DNA from: Desulfosporosinus youngiae DSM 17734
Lineage (GTDB): Bacteria > Bacillota > Desulfitobacteriia > Desulfitobacteriales > Desulfitobacteriaceae
DNA length: 64,000 nucleotides
Direction of reading: 5' to 3'
Assembly: GCF_000244895.1 (NCBI RefSeq)
Contig: NZ_CM001441.1
Coordinates: forward strand, 868,001 to 932,000
Shown here: in pieces, positions 1-64,000 of the stretch
How positions within the stretch are numbered: position 1 is the stretch's first letter
How the letters are laid out: the number at the start of each line of letters is the position of its first letter
The notes under the pieces: model-generated
What the model was told of the DNA's origin: nothing
Database searches by the model: none
The model's input: the letters and a program-made list of their open reading frames with translations, nothing else
Made by a program: the position numbers and the translations under genes

Positions 1-166
1 GCCGCCCGCAGTGATTCACTCTGAGGTAGTAGAAACCTTACTGGCTCTGGGTTTTGGTTTGGACGAAGCAAAACAGGCTCTTAATCAGGTCCAAACAGAC
101 GGTGGGGAATTAACCACAGAGGAACAGGTTAAGAAGGCACTGCGGTTACTTGCACCAATAAACTAA
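1..166 (+). CDS. ruvA: RuvA, Holliday junction DNA helicase subunit (C-terminal end only)
   Basis: The last 54 codons of a gene that begins before the window; the frame opens at base 2 and stops with TAA at 164-166. The peptide reads as the small C-terminal domain III of RuvA, a three-helix UBA-like module (visible stretch SEVVETLLALGFGLDEAKQAL). Domain III contacts RuvB and regulates its ATPase. The RuvB gene starts 71 bases later, which is the usual ruvA-ruvB order and supports the call despite the short fragment. The DNA-binding domains I and II lie outside the window. Confidence 0.85.
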   Translation, partial: PPAVIHSEVVETLLALGFGLDEAKQALNQVQTDGGELTTEEQVKKALRLLAPIN

Positions 167-237
167 GGCAGGGGATATTTGCAAACAACCCGGCCCTGTA
201 TTATATTAAGTTTCGATATACGAGAGGGGGCTAGAAT

Positions 238-1263
238 ATGGCAGAGCGTTTGGTCGCGCCACAAGAGCAACCTGCGGATCGTGAAGGAGAAGGACTGCGT
301 CCTCAGCGTTTGAGTGACTACATAGGGCAGAGAAAGGTCAAAGAAAATCTGAGTGTTTTTATTCAAGCCGCGTCCACTCGCGGAGAAGCACTGGATCACG
401 TCCTATTGTATGGGCCGCCCGGCCTCGGGAAAACAACCCTCGCGAATATTATAGCTGCGGAAATGGGCGTAAGTGTTCGCACCACTTCCGGCCCGGCCAT
501 TGAACGCCCTGGGGATTTAGCCGCTATTCTGACCGCTTTAGAGCCGCGCGATGTGCTTTTTATCGACGAAATACACCGCTTGAGCAGTGCGACGGAGGAA
601 ATCCTGTATTCCGCCATGGAAGATGGGTGTTTGGATATTGTGATCGGAAAAGGGCCCAGCGCCCGCTCCATCCGCTTGTCGCTTCCTCCGTTCACGTTAG
701 TAGGAGCAACGACCCGGGCGGGACAATTAACCTCTCCATTGCGTGATCGCTTTGGAGTGATCAGCCGCTTGGAATTCTATGAAGTTGAGGATTTAAAAGA
801 AATAATCCTGAGAGCAGCAAGCATCTTGCGCTTGAGTATTACCAGCGACGGAGCGGAAGAAATTGCCCGGCGTTCCCGGGGTACACCAAGAGTTGGCAAT
901 CGTCTGTTAAAAAGAGTCAGGGATTTTGCCCTGGTCTGGGAAGATGGTGCGGTTACTCAAACCATAGCCAGAGAGGCGCTCAATCGATTGGATGTCGATC
1001 CCGAGGGCTTGGATCAGATTGACCAGAAAGCTTTAAAGACGATTATAATGACCTTTGCCGGAGGTCCGGTTGGTCTGGATACACTTGCCGCGACGATCGG
1101 CGAAGAATCGGTAACCCTGGAGGATGTGGTCGAACCCTTTCTGCTGCAAATGGGATTTTTGCAGCGTACTCCACGGGGACGAATGGCCACTGCAAGGGCT
1201 TATCAGCATTTAGGATTTTCACTTCCCCAGAGTCGGATGGAAGCCGGTCTTTTTCCGGAGTAA
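238..1263 (+). CDS. ruvB: RuvB, Holliday junction branch-migration ATPase
   Basis: A 341-residue AAA+ motor that, with RuvA, drives branch migration of Holliday junctions during recombinational repair. The Walker A motif GPPGLGKTT lies near residue 58 and Walker B FIDEIHR near 108. The C-terminal winged-helix domain carries the family-typical [10 protein letters not shown] and RTPRGR stretches. The length is standard (about 330-350). The ATG at 238 follows a GAGAGGGGG ribosome site at good spacing. It sits directly after ruvA and before a SpoIID-type gene and queA-tgt, an order common in Peptococcaceae. Nothing is missing. Confidence 0.97.
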
Positions 1264-1384
1264 GGATGTAGGTAAACTGGCAAATATTTGTTAGAGCATA
1301 GATGCCGGGAAAAAAGGGCAATCTGAGCATAATTAACTTCCACCATTACGGTTTTTGATTAATGTTGAAAAGGGTGTGAAGAGC

Positions 1385-2713
1385 ATGCTTCAGATTGTGT
1401 ATCGGTTGCACTTTTTGTGGATAGTGACCTTAATGTTGGTGTTGGCTCAGGCCTCGCCATGCCATGCAAAAATGATTTCAGTGGAGCTTGTTTGGAATTT
1501 AAGTCAGGCCGGGTGGGTCCAAATAGATATTAACAAAGGCGACTATCAACTTATCTTAGACAATACAACTCTCAAGTTTCCGGCGGGTTCGACGCTTCAG
1601 GTCGGCTGGGGAGGATGGACTCCCGTTTTGCGGGTTAACCATGACGAGTTTCAGGTATTTAGCAGCTCTGTTTTAGAAGTCAAGGAACTAAATTCAGGGA
1701 GTCTTAGTGTTAAAACCCCTGATGGTAAAAATGCTGTTTATCGCGGAGGATTGCAACTCAATTGGCAGGACGGTCATTGGCGGTTAATTAATTTGGTGGA
1801 TAGTGAAGACTACCTAAAAGGGGTTGTGCCGATTGAGATGAGTAATGAATGGGCTAAAGGAGGCGCAGAGGCGCTTAAAGCCCAAGCGGTAGCGGCTCGA
1901 ACCTATCTGATCAAACAGAGTGAAGATGGTAAAAAAATGATTTCGGATTCCCCGGATATTCATCAGGCATACGCGGGAATGGGTGTAGAAGGAGCGGCTT
2001 CTAAAGCTATCGAAGCTACACGGGGGGAAATAATTGTTGACGCCGTGACTAAGCAGCCAATCGATGCACTCTATTCTTCTCATAGCGGAGGATATACTGA
2101 GGACGCTAAAAATGTATGGGGGAATGCTGATATTCACAATGTTTCCCAGCCTGATCCCTATTCGCAAGGTGTTGGCGGCCCCGTTAATCGTTGGCGTTTT
2201 ATTGTTTCCGCTCCGGTTCTTGGCTCAGCCTTTGGGTTGGGACCGGTACGGAACGTGATCTTGGATAAGTTCCCCTCAGGCAGAGTTAAAAGTGTAAGCC
2301 TGGAAGATGAGTTTGGACAAAATAAGATTGTTAAAGGCAGAACCTTTGTCCAAGCGTTTTATCCTTTTGGTCAGCCAATTCGCAAGGAAGCATTTTTGGG
2401 AAGCTTATTTGAGGTCCAGAAAACCAAACCCGACTCAACTGAGCCTTTCGGAGCTCTTGGCTATACCGGATTTTCTGAATTAGCAGCGTCTTATCAGCAA
2501 AAGCAAGGGCCATTGTTATCTAAAATTATGAGTTCATCATTAGGAACCAGTGCTGACTCTCAACCCTTTGGGGCCTTTATATTTGAAGGACGGGGCTGGG
2601 GGCATGGAGTGGGGATGTCTCAGTGGGGGGCTTATCATATGGCCCAATTGGGTTATAAGTATGATGAGATAATCGCCTATTACTATAACAATATTTCTAT
2701 TGCTAAGGGGTAG
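1385..2713 (+). CDS. SpoIID/LytB-domain protein
   Basis: A secreted or membrane-anchored protein of about 442 residues with an N-terminal hydrophobic signal (residues 5-28, ending near the HAK cleavage-like site). The SpoIID/LytB domain follows: VVPIEMSNEW, LKAQAVAARTYL, YSSHSGGYTEDA and, near the C-terminus, GRGWGHGVGMSQWGA. In spore formers SpoIID is a lytic transglycosylase that degrades peptidoglycan during engulfment. This protein is longer than B. subtilis SpoIID (about 340), so it may be a LytB-type relative rather than the engulfment enzyme itself. I chose ATG 1385 because AAGGGTG lies just upstream; an in-frame TTG at 1355 would add ten residues. It lies between ruvB and queA. Confidence 0.85.
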   Translation: MLQIVYRLHFLWIVTLMLVLAQASPCHAKMISVELVWNLSQAGWVQIDINKGDYQLILDNTTLKFPAGSTLQVGWGGWTPVLRVNHDEFQVFSSSVLEVKELNSGSLSVKTPDGKNAVYRGGLQLNWQDGHWRLINLVDSEDYLKGVVPIEMSNEWAKGGAEALKAQAVAARTYLIKQSEDGKKMISDSPDIHQAYAGMGVEGAASKAIEATRGEIIVDAVTKQPIDALYSSHSGGYTEDAKNVWGNADIHNVSQPDPYSQGVGGPVNRWRFIVSAPVLGSAFGLGPVRNVILDKFPSGRVKSVSLEDEFGQNKIVKGRTFVQAFYPFGQPIRKEAFLGSLFEVQKTKPDSTEPFGALGYTGFSELAASYQQKQGPLLSKIMSSSLGTSADSQPFGAFIFEGRGWGHGVGMSQWGAYHMAQLGYKYDEIIAYYYNNISIAKG

Positions 2714-2730
2714 TGAAGTTAGTTTGAACA

Positions 2731-3033
2731 GAGCAGGCGTCCATGCCGCTGAGGCGGTGTCGGCAGAGGGTGAAATGGGGGTCGCACGGGTCGCACGGGT
2801 CGGGCAGCTTCGCCCACATCCGTTCACCGCAGCATTCCGAGGCTCGCCCACTCGCCGGTGCGGGACTTCGCCAAACCTCCGGGTAATACCTGATGTGAAC
2901 CCGTGGCTCCGTTTCCCCGCACCGTCTTGTGGGCTTTTACCACCTCTCCATGCAATGGGTTCGCTTCTGTGGACGAAGCTGCCCTGCTTGCGGGCCTGGG
3001 GATTCTTCTGAATGTCTTTAATTTTTCAGAGTA
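2731..3033 (+). repeat. Dispersed structured repeat, copy A (about 300 bp)
   Basis: Nearly the whole spacer between the spoIID-like gene and queA is one copy of an element found inverted at 11587-11889. The core, 2798-3033, is over 90% identical by eye; the left 65 bp is more diverged, mostly by transitions. Inside it a 16-base inverted repeat, GGGCAGCTTCGCCCAC at 2802-2817 and its near reverse complement at 2969-2984, brackets about 150 bases containing further hairpins, including GGTGCGGG/CCCGCACC-type arms. No transposase is present. It may be a miniature mobile element or a structured RNA. Confidence 0.85.
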
Positions 3034-3113
3034 TAATCAATGGACAGAGCCTGCACTTTTGCTGCTATAGGACGAATCACACATGACAGTTTCAACTGAA
3101 GGAGAAGAATAGC

Positions 3114-4136
3114 TTGAATGTCTCGGAGTTTGATTTTGAATTACCAGAGGACTTAATTGCGCAACATCCGGTGGAGCCTCGGGATACATCCCGGTTAATG
3201 GTTGTTAATCGGGAAAATGGGGGGATAGCCCACCATAGGTTTAGAGATTTAACGTCGCTGTTAAATGGGGGCGATGTCCTTGTGCTGAATAACACTCGGG
3301 TTATTCCCGCGCGTTTGATCGGAGAAAAAGAGGGAACTGAGGTTAAAATTGAGATCCTTCTGCTTAAGAGACTTGAACTGGATGTCTGGGAGGCTCTGGT
3401 TAAACCTGGAAAACGCCTTAAAGTCGGGCAAAGAGTCAGCTTTGGGCATGGAATATTAGTCGGAGAGCTTCAGGAAATAATGGAAAACGGAAACAGGATA
3501 ATCCGTTTTATGTACTCCGGGGTTTTCGAAAGCATTTTAGACCAGCTTGGAGAAATGCCTCTTCCGCCTTATATCACAGCTCAATTGGAAGACCGGGATC
3601 GCTATCAGACTGTCTATGCCAAAGAGCGGGGATCGGTGGCCGCTCCTACGGCCGGCTTGCATTTTACGCCGGAACTTTTAGACGAACTCCGGAAGAATGG
3701 TGTAGAAATCGTGGAGATTCTTCTCCATGTCGGCTTAGGCACCTTTCGTCCGGTCAAAGTGGATGATATCCGTGAACATGCTATGCATTCCGAGTATTAT
3801 CGTGTTGGCATAGAAGCCGCAGAGCAAATTAACCGGGCAAAACAAGAAGGGCGCCGTGTTATTGCAGTGGGGACAACTGCGGCACGAACCTTAGAATCGG
3901 CAGGTCATAATGGAAAGGTTGCACCCGGTGAAGGGTGGACGGATATCTTCATCTATCCGGGCTATTCATTCCAGGTTGTGGATGTTCTCTTAACCAACTT
4001 TCACTTTCCCAAGTCAACTCTGGTTATGCTGGTTAGTGCTCTGGCAGGGCGGGAACTAATTTTAAAGGCGTATGAAACCGCCGTTCAAGAGAGATACAGG
4101 TTCTATAGTTTTGGAGATGCCATGCTTATATTATGA
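3114..4136 (+). CDS. queA: QueA, S-adenosylmethionine:tRNA ribosyltransferase-isomerase
   Basis: A 340-residue enzyme that transfers and isomerises the ribosyl group of SAM onto preQ1 in tRNA, giving epoxyqueuosine. Family signatures visible include [18 protein letters not shown] at the N-terminus, [11 protein letters not shown], the central [11 protein letters not shown] and the [12 protein letters not shown] stretch near the C-terminus. The start is TTG 3114, nine bases after AAGGAG; no ATG is placed correctly. The length matches the family (about 340). tgt follows, so the two queuosine steps lie together. Confidence 0.97.
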
Positions 4137-4188
4137 GAACATGCGGTTCGAAGCGCAGATGAAGTATCAGTGCAGCTATGGCCGTTAG

Positions 4189-5376
<1,188 letters not shown>

Positions 5377-5382
5377 GATTTT

Positions 5383-5408
5383 AGATCTGAGATCTAAGGT
5401 CTAAGGTC
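5383..5408 (+). repeat. Short AGATCT/GGTCT direct repeat
   Basis: Just after the tgt stop the sequence holds degenerate direct repeats (AGATCTG AGATCTA AGGTCTA AGGTC). Similar low-complexity strings occur at 58590-58617. No function is visible. Confidence 0.5.
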
Positions 5409-5485
5409 ATAATTTTTAGCAAGCAGGAAGGATTTTCACCATGATATGGTGAATAGTTCAAGGATAAATAAAGGGGGAATATTAA

Positions 5486-5776
5486 GTGGATCAATCAACA
5501 TTAACATTAGTCCTATATTTTGTGGTCTTTTTTGGAATTATGTACTTTCTCATGATTAGGCCTCAGCAGAAACAGGCTAAGAAACGAGCCGCTCTAATGA
5601 GTAGTCTTCGCACAAGAGACCAAGTAATCACTGCAGGTGGGATCTATGGTAAGATCACAAAAGTGAAGGAAGATTCCGTTATGCTGGAGATTGCAGATAA
5701 AGTAGAAATCGAAATGGCTAAATCCGGAATTGTAAGTGTAGAAAATCGTGAAATAGAGCTTGAAAAGGGTAAATAG
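5486..5776 (+). CDS. yajC: YajC, Sec translocase accessory subunit
   Basis: A 96-residue protein with one N-terminal transmembrane helix (about residues 5-21) followed by the family signature MIRPQQKQAKKR and a basic/acidic cytoplasmic domain (TRDQVITAGGIYGKITKV). YajC associates with SecDF in the SecYEG holotranslocon. The start is GTG 5486 after AAAGGGGG. It follows tgt, and secD-secF lie 1.7 kb downstream, the usual neighbourhood. A hairpin terminator follows. Confidence 0.95.
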   Translation: MDQSTLTLVLYFVVFFGIMYFLMIRPQQKQAKKRAALMSSLRTRDQVITAGGIYGKITKVKEDSVMLEIADKVEIEMAKSGIVSVENREIELEKGK

Positions 5777-5826
5777 GCGGGAGTCAAACAAGGGGATGAA
5801 TAAGTTCCCGGATTGTTAATTAAACT

Positions 5827-5860
5827 AAAAGCAAGTGGCCTGGCCGCTTGCTTTTAACTT
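5827..5860 (+). terminator. Rho-independent terminator after yajC
   Basis: The stem AAAAGCAAGTGG / CCGCTTGCTTTT with a short loop, its 3' arm ending in a T run. It closes the queA-tgt-yajC unit. Confidence 0.85.
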
Positions 5861-5919
5861 ATTGGGCAGTAGTCAGGGGAGTTTATTGTTATTGATTAAA
5901 ATGTGATGAGGTGAACACC

Positions 5920-6714
5920 GTGCCCTTATATAGGGATCTGCAAAATAATGAGCCGGCCTATGAAGAGTATGTGAGATCAGACTTAAATTGTTGGGTCAGG
6001 AGATTGTTACAGAAACCAGGATTGTTGGAACGTACCTCAAAGGCTATTCAAACTAAAGTCAATGATAAAGTTATTCCTGAAAAGGTGCATACTATAATAA
6101 CGGCAACGGTTAAGGGGTTAGTAAAATCCGTCGTTTTTGGGCTTGAGTATATTCCTAACAGCCCTGTTTTTTATGGAGTCCGGTTGCAAGAGCGCGACCA
6201 ACGAGCTCAAAGGCTTCTGGTCAAATATCGGAAAATCGCTGCCGCAGAAGGGGCTGGGGCTGGTGCAGGAGGTTTTACCCTGGCTGTTGCCGATTTCCCG
6301 GCCCTTATTGTCATCAAAATGAAATTTCTCTTTGAGTTAGCGCATATTTATGGGTTTTCTACCCAAGATTATCGAGAGAGGCTCTTTTTGTTGTATATTT
6401 TTCAATTGGCTTTTTCAAGTCAGGAAAAACGCCCTGAATTATATAACACGATTCTAAATTGGGATAACTTCATAGGAAGCTGGCCTTCAGAGAAAGAGGC
6501 CCAACAGCAAGTTAATTGGGAACAGTTTCAGCGGGAGTACCGGGATGCCATTGATTTCAGAAAAACCCTTCAGCTCATACCCGGGCTGGGTGCGATAGTG
6601 GGAGCTTGGGCAAATTACGGGCTGATAGATGATTTGGGAACGGTTGGTATAAATTGCTATCGCCTGAGAATTTTGGGAGGTGCTCATGTCGATAGTCACT
6701 TTGCAAAACATTAA
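5920..6714 (+). CDS. EcsC-family protein
   Basis: A 264-residue protein resembling the EcsC family: an N-terminal helical part, a glycine/alanine-rich segment near residue 115 (AAEGAGAGAGGFTLAVADFP), and a C-terminal glycine-rich hydrophobic stretch (IPGLGAIVGAWANYGLI). In B. subtilis EcsC is encoded beside the EcsAB ABC transporter, but its activity is unknown, and no ABC genes are near here. GTG 5920 is preferred because GAGGTGA lies five bases upstream; an in-frame GTG at 5911 overlaps that site. The end overlaps the HD-domain gene by 29 bases, suggesting co-translation. Confidence 0.75.
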   Translation: MPLYRDLQNNEPAYEEYVRSDLNCWVRRLLQKPGLLERTSKAIQTKVNDKVIPEKVHTIITATVKGLVKSVVFGLEYIPNSPVFYGVRLQERDQRAQRLLVKYRKIAAAEGAGAGAGGFTLAVADFPALIVIKMKFLFELAHIYGFSTQDYRERLFLLYIFQLAFSSQEKRPELYNTILNWDNFIGSWPSEKEAQQQVNWEQFQREYRDAIDFRKTLQLIPGLGAIVGAWANYGLIDDLGTVGINCYRLRILGGAHVDSHFAKH

Positions 6715-7348
6715 AACAGATCCTTATGTGCGCGCACTGATTGATGCGGGAAACCGGCATTTAGCCGCCATAGGTTTCACGGAGCATGGTCTGCGGCATG
6801 CGGGTTTAGTCTCTCATATCGCTTCAAATATTCTTGAAAAGATGGGACATACCGAAAGGGAGTGTGAACTGGCCGCCATTGCGGGTTATTTACACGACAT
6901 AGGGAATGCTGTAAATCGTGTCGCCCATGCACATTCAGGGGCTATTCTGGCGGCTGGAATTTTAGAACGTCATGAAATGCCGCCCGAAGAAATTGCGATT
7001 ATCATTGGGGCCATTGGAAACCATGATGAGCAGGATGGGAATCCTGTTAATGTTACCTCTGCCGCCTTAATTCTAGCCGACAAATCCGATGTTCATCGTT
7101 CCCGGGTGAGAAACCGGGACCTGGCAAAATTTGATATTCATGATCGTGTTAATTATGCAGTGAAACGCTCTTTTCTGCGGGTTTATCCTCAAGAGCGAAT
7201 AGCTTTGGAACTCACGATTGATACGGAGATATGCCCGGTAATGGAATATTTTGAGATTTTTCTTGCCCGGATGCTATTGTCCCGCAAAGCGGCTGAATTT
7301 CTGCTCACTCAATTTGAATTAAAGATCAATGATGTAAAATTACTCTAA
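6686..7348 (+). CDS. HD-domain phosphohydrolase
   Basis: A 220-residue HD-superfamily protein. The metal-binding pattern is visible as H in GLRHAG, the HD pair in GYLHDIGN, H in AHAHSG and D in LILADKSD. Such proteins hydrolyse phosphate esters of nucleotides; the substrate here is unknown. ATG 6686 follows GGGAGG by five bases and lies inside the 3' end of the EcsC-like gene. A strong promoter for secDF follows, so this gene ends the upstream unit. A protein of this kind before secD is frequent in clostridia. Confidence 0.8.
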   Translation: MSIVTLQNIKTDPYVRALIDAGNRHLAAIGFTEHGLRHAGLVSHIASNILEKMGHTERECELAAIAGYLHDIGNAVNRVAHAHSGAILAAGILERHEMPPEEIAIIIGAIGNHDEQDGNPVNVTSAALILADKSDVHRSRVRNRDLAKFDIHDRVNYAVKRSFLRVYPQERIALELTIDTEICPVMEYFEIFLARMLLSRKAAEFLLTQFELKINDVKLL

Positions 7349-7374
7349 AATAGTCGTTTCCCATTATTGGCAGA

Positions 7375-7404
7375 TTGACATTATAAACTTGATAGTTCTA
7401 TAAT
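7375..7404 (+). promoter_or_regulatory. Sigma-A promoter for secD-secF
   Basis: TTGACA at 7375-7380 and TATAAT at 7399-7404 with an 18-base spacer, about 50 bases before secD. A small ATGGG/CCCAT hairpin lies in the leader. Confidence 0.85.
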
Positions 7405-7453
7405 TAAGTTTGGCATGGGCAAGTCCCATTCATAATAAAAGGGAGGAAAGCAG

Positions 7454-8686
7454 ATGAGACGGGGAAACATCATCAAATTGGTAGCGCTCGTGCTACTTGT
7501 AGCGGTAGCTGTCGGGCTATCGATTAAACCCCTTGTGGATCCCGAAAAAGGAATCCCGTTGGGACTTGATCTTCGCGGCGGAGTGCATTTGGTGCTTCAG
7601 GCAGAGCAGGCTGAAAACGGCCCTGCAATTACAAAAGATGATATCGACAAGGCAAAAGCGATTATAGAGAACCGGGTCAATGATCTTGGGGTATCTGAAC
7701 CAATAGTTCAAGCTGACTATAATAATAAACGGATTATTGTCGACTTAGCCGGGGTTACTGATCCGGATAAAGCGGTAGATATTCTTAAAACAACGGCTAA
7801 ATTAACCTTTAGAGATCCGCAGGGAAATGTGGTTCTCGAAGGGGACGACCTGAAAGATGCCAAGGGAGGGCAGGATCAGGGGCAAGGGTATGTTGTAAGT
7901 CTGACCTTTTCCTCGGAAGGTGCTAAAAAGTTTGGTGAAATAACCACCCAATTAATTGGACAAAGATTAGGGGTTTATCTTGATCAGGAACTTTTGACCA
8001 ATCCAACGGTTAACACGCCCATTCTTAACGGTCAAGCTGTCATTACAGGGTATGCCACCTTGGAAGATGCGGCAGCGGATGCAGTTCTCATGCGTTCGGG
8101 TTCCTTGCCTGTGAGTCTGAGTATTGCTGAAAAGCGTCAAGTCGGAGCATCCTTAGGAGTTGACTCCTTAAATAAAAGTATTCAGGCTGGAATCTACGGA
8201 TTAATTTTCATCTTCTTGTTTATGTTGATTTACTATCGGTTGCCTGGGTTTGTAGCCGATTTCTCCTTGATCGTCTACGCACTTATTGTCCTTTGGGCTT
8301 TTTGGGGGTTCAGAGTCGTACTGACGCTTCCCGGTATCGCCGGTTTCATTCTTTCGATTGGAATGGCAGTAGACTTTAATATCATTATCTATGAACGGGT
8401 AAAAGAAGAAATTCGTGCCGGAAAATCGATTCGGGCCGGTGTAGAGTCCGGATTCAGCCGGGCCTTTATAACGGTCATCGACGCTCACGTGACGACATTA
8501 ATCGCGGCCCTGACTCTTTACGTTCTGGGCAGCGGTTCCGTCAAAGGGTTTGCCTTAACTTTGGGTATCGGAATTCTTGTCAGCTTGTTTACGGCGATTA
8601 CCTTTACCAGACAAGTCTTGCGCTGGGTTGTAGGAATCAGCCCCAAAATGAATACAGCATGGTTTGGCGTCAGGAGGGATGTATAA
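7454..8686 (+). CDS. secD: SecD, protein-export membrane subunit
   Basis: A 410-residue RND-family protein that, with SecF, uses the proton gradient to help pull secreted proteins across the membrane. It shows an N-terminal helix, the DLRGGVHLVL signature near residue 40, the P1 periplasmic-type domain (KAIIENRVNDLGVSEP), and a C-terminal six-helix SecD/SecF domain with GMAVDFNIIIYERVKEE. It is a separate SecD, unlike the fused SecDF of B. subtilis. Its TAA shares its last base with the secF ATG, indicating translational coupling. Confidence 0.97.
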   Translation: MRRGNIIKLVALVLLVAVAVGLSIKPLVDPEKGIPLGLDLRGGVHLVLQAEQAENGPAITKDDIDKAKAIIENRVNDLGVSEPIVQADYNNKRIIVDLAGVTDPDKAVDILKTTAKLTFRDPQGNVVLEGDDLKDAKGGQDQGQGYVVSLTFSSEGAKKFGEITTQLIGQRLGVYLDQELLTNPTVNTPILNGQAVITGYATLEDAAADAVLMRSGSLPVSLSIAEKRQVGASLGVDSLNKSIQAGIYGLIFIFLFMLIYYRLPGFVADFSLIVYALIVLWAFWGFRVVLTLPGIAGFILSIGMAVDFNIIIYERVKEEIRAGKSIRAGVESGFSRAFITVIDAHVTTLIAALTLYVLGSGSVKGFALTLGIGILVSLFTAITFTRQVLRWVVGISPKMNTAWFGVRRDV

Positions 8687-9633
8687 TGACTAAAACTGGA
8701 CATTCAGCGACTTACGAAGAGGTTCAGAAACTACATCCTCTTTACTTCCATATTGTCAAGAAACGTTATTGGTGGTTTGCTATCTCACTTCTTATTATTA
8801 TACCGGGCATCATTTCCTTCATAATGCAGGGGCTGAATTTGGGAATTGATTATAAAGGCGGAACCATGCTTGACATAACCTTCAATCAGACAGTAACCCA
8901 GGCATCTATCTCGGATACGATGAAGTCGGTTGGACTGGAAGGGCATGTCCAATTATCGGATAGTGACACAACTGCCTTGATTCGAACTGAGGCTCTTGAA
9001 GAAGATAAGCGCAATGAATTACTGACCGCCTTAGGGACTCAAGTTGGAGAATTTAATAAAGAGTCTATTAAAGAAGATAAAGTCGGCCCGGCCATGGGAG
9101 AAGAACTTACCCGTAATGCAATTTATGCATTGATTATCGCCATGGGCATGATGATCGTCTATATTACCTTTAGGTTTCAGTTCATCTTCGCTATCTCCGC
9201 GATTCTGGCGTTATTACACGATGTTTTGATAGTTGTCGGAGTTTTTTCGTTGTTTCGCTGGGAAATTGATGCCACCTTTGTAGCCGCTATTTTAACGATT
9301 GTCGGTTACTCCATCAACGATACCGTGATTATCTTCGACCGGATTCGAGAGAACGAACCAAAGATGAAGCGGGGAGACAGTTACGAGGATATGGTGGATA
9401 AATCGATTTGGCAGACCATGCGTCGCTCGATTAATACGGTTGCAACTGTATTAATCGCGCTGTTCGCATTGTATATCTTAGGTGGAGAATCCACAAAGAT
9501 GTTCACCTTGGCAATGTTGATTGGGGTATTTTGTGGAGCTTACTCTTCAATTTGTATAGCCAGCCAAATACTCGTAGAAATCAGGACGCACTTTAAGAAA
9601 ACGCGTAAAGGCGGTAAAGCTGTTCGCGCTTAA
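8686..9633 (+). CDS. secF: SecF, protein-export membrane subunit
   Basis: A 315-residue partner of SecD. Visible signatures are LGIDYKGGTMLDITF in the first extracytoplasmic loop and the helix-4 motif VGYSINDTVIIFDRIRENE. Six transmembrane segments are apparent. ATG 8686 overlaps the SecD stop and is preceded by AGGAGG inside secD; an in-frame GTG at 8659 is less likely. A strong terminator follows. Confidence 0.97.
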   Translation: MTKTGHSATYEEVQKLHPLYFHIVKKRYWWFAISLLIIIPGIISFIMQGLNLGIDYKGGTMLDITFNQTVTQASISDTMKSVGLEGHVQLSDSDTTALIRTEALEEDKRNELLTALGTQVGEFNKESIKEDKVGPAMGEELTRNAIYALIIAMGMMIVYITFRFQFIFAISAILALLHDVLIVVGVFSLFRWEIDATFVAAILTIVGYSINDTVIIFDRIRENEPKMKRGDSYEDMVDKSIWQTMRRSINTVATVLIALFALYILGGESTKMFTLAMLIGVFCGAYSSICIASQILVEIRTHFKKTRKGGKAVRA

Positions 9634-9658
9634 GCATAATGATGGCTCAGCATGAGAA

Positions 9659-9700
9659 GGGATCCCGAGAATCATACTTGATTCTTGAGATCCCTTTGTT
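9659..9700 (+). terminator. Terminator after secF
   Basis: An imperfect 16-bp stem, GGGATCCCGAGAATCA paired with TGATTCTTGAGATCCC, followed by TTTGTT. Confidence 0.85.
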
Positions 9701-9703
9701 GTC

Positions 9704-9779
9704 GGGGTGTCAAGGGACGGGGTTACTGACGTGCACGTGTGTCAACAACTCCATTCCCTTGACGCCCCCTTGACACCCT
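9704..9779. repeat. REP-like imperfect palindrome
   Basis: A 76-base near-palindrome with outer arms GGGTGTCAAGG / CCTTGACACCC and inner complementary blocks around a GTGCAC centre. It resembles the GTGTCAAGGG-type palindromes I recall beside REP-associated tyrosine transposases in clostridia; that resemblance is from memory. No transposase gene is nearby. Confidence 0.6.
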
Positions 9780-9837
9780 GATAAAATTATTCCGAATATG
9801 CTAAAAACATTTTATTCAAAGCATAAAGGAGCTAGAG

Positions 9838-10719
9838 ATGCTGAAAAAAATCATTGTAACCCTATGTTTGATTTTTTTGATCCCAGTACTAGTGCTTGGA
9901 ATTAATGGTTGCGGTAAAGAAAAGGTATCAAGCCAGACTTTTCAAGCTGAAATTGAAACTCAAACTGAAACTGAAACTCAAGCGGAAGCAATTGTGCCAA
10001 GTGTGACATTAAATGAATCAACCAACCCTGAAAGTTCACCAATCCTTCAAAAGCCTGTAGAAGTGCCTGTTTTATATTATCATTCTGTGATGTTAGAGGA
10101 AGGCAATGAAGTAAGAATGCCTCCCGATCAGTTTGAGGCTCAAATGGCTTATATGCGGGAGCAAGGGTATGAGAGTGTTACTTTAGATCAGTTATACCAG
10201 GCCTTTTATAAAGGCGGTGCCCTTCCGGCTAAACCGTTTGTCATTACCTTTGATGACGGTTATGAAGATAATTACACGACTGCCTTTCCTATTCTGAAAA
10301 AACATGGTTTCACAGCCGCAGTTTTCATGGTCTCAAGTTATATTAACGGAGAGGGATTCTTGTCTTGGTCCCAACTTAAAGAATTAACAGCAAATGGATG
10401 GGAGATAGAAGGGCATACAGCTAATCATCCGTATTTGTCTAAAATGGATAAAGCGGCTGTGTTAAATGAACTTAAAAGTTCTAAGGAACTCATAGAAAAG
10501 GAACTTGGTCAAACCGTGAATTATATTGCCTATCCCTACGGTGATTACAATGCCAATATTGTACAGGCTGTGAAAGATACAGGGTATTTAATGGCTTTTA
10601 CTACAGAACGAGGGTGGTCAAACCTTAACCTCGATGAATGGCACTTACAGCGGGTTTATTGCTTTGCCAATATGGGGCTGAAGGAATTTTCCCGGCGACT
10701 GCAAAATCCAAAATACTAG
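9838..10719 (+). CDS. Polysaccharide deacetylase (NodB family), exported
   Basis: A 293-residue NodB-fold carbohydrate esterase (CE4). After a hydrophobic N-terminus (residues 4-22) comes GINGC, a weak lipobox, and a low-complexity linker of repeated ETQTE units, then the catalytic domain. Motif 1 is TFDDGYEDN, with the metal/base Asp pair, and motif 2 is HTANH, the zinc His pair. AYPYGDYN matches motif 3. It probably removes N- or O-acetyl groups from a cell-surface polysaccharide or peptidoglycan. The gene stands alone between terminators; AAAGGAG precedes the ATG. Confidence 0.9.
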   Translation: MLKKIIVTLCLIFLIPVLVLGINGCGKEKVSSQTFQAEIETQTETETQAEAIVPSVTLNESTNPESSPILQKPVEVPVLYYHSVMLEEGNEVRMPPDQFEAQMAYMREQGYESVTLDQLYQAFYKGGALPAKPFVITFDDGYEDNYTTAFPILKKHGFTAAVFMVSSYINGEGFLSWSQLKELTANGWEIEGHTANHPYLSKMDKAAVLNELKSSKELIEKELGQTVNYIAYPYGDYNANIVQAVKDTGYLMAFTTERGWSNLNLDEWHLQRVYCFANMGLKEFSRRLQNPKY

Positions 10720-10752
10720 ACATCAGATACTAATCCCCAATCCTTGTAAACA

Positions 10753-10788
10753 AGGCCGCTCTCTAAATTACTGGAGAGCGGCCTTTCT
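10753..10788 (+). terminator. Terminator after the deacetylase
   Basis: A perfect 11-bp stem AGGCCGCTCTC / GAGAGCGGCCT followed by TTCT. Confidence 0.9.
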
Positions 10789-10823
10789 AATTGGTGAACA
10801 GATAAAGTTATTGTAAAATATTA

Positions 10824-10851
10824 ACATTTATGCATTTGATTACATAGTCTA
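10824..10851 (+). promoter_or_regulatory. Sigma-K-like sporulation promoter
   Basis: AC at 10824-10825, a 17-base spacer, then CATAGTCTA at 10843-10851. This fits the late mother-cell consensus AC-N16-17-CATANNNTA. It lies 48 bases before the first of four tiny membrane-protein genes. The match is seen in the sequence; its use is inferred. Confidence 0.6.
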
Positions 10852-10898
10852 CTGTGAGCGAAAAAATAGAAAATACTGGAATGAGGAGGTTGTTAAAT

Positions 10899-11021
10899 AT
10901 GGGATTTGGTGTAGGTGCAGTTGAGGGTGTTGACGGTGGATGCGGACCTAATTATTTACCTGGAATTGCTATAGTCACGGTTATCATTCTTCTGTTAATC
11001 GCTATGGGTATAGTTTTCTAA
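10899..11021 (+). CDS. Tiny one-helix membrane protein 1 (YjcZ-like)
   Basis: A 40-residue protein with a glycine-rich N-terminus containing one Cys (GGCGPN), then a hydrophobic helix from about residue 21 to the end, finishing IAMGIVF. GAGGAGG lies upstream. It is first of four tandem genes with related C-terminal helices. The general build (Gly-rich head, single C-terminal helix, 25-45 residues) recalls the YjcZ-type sporulation proteins of Bacillus, but I cannot assign the family with certainty. The sigma-K-like promoter upstream supports a sporulation role. Confidence 0.75.
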   Translation: MGFGVGAVEGVDGGCGPNYLPGIAIVTVIILLLIAMGIVF

Positions 11022-11067
11022 TAAATCAAGGTTTAATCTTAAAAACTAAAATTAAGGGGGTTATAAC

Positions 11068-11205
11068 ATGTTCGGATTTGGAGCAGGTGGGGCCGGCTTT
11101 TCAGCAGCTTGTTTTCCGCCAGCCGCCCCGGGGGGCACTGGTATTGGTGTAGGAATCATTGCTATCGCAATTCTGATTTTAATTGCTTTAGGCGTTATAT
11201 TCTAA
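11068..11205 (+). CDS. Tiny one-helix membrane protein 2 (YjcZ-like)
   Basis: A 45-residue protein: a Gly/Ala/Pro-rich head with one Cys (SAACFPPAAPGG), then a helix ending ILIALGVIF. AAGGGGG precedes the ATG by about eight bases. The C-terminal helix is nearly the same as that of the fourth gene (IIAIAILILIALGVIF), whereas genes 1 and 3 share ILLLIAMGIVF, so the array alternates between two helix types. No enzymatic motif is present. Confidence 0.75.
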   Translation: MFGFGAGGAGFSAACFPPAAPGGTGIGVGIIAIAILILIALGVIF

Positions 11206-11242
11206 TCGATTAAGTCTGAGTATATTAAAGGAGGTCATGAGT

Positions 11243-11335
11243 ATGTTCAGATCAGGCGGGACTGGGTTAGGTGCAGGAATTGCAATCGTTGTAGTCATTA
11301 TTCTTTTGCTTATCGCTATGGGAATTGTATTTTAA
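11243..11335 (+). CDS. Tiny one-helix membrane protein 3 (YjcZ-like)
   Basis: A 30-residue protein: nine-residue polar/glycine head, then a helix ending ILLLIAMGIVF as in gene 1. I prefer ATG 11243, eight bases after AGGAGG; ATG 11237 is in frame but only two bases from it. It is the only member without a Cys in the head. Confidence 0.7.
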   Translation: MFRSGGTGLGAGIAIVVVIILLLIAMGIVF

Positions 11336-11391
11336 GGTTCGAGTCATGGCGGCGATTGGTGTCAGTTAAGATTTCATTTGGAGGTGATTTC

Positions 11392-11481
11392 ATGTACGGA
11401 TGTGGTGCTGGTGGATTTGCTGGTGCGGGAATTATAGCTATTGCTATTTTGATTCTGATTGCTTTAGGAGTCATTTTCTAA
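11392..11481 (+). CDS. Tiny one-helix membrane protein 4 (YjcZ-like)
   Basis: A 29-residue protein: MYGCGAGGFAGAG head with one Cys, then the helix IIAIAILILIALGVIF. GGAGGTG lies upstream. A strong hairpin terminator follows within 25 bases, so the four genes probably form one transcript. Confidence 0.75.
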   Translation: MYGCGAGGFAGAGIIAIAILILIALGVIF

Positions 11482-11504
11482 GCTTTCACCAAATAGGATT
11501 TGCC

Positions 11505-11540
11505 AGGGGGACCCCTGCCAAAAAGGGGGTCCCCTTTTTA
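11505..11540 (+). terminator. Terminator of the tiny-protein array
   Basis: A GC-rich stem, AGGGGGACCCC with GGGGGTCCCCT around TGCCAAAAA, followed by TTTTTA. Confidence 0.85.
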
Positions 11541-11586
11541 GTGTGTTTCACAGTCGCCCAATCCTGGTGGTTGTTAATACAGGGAC

Positions 11587-11889
11587 TACTCTGAAAAATT
11601 AAAGACCCGAAAGACATGCAGAAAAATCCCCAGACCCGCAAACAGGGCAGCTTCGTCCACAGAAGCGAACCCATTGCATGGAGAGGCGGTAAAAGCCCAC
11701 AAGACGGTGCGGGGAGACGGAGCCACGGGTTCACATCAGGTATTACCCGGAGGTTTGGCGAAGTCCCGCACCGGCGAGTGGGGCAAGCCTCGGAATGCTG
11801 AGGTGAGCGGATGTGGGCGAAGCTGCCCGACCCAAGCGGCCCCTTTTCATCTTCTGCTGGTGCCACCTTAGTTGCATAGGCGGCTATTC
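11587..11889 (-). repeat. Dispersed structured repeat, copy B (inverted)
   Basis: The inverted partner of 2731-3033. On this strand the arms GGGCAGCTTCGTCCAC (11646-11661) and GTGGGCGAAGCTGCCC (11813-11828) pair over 16 bases. Inside, GGTGCGGG/CCCGCACC and CCTC/GAGG hairpins are visible. Compared with copy A it has a roughly 12-base insertion near 11605. It fills the spacer between the tiny-protein array and the terminator of the minus-strand tryptophan-rich gene. Confidence 0.85.
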
Positions 11890-11895
11890 TAAAAT

Positions 11896-11926
11896 AGAAA
11901 AAGACGCCGGCATTAAATCCAGCGTC
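11896..11926 (-). terminator. Minus-strand terminator of the Trp-rich peptide gene
   Basis: On the minus strand GACGCTGG / CCGGCGTC (one G-U pair) encloses an eight-base loop and is followed by TTTTTCT. It lies 33 bases after the stop of the 28-residue gene. Confidence 0.8.
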
Positions 11927-11958
11927 ATCGAAATGTCCTTATTAATAAGAAATCATGC

Positions 11959-12045
11959 CTACCACCACCAACGTCGGCGAAAACCCCACCAAGGACCGAA
12001 TCCAAACCAGCCAGGGAAACCCCAAAACCAACGTCCCCACCACAT
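11959..12045 (-). CDS. 28-residue tryptophan-rich peptide
   Basis: A short minus-strand gene not related to anything I recognise. The peptide has ten Trp, three Phe-Gly-type turns and an RRR cluster before a terminal WWW; it starts MWWGRWFWGF. AAAGGAGG lies nine bases upstream of the ATG and a good terminator lies just downstream, so both expression signals are present. The composition suggests membrane-interface binding, a structural coat-like peptide or an antimicrobial-like role, none demonstrated. A possible sporulation -10 (CATATTCT) lies about 110 bases upstream of the ATG but its -35 spacing is poor. Confidence 0.7.
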   Translation of the reverse strand: MWWGRWFWGFPGWFGFGPWWGFRRRWWW

Positions 12046-12292
12046 AGAGAAAACCTCCTTTAGATTCTTGTTTCAGTCACTTCGATTAGCATAGCATCAG
12101 TTTCGAATTTATCTGACAGCTTTGCTTAACTGCTACACTACAGAATATGAATTGTGTTGGTAGTCCTGTTCCAATTAATCCATTAATTTACTATACGATA
12201 GATGTACAGGAATCCTGAATCCTCCGAAAGATTAGATTGGTTATTACTGGGATATACTAATACGAACATAGTGGTAGGGGGAGAGAGGTTTC

Positions 12293-12739
12293 TTGGGATT
12301 CATTCAACTGGTACTACTAGAAGGAGTACTTCTTCTTTCCGCAGGAATGATTTTCTTTGGAGGGATTCGGGGAACTGTTGCGGCGATGGCCGCTTTAAGT
12401 GGGATCAACTATCTTACTCATGACCTGGCACAGTTTTGGCGCTGGGAAATCCCTTTGCTTGTCGGAGGGAGCGCAGGAATTATTTTGCTGCTTATTGTCG
12501 GGAGGATTGGCAATAAAAGCAAAGCAGTGGGTGGATTAGTAGGAGGATTAACTAGTTTAGTTTTCTTTGGTGCCTTTGTTACCCCAATTATCGCGGTTGC
12601 CCTTTGGGCCTTAGTTTTTGGTACAGGTATAATTCCTAAAAGCGAGAAAAAACAGGTGATCTGGGGTTTTGCCCCTGCAATTTTGCGCATGGTTTTGGGA
12701 ATAGGGTGGATTATTTACGGAAATTTTTTAACAATTTAA
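12293..12739 (+). CDS. Small integral membrane protein, unknown function
   Basis: A 148-residue, very hydrophobic protein with about four transmembrane segments and glycine-zipper-like repeats (VGGLVGGLTSLVFFGAF). The start is TTG 12293 after GGGGGAGAGAGG; no better start exists. I do not recognise the family. It stands alone: upstream 12046-12292 holds only AT-rich sequence with a possible TATACT -10 near 12254, and downstream is the CDF leader. Confidence 0.6.
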   Translation: MGFIQLVLLEGVLLLSAGMIFFGGIRGTVAAMAALSGINYLTHDLAQFWRWEIPLLVGGSAGIILLLIVGRIGNKSKAVGGLVGGLTSLVFFGAFVTPIIAVALWALVFGTGIIPKSEKKQVIWGFAPAILRMVLGIGWIIYGNFLTI

Positions 12740-12795
12740 TCCCCAAAAACATAGTATAAATAGAAGAATATCCAAACAAGATCCCAACAAAAATC

Positions 12796-12824
12796 TTGAT
12801 ATTATATTGATAATTTGATATCTT
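12796..12824 (+). promoter_or_regulatory. Possible promoter of the cation-efflux gene leader
   Basis: TTGATA at 12796-12801 and TATCTT at 12819-12824 with a 17-base spacer. Transcription would start just before the structured leader at about 12831. Confidence 0.5.
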
Positions 12825-12830
12825 ATACAT

Positions 12831-12923
12831 TAACTTATATTGTCAGGCAAATAGCTGGGCTTCGAGCTTTGAAGCAGCGGAGGAATCTGCGGGACTACCT
12901 TTTTATAAGGGGTCCTATTTTTA
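12831..12923 (+). promoter_or_regulatory. Riboswitch-like leader with terminator (NiCo candidate)
   Basis: The leader contains CAGGCAA (12844-12850), GCAGCGGAGG, then GGGAC (12891-12895). From memory these resemble conserved parts of the NiCo (czcD) riboswitch. The GGGAC segment overlaps a terminator: GGAC..CCTT (12892-12901) pairs with AAGG.GTCC (12907-12915), followed by TATTTTTA. A cation efflux gene follows, which fits metal control. Against it, one of the four expected helices and a convincing P1 are not visible. Confidence 0.4.
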
Positions 12924-12971
12924 TGTACCAGGTTAGTTACCGATGGAAATGGGTAGTAGGAGAGTGGAGTC

Positions 12972-13991
12972 GTGGATGAGAAAACAAAGGTGGCCTCATT
13001 ATCTGTCGCTTCGAATATTTTATTAACCTTGACTAAAATCGTAGTTGGGCTAATCAGTGGTTCAGTGAGTATCTTATCTGAAGGAATACACTCCGGAATC
13101 GATCTGGTGGCAGCCTTTATTGCACTCTTTGCAGTGAAAGAGTCGGGCAAACCTGCAGATTCATGTCATGCTTATGGACACGGAAAAATCGAAAATGTAT
13201 CCGGTACAATAGAAGCGGCTCTGATATTTGTTGCAGCGCTTATGATTATCATTGAGGCAATTCAGAAGGTTCAAGAAATTATCTATGGTAATGGAGGGCA
13301 TGTCACAGATCTGGGCCTGAGACTCGGCCTGCTTATTATGGGTGTTTCAGCTCTGATGAACATGATTGTATCCGCAAGGCTTATGAAGGTTGCTAAGAAA
13401 ACTGATTCTGTAGCCCTTGAAGCGGATGCCTTGCATTTACGGACCGATGTGTATACTTCTTTAGGCGTTTTTTTGGGTTTACTGATCATTAAGCTGACAG
13501 GGTGGGCCATAATCGACCCCATCATTGCCTTCGCTGTTGCGTTAATGATTATAAAGGCTGCCATAGATTTGACAAAGAAGGCTTTTGCACCTCTCGTTGA
13601 TGTCAGCTTGCCTGATGAAGAACGTAAGATTATTGCTGAAGTCCTTCAGCTTTATGAGGATGAATTTGTTGAATTCCATAAACTTAGAACCCGAAAGGCT
13701 GGAGCAGAAAGGCACGTCGATTTGCATTTAGTTGTGGCAAAGTTCACGCCGCTTATTGATGCTCATGAACTATGTGACAGGATTGAATACGAAATTAATG
13801 TGAAATTGTCGCTGACCCATGTATTAATTCATGCAGAACCCTGCAGCGGCAGAGACGTACCATGTCCTGTTGAGGACGGGCTGGCATCCTTTTGTCAGCG
13901 TTGCCGAAAGACGACCGGGGAGACGGACCAGAAGTCAGCTATCGGAAACAAACCGGAAGTCAGTGGTCAGGGGCCGGAGATCAGAGATTGA
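12972..13991 (+). CDS. Cation diffusion facilitator (CDF) family metal exporter
   Basis: A 339-residue CDF transporter exporting divalent metals (Zn, Co, Fe, Mn or Ni) in exchange for protons. Six transmembrane helices occupy residues 10-205. The metal-site residues are visible as SEGIHSGIDL in helix 2 and ALEADALHLRTDVYTS in helix 5. A cytoplasmic domain follows (HVDLHLVV), and then a Cys-rich tail (CSGRDVPCP, FCQRC) that could bind metal. The start is GTG 12972 after AGGAGAG. The leader suggests metal-responsive attenuation. Confidence 0.92.
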   Translation: MDEKTKVASLSVASNILLTLTKIVVGLISGSVSILSEGIHSGIDLVAAFIALFAVKESGKPADSCHAYGHGKIENVSGTIEAALIFVAALMIIIEAIQKVQEIIYGNGGHVTDLGLRLGLLIMGVSALMNMIVSARLMKVAKKTDSVALEADALHLRTDVYTSLGVFLGLLIIKLTGWAIIDPIIAFAVALMIIKAAIDLTKKAFAPLVDVSLPDEERKIIAEVLQLYEDEFVEFHKLRTRKAGAERHVDLHLVVAKFTPLIDAHELCDRIEYEINVKLSLTHVLIHAEPCSGRDVPCPVEDGLASFCQRCRKTTGETDQKSAIGNKPEVSGQGPEIRD

Positions 13992-14058
13992 TAAAGTATC
14001 GGTAAAGTTGCCGCAATTTTAGCTCTGTTTTATAATAAAAGTCTGGAGGAGGATATTT

Positions 14059-16488
14059 GTGAAACGCATATGGTCGGTACAGCATTCTTCCGGACGAATG
14101 TCAGAGACACTAGGCCGTTTATTAGGAATTTCTCCGGTAGTCTCAGAAATATTAGTTCAAAGAGGTTTGCACCAGCCGGAAAAGGCTATTGAATTTTTGC
14201 GCCCAACTCTCTTGAACCTGATCTCACCATTTTGTTTTTGTGATATGTTAAAAACCGTTGAGCGATTGTCCTTAGCTTTAGAACGTAAGGAAAAGGTCCT
14301 TATCTATGGCGATTATGATGTAGATGGGGTGACAAGCACTACTTTATTATATAAAGTTCTTATTGATCTGGGATTAAAGGCTGTAGCCTATATTCCCCAC
14401 CGCCAGGATGAAGGATATGGTCTCCACGCGGAGGCTATTGAACGTGCTGCGAAGATGGGTGTGCGTGTTCTGATTACCGTGGACTGTGGGGTCACTGCAG
14501 TGTCTGAGGTGGAATTGGCTAAAACACTGAATATTGATGTCATTATTACGGATCACCATGAACCACATGAAGCTTTGCCGGAGGCTTTTGCTATTATCAA
14601 TCCTAAACTTGAAAATTCGGGTTATCCATTCCGTGATTTGGCCGGAGTAGGGGTAGCATTTAAATTAGCTCAGGCTCTTTTAAAAACCTTAGGGAACCAG
14701 GAAGTAGGTATACAATCTGAACTCGAATTTTTGGATTTAGTAGCGTTAGGGACGATTGCGGATTTAGTCCCTTTGGTGGGGGAAAACCGGATTTTAGTCC
14801 ACTATGGGCTTCGCCAAATGGAAGTGACGAGCCACCCGGGGCTGGAGGCCCTTCTCGAAGAGTGCGGATTGGCTGACAAATCTCTTAAAGCAGGTCAAAT
14901 AGGTTTTATGGTCGCACCGAGAATTAACGCGGCAGGACGAATGGATAGTGCCCGTGCAGGTCTGGAACTGCTGCTGACGGAGGACTCTGAGCGGGCTAAT
15001 GAGCTGGCTCGGCAATTAACCCGGGAGAATCAGGTTCGCCAGGAAACAGAAAAGCAAATCTTAGCAGAAGCGATTGCTTTATTGGAGGGTGAACCTCTGC
15101 CGAGAGTCATTGTACTTTCGGCCGGCCACTGGCATCACGGTGTCATAGGGATTGTGGCATCCCGTTTAGTGGAACGGTATTATCGTCCGGTGTTTATGAT
15201 TGCGGAAGATGGGGAAGAAGCTAAAGGGTCTGCCCGCGGAATTGCAGGTTACCCGGTGTTGGAACAGCTGAGTACTCAAGCGGCTGTTTTAACAAAGTTT
15301 GGAGGGCATAGACAAGCCGCGGGTTTCTCTCTTCATACAAAGGATATTGGAAAACTTAGAGAAGGTCTGAATAAACAAGCTTTGGCATTCGAAGAATCTA
15401 TGTTTCAAGAAGTCTTAAGAATCGACTGTAAAGTTGCCATTGATGACATTTCAGGGGAACTGCTCCGTCAACTGGAGCAAATGGCTCCCTTTGGGTTTGG
15501 CAATCCGGGGCCGGTTTTAGCCTGCCAGGGAGTCCGTCTGCATTCCGTCAATGCGGTCGGTAAAGAACAAAGTCATCTTAAATTCCGTTTTGGTTCTCAG
15601 GGAGAGCAAGAAGGTATTGGGTTTAGGATCGGGGAACGTTTGCCAGAGCTGAAGGGTTTGCAGGAACTTGATGCGGCGTTTGCCTTAGACTGGAATACCT
15701 TTCGAGGGCGGGAAGATGTTCAATTAATGATTAAGGATATCCAGGCTGAGGCGAATTGGCTGAACCCGTCAACCATAAGTTGTCCAAGCGGAGATGCTTA
15801 TCAGGAAGTTGCCGCTGCCCGGGAGGAACCTGAGATAGAGTGGCTGGATTGGCGGAATTTGACTCGTGACAAGTGGCCGATTACAGGGCACGAACCATTA
15901 TGGATCTGGGACAGCACAGGAAGTAAGCCAATTCTTAAATTTGGATTTGATTCGATTAGTACTGAACATACTTTAGAAGAACCTAATAAGACACAGCTTT
16001 TGGATCAGGATAGGGTGGGAAATGCCTGTGAAAGTCCCGGTATGATTCTCGGACTTCCGCTTACAGAAGAAGATTTCAGGGAAGGGGTCGGAAAACTGCG
16101 GAAATTAGGAATATTTCGTATTGCCCTGGCAGGATTTCAGAGCCCTCCTGAGGAATTGGTTCATCAGCGTTGTTTTTATATATCCCGGGAAGAACTTATC
16201 CTATTATATCGGGATCTGCTTGCTAAATCGAAAACAAGTAATCCGTTTCACTGGGGCGCAGATCTAACAATAACCAACAAAGAGAAAATTGGCCTGAAAA
16301 TATTGGAAGAGTTAGGTCTTATCCGATGCCTGGGCGGAACGGATGAGATTGTTCTGGAATGGATTCCAGCTCAGAGCAAATTAGATCTTAACTCCTCTTT
16401 ACGCTTTCGTTTTGCCAAAGAACGGTTAGATCAGGCTTTGAAGTTTCAGCATAAATTAATAGCAGCGCCTCTTCAGTGGCTCGTTTAA
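14059..16488 (+). CDS. recJ: RecJ, single-stranded-DNA 5'-3' exonuclease
   Basis: An 809-residue DHH/DHHA1 exonuclease acting in recombination and mismatch repair. The core shows YGDYDVDGVTS, ITVDCG, TDHHEP and the DHHA1 GGHRQAAGFS motif near residue 420. The OB domain follows (residues about 455-570). The last 230 residues form the extra C-terminal domain found in Firmicute RecJ proteins. The start is GTG 14059 after GGAGGAGG. apt and relA follow closely, as in many Firmicutes. Confidence 0.96.
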   Translation: MKRIWSVQHSSGRMSETLGRLLGISPVVSEILVQRGLHQPEKAIEFLRPTLLNLISPFCFCDMLKTVERLSLALERKEKVLIYGDYDVDGVTSTTLLYKVLIDLGLKAVAYIPHRQDEGYGLHAEAIERAAKMGVRVLITVDCGVTAVSEVELAKTLNIDVIITDHHEPHEALPEAFAIINPKLENSGYPFRDLAGVGVAFKLAQALLKTLGNQEVGIQSELEFLDLVALGTIADLVPLVGENRILVHYGLRQMEVTSHPGLEALLEECGLADKSLKAGQIGFMVAPRINAAGRMDSARAGLELLLTEDSERANELARQLTRENQVRQETEKQILAEAIALLEGEPLPRVIVLSAGHWHHGVIGIVASRLVERYYRPVFMIAEDGEEAKGSARGIAGYPVLEQLSTQAAVLTKFGGHRQAAGFSLHTKDIGKLREGLNKQALAFEESMFQEVLRIDCKVAIDDISGELLRQLEQMAPFGFGNPGPVLACQGVRLHSVNAVGKEQSHLKFRFGSQGEQEGIGFRIGERLPELKGLQELDAAFALDWNTFRGREDVQLMIKDIQAEANWLNPSTISCPSGDAYQEVAAAREEPEIEWLDWRNLTRDKWPITGHEPLWIWDSTGSKPILKFGFDSISTEHTLEEPNKTQLLDQDRVGNACESPGMILGLPLTEEDFREGVGKLRKLGIFRIALAGFQSPPEELVHQRCFYISREELILLYRDLLAKSKTSNPFHWGADLTITNKEKIGLKILEELGLIRCLGGTDEIVLEWIPAQSKLDLNSSLRFRFAKERLDQALKFQHKLIAAPLQWLV

Positions 16489-16529
16489 ACAGAAATTGAA
16501 GTTTATTAGACGAAAGGCGGCAGACAATC

Positions 16530-17042
16530 ATGGATTTTAGGGATCATATTCGCGTAATTTCTGATTTTCCTAAGGAAGGAATTTCGTATAAGGACATAAC
16601 GACATTGCTGAAAAACGGCGAAATATATCGTGCCTCTATTGATGCGTTGGTAGAAAAAATATCACCTTGGCAGCCTGACGTGATTGTTGGTCCTGAAGCA
16701 CGTGGGTTCCTGTTCGGTGCTCCAGTGGCTTATGCCTTGGGAGTTGGCTTTGTTCCGGTTCGCAAACCGGGTAAGCTTCCGGCCGGAACGATTCAAGAGA
16801 CCTATGCTTTAGAATACGGTTTTGATACATTGGAAGTCCATGCCGATGCTATACAACCCGGCGCCCGAGTCGTTCTTGTCGATGACTTGCTGGCAACCGG
16901 CGGAACCATGCTCGCCACCGCAAATTTAATGAAGAAGATAGGGGCAGACGTGGTCGGAATGGGTTTTCTGATTGAACTAACGTTCTTAAACGGACGGGAG
17001 AAGCTGATAGATTACCCGGTTTTTTCATTGGTAGAGTATTAG
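16530..17042 (+). CDS. apt: Adenine phosphoribosyltransferase
   Basis: A 170-residue type I phosphoribosyltransferase that salvages adenine to AMP. The PRPP loop [13 protein letters not shown] lies near residue 112 and the family motif [10 protein letters not shown] near 55. The length is typical. It sits 42 bases after recJ and 56 before relA, an arrangement conserved in B. subtilis and relatives. Confidence 0.97.
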
Positions 17043-17097
17043 ATCCATGGTCAACTTTAGCTAACCGAGTTCACTGGCAGATGAGAGGAGTTTATCC

Positions 17098-19344
17098 ATG
17101 TCCTTTGCGGAATTAATGGTAAAAATGAAAAAGAAATCTCCACAAGCGCGTCTGGCTATTGTGGACAAAGCCTATCAGTTTGCAGAAAGGGCTCATAGGA
17201 ACCAACTTCGCAATTCGGGGGAAGATTATATTCTGCATCCTCTGCAAGTTGCCCAGATTTTAGTTGAACTTGAAATGGATGAAGCAACCGTAGCAGCCTC
17301 CCTGCTTCATGATGTTGTGGAAGATACGGCATTTACCATTCATGACATAGAAAAGGAATTTGGTCCGGAAATTGCCCTGCTTGTGGATGGTGTGACGAAA
17401 CTTGGCCGGCTTGCCTATAAAAGCAAAGTTGAGCAGCAAGTCGAAAATTTACGGAAAATGTTTTTAGCGATGGCCAAAGACATCCGGGTCATTCTCATTA
17501 AACTAGCTGATCGCCTTCATAATATGCGCACCTTGAGATATCATTCTGTTGAAAAACAAAAGGAAATTGCCCAGGAAACCTTGGAGATCTTTGCTCCCTT
17601 GGCTAACCGTCTGGGGATTTTCCGGATTAAATGGGAGTTGGAAGACCTTTCCTTTCGTTATCTAAGGCCTCAGGAATATTATGATCTTGTCGAAGGAATT
17701 GCTCTCAAACGCCGGGAACGGGAAGCTTATATTAATGAAGTTATCGTGCAAATGCGAGAACGTCTGAATGAAGTAGAGATCTATGCAGATATTGCCGGCC
17801 GCCCGAAACATTTTTACAGCATTTATCGTAAGATGAAGACCCAGAATAAAGAGCTTAACGAAATATATGACCTAATGGCCATTCGTGTCATAGTGGACTC
17901 TGTTAACGATTGCTACGGTGCCTTGGGAATCATTCACACAATGTGGAAGCCGATACCGGGCCGCTTTAAAGATTATATCGCCATGCCTAAACCGAATATG
18001 TATCAGTCACTCCATACTACCCTAATCGGAGTCCATGGAGAACCTTTTGAAATCCAGATTCGGACTTGTGAGATGCATCGAACCTCCGAATACGGTATTG
18101 CTGCCCATTGGAAGTACAAGGAAGGGAGCAGCAAAGAGTGCGGCAGGTCAAGCAATAACAAAGATTGCGGGTACAAAACTGCCAGTGTGAATTTTGATCA
18201 GAAGCTCTCTTGGCTGCGCCAACTGCTGGAATGGCAGCATGATTCCCGGGATGCCGGCGAATTCATGGAGACCTTAAAAATTGACTTGTTTGCAGACACT
18301 GTTTTTGTATTTACCCCCAAAGGGGATGTGGTAGAACTTCCGGCGGATTCCTGTCCGGTCGATTTTGCCTATCGGGTGCATACTGATGTAGGACACCGCT
18401 GTATAGGTGCCAAGATAAATGGCCGGATTGTTCCCCTCGAAACAAAATTAAATAACGGGGATATCCTCGAAATACTCACCTCGAAGCCGAAGCAAGGGGG
18501 AGGACCAAGCCGGGATTGGTTATCCTTTGTGAAGACATCTCAAGCTAAGAATCGAATACGTCAATGGTTCAAGAAAGAGCAGAGAGAGGAAAATATTGTC
18601 CGCGGACGTGAAAGCTTAGAGCGGGAGGTTCGTAAGCTAGGGCTTGATCCGGCAGAGGTTCTTAAACCGGAAAGTCTTATGGCGATTGGCAAATCCTATA
18701 ACTTTGTGGGTCTGGACGATTTATACGCTTCTATAGGAGACGGCGTACTGACCACGAATAAGGTTTTAATGCGCTTGCGTGAGGATCTTACGAAAGAAGA
18801 ACGGGAAAAAATGCAGCTTGCTGCACTCCAGCAAGGAGAAGGAAAACCACCTTCTCATACTTTGTACGGTAAAGCTTCTCATGGGGTTCGGGTTAAAGGT
18901 GTGGATAACGTGCTGATCCGTTTCGCCCAGTGCTGTAATCCTTTGCCCGGAGATTCGATTATGGGTTACATTACCCGAGGCCGGGGGGTTTCCATTCATA
19001 GGGGGGACTGCAGCAATGTGCTTAGTCATTCTCAAGAAGAGAGTGACCGGATTGTGGAGGTCATGTGGGCGGAACAAGTGGATTCCACCTATCCCGTAGA
19101 TATTCAGATTTATGGAAGAGACAAACCACGTCTGGTCACGGAGGTTATGAACACTGTTTTAGATACCCGCACACACATCCTCGGGATTAATGCACGAGTA
19201 GGAAAAGGGGATGTGGCCCATATTCAGCTGCGGATTGAAATCAGGAATGTGGATCATCTAAAGATGGTAATGCAAAAAATCCGCAAGGTAAAAGACATTA
19301 CTGAGGTCAAGCGAATCCATTCGGGGGGAACTGAAGATGCGTAG
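17098..19344 (+). CDS. relA: Bifunctional (p)ppGpp synthetase/hydrolase (RelA/SpoT)
   Basis: A 748-residue long RSH stringent-response enzyme. In order it carries the HD hydrolase domain (LLHDVVEDT and the HD-type metal site, residues about 50-150), the synthetase domain ([30 protein letters not shown]), TGS ([12 protein letters not shown]), a Zn-finger-like helical region ([11 protein letters not shown]) and a C-terminal ACT domain. Hydrolase residues appear intact, so it is probably bifunctional. The last eight bases overlap dtd. Confidence 0.97.
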
Positions 19345-19786
19345 TGTGGTTCAGCGCGTTAAACGCGCCTCGGTGACCGTGAACAATGAAACGGCAGGAA
19401 CTATTGCAGCCGGACTTTTAGTTCTGCTGGCTGTCGGACAAGAGGATGGAGCAGACGATATAGACTGGATGGTCGATAAGCTTGTGGGCTTACGGATTTT
19501 TGAAGATCAAGAGGCAAAAATGAATCGTTCAGTCCTGGATGTCGGGGGAGAAATGCTCGTGGTTTCTCAATTTACCCTCTATGGGGATTGCCGTAAAGGC
19601 AAGCGCCCCAGCTTTTCTACAGCAGCACCGCCAGAACAGGCTAAGGCCCTATTCGATCAAAGCGTGGAAAAAATCCGGAGTTATGGAATAAAGGTTGAGA
19701 CGGGAGTCTTTCAAGCAGAGATGGAGGTTGAGCTGGTCAATGATGGGCCGGTGACGATACTTTTGGACAGTAAAAAGAAGTTTTAA
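19337..19786 (+). CDS. dtd: D-aminoacyl-tRNA deacylase
   Basis: A 149-residue enzyme that hydrolyses D-amino acids from mischarged tRNAs. The cross-subunit active-site motifs are visible as [20 protein letters not shown] (the SQFT-type motif) and the GPVTILLD end (the GP motif). It overlaps relA by eight bases, the usual relA-dtd arrangement. Confidence 0.97.
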
Positions 19787-19799
19787 GGAGGTAGTGTTT

Positions 19800-20420
19800 A
19801 TGATCGAAGGACGAGCTGTGGGTGCCTTGGCAGCAAATTGTTATCTGTTCTCATGTCCGGAAACGAAGAAAGCAATGGTCGTCGATCCCGGAGGTGACGG
19901 AAAAAAAATTTATCGCTGGATTCTGGAGCAGGGCTTAAAGGTGGAGTATATTTTACTTACCCACGGGCACATGGATCACATCGGTGCTGTGGATGAACTT
20001 AAAGGACTTCTGGGAGATGTCCTGGTAGGGATTCACTCGGCTGATGCAGGAATGCTTACCGATGGACGAAAGAATCTCTCCAGTTACTTCGGACAGGGAC
20101 TGGCATTTCAAAAGGCGGATCTTCTGCTTAGCGACGGGCAAGAGCTTATGGTTGGCAAAGAACGAGTTAAAGTTATAGCAACTCCGGGCCACTCCCCGGG
20201 CAGTGTGTGTTTTTTGTGTTCTGACGGTTTAATCAGCGGGGACACACTTTTTGCCGGATCAATCGGCAGAACTGATTTCCCGGGCGGATCAATGAATCAA
20301 CTTTTGGATGGCGTCAGGAAAAAGCTCTTAATTCTGCCTGATGATACCCGGGTTTTCCCCGGCCATGGTGAAGAGACCAGTATCCGGGAAGAAAAACAGT
20401 TTAATCCGTTCCTGTCCTAG
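19800..20420 (+). CDS. Metallo-beta-lactamase-fold hydrolase (glyoxalase II-like)
   Basis: A 206-residue binuclear-metal hydrolase with the THGHMDHIG motif near residue 52, the second His in ATPGHSPGS, the bridging Asp in ISGDTLF and the last His in FPGHGEET. It resembles short hydroxyacylglutathione hydrolase-like (YqgX/GloB2) proteins; the actual thioester substrate is unknown. ATG 19800 is eight bases after AAGGAGG; GTG 19794 is too close to it. It follows dtd and precedes the T-box promoter. Confidence 0.9.
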   Translation: MIEGRAVGALAANCYLFSCPETKKAMVVDPGGDGKKIYRWILEQGLKVEYILLTHGHMDHIGAVDELKGLLGDVLVGIHSADAGMLTDGRKNLSSYFGQGLAFQKADLLLSDGQELMVGKERVKVIATPGHSPGSVCFLCSDGLISGDTLFAGSIGRTDFPGGSMNQLLDGVRKKLLILPDDTRVFPGHGEETSIREEKQFNPFLS

Positions 20421-20432
20421 CCCTGTTCATAT

Positions 20433-20462
20433 TTGACAAATGCTGACCTTATTTGCTAAAAT
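20433..20462 (+). promoter_or_regulatory. Sigma-A promoter of the hisS-aspS leader
   Basis: TTGACA at 20433-20438, 18-base spacer, TAAAAT at 20457-20462. Confidence 0.8.
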
Positions 20463-20494
20463 ATAGTGATACAGGCCTTAGATATTGAAACAAT

Positions 20495-20737
20495 GCACTA
20501 ATGTAAAAAACTCACCAAACCTTTTGGAAAATCCCGCGTTGATCTTTCTCCAGAGAGGGCCGGCAAGACTGGAACCAGCCTGAAAGACACACGGTAGGAC
20601 ACCCAAAAAGGGAGTTGCTTGCATCGGATAGTCTCGTTAACGACTACAAAAGTGGGCGGAAGAATTCCGTCAATTAGGGTGGCACCACGAGAAGCTCTCG
20701 TCCCTTGCATAAAGCAAGGAACGAGAGCTTTTTATAC
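20495..20737 (+). promoter_or_regulatory. T-box leader of hisS-aspS
   Basis: A complete T-box: stem I with GCGTTGATC and the distal AGAGAGGG/CTGGAA elements, a specifier region GAAAGACACA (20583-20592), the T-box AGGGTGGCACCACGAG (20676-20691) and a terminator with arms AAGCTCTCGT (20692-20701) and ACGAGAGCTT (20721-20730) plus T run. GACAC contains overlapping Asp (GAC) and His (CAC) codons, matching the two synthetase genes downstream. The antiterminator bulge TGGC fits a tRNA ending GCCA, as tRNA-Asp does. Confidence 0.92.
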
Positions 20738-20794
20738 TATCAGACTCCCATGTTCGCTGTGCCGCACCACTGATGAATGAAAGTAGGTCGCTCT

Positions 20795-20818
20795 GGTCGG
20801 GCAGCTTCTCCCACATCC
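20795..20818 (+). repeat. Fragment of the dispersed structured repeat
   Basis: GGTCGGGCAGCTTCTCCCAC and the following ATCC match the outer arm of the elements at 2798 and 11833 (one difference), but the rest of the element is absent. It abuts the second repeat family at 20819. Confidence 0.6.
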
Positions 20819-20902
20819 TGCAAGAAAGCTAATTCGTGCGAAGACAGTGTCTTCGGCTAAGCAGTGCAATTGAGGCTGCCAAGTTTTCTTTATAATGCTA
20901 GA
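20819..20902 (+). repeat. Short hairpin repeat, copy 1
   Basis: Shares CGTGCGAAGACAGTGTCTTC, then GCCAAGTTTTCTTTATA, with 30631-30700. The centre is an eight-bp inverted repeat CGAAGACA/TGTCTTCG around one base. In this copy the right end supplies TATAAT (20891-20896), a possible -10 for hisS. Confidence 0.75.
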
Positions 20903-20942
20903 CTAAACTTACGACGACATCGGATTTAAGGAGGAATTTGCT

Positions 20943-22214
20943 ATGACGATTCAGCGTCCAAAAGGGACTCAGGATTTATTGCCAGGTACGATTGAACAAT
21001 GGCAATATCTCGAAGACACTATTCGCTCGGTTTGCCGCGAATATGGGTATGAAGAAATTAGAACCCCGATGTTTGAAGCAACAGAACTCTTTCAAAGGGG
21101 TGTTGGACAAACCACAGATATTGTTAAGAAAGAAATGTATACTTTCTTAGACAAAGGGAATCGTTCTATGACCCTTCGTCCGGAATTAACGGCTTCGGTT
21201 TGCCGCGCCTATGTGGAGAACAAGCTTTACGGTCAGCCTCAGCCTGTGAAGTTGTACTATATTGGTCCGATGTTTCGTTACGAACGTCCACAAAGCGGAC
21301 GGTTTCGCCAGTTCCATCAATTTGGAGTTGAAGTCTTAGGTGCAGATCAGGCGATCGTGGATGCAGAAGTGATCAGCTTAGTCTGGAATTTATACCGGCG
21401 GCTTGGACTGGTGGGGCTTGAAGTTCATGTAAATTCTGTAGGCTGCCCGACTTGCAGAGCAAGCCACCGGGAACAACTCCAGGAATTTCTGGCTGTACGC
21501 AAAGCCGAGCTTTGTAATGATTGCCAGGAACGGTTTGAACGCAATCCCTTACGCATCTTGGATTGCAAGAACCCCTCCTGCCAAGCAGTGACCGCAGGGG
21601 CACCGACAACGAAAGATACCCTTTGCGCTGACTGCAGTACACACTTTGCCAGGGTTCTGGACATTTTAGGCAGAGCGGGCGTGGTCTATCGAGTTAATCC
21701 ACGTTTGGTGCGAGGGCTGGATTATTACACGAAGACAGCCTTTGAAGTCATGGTTGAAGAAATCGGAGCCCAGAGTGCCATCTGCGGGGGAGGACGGTAT
21801 GATAAGCTGGTTGAAGAGATCGGCGGACCGCCTACAGCAGGTATTGGATTTGCGATGGGAATTGAGCGGGTTTTAGCGGCTCTTCAAGTGCAGGATAAAC
21901 TGCCTAAAAAGGAACCCAAGCTGTTTGCGATGCTGATTGCTTTAGGTGAGAAAGCTCAAACCGAGGGTTTTGCTCTCCTGAATGCTTTACGCAGTCAGGG
22001 TTTGCCGGCGGGTATGGACCTGCTTGGCCGTAGCTTAAAAAACCAACTCAAATCCGCTGATCGCCAAGGGGCACGTTATGCCTTAATTCTCGGCGAAGAA
22101 GAACTTGCTCGAAATGTACTCGTGATCAAGGATTTATCCTTAGGGGAGCAAAGGGAAGTTCCGCTAACCGACGCAGTCGAAGAAATAAACAAGAACTATC
22201 AAAGAGGTGTGTAA
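20943..22214 (+). CDS. hisS: Histidyl-tRNA synthetase
   Basis: A 423-residue class II synthetase. Class II motif 1 surrounds [11 protein letters not shown], motif 2 is [19 protein letters not shown] and the histidine-specific [12 protein letters not shown] occurs near residue 258; motif 3 is [13 protein letters not shown]. The insertion between residues 165 and 240 has eight or more Cys (CPTC, CNDC, CADC), a possible zinc-binding insert. AAGGAGG precedes ATG 20943. The T-box leader above and aspS two bases below indicate one regulated operon. Confidence 0.97.
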
Positions 22215-22215
22215 G

Positions 22216-23997
22216 ATGACAATATTTTCAGAACGTGTTGAAAATGCCGAGTTAGAGTTAGCAAAAGTAGGAGAGGTCGTTCGTTTATTAGGATGGGTTC
22301 AGCGCCGTCGTGACCACGGGGGCTTAATTTTCGTCGATCTGCGCGATCGTACAGGTATCGTCCAGGTTGTTTTCGACCCGGAGACGATGGGAGACGGATT
22401 TTCCACGGCGGAACGATTGCGTTCCGAGTACGTCGTCTCTATTCAAGGGCAAGTGATTGCCCGTCCCGAGGGAATGATCAATCCCAACCTGGCGACAGGC
22501 AAAATTGAGATTGCGGCCCATTCTCTGGAAGTATTAAATGGAGCTAAAACCCCTCCTTACTATCTTGTCGATCAAGTGGAGGTTGATGAAACTGTACGTC
22601 TGAAATACCGCTATCTGGATTTGCGCCGTCCTGAAATGCAGGCTGTATTTAAGATCCGACATCGAGTGACCCAGATCATGCGTAATTTCTTTGATAGCCA
22701 GGGTTTTTATGAAATTGAAACTCCCATGCTCAACAAATCAACCCCTGAAGGGGCACGGGATTACTTAGTCCCCAGCCGTGTCCACCCTGGCGAATTCTAT
22801 GCATTGCCACAGTCTCCCCAAATTTACAAGCAGCTCCTCATGGTAGGCGGTATGGAAAAGTACTTCCAAATTGCTCGCTGTTTCCGGGATGAGGATTTAA
22901 GAGCAGATCGGCAGCCGGAATTCACCCAGCTGGATGTGGAGATGTCCTTTGTCGAAGTGGAAGATATACTGCCCATGATGGAAGAATTAATGGCCGAGAT
23001 TTTCTCTGAGACGATGGGGAAATCGGTGGCCCTTCCCTTCCCGCGTTTAACCTATAAAGAAGCCATGGACCGGTACGGATCAGACAAACCGGATACGCGG
23101 TTTGGCATGGAACTCATTGATGTGGGAGAAATCGTGGGTAAGACAGGATTTAAAGTATTCGCTAATGTAGTGGCGAACGGCGGAAGCGTAAAATGCATCT
23201 GTGCTAAAGGATGTTCCGGCTTGCCGCGTCGGGAAATCGATGATCTGGCTAAATTTGTTTCAACCTATCGTGCCAAAGGTTTAGCCTGGATTGTTTTAGC
23301 TGAAGAGGGGATAAAATCTCCCATTGCTAAGTTCTTTACGGAAGAGGAAATGGCTTCCTTGCTTAAATATACAGGTGCGGAGACCGGGGATATCTTGTTC
23401 TTTGTGGCTGATACCTATGCTGTCGTTTCCGATGCACTTGGACATCTGCGCTTAGAATTAGGCAAACGTTTAGGTCTGATTGATGAGGACAGGCTCCAAT
23501 TCTTATGGGTTACGGAATTCCCGCTCCTGGAATATGATGAGGAGCAGAAACGTCATATTGCTATTCACCATCCATTCACCGCACCGATGGATGAAGATTT
23601 ACATCTTCTTGAGTCGGAACCATTGAAGGTTCGGGCTAAAGCTTATGATATGGTTCTTAACGGAACGGAACTCGGAGGCGGAAGTATTCGTATTCACCGC
23701 CGTGAAGTTCAGGAGCGGTTATTCAAGTTATTAGGGTTCTCAGAGGAAGAAGCGGTCGCTCAATTCGGTTTTCTCATGGAAGCCTTTGAATATGGGACGC
23801 CGCCTCATGGTGGAATTGCCTTCGGTCTTGACCGCATGATTATGCTTTTGACTGGCAAAGATAACATTCGAGACGTAATTGCTTTTCCGAAAACTCAAAG
23901 TGCCTCCGACTTAATGGCCCACGCGCCTTCGCCGGTGGCGGATAAGCAATTAAAGGAATTGCATATTCAAACTGTCATCGAGCAAGGCAATAGGTAA
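22216..23997 (+). CDS. aspS: Aspartyl-tRNA synthetase
   Basis: A 593-residue bacterial-type class II synthetase with an N-terminal OB anticodon-binding domain ([21 protein letters not shown] begins it), catalytic motifs (motif 2 [18 protein letters not shown]), the bacterial GAD insertion (residues about 300-410) and motif 3 [16 protein letters not shown] 22216 begins one base after the hisS stop. Sequence alone does not tell me whether it also charges tRNA-Asn. Confidence 0.97.
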
Positions 23998-24052
23998 ATG
24001 TAATAATAAAAGAAATATGCATATGCCATTAGTTTTTAAGGTCGCACAGGAG

Positions 24053-24081
24053 TTGACAGGGAAGGGGCCAAAAGCTATAAT
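24053..24081 (+). promoter_or_regulatory. Sigma-A promoter of csoR
   Basis: Consensus TTGACA (24053-24058), 17-base spacer, consensus TATAAT (24076-24081). Confidence 0.88.
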
Positions 24082-24093
24082 ATTTAATGTAGC

Positions 24094-24108
24094 TACCCCC
24101 TTAGGGTA
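24094..24108. promoter_or_regulatory. CsoR-type operator
   Basis: TACCCCCTTAGGGTA, a G/C-tract inverted repeat of the form TACCC...GGGTA used by CsoR/RcnR repressors. It spans about +6 to +20 of the csoR transcript, so bound repressor would block its own gene. Confidence 0.7.
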
Positions 24109-24123
24109 TGGAGGATGCATAGC

Positions 24124-24405
24124 ATGACGAATTCAACCCCCTATTCAGAATCCAAAGAGGATATTATGCGTAGGCTTAAGAAAATTGAAGGCCAGGTAAA
24201 AGGGATTCAACGTATGGTTGAGAATGACAAATATTGTGTTGATGTGCTGATTCAAGTGGCTGCAGTCCGAGCCGCACTTAATAAAGTCGGCACGATTGTC
24301 TTTGAACACCATTCACGGGGATGTATGCGCGATGCCGTTGAGAACAATGACCAGGAAGCTGCGATTGAGGAGCTTATTGGGGTGCTCGCTAAATTCATAA
24401 AGTAA
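24124..24405 (+). CDS. csoR: CsoR-family copper-sensing repressor
   Basis: A 93-residue all-helical repressor. Numbered from ATG 24124, Cys38, His63 and Cys67 reproduce the C-x24-H-x3-C spacing of the Cu(I) site of CsoR, with Tyr37 next to the first Cys and Glu83 as possible second-shell residues. ATG 24124 is nine bases after GGAGG; ATG 24115 directly abuts it. An operator-like palindrome lies in its own leader. No copper ATPase or chaperone is next to it; trxA follows, so sensing of another soft metal or thiol/persulfide stress remains possible. Confidence 0.88.
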   Translation: MTNSTPYSESKEDIMRRLKKIEGQVKGIQRMVENDKYCVDVLIQVAAVRAALNKVGTIVFEHHSRGCMRDAVENNDQEAAIEELIGVLAKFIK

Positions 24406-24433
24406 ATCTTAGTTGATTAGGAGGAATTTTAAT

Positions 24434-24763
24434 ATGGCCAGTGCAAATGTTAAAACCTTTACGACTTCAAATTTTGAATCCGATGTGCTGAAGTCCGAGC
24501 AGGCAGTGTTAGTCGATTTTTGGGCTCCTTGGTGTAGTCCATGTCGCATGGTTGGTCCTGTTATTGATGAACTTGCTGATGAGTATACCGGCCGAATCAT
24601 AATTGGTAAGGTTAACGTAGACGAGAATGGTCCTATTTCCAGTCAATATGGAGTTATGAGCATACCGACCCTGGCTATTTTCAAAGGCGGCCAAGTGGTT
24701 GAGAAAATTGTAGGTTTCCGTGGAAAAGCAGATCTTGTTAAAATGCTCGAAAAACACATCTAA
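24434..24763 (+). CDS. trxA: Thioredoxin with CSPC active site
   Basis: A 109-residue thioredoxin. The active site reads WCSPC (residues 33-37) instead of the usual WCGPC; the cis-Pro segment MSIPTLAIF and the Lys/Asp core positions are present. A Gly-to-Ser change between the cysteines often alters redox potential. ATG 24434 follows AGGAGG. It lies 28 bases after csoR, so it may be de-repressed with it. A terminator follows and the next gene converges. Confidence 0.95.
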
Positions 24764-24779
24764 TCAAACGATAAGCGAA

Positions 24780-24818
24780 AGCGATGCCCGGATTAAGAGG
24801 GCATCGCTGCTTTAATTT
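24780..24818 (+). terminator. Terminator after trxA
   Basis: A perfect ten-bp stem AGCGATGCCC / GGGCATCGCT followed by a T-rich tract. Confidence 0.88.
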
Positions 24819-24823
24819 TACTA

Positions 24824-26134
24824 TCAGAAAGTGTTCTCCTTGACAGATCCTCGAGGGTTTATCTGCTCTTTTCCCATGCCCGAGGATGTGTAGAAGGTTT
24901 GTCCTTGAACACCGGGCGGCAAATAGGTTTGTTCGACCCAGTGGTTGGGGAAGTTGTGCGGGTATAAATACTCTTTCCCATTGCCCAGCTTTTCTGCGCC
25001 GGGGTAATGTCCATCTTTAAGATGGGCGGGAACCTCTCCGGTAGGATGGTTTTTGACATACTTCAGAGCACGATCAATGCTTGTGACAACACTGTTGCTT
25101 TTTTGAGCAGTCGTGATGGCCAGAACAGCCTGAGCTATAGGAATCCTTGCTTCGGGCAGGCCAAGCCATTCGAGCGCATTAGCTGCTGCGTGGGCCTGAA
25201 GCATAGCCGATGGGTCGGCCAGTCCCACATCTTCAGAGGCGTGGACGATAATCCGGCGGACAATGAAACGTGGGTCTTCTCCTGCCTCCAATAAAACAGC
25301 TAACCAATAGAGGGCGGCGTCAGGATCCGAACCGCGCATGCTTTTTATGAAAGCGGAAATGATGTCGTAATGATTGTCTCCGGATTTATCGAAGCGGATA
25401 GCTCGTTGTTGGATTGATTCTTCTGCGATCTCAAGAGAAATGCGGCGAATCCCGTTTTCCGGCGGGGTAGTGAGAACGGCTAACTCAAGGGCATTAAGGG
25501 CACGTCTTAAATCTCCGTTGGCATAATTAATCCAGTGTTCCCACGCTTCGGGTGTGACTTCGACATTATATTGCCCCAGGCCTCGTTCCGTATCTTTAAG
25601 AGCTTGTTCAAGCCCAAGGCGGATTTCTGCAGGACCAAGCAGCTCCAATCGGAAAAGTGTAGAACGGCTAAGGAGCGCGGAGTTGAGTTCAAAGAAGGGA
25701 TTTTCAGTCGTAGCTCCGATGAAGGTAATCGTTCCATTTTCGACGGCAGGCAGGAGTGCATCTTGCTGTCCTTTATTAAAACGGTGAACTTCATCACAGA
25801 ACACTAAGGTGCGTTTTCCGTAAAGATGAAGTTCATCTGCCGCCCGGGTGATAATTTCGCGAATCTCTTTGACTCCCGAGGTGACGGCATTTATGCGGAC
25901 AAAGTGAGAGGTTGTTTTAGCGGCAATGACTTGAGCAAGGGAGGTTTTTCCTGTTCCAGGCGGTCCATAGAGGATTAAGGAGGAAACACGGTCCGCTTCA
26001 ATAGCTCGCCTCAGGAGTTTCCCGGGACCGAGTATTTGATCCTGACCGATATATTCCTCAATGGTTCTTGGGCGCATACGCTCGGCAAGAGGAGCGACTT
26101 GATGCTGATTAAAGGTAGCAGAAAAAAGATCCAT
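24824..26134 (-). CDS. rarA: RarA/MgsA replication-associated recombination ATPase
   Basis: A 436-residue AAA+ clamp-loader-like ATPase that acts at stalled forks. It shows Walker A GPPGTGKTSLAQ near residue 50, a DExH-like CDEVHRFN Walker B, GATTENPFFE (sensor 1) and the RarA C-terminal tetramerisation region (GSDPDAALYWLAVLLEAGEDP). The start at 26134 follows AAAGGA on the minus strand; an upstream in-frame ATG at 26152 has no ribosome site. It is the only minus-strand gene in this stretch and converges on trxA. Confidence 0.94.
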   Translation of the reverse strand: MDLFSATFNQHQVAPLAERMRPRTIEEYIGQDQILGPGKLLRRAIEADRVSSLILYGPPGTGKTSLAQVIAAKTTSHFVRINAVTSGVKEIREIITRAADELHLYGKRTLVFCDEVHRFNKGQQDALLPAVENGTITFIGATTENPFFELNSALLSRSTLFRLELLGPAEIRLGLEQALKDTERGLGQYNVEVTPEAWEHWINYANGDLRRALNALELAVLTTPPENGIRRISLEIAEESIQQRAIRFDKSGDNHYDIISAFIKSMRGSDPDAALYWLAVLLEAGEDPRFIVRRIIVHASEDVGLADPSAMLQAHAAANALEWLGLPEARIPIAQAVLAITTAQKSNSVVTSIDRALKYVKNHPTGEVPAHLKDGHYPGAEKLGNGKEYLYPHNFPNHWVEQTYLPPGVQGQTFYTSSGMGKEQINPRGSVKENTF

Positions 26135-26152
26135 TATTAATGTTCCTTTCAA

Positions 26153-26181
26153 TGTAGGGGCGATTCATAATTGCCCCTACA
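26153..26181. repeat. GTAGGGGC hairpin
   Basis: A perfect nine-bp inverted repeat TGTAGGGGC / GCCCCTACA around GATTCATAATT, just upstream of rarA and inside its probable leader. Very similar TAGGGGCGAATT hairpins are widespread short repeats in Firmicutes and other bacteria (from memory). Confidence 0.65.
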
Positions 26182-26182
26182 G

Positions 26183-26382
26183 ATTTCTTGTTCAAATTTG
26201 GCTGCGGGTCCTGGTTTGCATTTTTTTCGTAGCTTGTATCTGCAGTTGACCTAGGGCTTATTGCTGGGCTTTTAGCCGGCACCAGCGGACGTTTCAGATA
26301 TGATTATATCATGTGGGACGGGTAGCGGTTTGAAAAGGTTTCCTGATAAATTGTTAGTTTGATCACAGCAAGGTGATAAATA
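26183..26382. other. Spacer between rarA and the iscR-like gene
   Basis: Divergent intergenic sequence. Apart from the hairpin at its left and the palindrome and promoter at its right, it holds a small GATAT/ATATC hairpin near 26300 and no gene that I can support. Confidence 0.5.
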
Positions 26383-26400
26383 TTTGTAGTAAACTACAAA
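26383..26400. promoter_or_regulatory. Inverted repeat upstream of the Rrf2 promoter
   Basis: TTTGTAGT-AA-ACTACAAA, a perfect eight-bp palindrome ending 25 bases before the -35 box. A candidate binding site for an unknown regulator; Rrf2 proteins usually bind nearer the promoter. Confidence 0.45.
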
Positions 26401-26425
26401 AGAGTTCATCAGTCTAGAGGTAGAC

Positions 26426-26454
26426 TTGACAAATCCCGAGTGTTTTAATAAGAT
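26426..26454 (+). promoter_or_regulatory. Sigma-A promoter of the isc operon
   Basis: TTGACA (26426-26431), 17-base spacer, TAAGAT (26449-26454). Confidence 0.8.
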
Positions 26455-26510
26455 ATAAACATAAAAAATAGAGAAAAATGGGTTTATCTAGCGGAAAAGA
26501 GGTGAGGGTG

Positions 26511-26963
26511 TTGAAACTCTCGACCAAAGGTCGATACGGGGTAAGAGCTATGTTTGATTTAGCTCAACATATGGGTGAAGGTCCAACTTCTTTGAAAAGC
26601 ATTGCGGAGAGACAGGGTATATCTGAACACTATCTGGAGCAGCTCATTTCGGGACTGCGTAAAGCGGGTTTAGTAAAAAGTGTTCGTGGTGCGCAGGGCG
26701 GCTACTTATTAGGAAAAGAGCCGGATAAGATAAGGGTTGGAGACATTATCCGTGTCTTAGAAGGACCGATTGCTCCAGCTGATTGCGTTTCCGAGGAGGA
26801 TCCGGAAATTTGCTGCAAAGCTGAGTATTGCGTCACTCGGACGATTTGGGAGAAGGTCAGGGACTCCATCGCAGAAGTTCTTGATTCGATCACACTGGAA
26901 ACGATGCTTGAGGATGCTAAAAAGATTGAATCCGAGCGGAGCCTGTATATGTACTATATTTAA
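26511..26963 (+). CDS. Rrf2-family regulator, IscR-like
   Basis: A 150-residue winged-helix repressor starting MKLSTKGRYGVRAM. The recognition region is YLEQLISGLRKAGLVKSVRGAQGGY. Cys92, Cys101, Cys102 and Cys107 form a cluster like the Fe-S ligands of IscR, so it may sense Fe-S status; CymR-type Rrf2 proteins lack these. The start is TTG 26511 after GAGGTGAGGG. iscS and iscU follow directly, supporting control of iron-sulfur assembly. Confidence 0.9.
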   Translation: MKLSTKGRYGVRAMFDLAQHMGEGPTSLKSIAERQGISEHYLEQLISGLRKAGLVKSVRGAQGGYLLGKEPDKIRVGDIIRVLEGPIAPADCVSEEDPEICCKAEYCVTRTIWEKVRDSIAEVLDSITLETMLEDAKKIESERSLYMYYI

Positions 26964-27006
26964 CCCCATTTTTGCTACAAAGTTTTATATAAGGAGTGAA
27001 CCCTTA

Positions 27007-28191
27007 ATGCGACGTGTTTATTTAGACCATAGTGCAACGACTCCGGTTGACCCGGAAGTGGCTGCCATAATGATGACGTATTACACAGAAAAGTATGGTA
27101 ACCCGTCAAGTGTTCATGGTTTTGGCAGAGAGGCTAAACAAGCCTTAGAGCAAGCTCGGAATCAGGTGGCAGAGCTGATTGGAGCTTCATCCAATGAGAT
27201 TACGTTTACCAGTGGGGGAACCGAGGCAGATAATCTGGCGATTTTGGGTACTGCTGAGGCACTCCGGAAAAAAGGCAAACATATTATTACCTCTTGCATA
27301 GAGCACCATGCGGTTTTGGAAACTTGTGAATACTTGGAGAAGAATGGATTTGACTTAACCGTTATTCCTGTAGACGAAGAGGGAATTATTTCGGTTGATG
27401 CTGTGAGAAAGGCTATTCGGCCGGATACAATTCTAATTACGGTTATGCATGCGAACAATGAGGTTGGATCGATTCAACCAATTTCAGAGATTGGCAAACT
27501 GGCCAAGGAACATAGTATCGTTTTTCATGTTGACGCAGTTCAGTCCCTCGGAAAAATTCCTGTCAACGTCGAAGAGCTGAATGTCGACTTATTGACGGTT
27601 TCCAGTCATAAGATTTATGGTCCTAAAGGTGTGGGAGCACTCTATATTCGCAAAGGAGTGCGGATTGTGCCTTTAGCTCATGGCGGAGGGCAAGAAAAAA
27701 AGCGCCGCGCGGGAACAGAGAATACGCCCGGAATTATCGGTTTTGGTAAGGCTTGTGAACTGGCCGGACAACGGATGGCTGATGATGCGGAGCGGCAAAG
27801 AAAACTGCGCGACAAACTGATAAACGGTATCCAAGAGCGCATTGAATTTGTCAAAGTCAATGGACCTGTAGGGGAGAAGCGTTTACCAAATAACGTGAAC
27901 GTAAGCATTCGGTATGTTGAAGGAGAGTCCTTATTGCTGTCCCTTGACATGCTTGGAATTGCTGCTTCGAGCGGTTCGGCATGTACTTCAGGGTCTTTAG
28001 ATCCTTCCCATGTATTACTTGGTATGGGATTAATTCACGAAATTGCCCACGGTTCACTGCGTTTTTCTTTAGGACGGCAGAATACGGAAGAAGATATTGA
28101 TTATGTCCTTGAACAATTGCCTAAGATTGTGGAGCGTTTACGAATGATGTCCCCCTTGTATGATCAGGTAATTCATTCAAAACAAGTATAA
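27007..28191 (+). CDS. iscS: Cysteine desulfurase (IscS/NifS type)
   Basis: A 394-residue PLP enzyme giving persulfide sulfur for Fe-S clusters and tRNA thiolation. Seen are the N-terminal YLDHSATTPVDP, the PLP lysine in SSHKIYGPKGVG and the catalytic Cys in SGSACTSGSLDPSHVL. The start is ATG 27007 after AAGGAGTG; a longer upstream reading is just the Rrf2 gene out of frame. iscU and mnmA follow, so sulfur can go to both. Confidence 0.97.
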   Translation: MRRVYLDHSATTPVDPEVAAIMMTYYTEKYGNPSSVHGFGREAKQALEQARNQVAELIGASSNEITFTSGGTEADNLAILGTAEALRKKGKHIITSCIEHHAVLETCEYLEKNGFDLTVIPVDEEGIISVDAVRKAIRPDTILITVMHANNEVGSIQPISEIGKLAKEHSIVFHVDAVQSLGKIPVNVEELNVDLLTVSSHKIYGPKGVGALYIRKGVRIVPLAHGGGQEKKRRAGTENTPGIIGFGKACELAGQRMADDAERQRKLRDKLINGIQERIEFVKVNGPVGEKRLPNNVNVSIRYVEGESLLLSLDMLGIAASSGSACTSGSLDPSHVLLGMGLIHEIAHGSLRFSLGRQNTEEDIDYVLEQLPKIVERLRMMSPLYDQVIHSKQV

Positions 28192-28206
28192 GAGGAGTGA
28201 GGAAGA

Positions 28207-28584
28207 ATGTATACAGAAAAAGTAATGGATCATTTTACAAATCCGCGCAATGTCGGCGAATTGGAAAATCCGGATGGTGTGGGTGAAGTAGGAAACGCCA
28301 AGTGCGGAGATATCATGCGTATATATTTGGATATTGAGGGAGACATTATTAAAGATGTCAAATTTAAAACCTTTGGCTGCGGTGCTGCAGTTGCTACCAG
28401 CAGCATGGTTACGGAAATGGTCAAGGGTAAAACCATTGAAGAAGCTATGGAAATCTCCAATGCGGCTGTCGCCGAGGCGTTAGGGGGACTTCCGCCGGCG
28501 AAAATGCACTGTTCAAATTTGGCTGCCGATGCACTTCATGAGGCTATAAAAGATTATTATAATAAACAGCAAAAAAAGGAATAG
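28207..28584 (+). CDS. iscU: IscU/NifU-like Fe-S scaffold
   Basis: A 125-residue scaffold with the three conserved cluster Cys: GNAKCGD, TFGCGAA and KMHCSNLA, plus the Asp next to the first Cys. It ends KDYYNKQQKKE without a NifU C-terminal domain. GAGGAAG precedes ATG. Lying between iscS and mnmA, it is the assembly site for clusters made with IscS sulfur. Confidence 0.96.
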   Translation: MYTEKVMDHFTNPRNVGELENPDGVGEVGNAKCGDIMRIYLDIEGDIIKDVKFKTFGCGAAVATSSMVTEMVKGKTIEEAMEISNAAVAEALGGLPPAKMHCSNLAADALHEAIKDYYNKQQKKE

Positions 28585-28591
28585 ATGAAAA

Positions 28592-29710
28592 ATGACTCAG
28601 ACTACAAAACCTAAAGTAGTTGTGGGTATGAGTGGCGGTGTGGATAGTTCCATGGCCGCCGCTTTGCTCAAAGAAGAAGGCTACGATGTGATTGGGGTTA
28701 CAATGCAGATCTGGGAAGCAGCGGGTCCGGAAACTGAAGGAGGCTGCTGCTCCAACTCAGCGATTGATGATGCCCGGCGAGTTGCTTTTATACTGGGAAT
28801 ACCCCATTACGTCATGAATTTCCGCTCGTATTTTAAGGAGACTGTGGTAGATTATTTCACCCAGTCTTATTTGTATGGAGAAACTCCTAATCCATGTATT
28901 GCCTGCAACAGGCATGTAAAGTTTGGGGAATTGCTCCGTAAAGCCCGCGGCTTGGGAGCTGAGTTTATTGCGACCGGGCATTACGCGCAGGTTTTACGGG
29001 ATCCGGGAAGTGAACGGTTTCTCTTAAGTAAGAGCGCTGATCAGCGTAAAGATCAAACCTATGCACTGTACATGTTAACCCAGGAACAGCTTGAACATAC
29101 CCTCTTTCCTTTGGCGGATTACCAAAAAGAGCATATCCGGGAAATGGCCCGCGAGCGGGGGTTAGGTGTCGGAGATAAGCCCGAAAGCCAGGAAATTTGT
29201 TTTGTACCGGATGATGATTATGCGGCCTTTGTCAGGGAACGAATTGAAGTTCCAATTAAGCCGGGTGATTTTGTGGACCTGGCTGGAAACAAGTTAGGCC
29301 GGCATGAGGGGATTATTAACTTTACGGTTGGACAGCGTAAAGGTCTGGGAGTTACCTTTGGTAAACCAATGTATGTCGTAGGGCTGAATCCGGAACAAAA
29401 CCAGGTAGTTCTGGGAGAAGACCGGGATGTATATACAGATACGCTTTGGGCAGTTGATCTCAATTGGATATCTATACCGTATTTGACAGCCCCCCTGAAA
29501 GTCGAGGCCAAAGTCCGGTATAACTCTAAGGGGGCTCCGGCAACGATTTTTCCTGCCCAAATCGGCTCAGGTTATGAAGTGATGGTCCGTTTTGATGAAC
29601 CCCAGCGTGCGGTTACCCCAGGGCAGGCAGTGGTCTTTTATCAAGGAAGTTTAGTCGTGGGCGGGGGTAAGATTATTTCTGATCCGCGTGGCCGGGTTCG
29701 AGGTCTTTAA
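28592..29710 (+). CDS. mnmA: MnmA, tRNA 2-thiouridylase
   Basis: A 372-residue PP-loop enzyme that adds sulfur to U34 of Lys, Glu and Gln tRNAs. The PP-loop GMSGGVDSSMAAALL lies near residue 13. The catalytic cysteines are in NPCIACNRHVKFG (about residue 104) and SQEICFVPDDDY (about 203). It begins eight bases after iscU; sulfur comes from the adjacent IscS. Confidence 0.97.
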   Translation: MTQTTKPKVVVGMSGGVDSSMAAALLKEEGYDVIGVTMQIWEAAGPETEGGCCSNSAIDDARRVAFILGIPHYVMNFRSYFKETVVDYFTQSYLYGETPNPCIACNRHVKFGELLRKARGLGAEFIATGHYAQVLRDPGSERFLLSKSADQRKDQTYALYMLTQEQLEHTLFPLADYQKEHIREMARERGLGVGDKPESQEICFVPDDDYAAFVRERIEVPIKPGDFVDLAGNKLGRHEGIINFTVGQRKGLGVTFGKPMYVVGLNPEQNQVVLGEDRDVYTDTLWAVDLNWISIPYLTAPLKVEAKVRYNSKGAPATIFPAQIGSGYEVMVRFDEPQRAVTPGQAVVFYQGSLVVGGGKIISDPRGRVRGL

Positions 29711-29770
29711 TGCATAAAGACAGAAGAAGGTGGGCAGAGTATAGATAGGATTTTTTAGCGAGGTGAAACT

Positions 29771-30259
29771 ATGCGACGCACTCGGGAGATTGTCGGACTG
29801 CCCGTCCTGGATTTAAAAAGCGGTAATTCAATTGGTTGGGTGCATGATCTGGTTCTTGATAATGACAAAGACGAGGTCGTCGGGGTTCTCCTGGAAGGCG
29901 GGCATTTCTTTCATTCAGCTAAAGGTATTCCTCGTAAGGCCATTGCAACCGTTGGTAAGGATGCGCTGACTGTTCACGAAAAAACAGTTGAAGAACTTAA
30001 AGGGATACGGTGGTCTGACAAGGTAGGTAATGAAGTCTATACTCAAGGTGGAGACGCTAGAGGCACAATTGAAGATGTTTTTCTTGATGATGCCATAGAA
30101 AAAATGGTAGGTTTCGAGGTCTCTGACGGGCTTTTTGCCGACCTTCTTCATGGTCGGGGAACAATCCTAAAGCCGCATGTCATGATCGATGGAAAAGATA
30201 TCTTGATTGTCGATAACCAGGTATCCCCCTTGGATCAAACAAATGAAGGGGGATTATGA
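29771..30259 (+). CDS. PRC-barrel domain protein
   Basis: A 162-residue protein made of two PRC-barrel domains (residues about 5-75 with the GLPVLDL...IGWVHDLVLD pattern, and 90-155 with GTIEDVFLDD). PRC barrels occur in RimM and photosynthetic reaction-centre H subunits and often bind RNA or partner proteins; no specific role is known here. GAGGTGAAACT precedes the ATG. It overlaps the zinc-ribbon gene by four bases (ATGA). Confidence 0.8.
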   Translation: MRRTREIVGLPVLDLKSGNSIGWVHDLVLDNDKDEVVGVLLEGGHFFHSAKGIPRKAIATVGKDALTVHEKTVEELKGIRWSDKVGNEVYTQGGDARGTIEDVFLDDAIEKMVGFEVSDGLFADLLHGRGTILKPHVMIDGKDILIVDNQVSPLDQTNEGGL

Positions 30260-30456
30260 TCATGAATTGTCCGGTTTGCAATGGACGGGCTATTGGCAAA
30301 GTAGGCGTTGAACAGTACTATTGTTGGGATTGTTGTGTTGAATTTGCGACCCAGACGGATAAAGTAGTCGTTTATGATTTGGCGGAAGACGGCTCTTTGG
30401 TAGCTTGGGATGATCCCGGCCTTAACTCGGATGTTTCCAGTGCGGCTATAGAGTGA
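30256..30456 (+). CDS. Small zinc-ribbon protein
   Basis: A 66-residue protein with CPVC and CWDCC knuckles (residues 5-8 and 23-27), a rubredoxin-like zinc ribbon, and an acidic C-terminus. ATG 30256 overlaps the PRC-barrel stop; ATG 30262 is nine bases after AAGGGGG and may be the true start. The tight coupling suggests it works with the PRC-barrel protein. I do not recognise the family further. Confidence 0.7.
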   Translation: MIMNCPVCNGRAIGKVGVEQYYCWDCCVEFATQTDKVVVYDLAEDGSLVAWDDPGLNSDVSSAAIE

Positions 30457-30570
30457 TCTGACTATGACTATGTATAGAGAGACGTCGAAAGAAGAATATA
30501 TTGATGCGACGCAATGAATCTCTTGACAAAGGGTAAGCAGATGTTGATAAAGAATAAAATATTGCAAATA

Positions 30571-30596
30571 AAAGCGCGCATCGCGCGCTTTTTAGT
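30571..30596 (+). terminator. Terminator after the zinc-ribbon gene
   Basis: AAAGCGCG / CGCGCTTTTT stem with a four-base-scale loop and T run. Confidence 0.85.
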
Positions 30597-30630
30597 TTAC
30601 TATCAGAAAGCATAAACTTGCGTTATATAC

Positions 30631-30700
30631 TGCAAAAAGGTTTAACTCGTGCGAAGACAGTGTCTTCGGGTGCCAGCCAAGTTTTCTTTATACCCCTAGA
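30631..30700 (+). repeat. Short hairpin repeat, copy 2
   Basis: Second copy of the element at 20819-20902: TGCAA at the left, CGTGCGAAGACAGTGTCTTC in the centre, GCCAAGTTTTCTTTATA then CTAGA at the right. It is about 14 bases shorter in the segment after the hairpin. It lies just before the ribosome site of the permease gene. Confidence 0.75.
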
Positions 30701-30721
30701 AAGGAGTGAACTTTCCTGCTT

Positions 30722-31753
30722 ATGAAATTTACTAATTGGAAATGGATATTCGTGGGAACGTGCTCGCTGCTGGCGATTCTCGTTCTTTTCAAGGTGAGGA
30801 TGATATTAGGCCCCTTTTTTCTTGCGTTTGTGCTGGCTTATTTGTTAAACCCACTGGTTGTTGCTTTGGAACGGCATAAGATTGGCAGAAAGAAAGCAAT
30901 TGGGATTGTTTTCATCTTAATTATTCTCCTTTGTGCTGCCACTACGTTTCTTATCATCCCCATAATCTATAATGAATTAAGTAAATTAGTGGTGATTTTA
31001 CCTCAGACTATACAGTCAATGACGGATATGATCGATGGATTCAGGAATCAGTTTAAGGCAACAGGACTGCCAAGCCGTGTTGCACTCGTTTTAGATGAGC
31101 ATCTGGCAGAGAGTGAAATAATGATCGCCGAACGGCTTAACCGGTTTCTTGATAATTTGCCGAAGGCATTGTCCTCGGTGACTCTCTATATGCTGTCCCC
31201 GGTTATTGCCATCTACTTTCTGGCTGATTGGAAAGACTTAGGGGAAGGATTTTTTCGAATTATCCCCCAGCGTTGGAGAATGGAATGGCGGCGCTTATGG
31301 CAGGACATCAATCATATCGTTCGGCAGTATGTGCGTGGAGATCTGTTTGTCGCTTTAATTGTAGGGATACTTATTGGTGTAGGAGTAAAACTGGTTGGTA
31401 TGGATTATGCGCTATTGATTGGCCTGATCTGCGGGGTTTTCGATCTTATTCCCTATTTTGGACCGGCACTTGGAGCAGTGCCGGCGGTCCTATTGGCGTT
31501 AACCCATTCTCCGGTGATGGCCTTGAAAGTGCTCCTGATTATTTTTGTCGTGCAGCAACTCGAAGGGAATGTCATCTCTCCTAAGCTGATGGGTGAAAGT
31601 GTGGGGCTTCATCCGCTTTGGGTTGTGTTTGCACTTTTAGCCTGCGGAGAAATTGCCGGATTCTGGGGTCTCTTCTTAGCGGTTCCATTAGCTGCTGTGA
31701 TACGAGTGATTCTAAAACATGTCTATTTTAGATTGGTTTCAACGAAAGTTTAA
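30722..31753 (+). CDS. AI-2E family transporter
   Basis: A 343-residue membrane protein with about eight helices and the family signatures FLAFVLAYLLNPLV near the N-terminus, RQYVRGDLFVALIVG, and GVFDLIPYFGPALGAVPA. Family members include TqsA and sodium- or pH-related exporters; the substrate is not predictable. ATG 30722 is unusually far (16 bases) from AAAGGAG; an in-frame CTG at 30716 would be better spaced. It often lies before alaS in Firmicutes, as here. Confidence 0.88.
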   Translation: MKFTNWKWIFVGTCSLLAILVLFKVRMILGPFFLAFVLAYLLNPLVVALERHKIGRKKAIGIVFILIILLCAATTFLIIPIIYNELSKLVVILPQTIQSMTDMIDGFRNQFKATGLPSRVALVLDEHLAESEIMIAERLNRFLDNLPKALSSVTLYMLSPVIAIYFLADWKDLGEGFFRIIPQRWRMEWRRLWQDINHIVRQYVRGDLFVALIVGILIGVGVKLVGMDYALLIGLICGVFDLIPYFGPALGAVPAVLLALTHSPVMALKVLLIIFVVQQLEGNVISPKLMGESVGLHPLWVVFALLACGEIAGFWGLFLAVPLAAVIRVILKHVYFRLVSTKV

Positions 31754-31788
31754 AAAAGACAAGATCAACAACACAGATTCTAAGCTTG

Positions 31789-31818
31789 TTGACAAATAAG
31801 ACATTCTCTGTATATACT
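31789..31818 (+). promoter_or_regulatory. Sigma-A promoter of alaS
   Basis: TTGACA (31789-31794), 18-base spacer, TATACT (31813-31818). Confidence 0.8.
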
Positions 31819-31824
31819 TTAAAG

Positions 31825-31946
31825 ATAATGGGAAATTTATATAACTAATGAGAATTAAGTCAGAAAAAATTCCTTTCAGCCCGTTAGATAGCAGGGTGAT
31901 CCCACAAAATCTCGTCCCTGATTGACATAGGGGGAGATTTTTTTAT
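31825..31946 (+). promoter_or_regulatory. T-box-like attenuator without stem I, upstream of alaS
   Basis: The short leader has AGCAGGGTGATCCCAC followed by CTCGTCCCT, the layout of a T-box antiterminator, then a terminator pairing AATCTCGTCCCT with AGGGGGAGATT and a run of seven T. The bulge reads TGAT rather than TGGN, and only about 65 bases separate the transcript start from it, too little for stem I with a specifier loop. It looks like a remnant or a changed attenuator. Confidence 0.6.
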
Positions 31947-31971
31947 TTGAAATTTTGAAGGGGTGTTCAGA

Positions 31972-34599
31972 TTGTATTCAGGTAATGAATTAAGGGACAT
32001 GTTTCTCAAGTATTTTGAGGCTAAGGGGCACAAGATTTTACCTAGTGCTTCGCTTATTCCGAAAGATGATCCGACCTTGTTGTTAACAGTGGCGGGCATG
32101 GTTCCTTTTAAACCATATTTTCAACGTCGGGTTGAACCTCCTTTTCCAAGGGCTACGACTGCCCAAAAATGTGTCCGCACCCCGGATCTTGAGGAAGTAG
32201 GGAAAACCGCTCGGCATCATACATATTTTGAAATGTTGGGAAACTTTTCGTTTGGGGATTACTTTAAGACGGAAGCTATTCCCTGGGCTTGGGAGTATAT
32301 CACTGAAGTCTTGAAGCTCCCGGTGGAAAAACTCTGGGTAACCATTTACCCGGAAGATGATGACGCGAAAGGGATCTGGGAAAAAGCGGGTGTCCGCTCT
32401 GAACGTATCGTAGGAGATCCCGAGAACTTCTGGGCCGCCGGTCCGACAGGGCCCTGCGGACCTTGCTCAGAGATCTATGTTGACTTAGGCGTTGCCAGGG
32501 GATGCGGTAAACCCGGTTGTGCTATTGGGTGTGACTGTGATCGTTTCTTAGAAATATGGAATCTGGTCTTCATGCAGTATAATCGTGATGAAGCGGGTGT
32601 CTTAACCCCGCTTCCCAAGCAAAACATTGATACCGGTATGGGCTTAGAGCGGATAGCTTCAGTTATGCAAGGTGTGGAGACGAACTTTGATACAGATTTA
32701 TTTCGTCCGATCATTGATCACGTGGCAAATCTGGCAGGGGTTAAATACAAGGATAATCCCAAAAGCGACTTGGCTTTAAAAGTTGTATCTGACCACGTCC
32801 GGGCAGTTTCATTTATGCTTTCTGACGGAATACGGCCGAATAATGAAGGCCGGGGATATGTTCTGCGCCGGATTTTACGTCGTGCTGTCCGGTACGCCAA
32901 ACTTTTGGGAATTGACAAGCCTTTCCTGGAATCTGCCTTTCGAATTATCCAACGGGACTACGCTCATGCCTATCCGGAGCTCAAGGAAAACGAGAATTTC
33001 ATTTTAAATCACTTGAATTTAGAAGAGAAAAACTTCTTGGCTACCTTGGAGCAAGGTACTCAGCTGCTGCAGGAAAAGGTTAAAGGGCTTCTGAAACAAG
33101 GGGAGACGGTCTTAACCGGAACCGATGCCTTTTATTTATATGAAACCTATGGGTTCCCTGTGGAATTGACGGAAGAAATGCTGGCAGAACAAGGGATGAC
33201 CGTGGATATGGTGTCCTTCCAAGCTGCTGCAGAGGAGCATCGCCTCAAGGCTAAGGAACAATCTCAGCAAATGCGGGCCGTGGCAGAAAGCCCGGAACTC
33301 GCGGAAAAGGCTAAATCATTAGGAATGACACCGTTTATTGGGTATGAAAAGGTTTCGGCAACCTCCCGGATAGAGGGGCTGTTCGTTGATGGCAAAGAAA
33401 TGCAGGATGCCGGTGAAGGGGAAGAAGTCACGATCTTCCTTGCGGAGACTCCCTTCTATGCCGAAAGCGGAGGTCAGGTATCCGATGTGGGATTCATTCG
33501 AACCCCTCGTGCGGAAGCACGAGTGCTGGAAGTAAAAAAAGGTGTCACGGGCACTGTTTATCATAGGGCAGAGGTTAGGACAGGGGTATTCCACATTGGT
33601 GAATCTGTGGAAGTAGAAGTCGGTAACTCTGAGCGTCTGGCGACGGCTCGTCATCACAGCGCGACTCACCTCCTTCAGTCAGCATTGCGTTCAGTCTTAG
33701 GGGAGCATGTACAACAGGCCGGATCCTTAGTGACTCCGGAACGCTTGCGTTTTGACTTTACCCATTTTTCCCCTATGACTCCGGACGGGTTAAGGGCGGT
33801 GGAGGGGCTTATTAATGAAGCCGTATTAAAAAATATGCCTGTCCAAGCGACAGAAATGTCGTTAAAGGAAGCTAAAAAGAGCGGAGCGACGGCGCTTTTT
33901 GGAGAAAAATATGGAGAGACAGTGCGGGTTGTCCATATGGGGACCTTCAGTCAGGAATTGTGCGGCGGGACCCATGTCAGCAGTACCGGAGAAATTGGAC
34001 TCGTAAAAATCCTTAGCGAAGGAGGGATCGGAGCTGGTCTGCGCCGAATTGAGGCAGTTGCCGGCTTAGAGGCTTTGGCCTATTTCCGTTCCCTTGATGA
34101 TCAAGTAATGGACGTTGCGCAAACTCTGAAAGCTCAGCCTTTAGAAATAGGGAAGCGCGTAAGTGGGTTAATGACTCAGGTTAAAGACCTTGAACGAGAG
34201 ATTGGACAACTTCAGGCGAAGCTTGCTAAAAATGAAGTTGAAGGCTTATTGAGCCGGGTCAGAGAGGTGGAAGGTATTCAGGTCATAGCAGCCCAAGTGC
34301 ATGCTTCGGACATGGAGAGCCTTCGTCAAATGGCGGATCTTATCCGGGATAAGATGAAGTCAGGAGTTATCGTTTTAGGTGCAGTCAGTGAAGGAAAGGT
34401 AAATTTTGTAACAACTGTAAGCCCAAAAGGTTTAAGCGGGCTTCATGCCGGACAGATTATAAAAGAAGTAGCCAAAATAACAGGTGGGGGCGGTGGCGGC
34501 AAGCCGGATATGGCCCAAGCCGGCGGTAAAGATCCCAGTAAACTAGGAGAAGCCATTGACCGGGTTCCAAATCTTCTCCGTGGTTTTCTGAAAAAATAG
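31972..34599 (+). CDS. alaS: Alanyl-tRNA synthetase
   Basis: An 875-residue synthetase. The catalytic N-terminus shows MVPFKPYF and the TAQKCVRTPDLE stretch; the editing domain has the zinc-binding HHSATHLLQ and CGGTHVSSTGEIG; the C-terminal Ala domain (DHHA1-type) ends with the GGGGGGKPDMAQAGG motif. The start is TTG 31972, giving the family-typical MYSGNELRDMFLKYF and following AAGGGGTG; GTG 31963 is an alternative. The full length is standard. Confidence 0.97.
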   Translation: MYSGNELRDMFLKYFEAKGHKILPSASLIPKDDPTLLLTVAGMVPFKPYFQRRVEPPFPRATTAQKCVRTPDLEEVGKTARHHTYFEMLGNFSFGDYFKTEAIPWAWEYITEVLKLPVEKLWVTIYPEDDDAKGIWEKAGVRSERIVGDPENFWAAGPTGPCGPCSEIYVDLGVARGCGKPGCAIGCDCDRFLEIWNLVFMQYNRDEAGVLTPLPKQNIDTGMGLERIASVMQGVETNFDTDLFRPIIDHVANLAGVKYKDNPKSDLALKVVSDHVRAVSFMLSDGIRPNNEGRGYVLRRILRRAVRYAKLLGIDKPFLESAFRIIQRDYAHAYPELKENENFILNHLNLEEKNFLATLEQGTQLLQEKVKGLLKQGETVLTGTDAFYLYETYGFPVELTEEMLAEQGMTVDMVSFQAAAEEHRLKAKEQSQQMRAVAESPELAEKAKSLGMTPFIGYEKVSATSRIEGLFVDGKEMQDAGEGEEVTIFLAETPFYAESGGQVSDVGFIRTPRAEARVLEVKKGVTGTVYHRAEVRTGVFHIGESVEVEVGNSERLATARHHSATHLLQSALRSVLGEHVQQAGSLVTPERLRFDFTHFSPMTPDGLRAVEGLINEAVLKNMPVQATEMSLKEAKKSGATALFGEKYGETVRVVHMGTFSQELCGGTHVSSTGEIGLVKILSEGGIGAGLRRIEAVAGLEALAYFRSLDDQVMDVAQTLKAQPLEIGKRVSGLMTQVKDLEREIGQLQAKLAKNEVEGLLSRVREVEGIQVIAAQVHASDMESLRQMADLIRDKMKSGVIVLGAVSEGKVNFVTTVSPKGLSGLHAGQIIKEVAKITGGGGGGKPDMAQAGGKDPSKLGEAIDRVPNLLRGFLKK

Positions 34600-34681
34600 A
34601 GGATAATCTATTAGTCAGTCAGAATATCTAATCTTAGAGGGAGAAGACGGTTGGATGAAAGGCGAAAGGGGGACAGGAAAT

Positions 34682-34936
34682 ATGGATCGAATGGAAGAAA
34701 CCATGATGTTTAAGGCGGTGGGAGAAGAAGCCATTTCTGCCCGCGATATTTTGCAAAAGGTGTATGCCGCGTTACAGGAGAAAGGATATGACCCAATTAA
34801 CCAAATGGTGGGTTATCTCATGTCAGGCGACCCTGTATATATCACCAGCCACAATCAGGCGAGATCAATGATTCGTAAACTTGAACGCTTTGAGCTGATC
34901 GAAGAGCTAGTCAGAACCTATTTGCAAGAGAAATGA
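34682..34936 (+). CDS. ireB: IreB-family regulatory phosphoprotein (DUF965)
   Basis: An 84-residue protein with the family features [31 protein letters not shown] (split here by motif) and [12 protein letters not shown]. In Enterococcus IreB is phosphorylated by the Ser/Thr kinase IreK and modulates cephalosporin resistance. ATG 34682 gives the usual size; starts at 34655 or 34694 are possible. The alaS-ireB-ruvX-DUF1292 order is conserved in Firmicutes; here an aldo/keto reductase and a membrane protein are inserted before ruvX. Confidence 0.92.
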
Positions 34937-34940
34937 TCCT

Positions 34941-34982
34941 AAAGTTGAAACCCTCACTCAATGTGGTGAGGGTTTCAACTTT
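34941..34982 (+). terminator. Long perfect hairpin after ireB
   Basis: A perfect 17-bp stem AAAGTTGAAACCCTCAC / GTGAGGGTTTCAACTTT around an eight-base loop. Only three T follow, so it may be a processing or stabilising hairpin as well as a terminator. Confidence 0.7.
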
Positions 34983-35013
34983 GCGGAATGCGAGGCGCGA
35001 AAGGAGGATTGGA

Positions 35014-35958
35014 ATGCGTCAAGTTAAACTTGGTTCATGGGGGCCGGACGTTTCCGAAGTGTGCTTCGGAAGTTTGGCAATCTCCCCGTTGCAAGGCCGG
35101 GTAACGGAAGCAGAAGGAGTTTCCGTTCTGCGTTACGCCCTTGAGCAAGGGGTTGATTGGATTGATACGGCGGAAATCTACGACAACTATGGACAAATCG
35201 CTCAGGCGCTGAAAGGGTATCCAAACGTCCGTATTGTCAGTAAATCCTACTCCGTTTCTGCTGAGGAAATGCGTCTCAGCCTGGACAAGGCACGAATTGC
35301 TCTGGATCGGGATACTCTGGATTTTTTTCTTCTCCATGAACAGGAAAGTGCTTTTACTCTCCAAGGACATGCCAGAGCTTGGGAAGAACTTCTGCGGGCT
35401 AAGGAAAGGGGTATCGTGCGTTGGATTGGGATCTCCACCCACGCTGTTGCCGGAGTGCGGGCCGGGGCGTTGTTACCCGGTCTGGATGTGATTCATCCAA
35501 TCTTAAATTACCAAGGACTTGGGATTATTGATGGCACGTTAAGTGAGATGTTGGAGGCGGTTTCCTTTGCCTCCGGCTTGGGAATTGGGATATATGCTAT
35601 GAAAGTTTTTGGGGGAGGGCACTTGGCAAATGATCCGGAAAAAGCTCTGGCCTTTGTCCGGAGAACTCCAGGTGTGCAGGGAATTGCTCTGGGAATGTCC
35701 AGCCGGGAGGAAGTCGATTATAATCTGCTTTTGCTGGCCGGAAAAGACGTTCCCCAGGAATTGCAGGAAAAGGTTATGCATAGGAAACGGAAACTTTACA
35801 TTGCTGATTGGTGTCAGGGGTGTGGTCTTTGTTTGGAAGCTTGTCCCCAGGGGGCTTTAAGCATTGAAGATAATGTTTCAGTGGTTAATGCTGAAGCCTG
35901 TGTACTATGTGGCTATTGCGGGAGGGTATGTCCTCATTTTTGTCTCAAAATCGTCTAG
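35014..35958 (+). CDS. Aldo/keto reductase with C-terminal ferredoxin domain
   Basis: A 314-residue protein: an aldo/keto-reductase TIM barrel (residues 1-260, with DTAEIYDNYG holding the catalytic Asp and Tyr) joined to a two-cluster ferredoxin tail, CQGCGLCLEACPQGA and CVLCGYCGRVCPHFC. The tail implies electron transfer through two [4Fe-4S] clusters rather than simple NADPH chemistry; its substrate is unknown. AAGGAGG precedes ATG 35014; a longer frame from 34933 would run through the hairpin and is unlikely. Confidence 0.92.
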   Translation: MRQVKLGSWGPDVSEVCFGSLAISPLQGRVTEAEGVSVLRYALEQGVDWIDTAEIYDNYGQIAQALKGYPNVRIVSKSYSVSAEEMRLSLDKARIALDRDTLDFFLLHEQESAFTLQGHARAWEELLRAKERGIVRWIGISTHAVAGVRAGALLPGLDVIHPILNYQGLGIIDGTLSEMLEAVSFASGLGIGIYAMKVFGGGHLANDPEKALAFVRRTPGVQGIALGMSSREEVDYNLLLLAGKDVPQELQEKVMHRKRKLYIADWCQGCGLCLEACPQGALSIEDNVSVVNAEACVLCGYCGRVCPHFCLKIV

Positions 35959-36013
35959 CATGGCATTCAAAATCCCGTGACTTGATCGATCAAAAGGGAA
36001 GGAGGAATCTGGA

Positions 36014-36343
36014 ATGGTTTTTTCGATGATGATCCTTCTGATTTGGGGAATATACGCGTTTGTTATGAAGAAACGATTACAGGATAAGTTTAGATTTTCC
36101 GATTCATTGTTATCGTTAGTTATATTTAGCATTATCACTTCGCTTAGTCTCGGCATGAACTATGTTGCTGCCGCGATTCCTAGCCTTAATGATGGAATAG
36201 GGATTCATAATTTTTTAGCTTATTGGATTATTGGAGAAGATAATTGGCAGATTGCCTTATTTAAGAATTATTTTGATTATTCCCTAGGGGTTAGTCTTTC
36301 CTTATTATTAGTCTATTCAGTGTTAAAAGTTATAAAAAATTAA
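36014..36343 (+). CDS. Small membrane protein, unknown function
   Basis: A 109-residue protein with three predicted transmembrane segments (residues 1-18, 30-52, 88-105). AAGGAGG precedes the ATG well. I recognise no family. It lies between the ferredoxin-tailed reductase and ruvX and could be membrane-anchoring for the former, which is only a guess from position. Confidence 0.65.
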   Translation: MVFSMMILLIWGIYAFVMKKRLQDKFRFSDSLLSLVIFSIITSLSLGMNYVAAAIPSLNDGIGIHNFLAYWIIGEDNWQIALFKNYFDYSLGVSLSLLLVYSVLKVIKN

Positions 36344-36471
36344 GATTAAGGAGAATTTAAGGGAAAATTACGGGTTGAACTTATTTAGTATTGGTGGTTG
36401 CAGCAGGAATATTGGCACAACCGGAACTAAGGGGCATAAATATCAAAACCGGGCGGTTGGGAGGAAATCAT

Positions 36472-36885
36472 GTGCGGATTATGGGTTTGGATTTCGGGTC
36501 GAAGACGATTGGGGTGGCGATGAGTGATTCCCTATTTTGGACGGCTCAGGGAGTTAAGACGATTAGACGTTCCAAGAAGGAAATTGACGAACTGCGTGAA
36601 CTCATTCGCGAGTATGAGGTAATGGAGATTATTATTGGCTATCCTAAGAATATGAATGGAACCCTGGGGCCTCGTTGTGCTTTGACTGAAGAGTTCGCGG
36701 AGGTGCTTCGTTCGGAGTTCGGACTTGAGGTGAAATTATGGGATGAGCGTTTAAGTACCGTCGCGGCCCAACGGTCTCTTATTCAAGCGGATGTCTCACG
36801 TGCCAAACGCAAAAATGTTATCGACAAAATGGCAGCGGTGTTTATTCTTCAAGGTTATTTGGATAGCAGGCCAAAAAATATTTGA
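36472..36885 (+). CDS. ruvX: RuvX/YqgF, Holliday junction resolvase-like nuclease
   Basis: A 137-residue RNase H-fold protein involved in pre-16S rRNA 5' end processing (YqgF). Active-site acids are seen in [16 protein letters not shown], in [11 protein letters not shown] and in [12 protein letters not shown], with the last Asp in [16 protein letters not shown]. The start is GTG 36472, seven bases after GGGAGG; an upstream ATG reading would add 27 unrelated residues. Confidence 0.95.
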
Positions 36886-36894
36886 GGGTAAAAT

Positions 36895-36923
36895 TTGACA
36901 ATCATTACCCACAATAGTACAAT
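36895..36923 (+). promoter_or_regulatory. Sigma-A promoter of the DUF1292 gene
   Basis: TTGACA (36895-36900), 17-base spacer, TACAAT (36918-36923), starting ten bases after ruvX. Confidence 0.85.
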
Positions 36924-36954
36924 GACAATATTCTTTGATATTGAGGTGAATCAT

Positions 36955-37260
36955 ATGACTGACCATCCCCATAACCATGATGAGCATGATGTAGAAGAGT
37001 TTGACACTGTTATTCTCACAGATGATGAGGGAAATGACCATGAGTTTCTTCATCTGGACACTTTGGAACTAGACGGTTCTACATACTTTGTCTTGATGCC
37101 TATCTCTGAGGACGAATCTGAAGAGGATGAGGCTATTATCCTTAAACTCGGCAAAGATGCTGAGGGGGGCGAAATGCTGCTTGACATCGAAGACGATGAA
37201 GAGTGGGAAAAAGTAGCTGATGCTTGGGAGAACCTAGTTGAAGCAGAAGATGATGAATAA
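36955..37260 (+). CDS. DUF1292 protein (YrzB family)
   Basis: A 101-residue, strongly acidic protein with a His-rich start (MTDHPHNHDEHD) and the DUF1292 pattern VILTDDEGNDHEF...YFVLMPISE. Its function is unknown. The family nearly always lies after ruvX in Firmicutes. ATG 36955 follows GAGGTGA; it has its own promoter. A terminator follows. Confidence 0.92.
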   Translation: MTDHPHNHDEHDVEEFDTVILTDDEGNDHEFLHLDTLELDGSTYFVLMPISEDESEEDEAIILKLGKDAEGGEMLLDIEDDEEWEKVADAWENLVEAEDDE

Positions 37261-37291
37261 GAATACCCCATAACTCGTGTGTGGGGAATAC

Positions 37292-37331
37292 AAAGAACTC
37301 GCTGAGAAGTGCGGGTTCTTTTATTTTTTGT
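37292..37331 (+). terminator. Terminator after the DUF1292 gene
   Basis: AAAGAACTCGC / GTGCGGGTTCTTTT hairpin followed by ATTTTTTG; a smaller CCCCAT/GTGGGG hairpin precedes it. Confidence 0.8.
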
Positions 37332-37412
37332 GTTTGAAATAATTGTTAATAGATCTGCAGCTTAAAAAAGAGGATTTTAAGATTAACAACATACTCTAAG
37401 GAAATACTAAAG

Positions 37413-38774
37413 TTGAGGAAAAGGAGGTGTAGGATTATAACAACTTTAGGAAAAGTAAGATTCAAAAATTGTTTTCTTGCGGGAGTTTTTCTTTGCCTGA
37501 TCGTTTCGGCAGGCTGTAATCCTGCAAGCCTGACTCCGGAGACTGGTGATACGTCTGTTGCAGAGCAGGCTGAACGAAAGGTCACTAATAATACGGTCCT
37601 TCCTGAGGGCACCAAAGTTGACGATTTAGATTTAAGCGGTACTCCAGTTTCCGAAGCATCTAACAAAATAGAAAGCTGGGCAAAGGACAAGCTGGAAGAA
37701 AAGCGTGTCCTGTTGTACAATGATACAGAGATTCCGGTGGCCTTAAGCGAGATAGGAATTGGGATGGATACTGCGAAGATCATAGAAGAGATTCGGCTGC
37801 ATCCCGGAGTAAGTTTGCCCGGCGCATTAAAAGTTGATTCTGTACTAGCAAGTCAAGAGCTCCATGAGAAATTAAATAAGTTCGCCAGACCCGCCAAAGA
37901 TGCTTCTTATAAAATCGAAAACCATAAGGTTGTCATCGATCCGGCGCAGAGCGGACTAACGGTTAATGTTGAGCAGCTGGTTAGTCAGATTCAAAGCATT
38001 TCTCTGAGTGAGGTGCCGGCACGAATCGATATTCCAGTGGCGGAAGTTCCGGCATCCGTTACAACCGAGTCTATTCAAGCCTTGGCCTTTGATACTGTCA
38101 TTGGGGAGTTTTCCACGAACTTTTCAGTTAAAGAGAAAAATCGCTCGGTTAATCTGACTGCGGCGGCTAAAGCTTTGGACGGCAAAGTCCTGCGCCCGGG
38201 AGAAACTCTCTCTTTTAACGAGACAGTAGGTCCCAGAGAGCCTGAAACTGGGTATAAAGACGCCTACGTAATTATTAATGGGGAGTATGTTAAGGGTACC
38301 GGAGGAGGGGTATGTCAAGTATCCTCGACTCTGTATAATGCCGTTTTACTGAGTAATTTAGAAATAACGGAACGGATGCCTCATGCTGTTGTCGTAGGTT
38401 ATATTCCGCCCGGTCAGGATGCGACGGTGAATTATCCGAACATTGATTTTAAGTTTAAAAATAATACCCCTAGCTTAGTCTATTTGCGATCAGATGTTAA
38501 GCAAGGGGTTTTGACGATTCAAATCTGGGGTAAGAAGACTGGGAATTCCGTACGGATTGAACGACAAGTTGAGAAAGAACTAGCCTATAAGACAGAAAAA
38601 CGATTTGATCCCAAGCTGCCCATTGGTCGAGTTGTTCAGGAGCAAAAAGGTGTCAAGGGAATGGTGGTCAATACTTGGCAGATCGTCCGTGATGGAAATG
38701 GCAATGAGACCAAGAAGTTTCTGGGTCGTGATTGGTATGCTCCAACAAATCGTATTTTACGCGTAGGGACTTAA
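37413..38774 (+). CDS. VanW-family lipoprotein with peptidoglycan-binding-like domain
   Basis: A protein of up to 453 residues. The signal peptide ends in a clear lipobox, LIVSAGC (Cys at residue 35). A YoaR-type putative peptidoglycan-binding domain (residues 60-220) precedes the VanW domain (FSTNF...TGGGVCQVSSTLYNA, residues about 230-380) and a G5-like tail. VanW occurs in vancomycin clusters and many Firmicute envelope proteins; its activity is unknown. The start is unclear: TTG 37413 has AAGGA at distance ten, but the strongest site, AAGGAGG (37421-37427), is followed six bases later by ATT 37434. It precedes mltG. Confidence 0.88.
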   Translation: MRKRRCRIITTLGKVRFKNCFLAGVFLCLIVSAGCNPASLTPETGDTSVAEQAERKVTNNTVLPEGTKVDDLDLSGTPVSEASNKIESWAKDKLEEKRVLLYNDTEIPVALSEIGIGMDTAKIIEEIRLHPGVSLPGALKVDSVLASQELHEKLNKFARPAKDASYKIENHKVVIDPAQSGLTVNVEQLVSQIQSISLSEVPARIDIPVAEVPASVTTESIQALAFDTVIGEFSTNFSVKEKNRSVNLTAAAKALDGKVLRPGETLSFNETVGPREPETGYKDAYVIINGEYVKGTGGGVCQVSSTLYNAVLLSNLEITERMPHAVVVGYIPPGQDATVNYPNIDFKFKNNTPSLVYLRSDVKQGVLTIQIWGKKTGNSVRIERQVEKELAYKTEKRFDPKLPIGRVVQEQKGVKGMVVNTWQIVRDGNGNETKKFLGRDWYAPTNRILRVGT

Positions 38775-38808
38775 GGATCAGATAAATTGTCGAAAGAGAG
38801 AGTGAGCA

Positions 38809-39828
38809 ATGGCCAGAAAAAAGAAGAAGATGGGCCTAGTCAGGTGGATTGTACTTCTTTGCTTTGTCGGGGGCTTCGGATTTTTGGCCTGGTGGAGTTG
38901 GGCGATTAAACCCTACTCCACTTCAGGCAATAGCGTAAAAATCACGATTTCTCCCGGAGCGACCGCAGGGCAATTAGCCGAGGAGTTACAAGAGCGTCAA
39001 CTTATACGCAGCGCTTTGATGTTTAGATTTTTAGCTCGCGAACGTCAGGAAGATTTCAAGTTATATGTTGGTGATTACCAATTGGCACCTACTATGCCTC
39101 CCAGCGAAATAATCAATCGTTTAATCAGTCGTTCTGATTCCCCGGATACCGATAGGATCACTATTCCAGAAGGGTATACTACACAACAAATTATCGAACT
39201 TCTTGTCCAGAAAGGAATTGGTACCAAAGAAGAGTACACGAAACTTGTTACGGAAGGGGAGTTTCCATACCCCTTTTTAAAGGATGCTCCAAAGGGAATT
39301 CATCGTTTAGAGGGTTATTTATTCCCTAATACATATAATATCTATGTTAATACAACTCCGTATGAAGCTATTGATTTACTGCTGCGGCAGTTTGCGAAAG
39401 AACTAACTCCAGACGTGCAGACGCAACTCGATACTATGAAGCTTACCGTTGCCCAATGGGTTACCTTAGGTTCTCTGATTGAAAAAGAGGCGATGAAAGC
39501 AGAGGACCGTCCTTTAATTGCTTCGGTCTTAATGAATCGCTTAAAGATTAACCAGCCCCTGCAGATTGATGCCACCATCCAGTTCTTGCTTGAGACTCCT
39601 AAACCAAAGCTGACCTATGAAGATCTTCAGATTCCTTCTCCCTATAATACTTATCTCCACAGAGGGTTTCCGCCGGGGCCGATTGCTAATCCCGGACATG
39701 CTTCTCTGCAGGCAGTGTTGAACCCTGCCCAAACAAATTACCGCTATTATGTAGCGAAGGATGATGGTTATCATGCCTTTGCTGAAACCTATGCCGAGCA
39801 TTTAAAGAATGTGGAATTGTATCAGTGA
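38809..39828 (+). CDS. mltG: MltG endolytic murein transglycosylase
   Basis: A 339-residue membrane-anchored enzyme that cuts nascent glycan strands and helps set their length. A single N-terminal helix (residues 9-28) is followed by the YceG domain: SPGATAGQLAEEL, RLEGYLFPNTY, the catalytic Glu in GSLIEKEA and the substrate-loop SPYNTYLHRGFPPGPI. The start is ATG 38809 after GAGAGAGTG. It lies just after the VanW gene, both envelope functions. Confidence 0.95.
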   Translation: MARKKKKMGLVRWIVLLCFVGGFGFLAWWSWAIKPYSTSGNSVKITISPGATAGQLAEELQERQLIRSALMFRFLARERQEDFKLYVGDYQLAPTMPPSEIINRLISRSDSPDTDRITIPEGYTTQQIIELLVQKGIGTKEEYTKLVTEGEFPYPFLKDAPKGIHRLEGYLFPNTYNIYVNTTPYEAIDLLLRQFAKELTPDVQTQLDTMKLTVAQWVTLGSLIEKEAMKAEDRPLIASVLMNRLKINQPLQIDATIQFLLETPKPKLTYEDLQIPSPYNTYLHRGFPPGPIANPGHASLQAVLNPAQTNYRYYVAKDDGYHAFAETYAEHLKNVELYQ

Positions 39829-39844
39829 GTGTGATGAAAGCAAA

Positions 39845-39899
39845 ATGGATTTTGCGCTTGCACCCGCTATGGTTTAACGGGATGCTTTGCAAAATCCAT
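39845..39899. terminator. Hairpin between mltG and trpB
   Basis: An 11-bp perfect outer stem, ATGGATTTTGC / GCAAAATCCAT, with further imperfect pairing inside. It lies between convergent genes and may end both. Confidence 0.5.
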
Positions 39900-39958
39900 C
39901 TCAGGTTTAGGCTAGGGGGAGGTATCCTTCTTGTCGTTTCTATTGATTCAGTGCCTCG

Positions 39959-41137
39959 TTATCGGGACTTCTGAGTTAGCTGGAAGATTTGCTCGACGTC
40001 TTTGTCTCCGCGGCCTGAAATATTCACGATCAGGATTTGGTCGGGATTCATAGTAGGAGCAAGTTTTAAGGCATAAGCGACAGCATGGGCACTCTCCAGA
40101 GCCGGGATGATGCCTTCTGTGCGGGAAAGCTGATGGAAGGCTTGGAGAGCTTCATCGTCGGTAATGCTGACATATTCTGCACGGCCGATGTCTTTAAGGT
40201 AGCTGTGCTCGGGTCCGACACCGGGATAGTCGAGGCCTGCGGAAATGGAGTGGGTGGCAAGGGGTTCGCCATTTTCGTCGGCCATGACGTAACATTTAAA
40301 GCCGTGTACGATTCCAGGGGCTCCGGCGGAGAGAGGGGCGGCGTGTTTACCTGTTTCCAGGCCCAAACCGGCCGGCTCGATCCCAATCAGTTTAACGGAT
40401 GCATCGCTGATAAAGTTGGCAAACATGCCAATGGCATTACTGCCGCCGCCGACGCAGGCCATAACGGCATCCGGAAGTTTACCTTCCGCTTCAAGTATTT
40501 GTTGACGTGCTTCCCTTGAGATAATGGCCTGGAAGTGTTTGACGATGGAGGGGAAGGGATGCGGCCCCACGGCAGAACCTAACATATAAAACGTATTTTC
40601 ATAGTTTGTTGCGAAGTCCTCTAAAGCTGCATCCACGGCATCTTTCAGAGTACGTGTGCCTGATGTAACAGAGACGACTTTGGCCCCTAAAAGTTCCATG
40701 CGGAAGACATTCAGGGATTGACGCTTTGTGTCTTCTTCGCCCATATAGATTACGCATTCCATATCAAAGAGAGCACAGGCAGTTGCTGTAGCTACACCGT
40801 GTTGTCCGGCTCCGGTTTCAGCAATGATACGTTTAGCTCCCATGCGTTTAGCAAGCAGGGCTTGTCCGAGGACATTGTTGATTTTGTGGGCTCCGGTGTG
40901 GTTAAGATCCTCACGTTTGAGGTAGACTTTAGCACCACCTAATTGTTTAGAGAGCTTTTCTGCATAGTAGAGGGGATTGGGGCGTCCGACATACTGACGC
41001 AGATAATAGTCAAGTTCCTTATTAAAGTCGGGATCATCTTTATACCTTTCAAAAGCCTCGTCTAATTGAGTCAGCGCGTTTTCTAATTGGGGCGGGACAA
41101 AACTTCCGCCATAGTCACCAAAATAACCTCTTTCCAT
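39959..41137 (-). CDS. trpB: Tryptophan synthase beta chain
   Basis: A 392-residue PLP enzyme (TrpB1 type) joining indole and serine. The PLP lysine is in HTGAHKINN and the phosphate loop is GGGSNAIG; the N-terminus reads [20 protein letters not shown] precedes the start on the minus strand. No other trp gene is adjacent, in contrast with most trp operons; control is by its own T-box, described separately. It may scavenge indole or serve a scattered pathway. Confidence 0.97.
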
Positions 41138-41164
41138 GATAAATGAACCTCCTATTTCTTATTA

Positions 41165-41490
41165 AAAAATAAAAAACTTTCTATCCTGAAAAGGACAGAA
41201 AGTTGATTTCCATTATGCCACCTTTTGTTATGGGAAATTACAATAGTAAAATACCCAAATTTCAAGCTTAGATACGGAGCAGGATGCGCCTCATGAGAAA
41301 ATAAGCAGATGCGGAGAGTCGCCCTTTCGATATCCGTGTCTCTGTAACGGGAAACCCCCGGTGTCACCTACTAACGCATAAACGTGTTCAGATTACGACT
41401 CTGAGATCCATTCGGTTTACGGGAAGTGTATCAGACTCTCACCGTCTCTGACTCGCTAAAACATTCCTCAAAGACTTACTAATTCTCGTC
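41165..41490 (-). promoter_or_regulatory. Tryptophan T-box leader of trpB
   Basis: On the minus strand the leader has stem I with GCGAGTCAGAGACGGTGAG, the specifier loop GAATGGA with TGG (Trp) at 41410-41408, the T-box core AAAAGGTGGCAT (41226-41215), and a terminator of arms AACTTTCTGTCCT / AGGATAGAAAGTT (41204-41175) followed by T6. The bulge TGGC matches the GCCA end of tRNA-Trp. This supports uncharged tRNA-Trp control of trpB. Confidence 0.85.
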
Positions 41491-41496
41491 ATTGTC

Positions 41497-41525
41497 TTGC
41501 ATGATGATTTTCTGTATTGTAATAT
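41497..41525 (+). promoter_or_regulatory. Promoter of the U32 peptidase gene
   Basis: TTGCAT (41497-41502), 17-base spacer, TAATAT (41520-41525). It overlaps the -10 of the divergent trpB promoter. Confidence 0.6.
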
Positions 41526-41545
41526 GTCAGAAGGCACCTCGTCAA
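41516..41545 (-). promoter_or_regulatory. Promoter of the trpB T-box leader
   Basis: On the minus strand TTGACG (41545-41540), 18-base spacer, TACAAT (41521-41516). Confidence 0.65.
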
Positions 41546-41585
41546 GGGGTGTTATGAAAAAGATGTTGAAAGTTAGGAGATCTTC

Positions 41586-42848
41586 GTGAATAAACCTGAA
41601 CTATTAGCTCCTGCGGGAGATTGGGAAAAGCTAAAATATGCTCTGGCCTATGGAGCGGATGCGGTTTATATGGGTGGTCAGGCCTTTGGCCTGCGGGCTT
41701 ATGCCGGAAATTTCAGTTTTGAAGAAATGGAGCGAGCCGTAAATTGGACCCATGGTTTTGAAAAGAAGCTTTATGTTACAGTGAATATCTTTGCCCATGA
41801 GCCGGATTTTGAGGAACTTCCAGCTTACCTTAAGCAATTAGAAAAACTGGGTGTAGATGGGGTGATTGTCTCAGATCCGGGCGTTATCGAGCTGGCAGGG
41901 GAAGTGGCACCCCGGCTCTCTCTTCATTTAAGTACCCAGGCTAATAACACAAATTCTTTTTCCGTTCGTTTTTGGCTGAAGCAAGGGATAGAGAGGGTTG
42001 TTCTCGCTCGGGAGCTGACTCTGGAGGAGATAAAGGCTGTACGGGCTAAAGTGGATGGGGGACTGGAGATTTTTATCCATGGAGCGATGTGCATGTCTTA
42101 TTCCGGCCGCTGCTTGCTAAGCAACTATTTGACCGGACGGGATGCTAATCGTGGGGAGTGCTCTCAGCCCTGTCGATGGGGATACGCCCTTGTGGAGGAA
42201 AAGCGACCTGGGGAGGTCTTTCCGATTGAGGAAGATGAGCGGGGGACTTATGTTTTTAACTCCCACGATTTATGCCTTTTGCCGCATCTTCCCTTGTTAA
42301 AACCGCTTAATCTTGATAGCTATAAGATTGAAGGGCGAATGAAAAGTGTTCAATACGTTGCCAGCACAGTCAAGGTCTACCGGGAGGCTATCGACACTCT
42401 TTGGGATCAAGGAGAGGAAGCCTTTCAGGCAAAGCTCCCCCAATGGTTAGAAGAGATGGATAAAGTCAGCCACCGGGATTATTCAGCCGGTTTTCTCTTC
42501 GGCAAACCCGGCGCAAAATCACATAATTTGGTATCCTCTCATTATGTTCGGGACTATGATTTCGTAGGAGTTCGGTTGGATGATACTGAAATCGAAGCTC
42601 CTCTCCCAGACTCCGACGATCCAAACACGGCTTGGATCGAGCAGCGGAACAATTTTAAGCAGGGAGAGGTCTTAGAAGTCCTGACTCCCCAGGGTGCCTG
42701 TTGGTCCTTTGAAATTAAGGAGATGTGGGACATAGAAGGAAACCCACTAGACGTGGCTCGTCATGCACAACAGAAGATAAGATTGACGGTACCCCAAAAA
42801 ATTCTGCCCTATAGTATTTTGAGACGGGCGAAACGTGAGAAAAAGTAG
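41586..42848 (+). CDS. Peptidase U32 family protein (tRNA/rRNA hydroxylation type)
   Basis: A 420-residue U32 protein beginning KPELLAPAGDWEKLKYAL. The family Cys motifs are visible: GAMCMSYSGRCLLSNYLTGR and RGECSQPCRW, plus the SYKIEGRMKS motif. Relatives (RlhA, TrhP/YrrN-YrrO) hydroxylate rRNA C2501 or tRNA U34 with prephenate-related or iron-sulfur chemistry; I infer an RNA-hydroxylation role over proteolysis. GTG 41586 follows TTAGGAGA. Nearby mltG and DUF4911-like genes are usual companions. Confidence 0.88.
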   Translation: MNKPELLAPAGDWEKLKYALAYGADAVYMGGQAFGLRAYAGNFSFEEMERAVNWTHGFEKKLYVTVNIFAHEPDFEELPAYLKQLEKLGVDGVIVSDPGVIELAGEVAPRLSLHLSTQANNTNSFSVRFWLKQGIERVVLARELTLEEIKAVRAKVDGGLEIFIHGAMCMSYSGRCLLSNYLTGRDANRGECSQPCRWGYALVEEKRPGEVFPIEEDERGTYVFNSHDLCLLPHLPLLKPLNLDSYKIEGRMKSVQYVASTVKVYREAIDTLWDQGEEAFQAKLPQWLEEMDKVSHRDYSAGFLFGKPGAKSHNLVSSHYVRDYDFVGVRLDDTEIEAPLPDSDDPNTAWIEQRNNFKQGEVLEVLTPQGACWSFEIKEMWDIEGNPLDVARHAQQKIRLTVPQKILPYSILRRAKREKK

Positions 42849-43010
42849 GTATATGGATGCCCGTATACAGGCAGAATGATTAGGCCGAACCGGATGGTTA
42901 TACCGTCAGGTGTATTTTAGGTATTGCCGTTAGATAGTTAATTGGCTTAGGTAAGTATGAATAGCATTATTCGGAAATCTCTATGTAGAATTAATATTAG
43001 GAGACAAGCT

Positions 43011-43256
43011 ATGAGCAATAACCCTGCAGAGCAATCCGGCCTTCTGTTTTCAGATTCTGATGTTGTCGTTAAAGCGCGTTTAGCACGGGCAGAAATGCAA
43101 ATGCTGGATAAACTTGTCGAGGGATTGGGGCATTTGGGCATCGTCACTACAACAAACAAAGCCTTAGGAGAAGTCATGATTCAATCGACAAAATATTGTT
43201 GGCCGGATTTAAAGAAGGCTATAGAGCAGATGCCTTTTGAGATAGAGTTCATTTAA
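43011..43256 (+). CDS. DUF4911-like small protein, paralogue 1
   Basis: An 81-residue protein with the pattern VKARLARAEMQMLDKLVEGL followed by GHLGIVTTTNK and a W-containing end (KYCWPDLKKAIEQMPFEIEF). It probably belongs to DUF4911, recognised from memory. ATG 43011 follows TAGGAGA; a longer frame from 42957 has no ribosome site. The next gene is a clear paralogue, about 65% identical by eye. Confidence 0.65.
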   Translation: MSNNPAEQSGLLFSDSDVVVKARLARAEMQMLDKLVEGLGHLGIVTTTNKALGEVMIQSTKYCWPDLKKAIEQMPFEIEFI

Positions 43257-43284
43257 GAAATACGAAGAATTAGGGGACGAGCCG

Positions 43285-43524
43285 ATGAATTTTTCAGAAC
43301 AAGCAAGCGCTCAGCTTTCGGATATTGACCTCATCGTTAAAGCGCGCATAGATCGATCACAAATCCAACTGCTCTGCAAGCTTGTTGAGGGTCTGGGGCA
43401 TTTAGGAGTTGTGACCACCACGAACAAAGAATTGGGTGAAGTCATGATTCAAACGACAAGGCATTGTTGGCCTGAGTTAAAGGAAATCGTTGAGAGAATG
43501 CCGTTGGAAATTGAATTTGTATGA
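43285..43524 (+). CDS. DUF4911-like small protein, paralogue 2
   Basis: A 79-residue copy of the preceding gene, sharing KLVEGLGHLG, VTTTNK, LGEVMIQ and CWPELK. The start follows AGGGGACGAG. Function unknown; two copies in tandem may form a heteromer. A strong two-way terminator follows. Confidence 0.65.
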   Translation: MNFSEQASAQLSDIDLIVKARIDRSQIQLLCKLVEGLGHLGVVTTTNKELGEVMIQTTRHCWPELKEIVERMPLEIEFV

Positions 43525-43561
43525 AATAGGAGAGGAACCCTTTGCGGTTCCTCTCCTATTT
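43524..43561. terminator. Bidirectional terminator
   Basis: A perfect 16-bp stem, AAATAGGAGAGGAACC / GGTTCCTCTCCTATTT around CTTTGC, with A and T flanks on both sides. It serves the DUF4911 pair and the convergent VWA gene, whose stop codon it includes. Confidence 0.9.
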
Positions 43562-44764
43562 CCGTACCATCAGTTTTTTAATGGCCAGGTCAAGCCCTTC
43601 TAAAGTCAATTCATACATGGGAAAGACGCTGCGGACCAAGCTTAGGGTTTGATACCCGTGAACCCGTTCCCAGTACTTCTCAGGTATGGGGTTGAGCCAA
43701 ACATTATACGGGAATTTCCTAGCTAAGCGCTGCAGCCAAGTAATGCCGGGTTCGTCGTTGCCTACATCCCAAAAGATATTGCCATCGATCATGGTAAGTT
43801 CGCTGGGTGCCATAGCAGCATCCCCTATGATAATGACCTTATAATCTGTACCAAGCAAATTTATAGTATCCGTGGTTTTGACAGCCCTTCTGGGACTGCA
43901 GCTGGCGTCTAAATAGAGCAGATCATAGATGCAGTTGTGAAAGTAATAAAATTTTAAATCCTTAAAATGAGTTGACTTGTGCACGGCAGAGAAGAGCTGA
44001 CTGCAGATTTTGGCATAAGGGGCCATGGACCCGCCAGCATCCATCAGGACAATCAGCTTTACTGTGTTTTTGCGCGGCCTTGTCCAAACCAGCTTCAGCT
44101 GTCCGGCATTTTTACAAGTTTCATCGACGGTATTTTCCAGGTCAAGCTGATCCTTTGCTCCATCAACTCGGGTACTAAATTGGCGCAAGCGGCGTAAAGC
44201 AACTTCAAACTGGCGCACGCCTAAGGTTTTATCTTTGCGATACTCCCGGTAATTTCGTTCGCCGGCCACCTTTACCGCGGATTGACCGTGTGACTGTCCA
44301 CCGATTCTTATTCCCCCGGGGTGGAAACCGGAGTGGCCAAAAGAGGAAGTCCCCCCGGTTCCGATCCATGTGTTCCCGCCGTGATGAGGGCTGTCTTGTT
44401 TGCGTAGACGTTCTTCCAAAGCGGCTTTTAAACTCTCCCAATCAGGTAAACCTAATTTTTTCAGCAGTTCGTTGCGCTCTTCTTCAGAAAACATTTTGGG
44501 AGGCAGCGGATTTTCCATCCATTTCGACACCTGATCTAATAATTGTTCAGGAGTCTCGATCCCCTGAAAATACCTTTGAAAGGCCAGGTCATATTGATCA
44601 AAGTGACTTTCACTTTTGACTAGGACGGCTCTGGCAAGATAGTAAAACCCTGAAAGGCTTGATTCAGCCAAGCCTGCAGAAAGAGCCTCCATTAAGGTCA
44701 TCCATTCTGTGATCGAAACAGGAACCCCTTCGCGTCGTAATTGATAAAAAAAGTTTGTATACAT
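43556..44764 (-). CDS. VWA (CoxE-like) domain protein
   Basis: A 402-residue protein with an N-terminal helical part, a Gly/His-rich linker (residues about 130-165) and a C-terminal von Willebrand A domain. The metal-ion-dependent site appears as DAGGSM (DxGxS) near residue 243, with a later Thr/Asp in the TTDTINLLGTD region. CoxE-type VWA proteins act with a MoxR AAA+ ATPase as a chaperone or metal-insertion pair. The ATPase gene lies nine bases upstream. Its client is unknown. Confidence 0.88.
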   Translation of the reverse strand: MYTNFFYQLRREGVPVSITEWMTLMEALSAGLAESSLSGFYYLARAVLVKSESHFDQYDLAFQRYFQGIETPEQLLDQVSKWMENPLPPKMFSEEERNELLKKLGLPDWESLKAALEERLRKQDSPHHGGNTWIGTGGTSSFGHSGFHPGGIRIGGQSHGQSAVKVAGERNYREYRKDKTLGVRQFEVALRRLRQFSTRVDGAKDQLDLENTVDETCKNAGQLKLVWTRPRKNTVKLIVLMDAGGSMAPYAKICSQLFSAVHKSTHFKDLKFYYFHNCIYDLLYLDASCSPRRAVKTTDTINLLGTDYKVIIIGDAAMAPSELTMIDGNIFWDVGNDEPGITWLQRLARKFPYNVWLNPIPEKYWERVHGYQTLSLVRSVFPMYELTLEGLDLAIKKLMVRK

Positions 44765-44772
44765 AATCTGCC

Positions 44773-45636
44773 CTACCAGCCACGACTCGTGGTGCGTGAT
44801 GAATTATCTGTCCCGCGCATGTGAAGCTGTCTTAAGGCTAGATCAAAATCCTGATTTTTCTTTAACAACGCGCCTAAGAAAGGGATTTCCTTAGAGATTT
44901 TATCCGGCGTGATCCCTCCGATGGTTAAGGCTTGTACCCAATCCAAAAGTTCGCTGGTACTGGGCTTTTTCTGCAGCCCGTTGACACCGCGCAGCCAATA
45001 GAACGACTTTAAAGCTTCCGCAAGCAGTTTGTCTTTTAAATCAGGAAAATGAACCTGAACGATTTCTTCCATCATTGCTTGGTCGGGGAAGTCGATATAA
45101 TGGAAAATGCAGCGCCGCAGGAAAGCATCAGGGAGTTCTTTTTCCGCGTTGCTGGTGATGATCACTATCGGTCGATTCCGCGCAGTAATGGTTTCCCCGG
45201 TTTCCGGGATGTAGAAGTTCATGACATCTAATTCCCAGAGCAGATCATTGGGAAATTCTAAGTCAGCTTTGTCGATTTCATCGATCAGGAGAACAACTCG
45301 TTCGGTGGATTCGAAGGCCTCACCGAGTTTGCCTAATTTAATGTAGCGTTTGATATCAGAGACATTCTGTTCTCCGAATTGACTGTCGTAAAGCCGCTGG
45401 ACCGTGTCATAGACGTAGAGGCCGTCTTGGGCTTTGGTGGTTGACTTGATATTCCAGATGATTAAGCGCAGACCTAGAGAACGGGCGATGCTTTCTGCTA
45501 AGACGGTTTTACCGGTTCCGGGTTCCCCTTTGATCAAGAGAGGTCGTTTTAAGGCAACGGAAATATTGACACTGTTGCGTAGATCATTCGAAACTATGTA
45601 ATCGTCAGTTCCTTGATAGGATACATGATCAGCCAT
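44773..45636 (-). CDS. MoxR-type AAA+ ATPase
   Basis: A 287-residue AAA+ protein: Walker A GEPGTGKTVLAESI near residue 38, Walker B VVLLIDEIDKAD near 115, sensor and Arg-finger region DAFLRRCIFHY near 175. The second ATG of the frame (45636) is eight bases from AAGGAGG; the first (45642) is too near it. It forms a unit with the VWA gene. Such pairs mature enzymes or remodel surface complexes; the target cannot be told from context. Confidence 0.92.
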   Translation of the reverse strand: MADHVSYQGTDDYIVSNDLRNSVNISVALKRPLLIKGEPGTGKTVLAESIARSLGLRLIIWNIKSTTKAQDGLYVYDTVQRLYDSQFGEQNVSDIKRYIKLGKLGEAFESTERVVLLIDEIDKADLEFPNDLLWELDVMNFYIPETGETITARNRPIVIITSNAEKELPDAFLRRCIFHYIDFPDQAMMEEIVQVHFPDLKDKLLAEALKSFYWLRGVNGLQKKPSTSELLDWVQALTIGGITPDKISKEIPFLGALLKKNQDFDLALRQLHMRGTDNSSRTTSRGW

Positions 45637-45642
45637 TTCCAT

Positions 45643-46108
45643 ATCCTCCTTGTTAAAGCCAAATTTATTTAATATAACAATACCACTATTCTGTTAATTT
45701 TGACATAAAAATTTGCTCCACTTAACTTAAGTACTAAAGAACAGCTCTAAGCGAAGAAATGTTTCTATAATTATGCCAGATGCTTGAAACCTATGAAAGC
45801 TTCAAAAATGATTTAATTCCTCTTTACTAAAATCTGAAAAGAGAGTAATATCATGTTCGTCAATGGTGATGTCAGGTGACTCCTATAACTAGCACTTCAT
45901 AGCTACAGTTTGATTTTACCTATTGACTGATATCTTCATTTATACGATACTGTAAATACAATATACGGTCATAGTCAATAGGTCTAAAGTCTTATTCAAC
46001 TAGGCCTTTCGAGGGATCGCTTAATTTAAAATAAAGGGAAGGAAATGGGACAATAGTTTATATTAAAAAGGATTAATCAAATTCAAAGCTCAAATTGAGG
46101 TATCAAAT
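45643..46108. other. AT-rich spacer upstream of the glycan cluster
   Basis: 466 bases between the divergent MoxR and membrane-protein genes. I see TTGACA at 45699-45704 with a weak TAACTT, and the better promoter listed at 45925-45953. No small gene with a credible ribosome site was found. Confidence 0.5.
45925..45953 (+). promoter_or_regulatory. Possible promoter of the glycan cluster
   Basis: TTGACT (45925-45930), 17-base spacer, GATACT (45948-45953), about 150 bases before the first gene. Confidence 0.5.
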
Positions 46109-47731
46109 ATGGCTTTCCCAATTAAAGAAAATGACCGAACTCAAAGTATAAATAAAATGGCAATTTGGTTGACCGGGATTATTGTATTTTTGCTGGAGTG
46201 TGCAGCAGGATATTATTACAATATTTATGTTGGCTATTACCACAGTGACGGAATCAGTCGAGTTGCGAATGCGTTCTATGTATTATATAGCCGGGACCCT
46301 CACTTGGGCGCTATTGGGTTTGTATGGAACCCTCTTCCCAGTATGGTAGACTTGGTATTTTTGCTGCTCTATCCCTGGATACCGGAAATGGCGACTAAAG
46401 GGATTGCTGGTTTGCTGATGAGTGCTTTGTTCGCATCGTTGACAGTGGGAATTTTAGTCAAGGCTTTTATTCAACGCGGGCTTTCATGTGGCTGCGCCAT
46501 AATTTTTACTCTATTATTCGCCTTAAATCCCATGATCTTTTTAGCGGGCTTTAATGGTCTTAGTGATGCACCATTTATATTTTTTACGATCCTATGTATA
46601 ATATCTTTTTTAAATTGGCTTGACTCACATGATTTGGGGGACATAGCTGTCTCAAGCTTTGCACTTGCTACGGCTTTCTGGTGCCGATACGAAGCAGTAC
46701 CCTTCGGATTCAGTATAGTAATAGGCAGTGTTATTGCTACAATGCTGATATATAAAAGTGCAAAACCTCTTGATGAAGGACGCTTTCACTATAACTGGTC
46801 GCGTACGGAAGGAACACTTGCCGTAATAGTGACACCCCTTTTCTATTCAATAGGTTTATGGGTCTTGCTGAATGCAGTTATTATGGATAACCCTTTAAAC
46901 TTTTTAAATGGAGAATATACCAATACTGCCCAGATAGAAGGTCATTTAAATAATCCGATATATGCGGCTATGCTTAATAATCCTATAAATGCTGGCGTCT
47001 TTGCTATTCAAAAGGTATTAGTATTTTCGGCTCCATTTCTATCAATCGTGCTTCTGAGATTAATTAATCGCCGTTTCTTACAGTGGGATACACTAATTCT
47101 GATCGGAACGATAATTTCTATTCCAATCCTGCAGGTAATAATGTTAATAAAGGGTACTTCGTTAGGGTGGTTAAGGTATTTTCTATATGTTTTACCAGTA
47201 TCATTTGCCTGGTTGCCATACGAATTAAGTAAATTAAAGAAAAAATGGCAGGTTTTGATCCCGCTAATTGCAATGATCGCAAATTTTTGTATTCTCTCTT
47301 ACGCAATTACACAACCTTCAATAGCCCCTGATGAGAACACTTTTTTACAAAATTCTCTAGGGCGGCATAATCAGACTTATTATGACCAGAGACAAGATAT
47401 GGAGATCGCGAATTATTTAGATGAGAACTATCCTTCTAGTAATATTCTGGTTGATTCATTTTCAGCATATTTGATTATATTGAATAGCAACTATCCAAAG
47501 CGCTTTTTCATAACTAGTGATTATGACTTTAAAAATGCCATTTCTGATCCCGAGGCATATAATGTCAGCTATATTCTTGTCCCTAAGCCTGGTTCTTCAT
47601 CCGTTATTAGCGCTATCAATGACGCGTATCCTAATTTATATGATCACGGCTCTGATTGGTTAGAGCTTGCCAAGGAATTTGGAACAAGATGGAGATTGTA
47701 TAAGGTTATCGATAATATAAGTGAGTCCTAG
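46109..47731 (+). CDS. Multi-spanning membrane protein, GT-C glycosyltransferase-like, copy 1
   Basis: A 540-residue protein with about ten transmembrane helices and a C-terminal soluble domain (residues 430-540). The first external loop carries YHSDGISRVANAFYV; an acidic residue there and a GT39/PMT-like layout suggest a GT-C enzyme using a polyprenyl-phosphate sugar. I do not recognise a named family. GAGGT precedes the ATG. The next gene is a close paralogue and a DPM1-like GT2 follows, which could supply the lipid-linked sugar donor. Confidence 0.7.
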   Translation: MAFPIKENDRTQSINKMAIWLTGIIVFLLECAAGYYYNIYVGYYHSDGISRVANAFYVLYSRDPHLGAIGFVWNPLPSMVDLVFLLLYPWIPEMATKGIAGLLMSALFASLTVGILVKAFIQRGLSCGCAIIFTLLFALNPMIFLAGFNGLSDAPFIFFTILCIISFLNWLDSHDLGDIAVSSFALATAFWCRYEAVPFGFSIVIGSVIATMLIYKSAKPLDEGRFHYNWSRTEGTLAVIVTPLFYSIGLWVLLNAVIMDNPLNFLNGEYTNTAQIEGHLNNPIYAAMLNNPINAGVFAIQKVLVFSAPFLSIVLLRLINRRFLQWDTLILIGTIISIPILQVIMLIKGTSLGWLRYFLYVLPVSFAWLPYELSKLKKKWQVLIPLIAMIANFCILSYAITQPSIAPDENTFLQNSLGRHNQTYYDQRQDMEIANYLDENYPSSNILVDSFSAYLIILNSNYPKRFFITSDYDFKNAISDPEAYNVSYILVPKPGSSSVISAINDAYPNLYDHGSDWLELAKEFGTRWRLYKVIDNISES

Positions 47732-47841
47732 AAGATAAGCCATCAAGACCTTATAAGTTTAACGGATGAGAAAATAATTGAGCAGTAATTCAAAAAACTG
47801 CTCAGAGAATCCCAATGAAACTTGCAATAGAGGTAAAAGGC

Positions 47842-49467
47842 ATGCAAAAAAATCTTCATGATATTGAAATCCAACGTTTAGACAAAAAGCTAATATGGCT
47901 GACAGGAATTACTGTGTTTATGCTTGAATGCTTAGCAGGTTATTACTATAACGTTTATGTTGGATATTATCATGGAGATGGAATTAGTCGAGTCGCAAAT
48001 GCCTTCTATGTACTATATAGTAGAGATCCTCATCTTGGAGCCATTGGATTTGTGTGGAACCCTCTCCCAAGTATGGTGGATATGATTTTTTTATTGCTCT
48101 ATCCTTGGATTCCAGCCATGGCTACAAAGGGAATTTCAGGTTTATTAATGAGCGCCATATTTGCTTCGTTAACTGCAAGTGTTTTAGCATATGCCTTTAT
48201 CCAACGAGGTCTTCCGCGCTGGAGTGCTGTTGTTTTTCCTTTGCTGTTTTCTTTAAACCCAATGATTTTTTTGTTCGGCTTTAATGGTTTGAGCGATGCA
48301 CCCTTTATATTCTTTCTAATCTCAAGTATTGTGTGTTTTTTAAATTGGCTTGATAATAATCGGCTGGGAGACTTAGTGACAGCAAGTTTTGCACTGGCAT
48401 TTTCTTTCTGGTGCAGGTACGAAGCAGTACCTTTTGGATTTAGTATGTTTCTCGCTTGTATGATTGCTACGATGTTTTTTCATAAAAACCCGCCTCCTCC
48501 TGATGAAGGACCTTTTCGCTATAAATGGTCAAGAACAGAAGGAATGCTGTCGGTATTAGCACCACCACTTTGCTATTCAATGATCGTTTGGGTTTTGCTA
48601 AACTGGATCATTATGGATAATCCTCTGAATTTTTTGAACGGAGAATACACAAATACAGCTCAGATTGAAGGACATTTAAGCAGCCCCATGTATGCATCTA
48701 TGGTTCATAATCCAATAAATGCAGGTTACTTCGCGCTTAAAAAAATTGCTGTGTTTTCCACCCCATTAATAGCCATATTAATTCTTAGGCTTTTTAATCG
48801 TAGACTTTTTAAGTGGGACACACTGATTTTGCTTGGGTTATTTATGTCCATTCCGATGTTGCAAATCGTAATGTTAATGGCAGGTATGACGTTAGGCTGG
48901 CTGAGATATTTTATGTATGTGTTGCCTGTTTCGGTTGCTTGGCTGCCTTATGAGCTGAGTAAGCTTAAACGTAAATGGCAAATAATGATTCCCTTAGCTG
49001 CAATGATAGTGAATTACGGTATTCTTTCATATGCTATTACCCAGCCGTCAATCGCTCCTGATGAAAATACGTTTCTGCAGAACTCATTTGGAAAACGTAG
49101 TCAGACTTACTATGATTGGAAACATTATATTGAAGTTGCTGAGTATTTAGATAAAGAGTACCCTCAGAGTATCATTCTAACGGATTCATTTTCAGCATTT
49201 TTTATTATTCTGCAAAGTCATTTTCCTAAGCGTTTTTATATTACTAGCGATTATTATTTTAAAGATGCTATCGCAGACCCTAGAAAATTTGGAGTAAATT
49301 ATATCTTGATTCCAAAACCCGGGTCTGAGGCTGTAATAAGCGCTATCAATAATACTTATCCAAACTTATTTTATCACGGAGTTGACTGGGCGGAACTTGT
49401 CAAAGACTTTGGAGGAAACTGGAGACTATATAAAGTCACCAAAAGTACAGGAGGCGAAGTCGAATGA
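47842..49467 (+). CDS. Multi-spanning membrane protein, GT-C glycosyltransferase-like, copy 2
   Basis: A 541-residue paralogue of the preceding protein, roughly 65-70% identical by eye, with identical blocks such as DGISRVANAFYVLYSRDPHL and NPLNFLNGEYTNTAQIEGHL. ATG 47842 follows GAGG by eight bases; ATG 47815 would add nine residues. The last four bases overlap the GT2 start (ATGA), showing coupling with the likely donor-making enzyme. The copies differ most at the extreme N-terminus and in the loop after helix 6. Confidence 0.7.
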   Translation: MQKNLHDIEIQRLDKKLIWLTGITVFMLECLAGYYYNVYVGYYHGDGISRVANAFYVLYSRDPHLGAIGFVWNPLPSMVDMIFLLLYPWIPAMATKGISGLLMSAIFASLTASVLAYAFIQRGLPRWSAVVFPLLFSLNPMIFLFGFNGLSDAPFIFFLISSIVCFLNWLDNNRLGDLVTASFALAFSFWCRYEAVPFGFSMFLACMIATMFFHKNPPPPDEGPFRYKWSRTEGMLSVLAPPLCYSMIVWVLLNWIIMDNPLNFLNGEYTNTAQIEGHLSSPMYASMVHNPINAGYFALKKIAVFSTPLIAILILRLFNRRLFKWDTLILLGLFMSIPMLQIVMLMAGMTLGWLRYFMYVLPVSVAWLPYELSKLKRKWQIMIPLAAMIVNYGILSYAITQPSIAPDENTFLQNSFGKRSQTYYDWKHYIEVAEYLDKEYPQSIILTDSFSAFFIILQSHFPKRFYITSDYYFKDAIADPRKFGVNYILIPKPGSEAVISAINNTYPNLFYHGVDWAELVKDFGGNWRLYKVTKSTGGEVE

Positions 49468-50498
49468 ATCCTTCAGGTGTTGAAGTATCTGTAGTTATCC
49501 CTGTCTGGAATGAAGCTAAACATTTGAGTCAGTCTCTTAAAACCATCGTTACATTTATTCAAAAGGCTAATTGTTGCTTTGAATTAATTGTCGTAGATGA
49601 CGGTTCGACTGATGATACGTGGAAAATAATTACTCTTGCTCGTGACGAGATTCCAGAGTTAGAAGGTATCCGCTTAAGCAGGAATTTTGGTAAGGAGCGG
49701 GCCTTATGCGCCGGTTTGGAGCATGCGAGAGGACTGGCTGTTATCGTTATGGACGGGGATCTTCAACATCCGCCGGACCTTATTCCTCAAATGATTGACC
49801 AATGGCGGACAAAGGGCGTAAAAATTATTGAATGCGTAAAGAAGTCACGTAGTAAGGAATCTATAGGTTATCGGCTTGGTACAAAGATATTTTATGGACT
49901 TATTAAAAAGTTAGCAAGGCAAGACTTGCATGGAGCCAGCGATTTTAAGCTTTTGGACCGAGTTGTTGTTGAAGCTTGGGCTAAGATGCCGGAACGTATC
50001 ACGTTTTTTCGCGGTATGACGGCCTGGTTGGGTTTCCCGCGAGTTGAACTAGAATTTGATGTGGCTCCTCGAATCGACGGCAAGACAAGTTGGAGTCATA
50101 TTACTCTTGTTAATTTAGCCCTCCATGCTGTTGTAGCCTTTACATCCTGGCCTTTACGCCTTGTTACAATATTAGGGATGCTTTCTTTTGTAGGTGCAGT
50201 TTTGCTTGGTATCCAAACCCTCTATATGAAATTTGTGGGTATAGCGGTAACTGGCTTTACAACAGTGATTCTTTTGTTACTATGTATGAATAGTATGATC
50301 ATGCTGAGCATCGGTATCCTGGGAGAGTATATTGCGGCGATTTATGATGAGGTCAAAGGCCGACCGAGATATGTAGTTAGCCAAAGAACATGGGCACAGT
50401 CCATTGATGAGGGCCTTGCGCATTGTGAGGAGACGAATAAAGTGAATACCACCCCAAACATTTATGCCTCTTTGGGACAAAATAATTATACTTTCTAA
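49464..50498 (+). CDS. GT2 polyprenyl-phosphate glycosyltransferase (DPM1/GtrB-like)
   Basis: A 344-residue GT-A enzyme with VVIPVWNEAKHL, VVDDGSTDDTW and MDGDLQHPPDL (the DxD metal site), then two C-terminal transmembrane helices (about residues 225-300). Such enzymes move mannose or glucose from a nucleotide sugar to a polyprenyl phosphate. With GtrA, ManC and two GT-C-like proteins around it, a polyprenyl-P-mannose donor is the best guess. Confidence 0.9.
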   Translation: MNPSGVEVSVVIPVWNEAKHLSQSLKTIVTFIQKANCCFELIVVDDGSTDDTWKIITLARDEIPELEGIRLSRNFGKERALCAGLEHARGLAVIVMDGDLQHPPDLIPQMIDQWRTKGVKIIECVKKSRSKESIGYRLGTKIFYGLIKKLARQDLHGASDFKLLDRVVVEAWAKMPERITFFRGMTAWLGFPRVELEFDVAPRIDGKTSWSHITLVNLALHAVVAFTSWPLRLVTILGMLSFVGAVLLGIQTLYMKFVGIAVTGFTTVILLLLCMNSMIMLSIGILGEYIAAIYDEVKGRPRYVVSQRTWAQSIDEGLAHCEETNKVNTTPNIYASLGQNNYTF

Positions 50499-50515
50499 AA
50501 TTTAGGTGGTGTTAA

Positions 50516-52609
50516 ATGAACAGTCAAAGCCCTCTTCGTCTAGGAGATATACTAGTTCAAAAGGGTTTAATCTCAGAAGAGAAGCTAAAAAAGGCCTTAA
50601 ATCATCAAAAAACTTATGGCGGCCGACTGGGAAATATTTTGATTGATTTTGGTTGGATAGAGGAGAGTGTAATTAAGGAAGTATCTCAACTAATTCCGCA
50701 GAAATTAAAGCTTGGCGAGATGCTGGTTAATCAAGGTATATTAACTGAAGCACAACTGAGTTTAGCCCTAGAGTATCAACGGAAAAGCGGCGGTCTACTA
50801 GGTGATATTATTCTCTCATTAGGTTTGGTGGAAGCACATACGTTGTTCAGAGTTATCGCATCTCAGCAGGGTATTGGGCGGATTGGATCTCAGTTTGCAA
50901 TCTATTCCTCAAAAATCCCGGAAGAAATCGCACGTGAATATAAAGCAATTGTTGTGCACACAAGCCTTAATCAAGTGGTAGTTGCCGTAGAAAAAGTTTT
51001 GACCAAAGATCAAATCAACTCTTTAGAATCAATGCTAGGCTATAATGTAGAACAAGTACTGGCAACACATACGGAACTGGAATCTCTTTGGAGACAGGCA
51101 TATTCGAGTGAGCTGATGGACATTAGTACTAAGAAATTAGCGATTGATAGCCCTGGTCAATCAGCACAGACAGTACTCACAAAACGACAAACCCTTGGTT
51201 TGGTTATTATTGTTATAGTTGTGATAATCGGTATGTTTTTAGATATATTTAAAACTTTTTTAACGATTAATATAATTATTCAAATTGCCTATTTCGTCGT
51301 ATCGGTCTTAAAGTTCTTAATGATTTTTCGTGGCACCCGTCCTACCTCTCAAATAAGATTTTCGGATGAAGAGCTTGCTGCCATAGATGAACGTGATCTT
51401 CCGGTCTATACTATATTAGTACCTATGTATAAAGAGAGCAGTGTAATTCGAAAATTAGTAGAGAATCTTGAGCGGCTTGATTATCCCAAAGTTAAGCTGG
51501 ATATACGTCTTTTGATTGAGGAAGATGATGTGGAGGCGCAGGAGCTCCTTAACTCTATGGACTTACCATACTACTATACGAGTATTGTTGTACCTCATTC
51601 TAAGCCGAAGACAAAGCCGAAGGCTTGCAATTATGGATTAATTCATGCGAGAGGGAAATATGTAGTTATCTATGATGCTGAAGATAGGCCTGAACCTGAT
51701 CAGCTTAAGAAAGTGCACCTGGCATTTAATCGGAGTCCTGATTCGTGTTGTTGTATTCAGGCCAAGCTGAATTATTTTAATAGTGAACAGAATCTGCTAA
51801 CTCGGTGGTTTACCCAGGAATACAGCATGTGGTTCGATCTATTGTTGCCTGGGCTTATGCAATTGGACATTCCCATCCCCCTTGGCGGCACTTCAAATCA
51901 TTTTAAAACTGAGATTTTAAAAAAGCTGAATGCTTGGGACCCTTATAATGTCACAGAGGATGCAGATCTCGGGATACGGTTATACGGAGAAGGTTTTACA
52001 ACGGGCATTGTTGACTCGAGGACTTGGGAGGAAGCGAATAGCCGCGTTGGAAACTGGATAAGACAGAGATCACGTTGGATAAAGGGGTATATGTTGACTT
52101 GGTTCGTTCATATGAGGTTTCCATTTCGATTATGGCGTCAAATTGGAACCCGGGGAATGATTGGTTTGCAAGTAATCGTTTTAGCAACTCCGCTTCTTCC
52201 GCTAATCAATCCTTTCTTATGGACGTTAATCTTATTGTGGTATTTAACCCATAACCACATGATTCCTATGATGTTCCCTGGGCCAATTTATTATATTGCT
52301 GCAGTTGAACTGATTATAGGTAATTTTCTGTTTGTTTTTAGCAATGTCGCTGGTGTTTATAGGGTTATCGGGGAACTCCACGCCAAAAGTGATTATGCCC
52401 TTTCTTTTAGAATTATTAAGTACGCGCTCTTGACCCCGCTATACTGGATGTTAATGAGTGTAGCAGCCTATAAGGCGGCGTGGCAATTGATTTTCAAGCC
52501 TTTTTACTGGGAAAAGACAGTTCATGGATTAGCAGAAAATGTCACTGAGAACATTTTTTCCGGGTCTAATGATAATATTGACGCCAGTGCCCAGATTAAA
52601 AGGATGTGA
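50516..52609 (+). CDS. MshEN-fused cellulose-synthase-like GT2 (c-di-GMP-binding candidate)
   Basis: A 697-residue fusion. Residues 1-120 contain four MshEN-type 24-residue motifs: LRLGDILVQKGLISEEKL, GRLGNILIDFGWIEESV, LKLGEMLVNQGILTEAQL and GLLGDIILSLGLVEAHTL. Tandem motifs of this type bind c-di-GMP in MshE/PilB ATPases. A transmembrane pair (about 225-270) leads to a GT2 domain with DAEDRPEPD, TEDADLG and the QxxRW-type QRSRWIKG. C-terminal helices follow. It probably makes or exports a polysaccharide under c-di-GMP control, much like NfrB-type proteins. The start is ATG 50516 after AGGTGGTG. Confidence 0.88.
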   Translation: MNSQSPLRLGDILVQKGLISEEKLKKALNHQKTYGGRLGNILIDFGWIEESVIKEVSQLIPQKLKLGEMLVNQGILTEAQLSLALEYQRKSGGLLGDIILSLGLVEAHTLFRVIASQQGIGRIGSQFAIYSSKIPEEIAREYKAIVVHTSLNQVVVAVEKVLTKDQINSLESMLGYNVEQVLATHTELESLWRQAYSSELMDISTKKLAIDSPGQSAQTVLTKRQTLGLVIIVIVVIIGMFLDIFKTFLTINIIIQIAYFVVSVLKFLMIFRGTRPTSQIRFSDEELAAIDERDLPVYTILVPMYKESSVIRKLVENLERLDYPKVKLDIRLLIEEDDVEAQELLNSMDLPYYYTSIVVPHSKPKTKPKACNYGLIHARGKYVVIYDAEDRPEPDQLKKVHLAFNRSPDSCCCIQAKLNYFNSEQNLLTRWFTQEYSMWFDLLLPGLMQLDIPIPLGGTSNHFKTEILKKLNAWDPYNVTEDADLGIRLYGEGFTTGIVDSRTWEEANSRVGNWIRQRSRWIKGYMLTWFVHMRFPFRLWRQIGTRGMIGLQVIVLATPLLPLINPFLWTLILLWYLTHNHMIPMMFPGPIYYIAAVELIIGNFLFVFSNVAGVYRVIGELHAKSDYALSFRIIKYALLTPLYWMLMSVAAYKAAWQLIFKPFYWEKTVHGLAENVTENIFSGSNDNIDASAQIKRM

Positions 52610-52620
52610 AATGAAGAAGA

Positions 52621-53040
52621 ATGGACACTTTAAAGGAGTCAACTACTCAAATTTCTGTGATCATTCGATATGGTTTGGTAGGATTATTAGGCACACTCAT
52701 CCATTTTTCCAGTGTTATAGCATTAGTCGAATTAACTCATCTTGATCCGGTTATAAGTTCCGCCACGGGATTTGTATTGGTTCTATTAATTTCTTATTAT
52801 TTAAACCAAAAATGGACATTCCGTATAAAAAATGGAGGTTCGCGACAATTCTTCTATTACACGATAGTATCTCTTATTGGACTCGGTCTTAATAGTGCTA
52901 TCATGTTCATAGATGTTTATGTTCTAAGATGGAACTATCTATTTGGTCAATGTATGGTAGTAGTAGTGGTTCCTGTGAGTAACTTTTTGATGAATCGAAG
53001 GTGGACTTTTAGAGATACCGAGAATAACGTCGACCTATAG
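52621..53040 (+). CDS. GtrA-family membrane protein
   Basis: A 139-residue protein with four transmembrane helices and the GtrA features YGLVGLLGTLIHF, SYYLNQKWTF and NFLMNRRWTF. GtrA proteins are proposed flippases for polyprenyl-phosphate-linked sugars. It starts 11 bases after the MshEN-GT2 gene; the ribosome site is weak. With the DPM1-like enzyme it would complete a donor synthesis and flipping pair. Confidence 0.88.
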   Translation: MDTLKESTTQISVIIRYGLVGLLGTLIHFSSVIALVELTHLDPVISSATGFVLVLLISYYLNQKWTFRIKNGGSRQFFYYTIVSLIGLGLNSAIMFIDVYVLRWNYLFGQCMVVVVVPVSNFLMNRRWTFRDTENNVDL

Positions 53041-53077
53041 TTAGGCCATTGGATAATGGAAATAAGGAGTTTGATTA

Positions 53078-54466
53078 ATGAAACTGATTTTGCTCTCTGG
53101 TGGTTCAGGAAAACGACTATGGCCGTTATCAAATAATTTTCGTTCAAAACAATTTTTGAAACTCCTAAAAAACGATCATGGTGGACGCGAATCTATGATT
53201 CAGCGAGTGTGGGGTCAATTGAAAGTTAGGGATTTAGCTAAGTCTACTATTATTTCTACCAATAAATCTCAAGTTAATATTATTCAAAGTCAGCTGGGCG
53301 AATCCGTTGAGATGATCGTCGAACCAGAACGAAGGGATACTTATCCGGCGATTGCTCTGGCTGCAGCATATTTAGCGTCTGTTAAACAAGTTGGCCTGAA
53401 TGAAGTGGTTGTTGTAGTTCCGGTGGATTCCTATGTGAACAGCCGCTTTTTTGATCTGGTCAAGGAACTGGAAGATGCGCTTACAGCAACGGAAGCTAAT
53501 CTTGCCCTTGTAGGTGTTATGCCCACTTACCCTTCCGAAAGGCATGGCTATATTGTTCCTGAATCAAACCAAGAGCATAGGCTTGTCAAGGTTGGCTCTT
53601 TTAGAGAAAAGCCGACGAGAGAACAAGCGCTAAAACTGATCGCGGAGGGAGCTCTGTGGAATTGTGGGGTATTTGCCTTTAAATTAGGCTATGTTATTTC
53701 AAAGCTCGAGAAGCATAATCTACCTGTGGATTACAAAAGCCTGAAAGACGAGTATTCTGCCTTGCCTAAGATAAGTTTTGATTATGAAGTTGTTGAAAAG
53801 GCCAGGAAGGTAATTGCACTGCGCTATGAAGGAGAATGGAAAGACATAGGTACATGGAAGACCTTATCAGATGAAATTTCGGCACCAGTTATCGGAAATG
53901 GTGTCTTAAGCGGAGACTGTGAGGGAACCCATCTAATAAATGAGTTGGGTATTCCGATTATTGTTCTTGGCTTGTCGAATACGATTGTTGCTGCAAGTCC
54001 GGACGGTATTTTGGTATCGGATAAAGAAACAAGTCCAAAAGTAAAGGATCTGCTTAAGGAAACTATTCAGAGGCCAATGTTTGAGGAACGGCGCTGGGGT
54101 TGGTATCGGGTGCTGGATTATGTGAAATATGAAAATGGACAAGAGGTTTTGACTAAACGAATAGGAATAACGGCGGGTAAAAATCTAAGTTATCAAGTTC
54201 ATTACAAACGAAGTGAAATATGGAGTATCACAAATGGAGAAGGAGAATTGGCTCTTGATGATGCAATTTTTAGAGTCAAGCCAGGAGATGTGTTCCGTAT
54301 TCCAATTGGAGTCAGACATGGAATATGGGCAAGCACTGATTTAGAGTTTATTGAAGTTCAATCGGGAAGGCAGCTGATTGAAGAAGATATAACTAGGATT
54401 TACATGACTTGGGAGGAAGTAAAGGGGCATTGTAAAGGTCGCCTAAATCTTGACGCAATTAATTAG
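53078..54466 (+). CDS. manC: Mannose-1-phosphate guanylyltransferase (ManC type)
   Basis: A 462-residue protein: a nucleotidyltransferase domain beginning LILLSGGSGKRLWPLS (the GGxGxRLWPLS signature) with EPERRDTYPAIALAA, and a C-terminal cupin (YKRSEIWSITNGEGE, KPGDVFRIPIGVRHG) as in ManC/mannose-6-phosphate isomerase type II proteins. It supplies GDP-mannose. The conserved F-V-E-K-P region appears as SFREKP. AAGGAG precedes ATG. It closes the glycan cluster. Confidence 0.92.
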   Translation: MKLILLSGGSGKRLWPLSNNFRSKQFLKLLKNDHGGRESMIQRVWGQLKVRDLAKSTIISTNKSQVNIIQSQLGESVEMIVEPERRDTYPAIALAAAYLASVKQVGLNEVVVVVPVDSYVNSRFFDLVKELEDALTATEANLALVGVMPTYPSERHGYIVPESNQEHRLVKVGSFREKPTREQALKLIAEGALWNCGVFAFKLGYVISKLEKHNLPVDYKSLKDEYSALPKISFDYEVVEKARKVIALRYEGEWKDIGTWKTLSDEISAPVIGNGVLSGDCEGTHLINELGIPIIVLGLSNTIVAASPDGILVSDKETSPKVKDLLKETIQRPMFEERRWGWYRVLDYVKYENGQEVLTKRIGITAGKNLSYQVHYKRSEIWSITNGEGELALDDAIFRVKPGDVFRIPIGVRHGIWASTDLEFIEVQSGRQLIEEDITRIYMTWEEVKGHCKGRLNLDAIN

Positions 54467-54470
54467 AGTC

Positions 54471-54500
54471 CATATAGTAGCAAACTATTTGCATACATTA
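54471..54500 (+). promoter_or_regulatory. Sigma-E-like promoter of sigK
   Basis: CATATA (54471-54476), 15-base spacer, CATACATTA (54492-54500). The -10 matches the sigma-E consensus CATACANT, fitting the known sigma-E dependence of sigK. A GGTATT/AATACC palindrome lies at 54587-54600 before the ribosome site. Confidence 0.6.
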
Positions 54501-54620
54501 ACTCAATTAGCGGTCGCGGCCTAGTATTGGTTGTGTGATTTATTATTTTCTTAATGGATAAGCAAAATTCTCTGCTTCTGAGCATAGGTATTAAAATACC
54601 AGGCGAAAGGGGTGGAGAAG

Positions 54621-55364
54621 ATGATCGCTGAACTCTTTTTTGTCAGTATTGCACTTTCCGTTCTTAAGGGAGTTACTTTACTAGTCTCGTATATCAATAA
54701 TAATGCTTTTCCTCAGCCCTTAAATGAGCAGGAGGAAGGGCGTTATCTGAAAATCCTGGCTGAAAGTAAAACTGAACCCTTTACTCTAACCCCTGAAGTT
54801 GAGAATGCCCGCAATACGTTAGTGGAGCATAATTTACGGTTAGTAGCTCATCTCGTCAAAAAATTTGATGGAACCGGGGAAGATGGGGACGATTTAATCT
54901 CGATTGGTACGATTGGTTTAATTAAAGGGATTAATACCTTTGATCCCAATAAAGGGACCAAACTTGCCACTTATGCCGCACGGTGTATCGAAAACGAAAT
55001 CTTAATGCATTTGCGGTCATTGAAAAAATCCCGGGGCGAAGTCTCTATATACGATCCCATCGGAACGGATAAAGAGGGTAACGAAATTTCCCTCATTGAT
55101 GTTCTGGGTTCGAATGAAGAGGATATCTCGTTAAAAGTTGAAAATGAATCCGAACAAAAGGCTTTGCTCGAACTTGTTAAGAAGCTGACCAAAAGGGAAA
55201 AGCTCGTTCTTCAGTTGAGATATGGATTGATGAACAGCCCGAAGCGTACCCAGCGTGAGATTGCCAAGGCCTTGGCTATTTCCAGATCCTATGTTTCCCG
55301 TATTGAAAAAAAGGCCATTCAAAAATTAATGGAAGAGATGGCGAAGATTGATTCAAATAGGTAA
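54621..55364 (+). CDS. sigK: RNA polymerase sigma-K factor (pro-sigma-K)
   Basis: A 247-residue mother-cell sporulation sigma factor. It begins with a hydrophobic pro-sequence (residues about 1-20, AELFFVSIALSVLKGV) of the kind removed by SpoIVFB, then region 2 (LVEHNLRLVAHLVKKFD, DLISIGTIGLIKGINTFDP, KLATYAARCIENEILMHLR), region 3 and region 4 (REIAKALAISRSYVSRIEKKA). The reading frame is unbroken, with no skin-type interruption. ATG 54621 follows AAAGGGG; GTG 54612 is an alternative. Confidence 0.95.
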   Translation: MIAELFFVSIALSVLKGVTLLVSYINNNAFPQPLNEQEEGRYLKILAESKTEPFTLTPEVENARNTLVEHNLRLVAHLVKKFDGTGEDGDDLISIGTIGLIKGINTFDPNKGTKLATYAARCIENEILMHLRSLKKSRGEVSIYDPIGTDKEGNEISLIDVLGSNEEDISLKVENESEQKALLELVKKLTKREKLVLQLRYGLMNSPKRTQREIAKALAISRSYVSRIEKKAIQKLMEEMAKIDSNR

Positions 55365-55373
55365 GTCCATTAC

Positions 55374-55403
55374 TTGCTCTTGCGGCATCCTCTAAGGTAT
55401 AAT
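55374..55403 (+). promoter_or_regulatory. Promoter of yqeG
   Basis: TTGCTC (55374-55379), 18-base spacer, TATAAT (55398-55403). Confidence 0.65.
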
Positions 55404-55434
55404 ATATAGAAACTTATGCACTTTGGAGGATTCT

Positions 55435-55965
55435 ATGTTAGAGTATTTTCGACCGACACGTCAAGCTAATTCGCTCGATCTTATTTCGGTAGAACAGCTT
55501 GGCCAGGATGGGATTCGAGGGTTGATTATTGACTTAGATAATACGATGACCCCTTGGAATAATGTAGAAGTGGGCCCTAAAGTGGAGGCTTGGTTTGAGA
55601 AAGTTAAGTCTGCAGGAATTCGCGCGTGTGTGGTGTCTAACAATAGTAAACGTCAGCGCGTTGCCGTGGTTGCCGATCGGTTAGGGATACCTTTTGTTTT
55701 CGGAGCGACCAAACCAAGGCGTAAAGCGTTTCGAGCCGGGATGAAGCTTTTGAAAACCGGACAAAAGGATACTGCCGTTATAGGGGACCAGTTATTCACG
55801 GATATTTTAGGTGGAAATCGTTTAGGTCTCTATACGATTTTGGTAACACCCATTAATGATCGGGAGTTTATCGGAACACGAATTATGCGTCGGATGGAGA
55901 AAGTGCTTGTTTGGATGATGAAGCATTTTGCTTCAGCCGAACCCTTCAGCCCGAAAATTCATTAA
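55435..55965 (+). CDS. yqeG: YqeG-family HAD phosphatase
   Basis: A 176-residue HAD superfamily IIIA protein. The nucleophile motif is LIIDLDNTMTPW, motif II is CVVSNNSK, the Lys is in GATKPRRKAF and motif III is VIGDQLFTDILGG. Relatives include phosphatidylglycerophosphate phosphatase-like enzymes. In Firmicutes yqeG commonly precedes yqeH-aroE; here aroE follows directly. ATG 55435 lies after GGAGG; an in-frame TTG at 55423 overlaps it. A hairpin terminator follows. Confidence 0.93.
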   Translation: MLEYFRPTRQANSLDLISVEQLGQDGIRGLIIDLDNTMTPWNNVEVGPKVEAWFEKVKSAGIRACVVSNNSKRQRVAVVADRLGIPFVFGATKPRRKAFRAGMKLLKTGQKDTAVIGDQLFTDILGGNRLGLYTILVTPINDREFIGTRIMRRMEKVLVWMMKHFASAEPFSPKIH

Positions 55966-55970
55966 GCATA

Positions 55971-55997
55971 AAGGAATGGCTTAGCCATTCCTTTTCA
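55971..55997 (+). terminator. Hairpin terminator between yqeG and aroE
   Basis: A perfect 11-bp stem AAAGGAATGGC / GCCATTCCTTT around TTA, ending in T4. Confidence 0.8.
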
Positions 55998-56019
55998 CTA
56001 TAGTAAAGGAATGTTAACA

Positions 56020-56847
56020 GTGGAAAAACACTATGCAGTTATTGGTGACCCAATTCAGCATTCCCTCTCTCCTGATATGCATAATGCAGGTTACCAGGCG
56101 CTGGGGGTTGACGCTTTTTACCAGCGCTTTCAGGTTAAGGCAGACCGTTTAGGGGAGGCGGTGCAAGGTCTTCATGCCTTAGGGTTTTCCGGTTGGAATG
56201 TGACTCTTCCCCATAAGGAAGCCATTCTTGCGCTCCTTGATACGCTTACCCCGCAAGCAGAGCGAGCGGGGGCAGTAAATACCGTAAAAATTCATGAGGG
56301 ACAAATGATTGGACACAATACAGATGGAGATGGATTTGTCCGTTCTGTGCAAGAGGAACTTAATGGATTTCAGGGAAAAAAGGCGGTTCTGCTGGGTGCA
56401 GGGGGTGCCGGTAAAGGAATAGCTCTGGCCCTTGCAGAGCAAGGGATGAAACTGCATATTCTCAATCGAACCCCCGAAAAAGCCAATGAATTGGCTCGGA
56501 TTATTCAGCGTGAGGGTGGGATGGCGACAGCGGGGGAGTTTGCCCCGGGAGACTGGCTGAAAGATGTTGACCTTTTAGTACAGACAACTTCAATAGGGTT
56601 ACATAAAGAACCTTTTCCATTTTCCTTAGAAGGGATTTCTAAGCAAGCCCTTGTCGTCGACATCATATTTAACCCTATGGAAACTCTTTTTCTGATAGAA
56701 GCCAAGCAATTGGGATGTCGTACGCAAAATGGTTTGAGGATGCTTTTATATCAAGGAGCTCTGGCATGGGAGTTCTGGTTCGGGGGACAAGCTCCCATTG
56801 AGGAGATGCGGCAAGCCTTGAAACATGGACTCGCAGAGCGAGTGTAG
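56020..56847 (+). CDS. aroE: Shikimate dehydrogenase
   Basis: A 275-residue NADP-dependent enzyme reducing 3-dehydroshikimate. Shikimate-binding SLSPDMHN, the catalytic NVTLPHKE (Lys) and HNTDGDGF, and the nucleotide-binding GAGGAGKGIALAL with NRTPEKA are all present. I prefer GTG 56020 (AAAGGA nine bases before); ATG 56011 nearly abuts that site. The pseudopilin gene follows 25 bases later. Confidence 0.96.
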   Translation: MEKHYAVIGDPIQHSLSPDMHNAGYQALGVDAFYQRFQVKADRLGEAVQGLHALGFSGWNVTLPHKEAILALLDTLTPQAERAGAVNTVKIHEGQMIGHNTDGDGFVRSVQEELNGFQGKKAVLLGAGGAGKGIALALAEQGMKLHILNRTPEKANELARIIQREGGMATAGEFAPGDWLKDVDLLVQTTSIGLHKEPFPFSLEGISKQALVVDIIFNPMETLFLIEAKQLGCRTQNGLRMLLYQGALAWEFWFGGQAPIEEMRQALKHGLAERV

Positions 56848-56872
56848 GTAAAAAAAGTAAAGGAAGAGCGAA

Positions 56873-57322
56873 ATGAGCATCGAAAAGGCCGGTGATCTAG
56901 GTTTTACCCTGCTTGAAATACTGCTTGTTGTAATTCTTTTAGCGGGCTCCGGATTTTATCTGCTTATTAAGCTTCCTGTGAACTTTGAAAAACAACGCTT
57001 AGCTTTCGAGTCAACCAAATTATTAGAGGAAATTCGGGATGCTCGGCAGGCCGCCATGGCTGAGAATAATTGGTATGCTGTCAAATTTTATTGTCAGTCA
57101 GGAGATCATCATTATCAAATTTTTAAGCAAGGCAAAATGATGAAGAATATTTACTTAGATGATGGTATCCAGTTTGTTGGTCAGCCAGGTGATGCCAAAG
57201 GTGAATTAAGATTTAATGCTCTTGGTCGAAGTGCCGGCACAACCATCACCTTGAAGAATTCATTGGGAGAGCGGAAAAGCGTGGTTGTTGCCCCGGTGGG
57301 TATGCGTATCCGGGAGAAGTAG
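56873..57322 (+). CDS. Pseudopilin, GspH/FimT-like
   Basis: A 149-residue prepilin. The leader is short, with the prepilin peptidase site GDLG-FTLLEILLVVILLAG: Gly before Phe and Glu at mature position 5. The rest is a soluble pseudopilin domain with RQAAMAENNWYAV, as in FimT/GspH minor pilins. AAAGGAAG precedes ATG. It sits alone between aroE and aroC, away from the other pilus genes at 60.5 kb. Confidence 0.88.
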   Translation: MSIEKAGDLGFTLLEILLVVILLAGSGFYLLIKLPVNFEKQRLAFESTKLLEEIRDARQAAMAENNWYAVKFYCQSGDHHYQIFKQGKMMKNIYLDDGIQFVGQPGDAKGELRFNALGRSAGTTITLKNSLGERKSVVVAPVGMRIREK

Positions 57323-57388
57323 ACAGCTGAATATGAAACCCGCTTACAACGTGGGAGTATTAGATATGGACAGAGAGAAGGGAAAAAC

Positions 57389-58549
57389 GTGCGGTTTTTA
57401 ACGGCAGGGGAATCACATGGTCAGAAATTAGTGGGAATTATCGAAGGGCTTCCGGCGGGAATGAAGATTTCGAAGGATATAATTGATGAGGCGCTCAGAG
57501 AACGTCAGAAAGGCCCTGGACGCGGCGGGCGAATGGCTATCGAACAAGACGAAGTTCAGCTCGTTTCCGGAATTCGAGGAGGATTAACAACGGGGGCCCC
57601 TATGGCCTTAGAAATTCTGAATCGCGATTGGGAAAACTGGGAGAAAATCATGACTTGGAGAGAAGATGCCGACTTAGAGAGCCGAAAAGTAATGACTCCC
57701 CGCCCCGGACATGCGGATTTGCCAGGTGCTCTTAAATATCGCACAGAGGTGCGTAATATCCTTGAGCGGGCAAGTGCCCGGGAAACGGCTATGAGGGTGG
57801 CTGTTGGCAGTATTGCCAGGCAGGTGCTGACTGCCTTGGGGGTAGAGATCAGAGGACAAGTCCTGGCAGTTGGCGGGGTTCATGCAGAGCGTACTGGTAA
57901 TGAGCAGGAAGACTACTGGCAGCGTGTCAGACAATCTGATTGGTCTGTAGGGGATTCGGCCGCCGAACAATTGATGTGGGAAAGGCTTAAGCAAGCAAAG
58001 GAACAAGGAGAATCCTTGGGCGGACTCCTGGAAGTCCAAGTGCATCAAGTCCCTGCAGGGCTGGGATCCCATGTGCAGTGGGATCGGAAATTAGACGGTA
58101 AATTGGCTCAAGCTGTCCTCTCAGTCCAAGCAATGAAAGGGATTTCCTTTGGGTTAGGCTTTGAAGCGGGAGAACGTCCGGGCTCCAAGGTTCACGATCC
58201 AATTCGTTATGTAGAGGGGCAAGGCTTTAGCAGGTTCTCCAACCATGCCGGAGGAATCGAGGGGGGAATGAGCAACGGAGAACCTATTATTCTCCAAGCG
58301 GTCATGAAACCGATTCCGACCCTTTATCAACCCTTAGATACGGTACATCTGGAGACAAAAGAGGTCGTTAAGGCAAGTGTCGAACGTTCAGATGTCTGTG
58401 CTGTGCCCGCAGCCTTGGTTGTTTTAGAACATGTGGTTGCTTGGGTTATTGCCGAAGCGGTCCTTGAAAAGTTTCCTGCAGATAGCTTTTCAGAATTGAA
58501 AACGGCTTGGGATGATTATAAAAGAGACCTGCTCCAGATACGGTTTTAA
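57389..58549 (+). CDS. aroC: Chorismate synthase
   Basis: A 386-residue FMN-dependent enzyme making chorismate. Signatures seen are GESHGQKLVGIIEGLP, the Arg-rich RPGHADLPGALKY (with the ASARETAMRVAVG stretch) and NHAGGIEGGMSNGEPI. The start is GTG 57389 after GAGAAGGG. The length is standard. It lies between a pseudopilin gene and aroK. Confidence 0.97.
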   Translation: MRFLTAGESHGQKLVGIIEGLPAGMKISKDIIDEALRERQKGPGRGGRMAIEQDEVQLVSGIRGGLTTGAPMALEILNRDWENWEKIMTWREDADLESRKVMTPRPGHADLPGALKYRTEVRNILERASARETAMRVAVGSIARQVLTALGVEIRGQVLAVGGVHAERTGNEQEDYWQRVRQSDWSVGDSAAEQLMWERLKQAKEQGESLGGLLEVQVHQVPAGLGSHVQWDRKLDGKLAQAVLSVQAMKGISFGLGFEAGERPGSKVHDPIRYVEGQGFSRFSNHAGGIEGGMSNGEPIILQAVMKPIPTLYQPLDTVHLETKEVVKASVERSDVCAVPAALVVLEHVVAWVIAEAVLEKFPADSFSELKTAWDDYKRDLLQIRF

Positions 58550-58589
58550 GTCTTATGAAGGTTGATATTCGAAGTAGCAACTTTCGAAC

Positions 58590-58617
58590 ATCTAATATCT
58601 AATATCTAATATCGAAT
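58590..58617 (+). repeat. Heptamer tandem repeat ATCTAAT
   Basis: Three copies of ATCTAAT and a fourth diverged one between aroC and aroK. Simple-sequence tract; no function is seen. Confidence 0.75.
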
Positions 58618-58635
58618 ACGAGAGGAAGGATCTCC

Positions 58636-59169
58636 ATGCGAAACATTGTTCTCATTGGATTTATGGGAACTGGCAAAAGCACGGTTGGAAAGCGCCTGGC
58701 TCAGTCGCTCGCTTGGGATTTCGTTGACACAGATTATGAAATCGGGGAAGTAACCAGCATGAGTGTCAGTGAAATTTTTCGCCGGCATGGGGAGACCCGT
58801 TTCCGGTCAGAAGAAAGCATTGTGGTAACAAGGCTTAGCCAGCAGGAACGACTGGTTATCGCCACCGGCGGGGGGACAGTTTTAAATCCGGCTAATTGGA
58901 ATGCTTTGGCTCAGAATGGAATTGTTATCGCTCTTCACGCTTCGCTGGAAGCAATTCTCGCTCGGATAGGGCATAAGAATGATCGTCCTCTTCTCAAAGG
59001 CCCAAGAGATGTGATTGAGAAATTGTGGTCTGATCGGCAAGCATGTTACGCCCAGGCAGACTATATTGTGGATACGTCGAAAAAAAGTATTGATGAAGTT
59101 GTCAGAGAGATTCTGGCCTGGCTGGAGAGGATGAAGGAAAATGAGTTTAGAGAAGTGGCCAAAGATTGA
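58636..59169 (+). CDS. aroK: Shikimate kinase
   Basis: A 177-residue kinase phosphorylating shikimate. P-loop GFMGTGKSTVGKRLA near residue 8, the shikimate-binding DTDYEIG and RSEESIV, and the ATGGGTVLN motif are present; the lid is RPLLKG. GAGGAAGG precedes ATG. Its 3' end overlaps aroB by 29 bases. Confidence 0.96.
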   Translation: MRNIVLIGFMGTGKSTVGKRLAQSLAWDFVDTDYEIGEVTSMSVSEIFRRHGETRFRSEESIVVTRLSQQERLVIATGGGTVLNPANWNALAQNGIVIALHASLEAILARIGHKNDRPLLKGPRDVIEKLWSDRQACYAQADYIVDTSKKSIDEVVREILAWLERMKENEFREVAKD

Positions 59170-60232
59170 TGTAAAAGCAGATCGTTCCTATCCGGTGTTC
59201 TTGGGAGTCTCCCTTGAAGAGTTAGGGGAATTCTTACACCTTCAGTTTGAGGATGTGGAACATATTCTTATTATTTCCCATCAGGTAGTGGCTGACGTTT
59301 ATTTAGACCGTCTCCAGAAAGGACTGCTTGACTATCGTGTAAATCAGATAATTGTTCCTGCTGGAGAACAAGAAAAGTCTTTGGAGCGAATAAGTCAGTT
59401 AACAAGGGCAGCACTGGAATGCGAAACGGATCGCAAAACCCTTGTCATTGCCCTGGGAGGAGGGGTTATTGGAGATTTGGCGGGTTTCTTTGCCAGTGTC
59501 TTCATGCGGGGCATTCGTTTGATACAAGTCCCTACCACGTTGTTGGCGCAAGTGGATAGCAGTGTTGGCGGAAAAGTAGCTGTGAATCATCCCCTTGGCA
59601 AGAATATAATCGGTGCTTTTTATCCTCCCCTGGCGGTTTGGACAGATTTCTCGACCTTAGACAGTTTGCCTTGGGAAGAAGTTGAAAATGGTTTAGCAGA
59701 AAGCATTAAGCATGCTTTAATTGCAGACAGGAGCCTTTTCGAGTTTTTTGAGAATGAAGAAGAGAGGATCAAGGAGCGGGAAAAATCCATTTGGAGCGAA
59801 ATGGTGGTACGCTCTTCAGCTGTGAAGGTGAACATCGTATCCCAAGATGAACGCGAACAAGGAGTACGCGCTTTGCTTAATCTGGGACATAGTTTCGGAC
59901 ATGCCCTGGAGACTGAGATGAACTACCGCGGTGTAACTCATGGGCAAGGGGTGAGCATCGGAATCGCAGCAGCATCACATCTGGCTAACGCAAAAGGTCT
60001 AATGACTATAGCGGAGGTTGATCGGATTAAACAGTTGCTGAATAGGTTTGGCTTGCCGATTATGATCCCTGGGCAAGACCCGCGGGCTTTGTTGGAACGA
60101 ATGCAAGCGGACAAGAAAAACCAAGGGGGACGTAAGATTTTAATCTTGCCTAAAGGAATTGGGCAAGCGGTTGTTTCCAGGGAATGTACCGATCAAGAAA
60201 TCCTAGCTGCCTGGAAACAGGTTATTTCATAA
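59141..60232 (+). CDS. aroB: 3-Dehydroquinate synthase
   Basis: A 363-residue NAD- and zinc-dependent enzyme converting DAHP to dehydroquinate. Visible are GGGVIGDLAGFFAS, PTTLLAQVDSSVGGK, the zinc ligands in AESIKHALI, LLNLGHSFGHALE and VTHGQGVSIG. ATG 59141 follows AAGGAAA inside aroK. A strong terminator follows, ending the aro unit. Confidence 0.96.
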   Translation: MSLEKWPKIDVKADRSYPVFLGVSLEELGEFLHLQFEDVEHILIISHQVVADVYLDRLQKGLLDYRVNQIIVPAGEQEKSLERISQLTRAALECETDRKTLVIALGGGVIGDLAGFFASVFMRGIRLIQVPTTLLAQVDSSVGGKVAVNHPLGKNIIGAFYPPLAVWTDFSTLDSLPWEEVENGLAESIKHALIADRSLFEFFENEEERIKEREKSIWSEMVVRSSAVKVNIVSQDEREQGVRALLNLGHSFGHALETEMNYRGVTHGQGVSIGIAAASHLANAKGLMTIAEVDRIKQLLNRFGLPIMIPGQDPRALLERMQADKKNQGGRKILILPKGIGQAVVSRECTDQEILAAWKQVIS

Positions 60233-60273
60233 CATAATGTCCGTTTGGACTAATAAAACTAATAAATAGGTAG

Positions 60274-60316
60274 ATCTGACAAAGCGCTTAAGAAACTTTG
60301 TCAGATTTTTGTTTTT
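60274..60316 (+). terminator. Terminator after aroB
   Basis: A perfect 11-bp stem ATCTGACAAAG / CTTTGTCAGAT followed by TTTTGTTTTT. The following 60317-60507 holds no clear promoter or gene. Confidence 0.9.
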
Positions 60317-60507
60317 AACCTGGGAAATATGTCTTTTTGCAGAGGGCTTTAGTGCATAGCAAACTATAACAAAGAAGAATAGTAGTTAAGGTTATTTTCG
60401 AGGAGAACCTGTCGAGAGTGGAAGGGATTTCCTTATAAACAGAGAAATCAAGAAGAACTATAGTTGAGAGAATGACGATTTCGGACGCTGAAAGATGTGG
60501 ATAAGCC

Positions 60508-60873
60508 TTGAGAAGGTTAAATTATGTAATAAGAAGGAATTATGCTGGTTTCGTATTATGGGAACTTCTAATCGTCCTCTTTCTAATGGGACTGATCTTA
60601 ACCTTGTCCGCACCGCATTTCGGTTCGGCCTCTAACCACGTTCGCAAGCACGTAAATCGAGTCAACATACAAAAAATCGAAGGCGCTGCTCAGCTCTATC
60701 GGATTGATGTGGGGACTTATCCGCTCAGCGTTAGTGATTTGCTGGAGTCGCCGAGGGGTGTGAGTCATTGGCAAGGTCCGTATCTCGATGAAATCCTAAT
60801 CAATCCTTTCGATTCAGAGCAGGGCTATGAGTTTGATTTGTCAGGACGAGTCAAAAATGTTTCGGGTAATTAA
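60508..60873 (+). CDS. Pseudopilin, GspG-like
   Basis: A 121-residue prepilin with site YAG-FVLWELLIVLFLMGL (Glu at mature position 5) and a GspG-like soluble part, YRIDVGTYPLSVSDLLE ... GPYLDEILINPFD, the pattern of the major pseudopilin. The only standard start is TTG 60508, which has a poor ribosome site; GAGAAGG lies just inside the frame (60510-60516), so initiation may be further in. It begins the pilus gene run. Confidence 0.82.
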   Translation: MRRLNYVIRRNYAGFVLWELLIVLFLMGLILTLSAPHFGSASNHVRKHVNRVNIQKIEGAAQLYRIDVGTYPLSVSDLLESPRGVSHWQGPYLDEILINPFDSEQGYEFDLSGRVKNVSGN

Positions 60874-60888
60874 GGATTTAACGTTTTT

Positions 60889-61281
60889 ATGGGAGACCAT
60901 AAGGAGGGAGTCATCATCCCAAACAAGAACTTCGTACCTAGGAACGGATATATTTTATTTGATGTGCTGCTAGCTCTCGTTCTCTTTTCCTTAGGTTTTG
61001 CGGTCCTTTTTGGATTGTCGATGGGAGCGGTTTCTGAAGCCCGGCAGGCTGCAAGTTTGATGGAGGGGGCTAACCTCGCCCAAAAAACGATGGATCGCTT
61101 GGCAGCAAATGTGTGTATCCCGGGCGGGACAGCGGAAGGACGAGAAGGGAAATTCCAATGGTTAATCCATTCAGAATGGCAGGACATCCCGGAACTTTTG
61201 AAAGTAAGTGTTGAAGTCCGTTGGATGGATCGGGGCAACCCTCACCGATACAAGCTGGAGAGCCTGTATGCTGTTGAGTAA
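60889..61281 (+). CDS. Prepilin-type protein with Asp at position 5
   Basis: Up to 130 residues. The processing site is RNG-YILFDVLLALVLFSLGFAVLFGL, with Asp in place of the nearly invariant Glu at mature position 5. A short soluble domain follows, like GspI/PilV minor pilins. ATG 60889 lacks a good ribosome site, while AAGGAGG at 60901-60907 is followed by in-frame ATC codons at 60913 and 60916. The stop overlaps the next gene. Confidence 0.8.
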   Translation: MGDHKEGVIIPNKNFVPRNGYILFDVLLALVLFSLGFAVLFGLSMGAVSEARQAASLMEGANLAQKTMDRLAANVCIPGGTAEGREGKFQWLIHSEWQDIPELLKVSVEVRWMDRGNPHRYKLESLYAVE

Positions 61282-61783
61282 GAGGGGGCATTCAGAACGT
61301 GGATTAACCCTTATGGAGGTTATATTTGCGTTATTAATCTCGGGCATTTTTCTAATGGTTTCAATGCGATTATTGACAGATCAGTGGCGGGGATCACGTG
61401 CCCTCAAGAATTACCTGGAAGCACACTATGCCGTCATGACGGCAGGAAAAACGGTCTCTGATGCAATAAGGACGGCTGAAACCGCAAATTGGACCCCGGG
61501 TTCTAAAGTATTACAGGTTTTGCCTTTACGGGATGATACAAACCCTCGGCCAACGCTTGATTCCTATTTTATGGATGATTTAGACCGGGATGGGAAGAAC
61601 GATTTGTACTGGAGACACTTGGGGGTTTCCCAACCAGTTGCCAGTTATCTGACTGGGTGGAAATGCGTGGAGGTGGAACCTGGGTTATGGGAGATCTTTT
61701 TGGAAGCAAATATGGATGGACAAACCGCAACTTGGCAAAGCACTGTTCGGCAAAGAATCTATCCTCCAATTCCGAAGGAGTAG
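61268..61783 (+). CDS. Minor pseudopilin, GspJ/PilW-like
   Basis: A 171-residue prepilin: leader MLLSKRGHSERG, then LTLMEVIFALLISGIF with Glu at position 5, and a soluble part with DDLDRDGKNDLYW, a possible calcium-binding acidic loop. ATG 61268 lies within the end of the preceding gene; an earlier in-frame start at 61208 would produce an implausible leader. Order and type suggest a GspJ-like tip component. Confidence 0.82.
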   Translation: MLLSKRGHSERGLTLMEVIFALLISGIFLMVSMRLLTDQWRGSRALKNYLEAHYAVMTAGKTVSDAIRTAETANWTPGSKVLQVLPLRDDTNPRPTLDSYFMDDLDRDGKNDLYWRHLGVSQPVASYLTGWKCVEVEPGLWEIFLEANMDGQTATWQSTVRQRIYPPIPKE

Positions 61784-61800
61784 CCATTACCTGTATTAGT

Positions 61801-62184
61801 TTGAGCAAGCCAAGGGCGTCCGGTTATGTCAGCCTTCTCATTCTTTTGCTTTTAACACTCCTTTCAGGATTAGGAATGGAAAGCTATCTCAAGGCTAACA
61901 CCGAATATCGCATGGTGAAAAGGGAAACCCAAAGCAGACAAGCCCTCTATCTTGCTGAAGGAGGGATTGAATGGGCCAAAGCTCATTTGCCGGCTAATCC
62001 GGGATTGCGGCGGGGAAACTTGTCCTTCGATACGGGTCAGGTTGATATAGTAATTGAGTTGAGCGGAGGAGAATACAAAGTGACATCGAAAGGACTTGCC
62101 GGATTAGCTGTTCGAAAAATTGAGGAACGATTACAGATGGATAATGGGACCTGGGTCATAATAAGCTATCAGGAGTTGCATTAG
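61801..62184 (+). CDS. Minor pilin, PilX/GspK-like
   Basis: A 127-residue protein if started at TTG 61801. The leader would be MSKPRASG, then a helix YVSLLILLLLTLLSGLGMESY and the PilX-type ALYLAEGGIEWAKAHL. There is no Glu at position 5, as in GspK/PilX proteins. AAGGAG (61775-61780) is followed five bases later by ATT 61786 in frame, so a non-standard start five codons upstream is possible; ATG 61657 would overlap the previous gene by 127 bases. Confidence 0.75.
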   Translation: MSKPRASGYVSLLILLLLTLLSGLGMESYLKANTEYRMVKRETQSRQALYLAEGGIEWAKAHLPANPGLRRGNLSFDTGQVDIVIELSGGEYKVTSKGLAGLAVRKIEERLQMDNGTWVIISYQELH

Positions 62185-62191
62185 TGAGATT

Positions 62192-63889
62192 ATGATAAAC
62201 CAACATGAATTGGGTCAGTTTTTGCTCGCTAATCAATATGTAGATAAGGCGGGATTGTCAGCTGGATTAGAATTAGCACTCCAAAGTGGAGAATCAATTG
62301 GAGATGTGCTTGTGCGTACGGGTGTTTTGTCCAAAGCCGCGTTGTTAGAAGCTATGAGCCGGTATTTGGGCATCCCGCAAGTTTCCCTGACCCGGGTCAT
62401 CATTGACTCTGCTGTAGCAAGCTTGATTCCTGAAGAAATGGCCCGCCGTTATACTCTTATCCCGTTGGAACAGCGATCTGGGACCCTAAGAGTCGCCATG
62501 CTTGACCCTACCCACCAACGAGCTCTTCGCGACGTTCGAATGTTTACGGGGTTAGAGATTGAGCCGGTTTTCGCTAAGGCAGGGGAAATCGAAGCAGCCA
62601 TTCGTCAGTTTTTAACCGTAGAACAGTCTGTTGCACACCTTGCGCATTACGCGGACCATGTCGTTGAAGATCAGGCAGCCCGGTCAGGTGAGTTTTCTGA
62701 AACGACAGACGGCGATTCTCAAGAGGGCGAGGCCCCAATCCTTAAATTTGTGTATTCCGTATTGCATGAGGCGGTTGTGCAGGGGGTTAGTGATATTCAC
62801 TGGGAACCTCGCAAAAGTGAGTTTGTTGTGCGCTATCGTATTGATGGCAAATTAATCGGTAAGCACACTCTCTCTGCTAAGGTCGCCCGAACGATCGTCT
62901 CTTGCTTAAAAGTGATGGCTCAAATGGATGTTGCAGAACGCCGATTTCCCCAAGATGGCCGAATGACCTTCACGGCAGGACTTCGGACGGTTGACCTGCG
63001 GATGTCATCAATGCCCACAGTATATGGAGAAAAAATAGTGGTGCGAATTTTAGATCCGAAGATGGCTCAACGTTCCCTCAATGATTTAGGTATGCGCTCA
63101 GAGGTTGAAAAAGGGGTAAAAGCTTTATTGAAACGCCCTAATGGTTTGATATTAGTTGTCGGGCCAACGGGAAGCGGAAAGACGACAACTCTCTATGCGC
63201 TGCTCAGGGAATTAAATGCTGAGGAGCAAAACATTATATCCATTGAAGAACCTGTGGAATATCAACTATCCGGAGTGAATCAGGTTCAAGTCAATCTTCC
63301 GGCCGGACTCAGCTTTCCTGTCGGCTTAAAATATATCCTGCGGCAAGATCCGGATGTCATTATGATTGGGGAAATCCGTGACGAAGAAACTGCGTCAATC
63401 GCTATCACCGCTTCTCTGACCGGGCATTTGGTTTTATCAACCCTACATACAAACACAGCTGCCGAGGCCTTAGCTCGACTCATCGATATGGGAGTAGAAC
63501 CCTTTCTGCTGGCGTCTGCGGTCAGTGGGGTTTTATCCCAACGTTTAGTGCGTCGACTATGTGAGCATTGTAAAATCCTGCAGGATGTTTCCGAGGCGGA
63601 AAAAAGGGCCCTGCAATTACCGGAGTCGGTTTTTCAGCTGCATCGGGCGGTTGGATGCCCGAATTGCCTGGGAACAGGTTTTCGAGGTAGAATTGGGATA
63701 CATGAATTTATGCTCTATGATCAGGAGATTAAAGAACTGGTCCTTTCCGTGCAAAATGCCAGAGAGATTGAGCAGCAAGCCATGGTTTCAGGAATGCTCA
63801 CGGTCTATGAGGACGGGCTGTTGAAGGTCAGGCGAGGACTTACAACGGTAGAGGAAGTATTGCGGGTTACTTCAAGAATAGAAGGATAA
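62192..63889 (+). CDS. pilB: PilB/GspE-type assembly ATPase
   Basis: A 565-residue secretion ATPase that powers pilus or pseudopilus assembly. An N-terminal MshEN-like domain (ELGQFLLANQYVDKAGL, SIGDVLVRTGVLSKAALL) precedes the catalytic core: Walker A GPTGSGKTTTLYAL near residue 324, Asp box SIEEPVEY, Walker B MIGEIRDEETA and His box STLHTNTA. The zinc site is CEHC ... CPNC (about 457 and 490). The MshEN motif is degenerate (ELG rather than RLG), so c-di-GMP binding is uncertain. pilT follows. Confidence 0.95.
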   Translation: MINQHELGQFLLANQYVDKAGLSAGLELALQSGESIGDVLVRTGVLSKAALLEAMSRYLGIPQVSLTRVIIDSAVASLIPEEMARRYTLIPLEQRSGTLRVAMLDPTHQRALRDVRMFTGLEIEPVFAKAGEIEAAIRQFLTVEQSVAHLAHYADHVVEDQAARSGEFSETTDGDSQEGEAPILKFVYSVLHEAVVQGVSDIHWEPRKSEFVVRYRIDGKLIGKHTLSAKVARTIVSCLKVMAQMDVAERRFPQDGRMTFTAGLRTVDLRMSSMPTVYGEKIVVRILDPKMAQRSLNDLGMRSEVEKGVKALLKRPNGLILVVGPTGSGKTTTLYALLRELNAEEQNIISIEEPVEYQLSGVNQVQVNLPAGLSFPVGLKYILRQDPDVIMIGEIRDEETASIAITASLTGHLVLSTLHTNTAAEALARLIDMGVEPFLLASAVSGVLSQRLVRRLCEHCKILQDVSEAEKRALQLPESVFQLHRAVGCPNCLGTGFRGRIGIHEFMLYDQEIKELVLSVQNAREIEQQAMVSGMLTVYEDGLLKVRRGLTTVEEVLRVTSRIEG

Positions 63890-63904
63890 GAGGAGACGAA
63901 CAAG

Positions 63905-64000
63905 ATGCTGTCACTTAAAGAACTTATGGTTTTAGCTGGAGAACAAAAGGCGTCAGATATCCATTTGACGGTGGAGAGCCCTCCGGTTTTTCGTATTAAC
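63905..64000 (+). CDS. pilT: PilT twitching-motility ATPase (N-terminal fragment)
   Basis: The first 32 codons of a gene cut by the window end. The start MLSLKELMVLAGEQKASDIH followed by LTVESPPVFRIN is the PilT N-terminus (SDLHLTVGxPPxxR pattern). AGAGGAGACG precedes ATG 63905. PilT would power pilus retraction, suggesting this is a type IV pilus rather than a pure type II secretion set. Confidence 0.85.
   Translation, partial: MLSLKELMVLAGEQKASDIHLTVESPPVFRIN

Follow-up and report, generated by a model that had tools for sequence, protein, structure and literature searches.

A conserved tryptophan-rich micro-protein gene with a sigma-K-like promoter layout in Desulfosporosinus youngiae and its relatives

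The locus described here lies within a 64,000-nucleotide stretch of the Desulfosporosinus youngiae DSM 17734 genome, which we call the window. It comprises a minus-strand ORF for a micro-protein rich in Trp, Gly, Phe, Arg and Pro, an array of four tiny membrane protein ORFs on the plus strand that converges on it, and a divergently transcribed gene for a 148-aa membrane protein (Table 1). The minus-strand ORF translates to MWWGRWFWGFPGWFGFGPWWGFRRRWWW, with Trp at residues 2, 3, 6, 8, 13, 19, 20, 26, 27 and 28 and Arg at residues 23 to 25, so the 28-residue peptide with ten tryptophans and an RRR run that a first-pass annotation had singled out was read correctly. The Shine-Dalgarno site and hairpin-T5 terminator described in that annotation are likewise present. 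The terminator stem, GACGCTGG-loop-CCGGCGTC, is followed by TTTTT, runs from 11926 to 11903 and starts 32 nt past the stop codon.

Table 1. Features of the locus, in window coordinates.
Feature	Position	Strand	Remarks
Sigma-K-like promoter motif of the tiny-protein array	10824..10851	+	TTAAC-N17-CATAGTCTA
Tiny membrane protein 1	10899..11021	+	ATG with Shine-Dalgarno site; program-made ORF begins at 10854
Tiny membrane protein 2	11068..11205	+	
Tiny membrane protein 3	11237..11335	+	
Tiny membrane protein 4	11392..11481	+	ATG; program-made ORF begins at 11356
Terminator hairpin of the tiny-protein array	11505..11536	+	
Intrinsic terminator hairpin and T5 of the Trp gene	11903..11926	-	
W/G/F/R/P-rich micro-protein ORF (Trp gene)	11959..12045	-	28 aa, stop codon included
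Expected 18-residue fragment of the Trp micro-protein			WFWGFPGWFGFGPWWGFR
Shine-Dalgarno site of the Trp gene	12054..12061	-	AAAGGAGG; GGAGG to ATG 8 nt
Sigma-K-like promoter motif of the Trp gene	12141..12169	-	AC-N18-CATATTCTG; spacing 18, -10 ending TG, not TA
Conserved neighbouring gene for a 148-aa membrane protein, pointing away from the Trp gene	12293..12739	+	

To place the gene among its relatives, 82 genomes of the class were searched with a peptide profile (E up to 0.1). Homologues were found in 23 of them: 20 of the 29 Desulfosporosinus genomes, three of the 16 others in the family (two g5, one g6) and none of the 37 outside the family. One of these, in G002, first came up by a DNA-pattern search. 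Several weak matches were left out as chance: partial ones of at most 53% identity (L011 and L014-L023, of which 9 of 11 had a frame of 85 aa or more or an internal stop), eight rows with E from 0.11 to 0.95 (L051-L058), a match of 13 columns in a 139-aa frame of G027 (E 0.0076), and one of 18 columns in G174 (E 0.0067), which has no Shine-Dalgarno site and no start codon preceding it except within the match itself. Among 398 sampled genomes of the phylum, only the window's own genome was recovered, apart from one partial match attributed to chance; rarer relatives could escape such a sampling. A DNA search of plasmids gave 31 records with short matches, none reaching 80% of the query.

The frame is almost certainly a genuine gene. 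GGAGG stands 7-9 nt upstream of the ATG in all 23 copies, and a lax script found a hairpin with a T-rich tail 3' of the stop codon in 19 of them. The pattern AGGAGGT-N1..12-ATGTGGTGGGG, which constrains the Shine-Dalgarno site and first codons only, occurred in 17 of the 29 Desulfosporosinus genomes, against none of 29 for the reversed control pattern, and every one of the 17 pattern-positive genomes carries an open frame of the family. Differences between 11 disjoint, hand-chosen pairs of copies (320 codons) fell on codon positions 1, 2 and 3 in the numbers 17, 12 and 69. The same pairs gave a pN/pS of 0.15, from 57.2 synonymous differences over 165.7 sites and 40.8 non-synonymous differences over 794.3. 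This third-position bias and low pN/pS show that the peptide itself is under purifying selection. These results bear out the earlier statement that the frame did not arise by chance. The checks proposed with it, a search of relatives for homologues with a Shine-Dalgarno site and for frameshifts and a selection analysis, returned the 23 homologues with their ribosome-binding sites and the pN/pS value above, so that the refuting conditions set there, a lack of such homologues or frameshifts in them, do not apply. By sequence, the conserved Shine-Dalgarno site, a sigma-K-like motif and the hairpin also agree with the proposal that the gene has its own minus-strand transcript.

The family has a narrow chemistry. 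Across the 673 residues that follow the initiator Met in the 23 copies, Trp makes up 33.0%, Gly 26.2%, Phe 18.0%, Arg 12.5% and Pro 7.7%, together 97.3%, and there are no acidic residues. Individual copies are 27-36 aa long, contain 8-12 Trp and carry a net charge of +3 to +5. Length changes are of whole codons only, often as GFGPW-like units. Ten positions are invariant in the 21 distinct sequences (M1, G9, P11, G15, F16, P18, W19, R24, R25 and W27), and an Arg pair or run directly precedes the terminal aromatic run in 23 of 23 copies. The proteins have no secretion signal or leader. Searches of Pfam (E up to 10) and NCBIfam assigned no family, and no PDB chain of 20 residues or more matched at E up to 10. 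An AlphaFold model of a 33-aa homologue had no confident fold (mean pLDDT 59.7, pTM 0.15), with helix at residues 12-16 only.

The neighbourhood of the gene is conserved as well. The 148-aa membrane protein gene, whose product matched no Pfam family above cut-off and no NCBIfam family, is its upstream-side neighbour in 22 of 23 genomes, and in 20 of these 22 the tiny-protein array lies on the other side, convergent, so that in 20 genomes the Trp gene sits between the two. In G017 and G033 the array was not seen within the stretch examined, and the contig ends nearby; in G063 it lies 4.2 kb away with other genes between, and the non-overlapped frames of annotated length there run opposite to the Trp gene. 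In 19 insert-free stretches 146-304 nt separate the Trp gene from the 148-aa gene. In G005 and G002 the distance is about 1.4 kb, with another gene in between, on the strand of the Trp gene and directly upstream of it (L062 1156-2265, minus strand, and L078 6780-7870, plus strand). The intervening gene of G002 reads as two overlapping frames, and the Trp gene there lacks the AC motif. Other recurring neighbours, identified by Pfam in stretches some of which are bounded by contig ends or chosen limits, are an HD-domain gene, secD, secF, a polysaccharide deacetylase gene, a cation efflux gene, recJ, apt and relA. No deacetylase was detected in G002, no efflux gene in G062, G063 and G033, no apt in G003, G014 and G033, and no relA in G003, G014 and G063.

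The tiny ORFs of the array (10899-11481) encode Gly-rich proteins with a single hydrophobic stretch, and 4 to 8 copies were present in the genomes inspected. ORFs 1, 3 and 4 matched nothing in Pfam at E up to 10, and ORF 2 had only a sub-threshold match to Spore_YtfJ (E 0.015, 16 of 25 bits). Membership in YjcZ_2 (PF09680) was rejected, since no match was found in the whole genome at E up to 10, with a B. subtilis control scoring over the cut-off. Two further elements were noticed. A dispersed repeat of about 300 bp has window copies at 11586-11895 and 2788-3033. This genome holds 51 pieces that match it, and the larger pieces share 86-94% identity with the window copy; of all loci compared, only those of this genome contained it, and the region 11500-11960 had no Rfam match up to E 1. 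A conserved structured RNA with a terminator (12830-12925, plus strand) precedes the cation efflux gene (12972-13991). It aligns across the whole NiCo riboswitch model RF02683, scoring 17.4 bits, far below the gathering threshold of 37, and its terminator string recurs in 24 of 28 regions. It is probably a divergent NiCo-type riboswitch, and we dropped in its favour a reading as a sporulation sRNA.

The Trp gene can be missing. Eight Desulfosporosinus genomes keep the tiny array and the 148-aa gene with no Trp-family ORF between them, and the gene is therefore dispensable; a ninth without it (G016) had no match to the 148-aa protein. G008 has a 48-aa frame containing 6 Trp that lies over tiny ORF 2 in another reading frame. 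A tree built on two neighbouring proteins in 31 genomes, several of its branches being weak, is consistent with an old Trp gene that was lost more than once.

The new result is a promoter layout, predicted upstream of the Trp gene, that resembles that of sigma-K. In C. difficile, as reported in PMC3789822, the -35 element is AC for sigma-K and ATA for sigma-E, with similar -10 elements. For B. subtilis, the sigma-K motif is given as two blocks, of five and ten bases, separated by 14-16 nt (PMC517825). The layout AC-N16..18-CATANNNT[AG] was found within 150 nt of the start codon in 20 of 23 Trp-gene copies, with a spacing of 17 in 18 of the 20. The -10 element was present in all 23, and stood without AC in three, G002 and the two g5 copies. 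The window's own motif is not the best match, with its spacing of 18 and CATATTCTG. In G024, where the Trp gene has been relocated, the promoter motif was kept, and a hairpin was seen by eye. Markov-resampled upstream sequence gave a mean of 0.48 positives in 23 and a maximum of 4 over 500 rounds. With 14 hand-picked representatives, 12 were positive, compared with a mean of 0.30 and a maximum of 3 in 2000 dinucleotide shuffles. The upstream regions of these 14 have a median identity of 0.77; since they are related, shared ancestry adds to the motif count and the shuffles overstate its significance, and other genes are the better control.

We therefore examined the same layout at other genes. 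It was absent from all 199 loci of nine neighbouring genes (150 nt upstream) and present in 25 of 26 tiny arrays (best-matching ORF 1 copy per genome). The first-pass annotation had noted only that the peptide gene faces this array; the shared promoter layout makes the link stronger than was claimed. Both dpaA and a YabG-like gene are under sigma-K in C. difficile (PMC3789822). Here dpaA had the layout at 26 of 30 loci (30 loci covered, among 34 matches listed), whereas at yabG the AC motif was found at none of 27 loci and the -10 at 26, the sole miss being a locus mis-anchored by a contig end (L155). A conserved ATATGCCGTTT-like stretch, not AC, precedes the -10 at the yabG loci (L146-L172), and yabG in this genus may use another sigma factor. 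The intended sigma-E control, spoIVA, showed neither the K nor the E layout in 29 loci, and says little because the sigma-E layout was missing there too. The motif is not confined to these genes: the 64-kb window has 11 sites, both strands counted, and of 28 stretches lying between the 148-aa gene and the efflux gene, 7 contain it with 16-18 nt spacing, within or beyond 150 nt. The window also contains the sigma-K gene (TIGR02846, 326.3 bits against a cut-off of 298.65; match 54651-55340, plus strand). A site AC-N16-CATANNNT[AG] lies at 54453, about 200 nt before that match, as expected if sigK is autoregulated; in C. difficile, sigK itself has a sigma-K-type promoter (PMC3789822). Taken together, these counts favour sigma-K, yabG being a counter-example, and a sporulation mother-cell promoter very probably drives the Trp gene.

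On balance, and by a modest margin of confidence, we favour the whole reading in which the gene encodes a micro-protein of the spore envelope that is made in the mother cell under sigma-K-type control. The layout missing at yabG, the absence of the gene from eight genomes that keep its neighbours and the lack of a confident fold weigh against this reading. We infer that sigma-K would activate the gene during late sporulation, in the mother cell, jointly with the convergent tiny array. Hypothetically, the Trp, Phe and Arg residues, spaced by Gly and Pro, would then associate with the coat as it forms, or with the outer membrane of the forespore, through aromatic stacking and Arg-aromatic contacts, and the protein would end up in the spore envelope as a cement or structural component. 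A self-associating structural part acting with the tiny membrane proteins would fit the presumed timing in the late mother cell, the absence of a leader and the Gly/Pro-spaced Trp/Phe/Arg composition. Of the membrane-interface, coat and antimicrobial-like roles put forward earlier, a spore coat or envelope role is the one favoured by the promoter motif; the other two are possible alternatives.

Among characterized systems, the layout is that of the sigma-K regulon, with its late mother-cell and coat genes and, in this same genus, the dpaA control, although the promoter here is predicted from sequence, no known coat protein was found to be related to the micro-protein by sequence, and yabG of this genus lacks the AC layout. 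SscA/YjcZ is a tiny sporulation protein, SpoVM and CmpA are also very small, and SpoVM is an amphipathic-helix peptide. The Trp micro-protein would resemble these three in being very small and sporulation-linked, and differs from SpoVM in being Gly/Pro-rich with no confident predicted fold. SpoVM and CmpA are described as sporulation proteins in PMC5607322. The strings MWWGRW, GFRRWWW and FGFGPWWGF were absent from the open-access literature searched, and a title-level survey of that literature found no Trp-rich spore proteins of this kind.

The main rival is a membrane-active Trp/Arg-rich peptide, made late in the mother cell, that aids mother-cell lysis or harms neighbours at spore release. 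Indolicidin and tritrpticin, antimicrobial peptides of this type, are short, cationic and rich in Trp, Pro and Arg. The Trp micro-protein shares these traits, and its positive charge, want of acidic residues, 8-12 Trp and Arg before the terminal aromatics in every copy would all suit such an activity, as the presumed timing would suit lysis. The gene differs, however, in its predicted sporulation-type promoter, and among its identified conserved neighbours (HD domain, SecD, SecF, polysaccharide deacetylase, cation efflux, RecJ, phosphoribosyltransferase and RelA/SpoT) there is no dedicated exporter, leader-processing or immunity gene; SecDF is a part of the general translocase. The lack of a PDB-chain match also counts against it, as a weak test, since classic Trp-rich antimicrobial peptides are about 13 residues long and a library of at least 20 residues excludes them. 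We consider this explanation unlikely.

Less probable still is a Trp-dense UV screen or oxidant sink in the spore envelope, with indole rings absorbing UV or quenching oxidants, for which sequence would matter only for solubility and packing. A protein that is one third Trp with hardly any other chemistry invites the idea, but the ten invariant positions suggest more than bulk Trp, and many of these anaerobes live away from light, which counts against the UV screen. That an RNA element is the conserved entity and the frame incidental is very improbable: the strand is G-rich and a hairpin usually follows, but the codon-position pattern, the pN/pS and the whole-codon length differences are those of a peptide, and the window had no Rfam match here at gathering thresholds, so an RNA element in place of the peptide was rejected.

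A tryptophan leader peptide attenuating a trp operon is scarcely credible, for although a TrpL-type leader is likewise a short ORF of clustered Trp codons followed by a hairpin, the Trp gene and the array are convergent in all 20 genomes seen on both sides, with no same-strand gene before the array and hence no regulated downstream gene, and its non-Trp positions are conserved too. We examined attenuation because in G024 (L064 4584-8164) the Trp gene has moved to a site some 480 nt upstream of trp genes and shares their strand. Control of those genes is explained there by their own T-box (109.2 bits, gathering threshold 93), which lies between the hairpin of the Trp gene and the trp genes, and attenuation was rejected.

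Returning to the spore-envelope reading, its boldest form is a new class of envelope material, a sigma-K-driven aromatic "sticker" that self-assembles with the co-regulated tiny membrane proteins and seals the spore surface; this we regard as speculative and rather doubtful as it stands. A conserved protein that is one third Trp, the costliest amino acid to make, is in any case very unusual, and it has no Pfam or NCBIfam model. The gene also illustrates that a 28-codon ORF, easily missed in annotation, can be a genuine developmental gene. It offers a regulatory address, the late mother cell, and a set of co-regulated tiny membrane proteins, and with them a handle on spore-envelope assembly beyond Bacillus; coat assembly in Clostridia was described as relatively little known as of 2017 (PMC5607322). 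Because of its apparent late-sporulation switch, the Trp micro-protein is probably built into the spore envelope of spore-forming sulfate-reducing bacteria.
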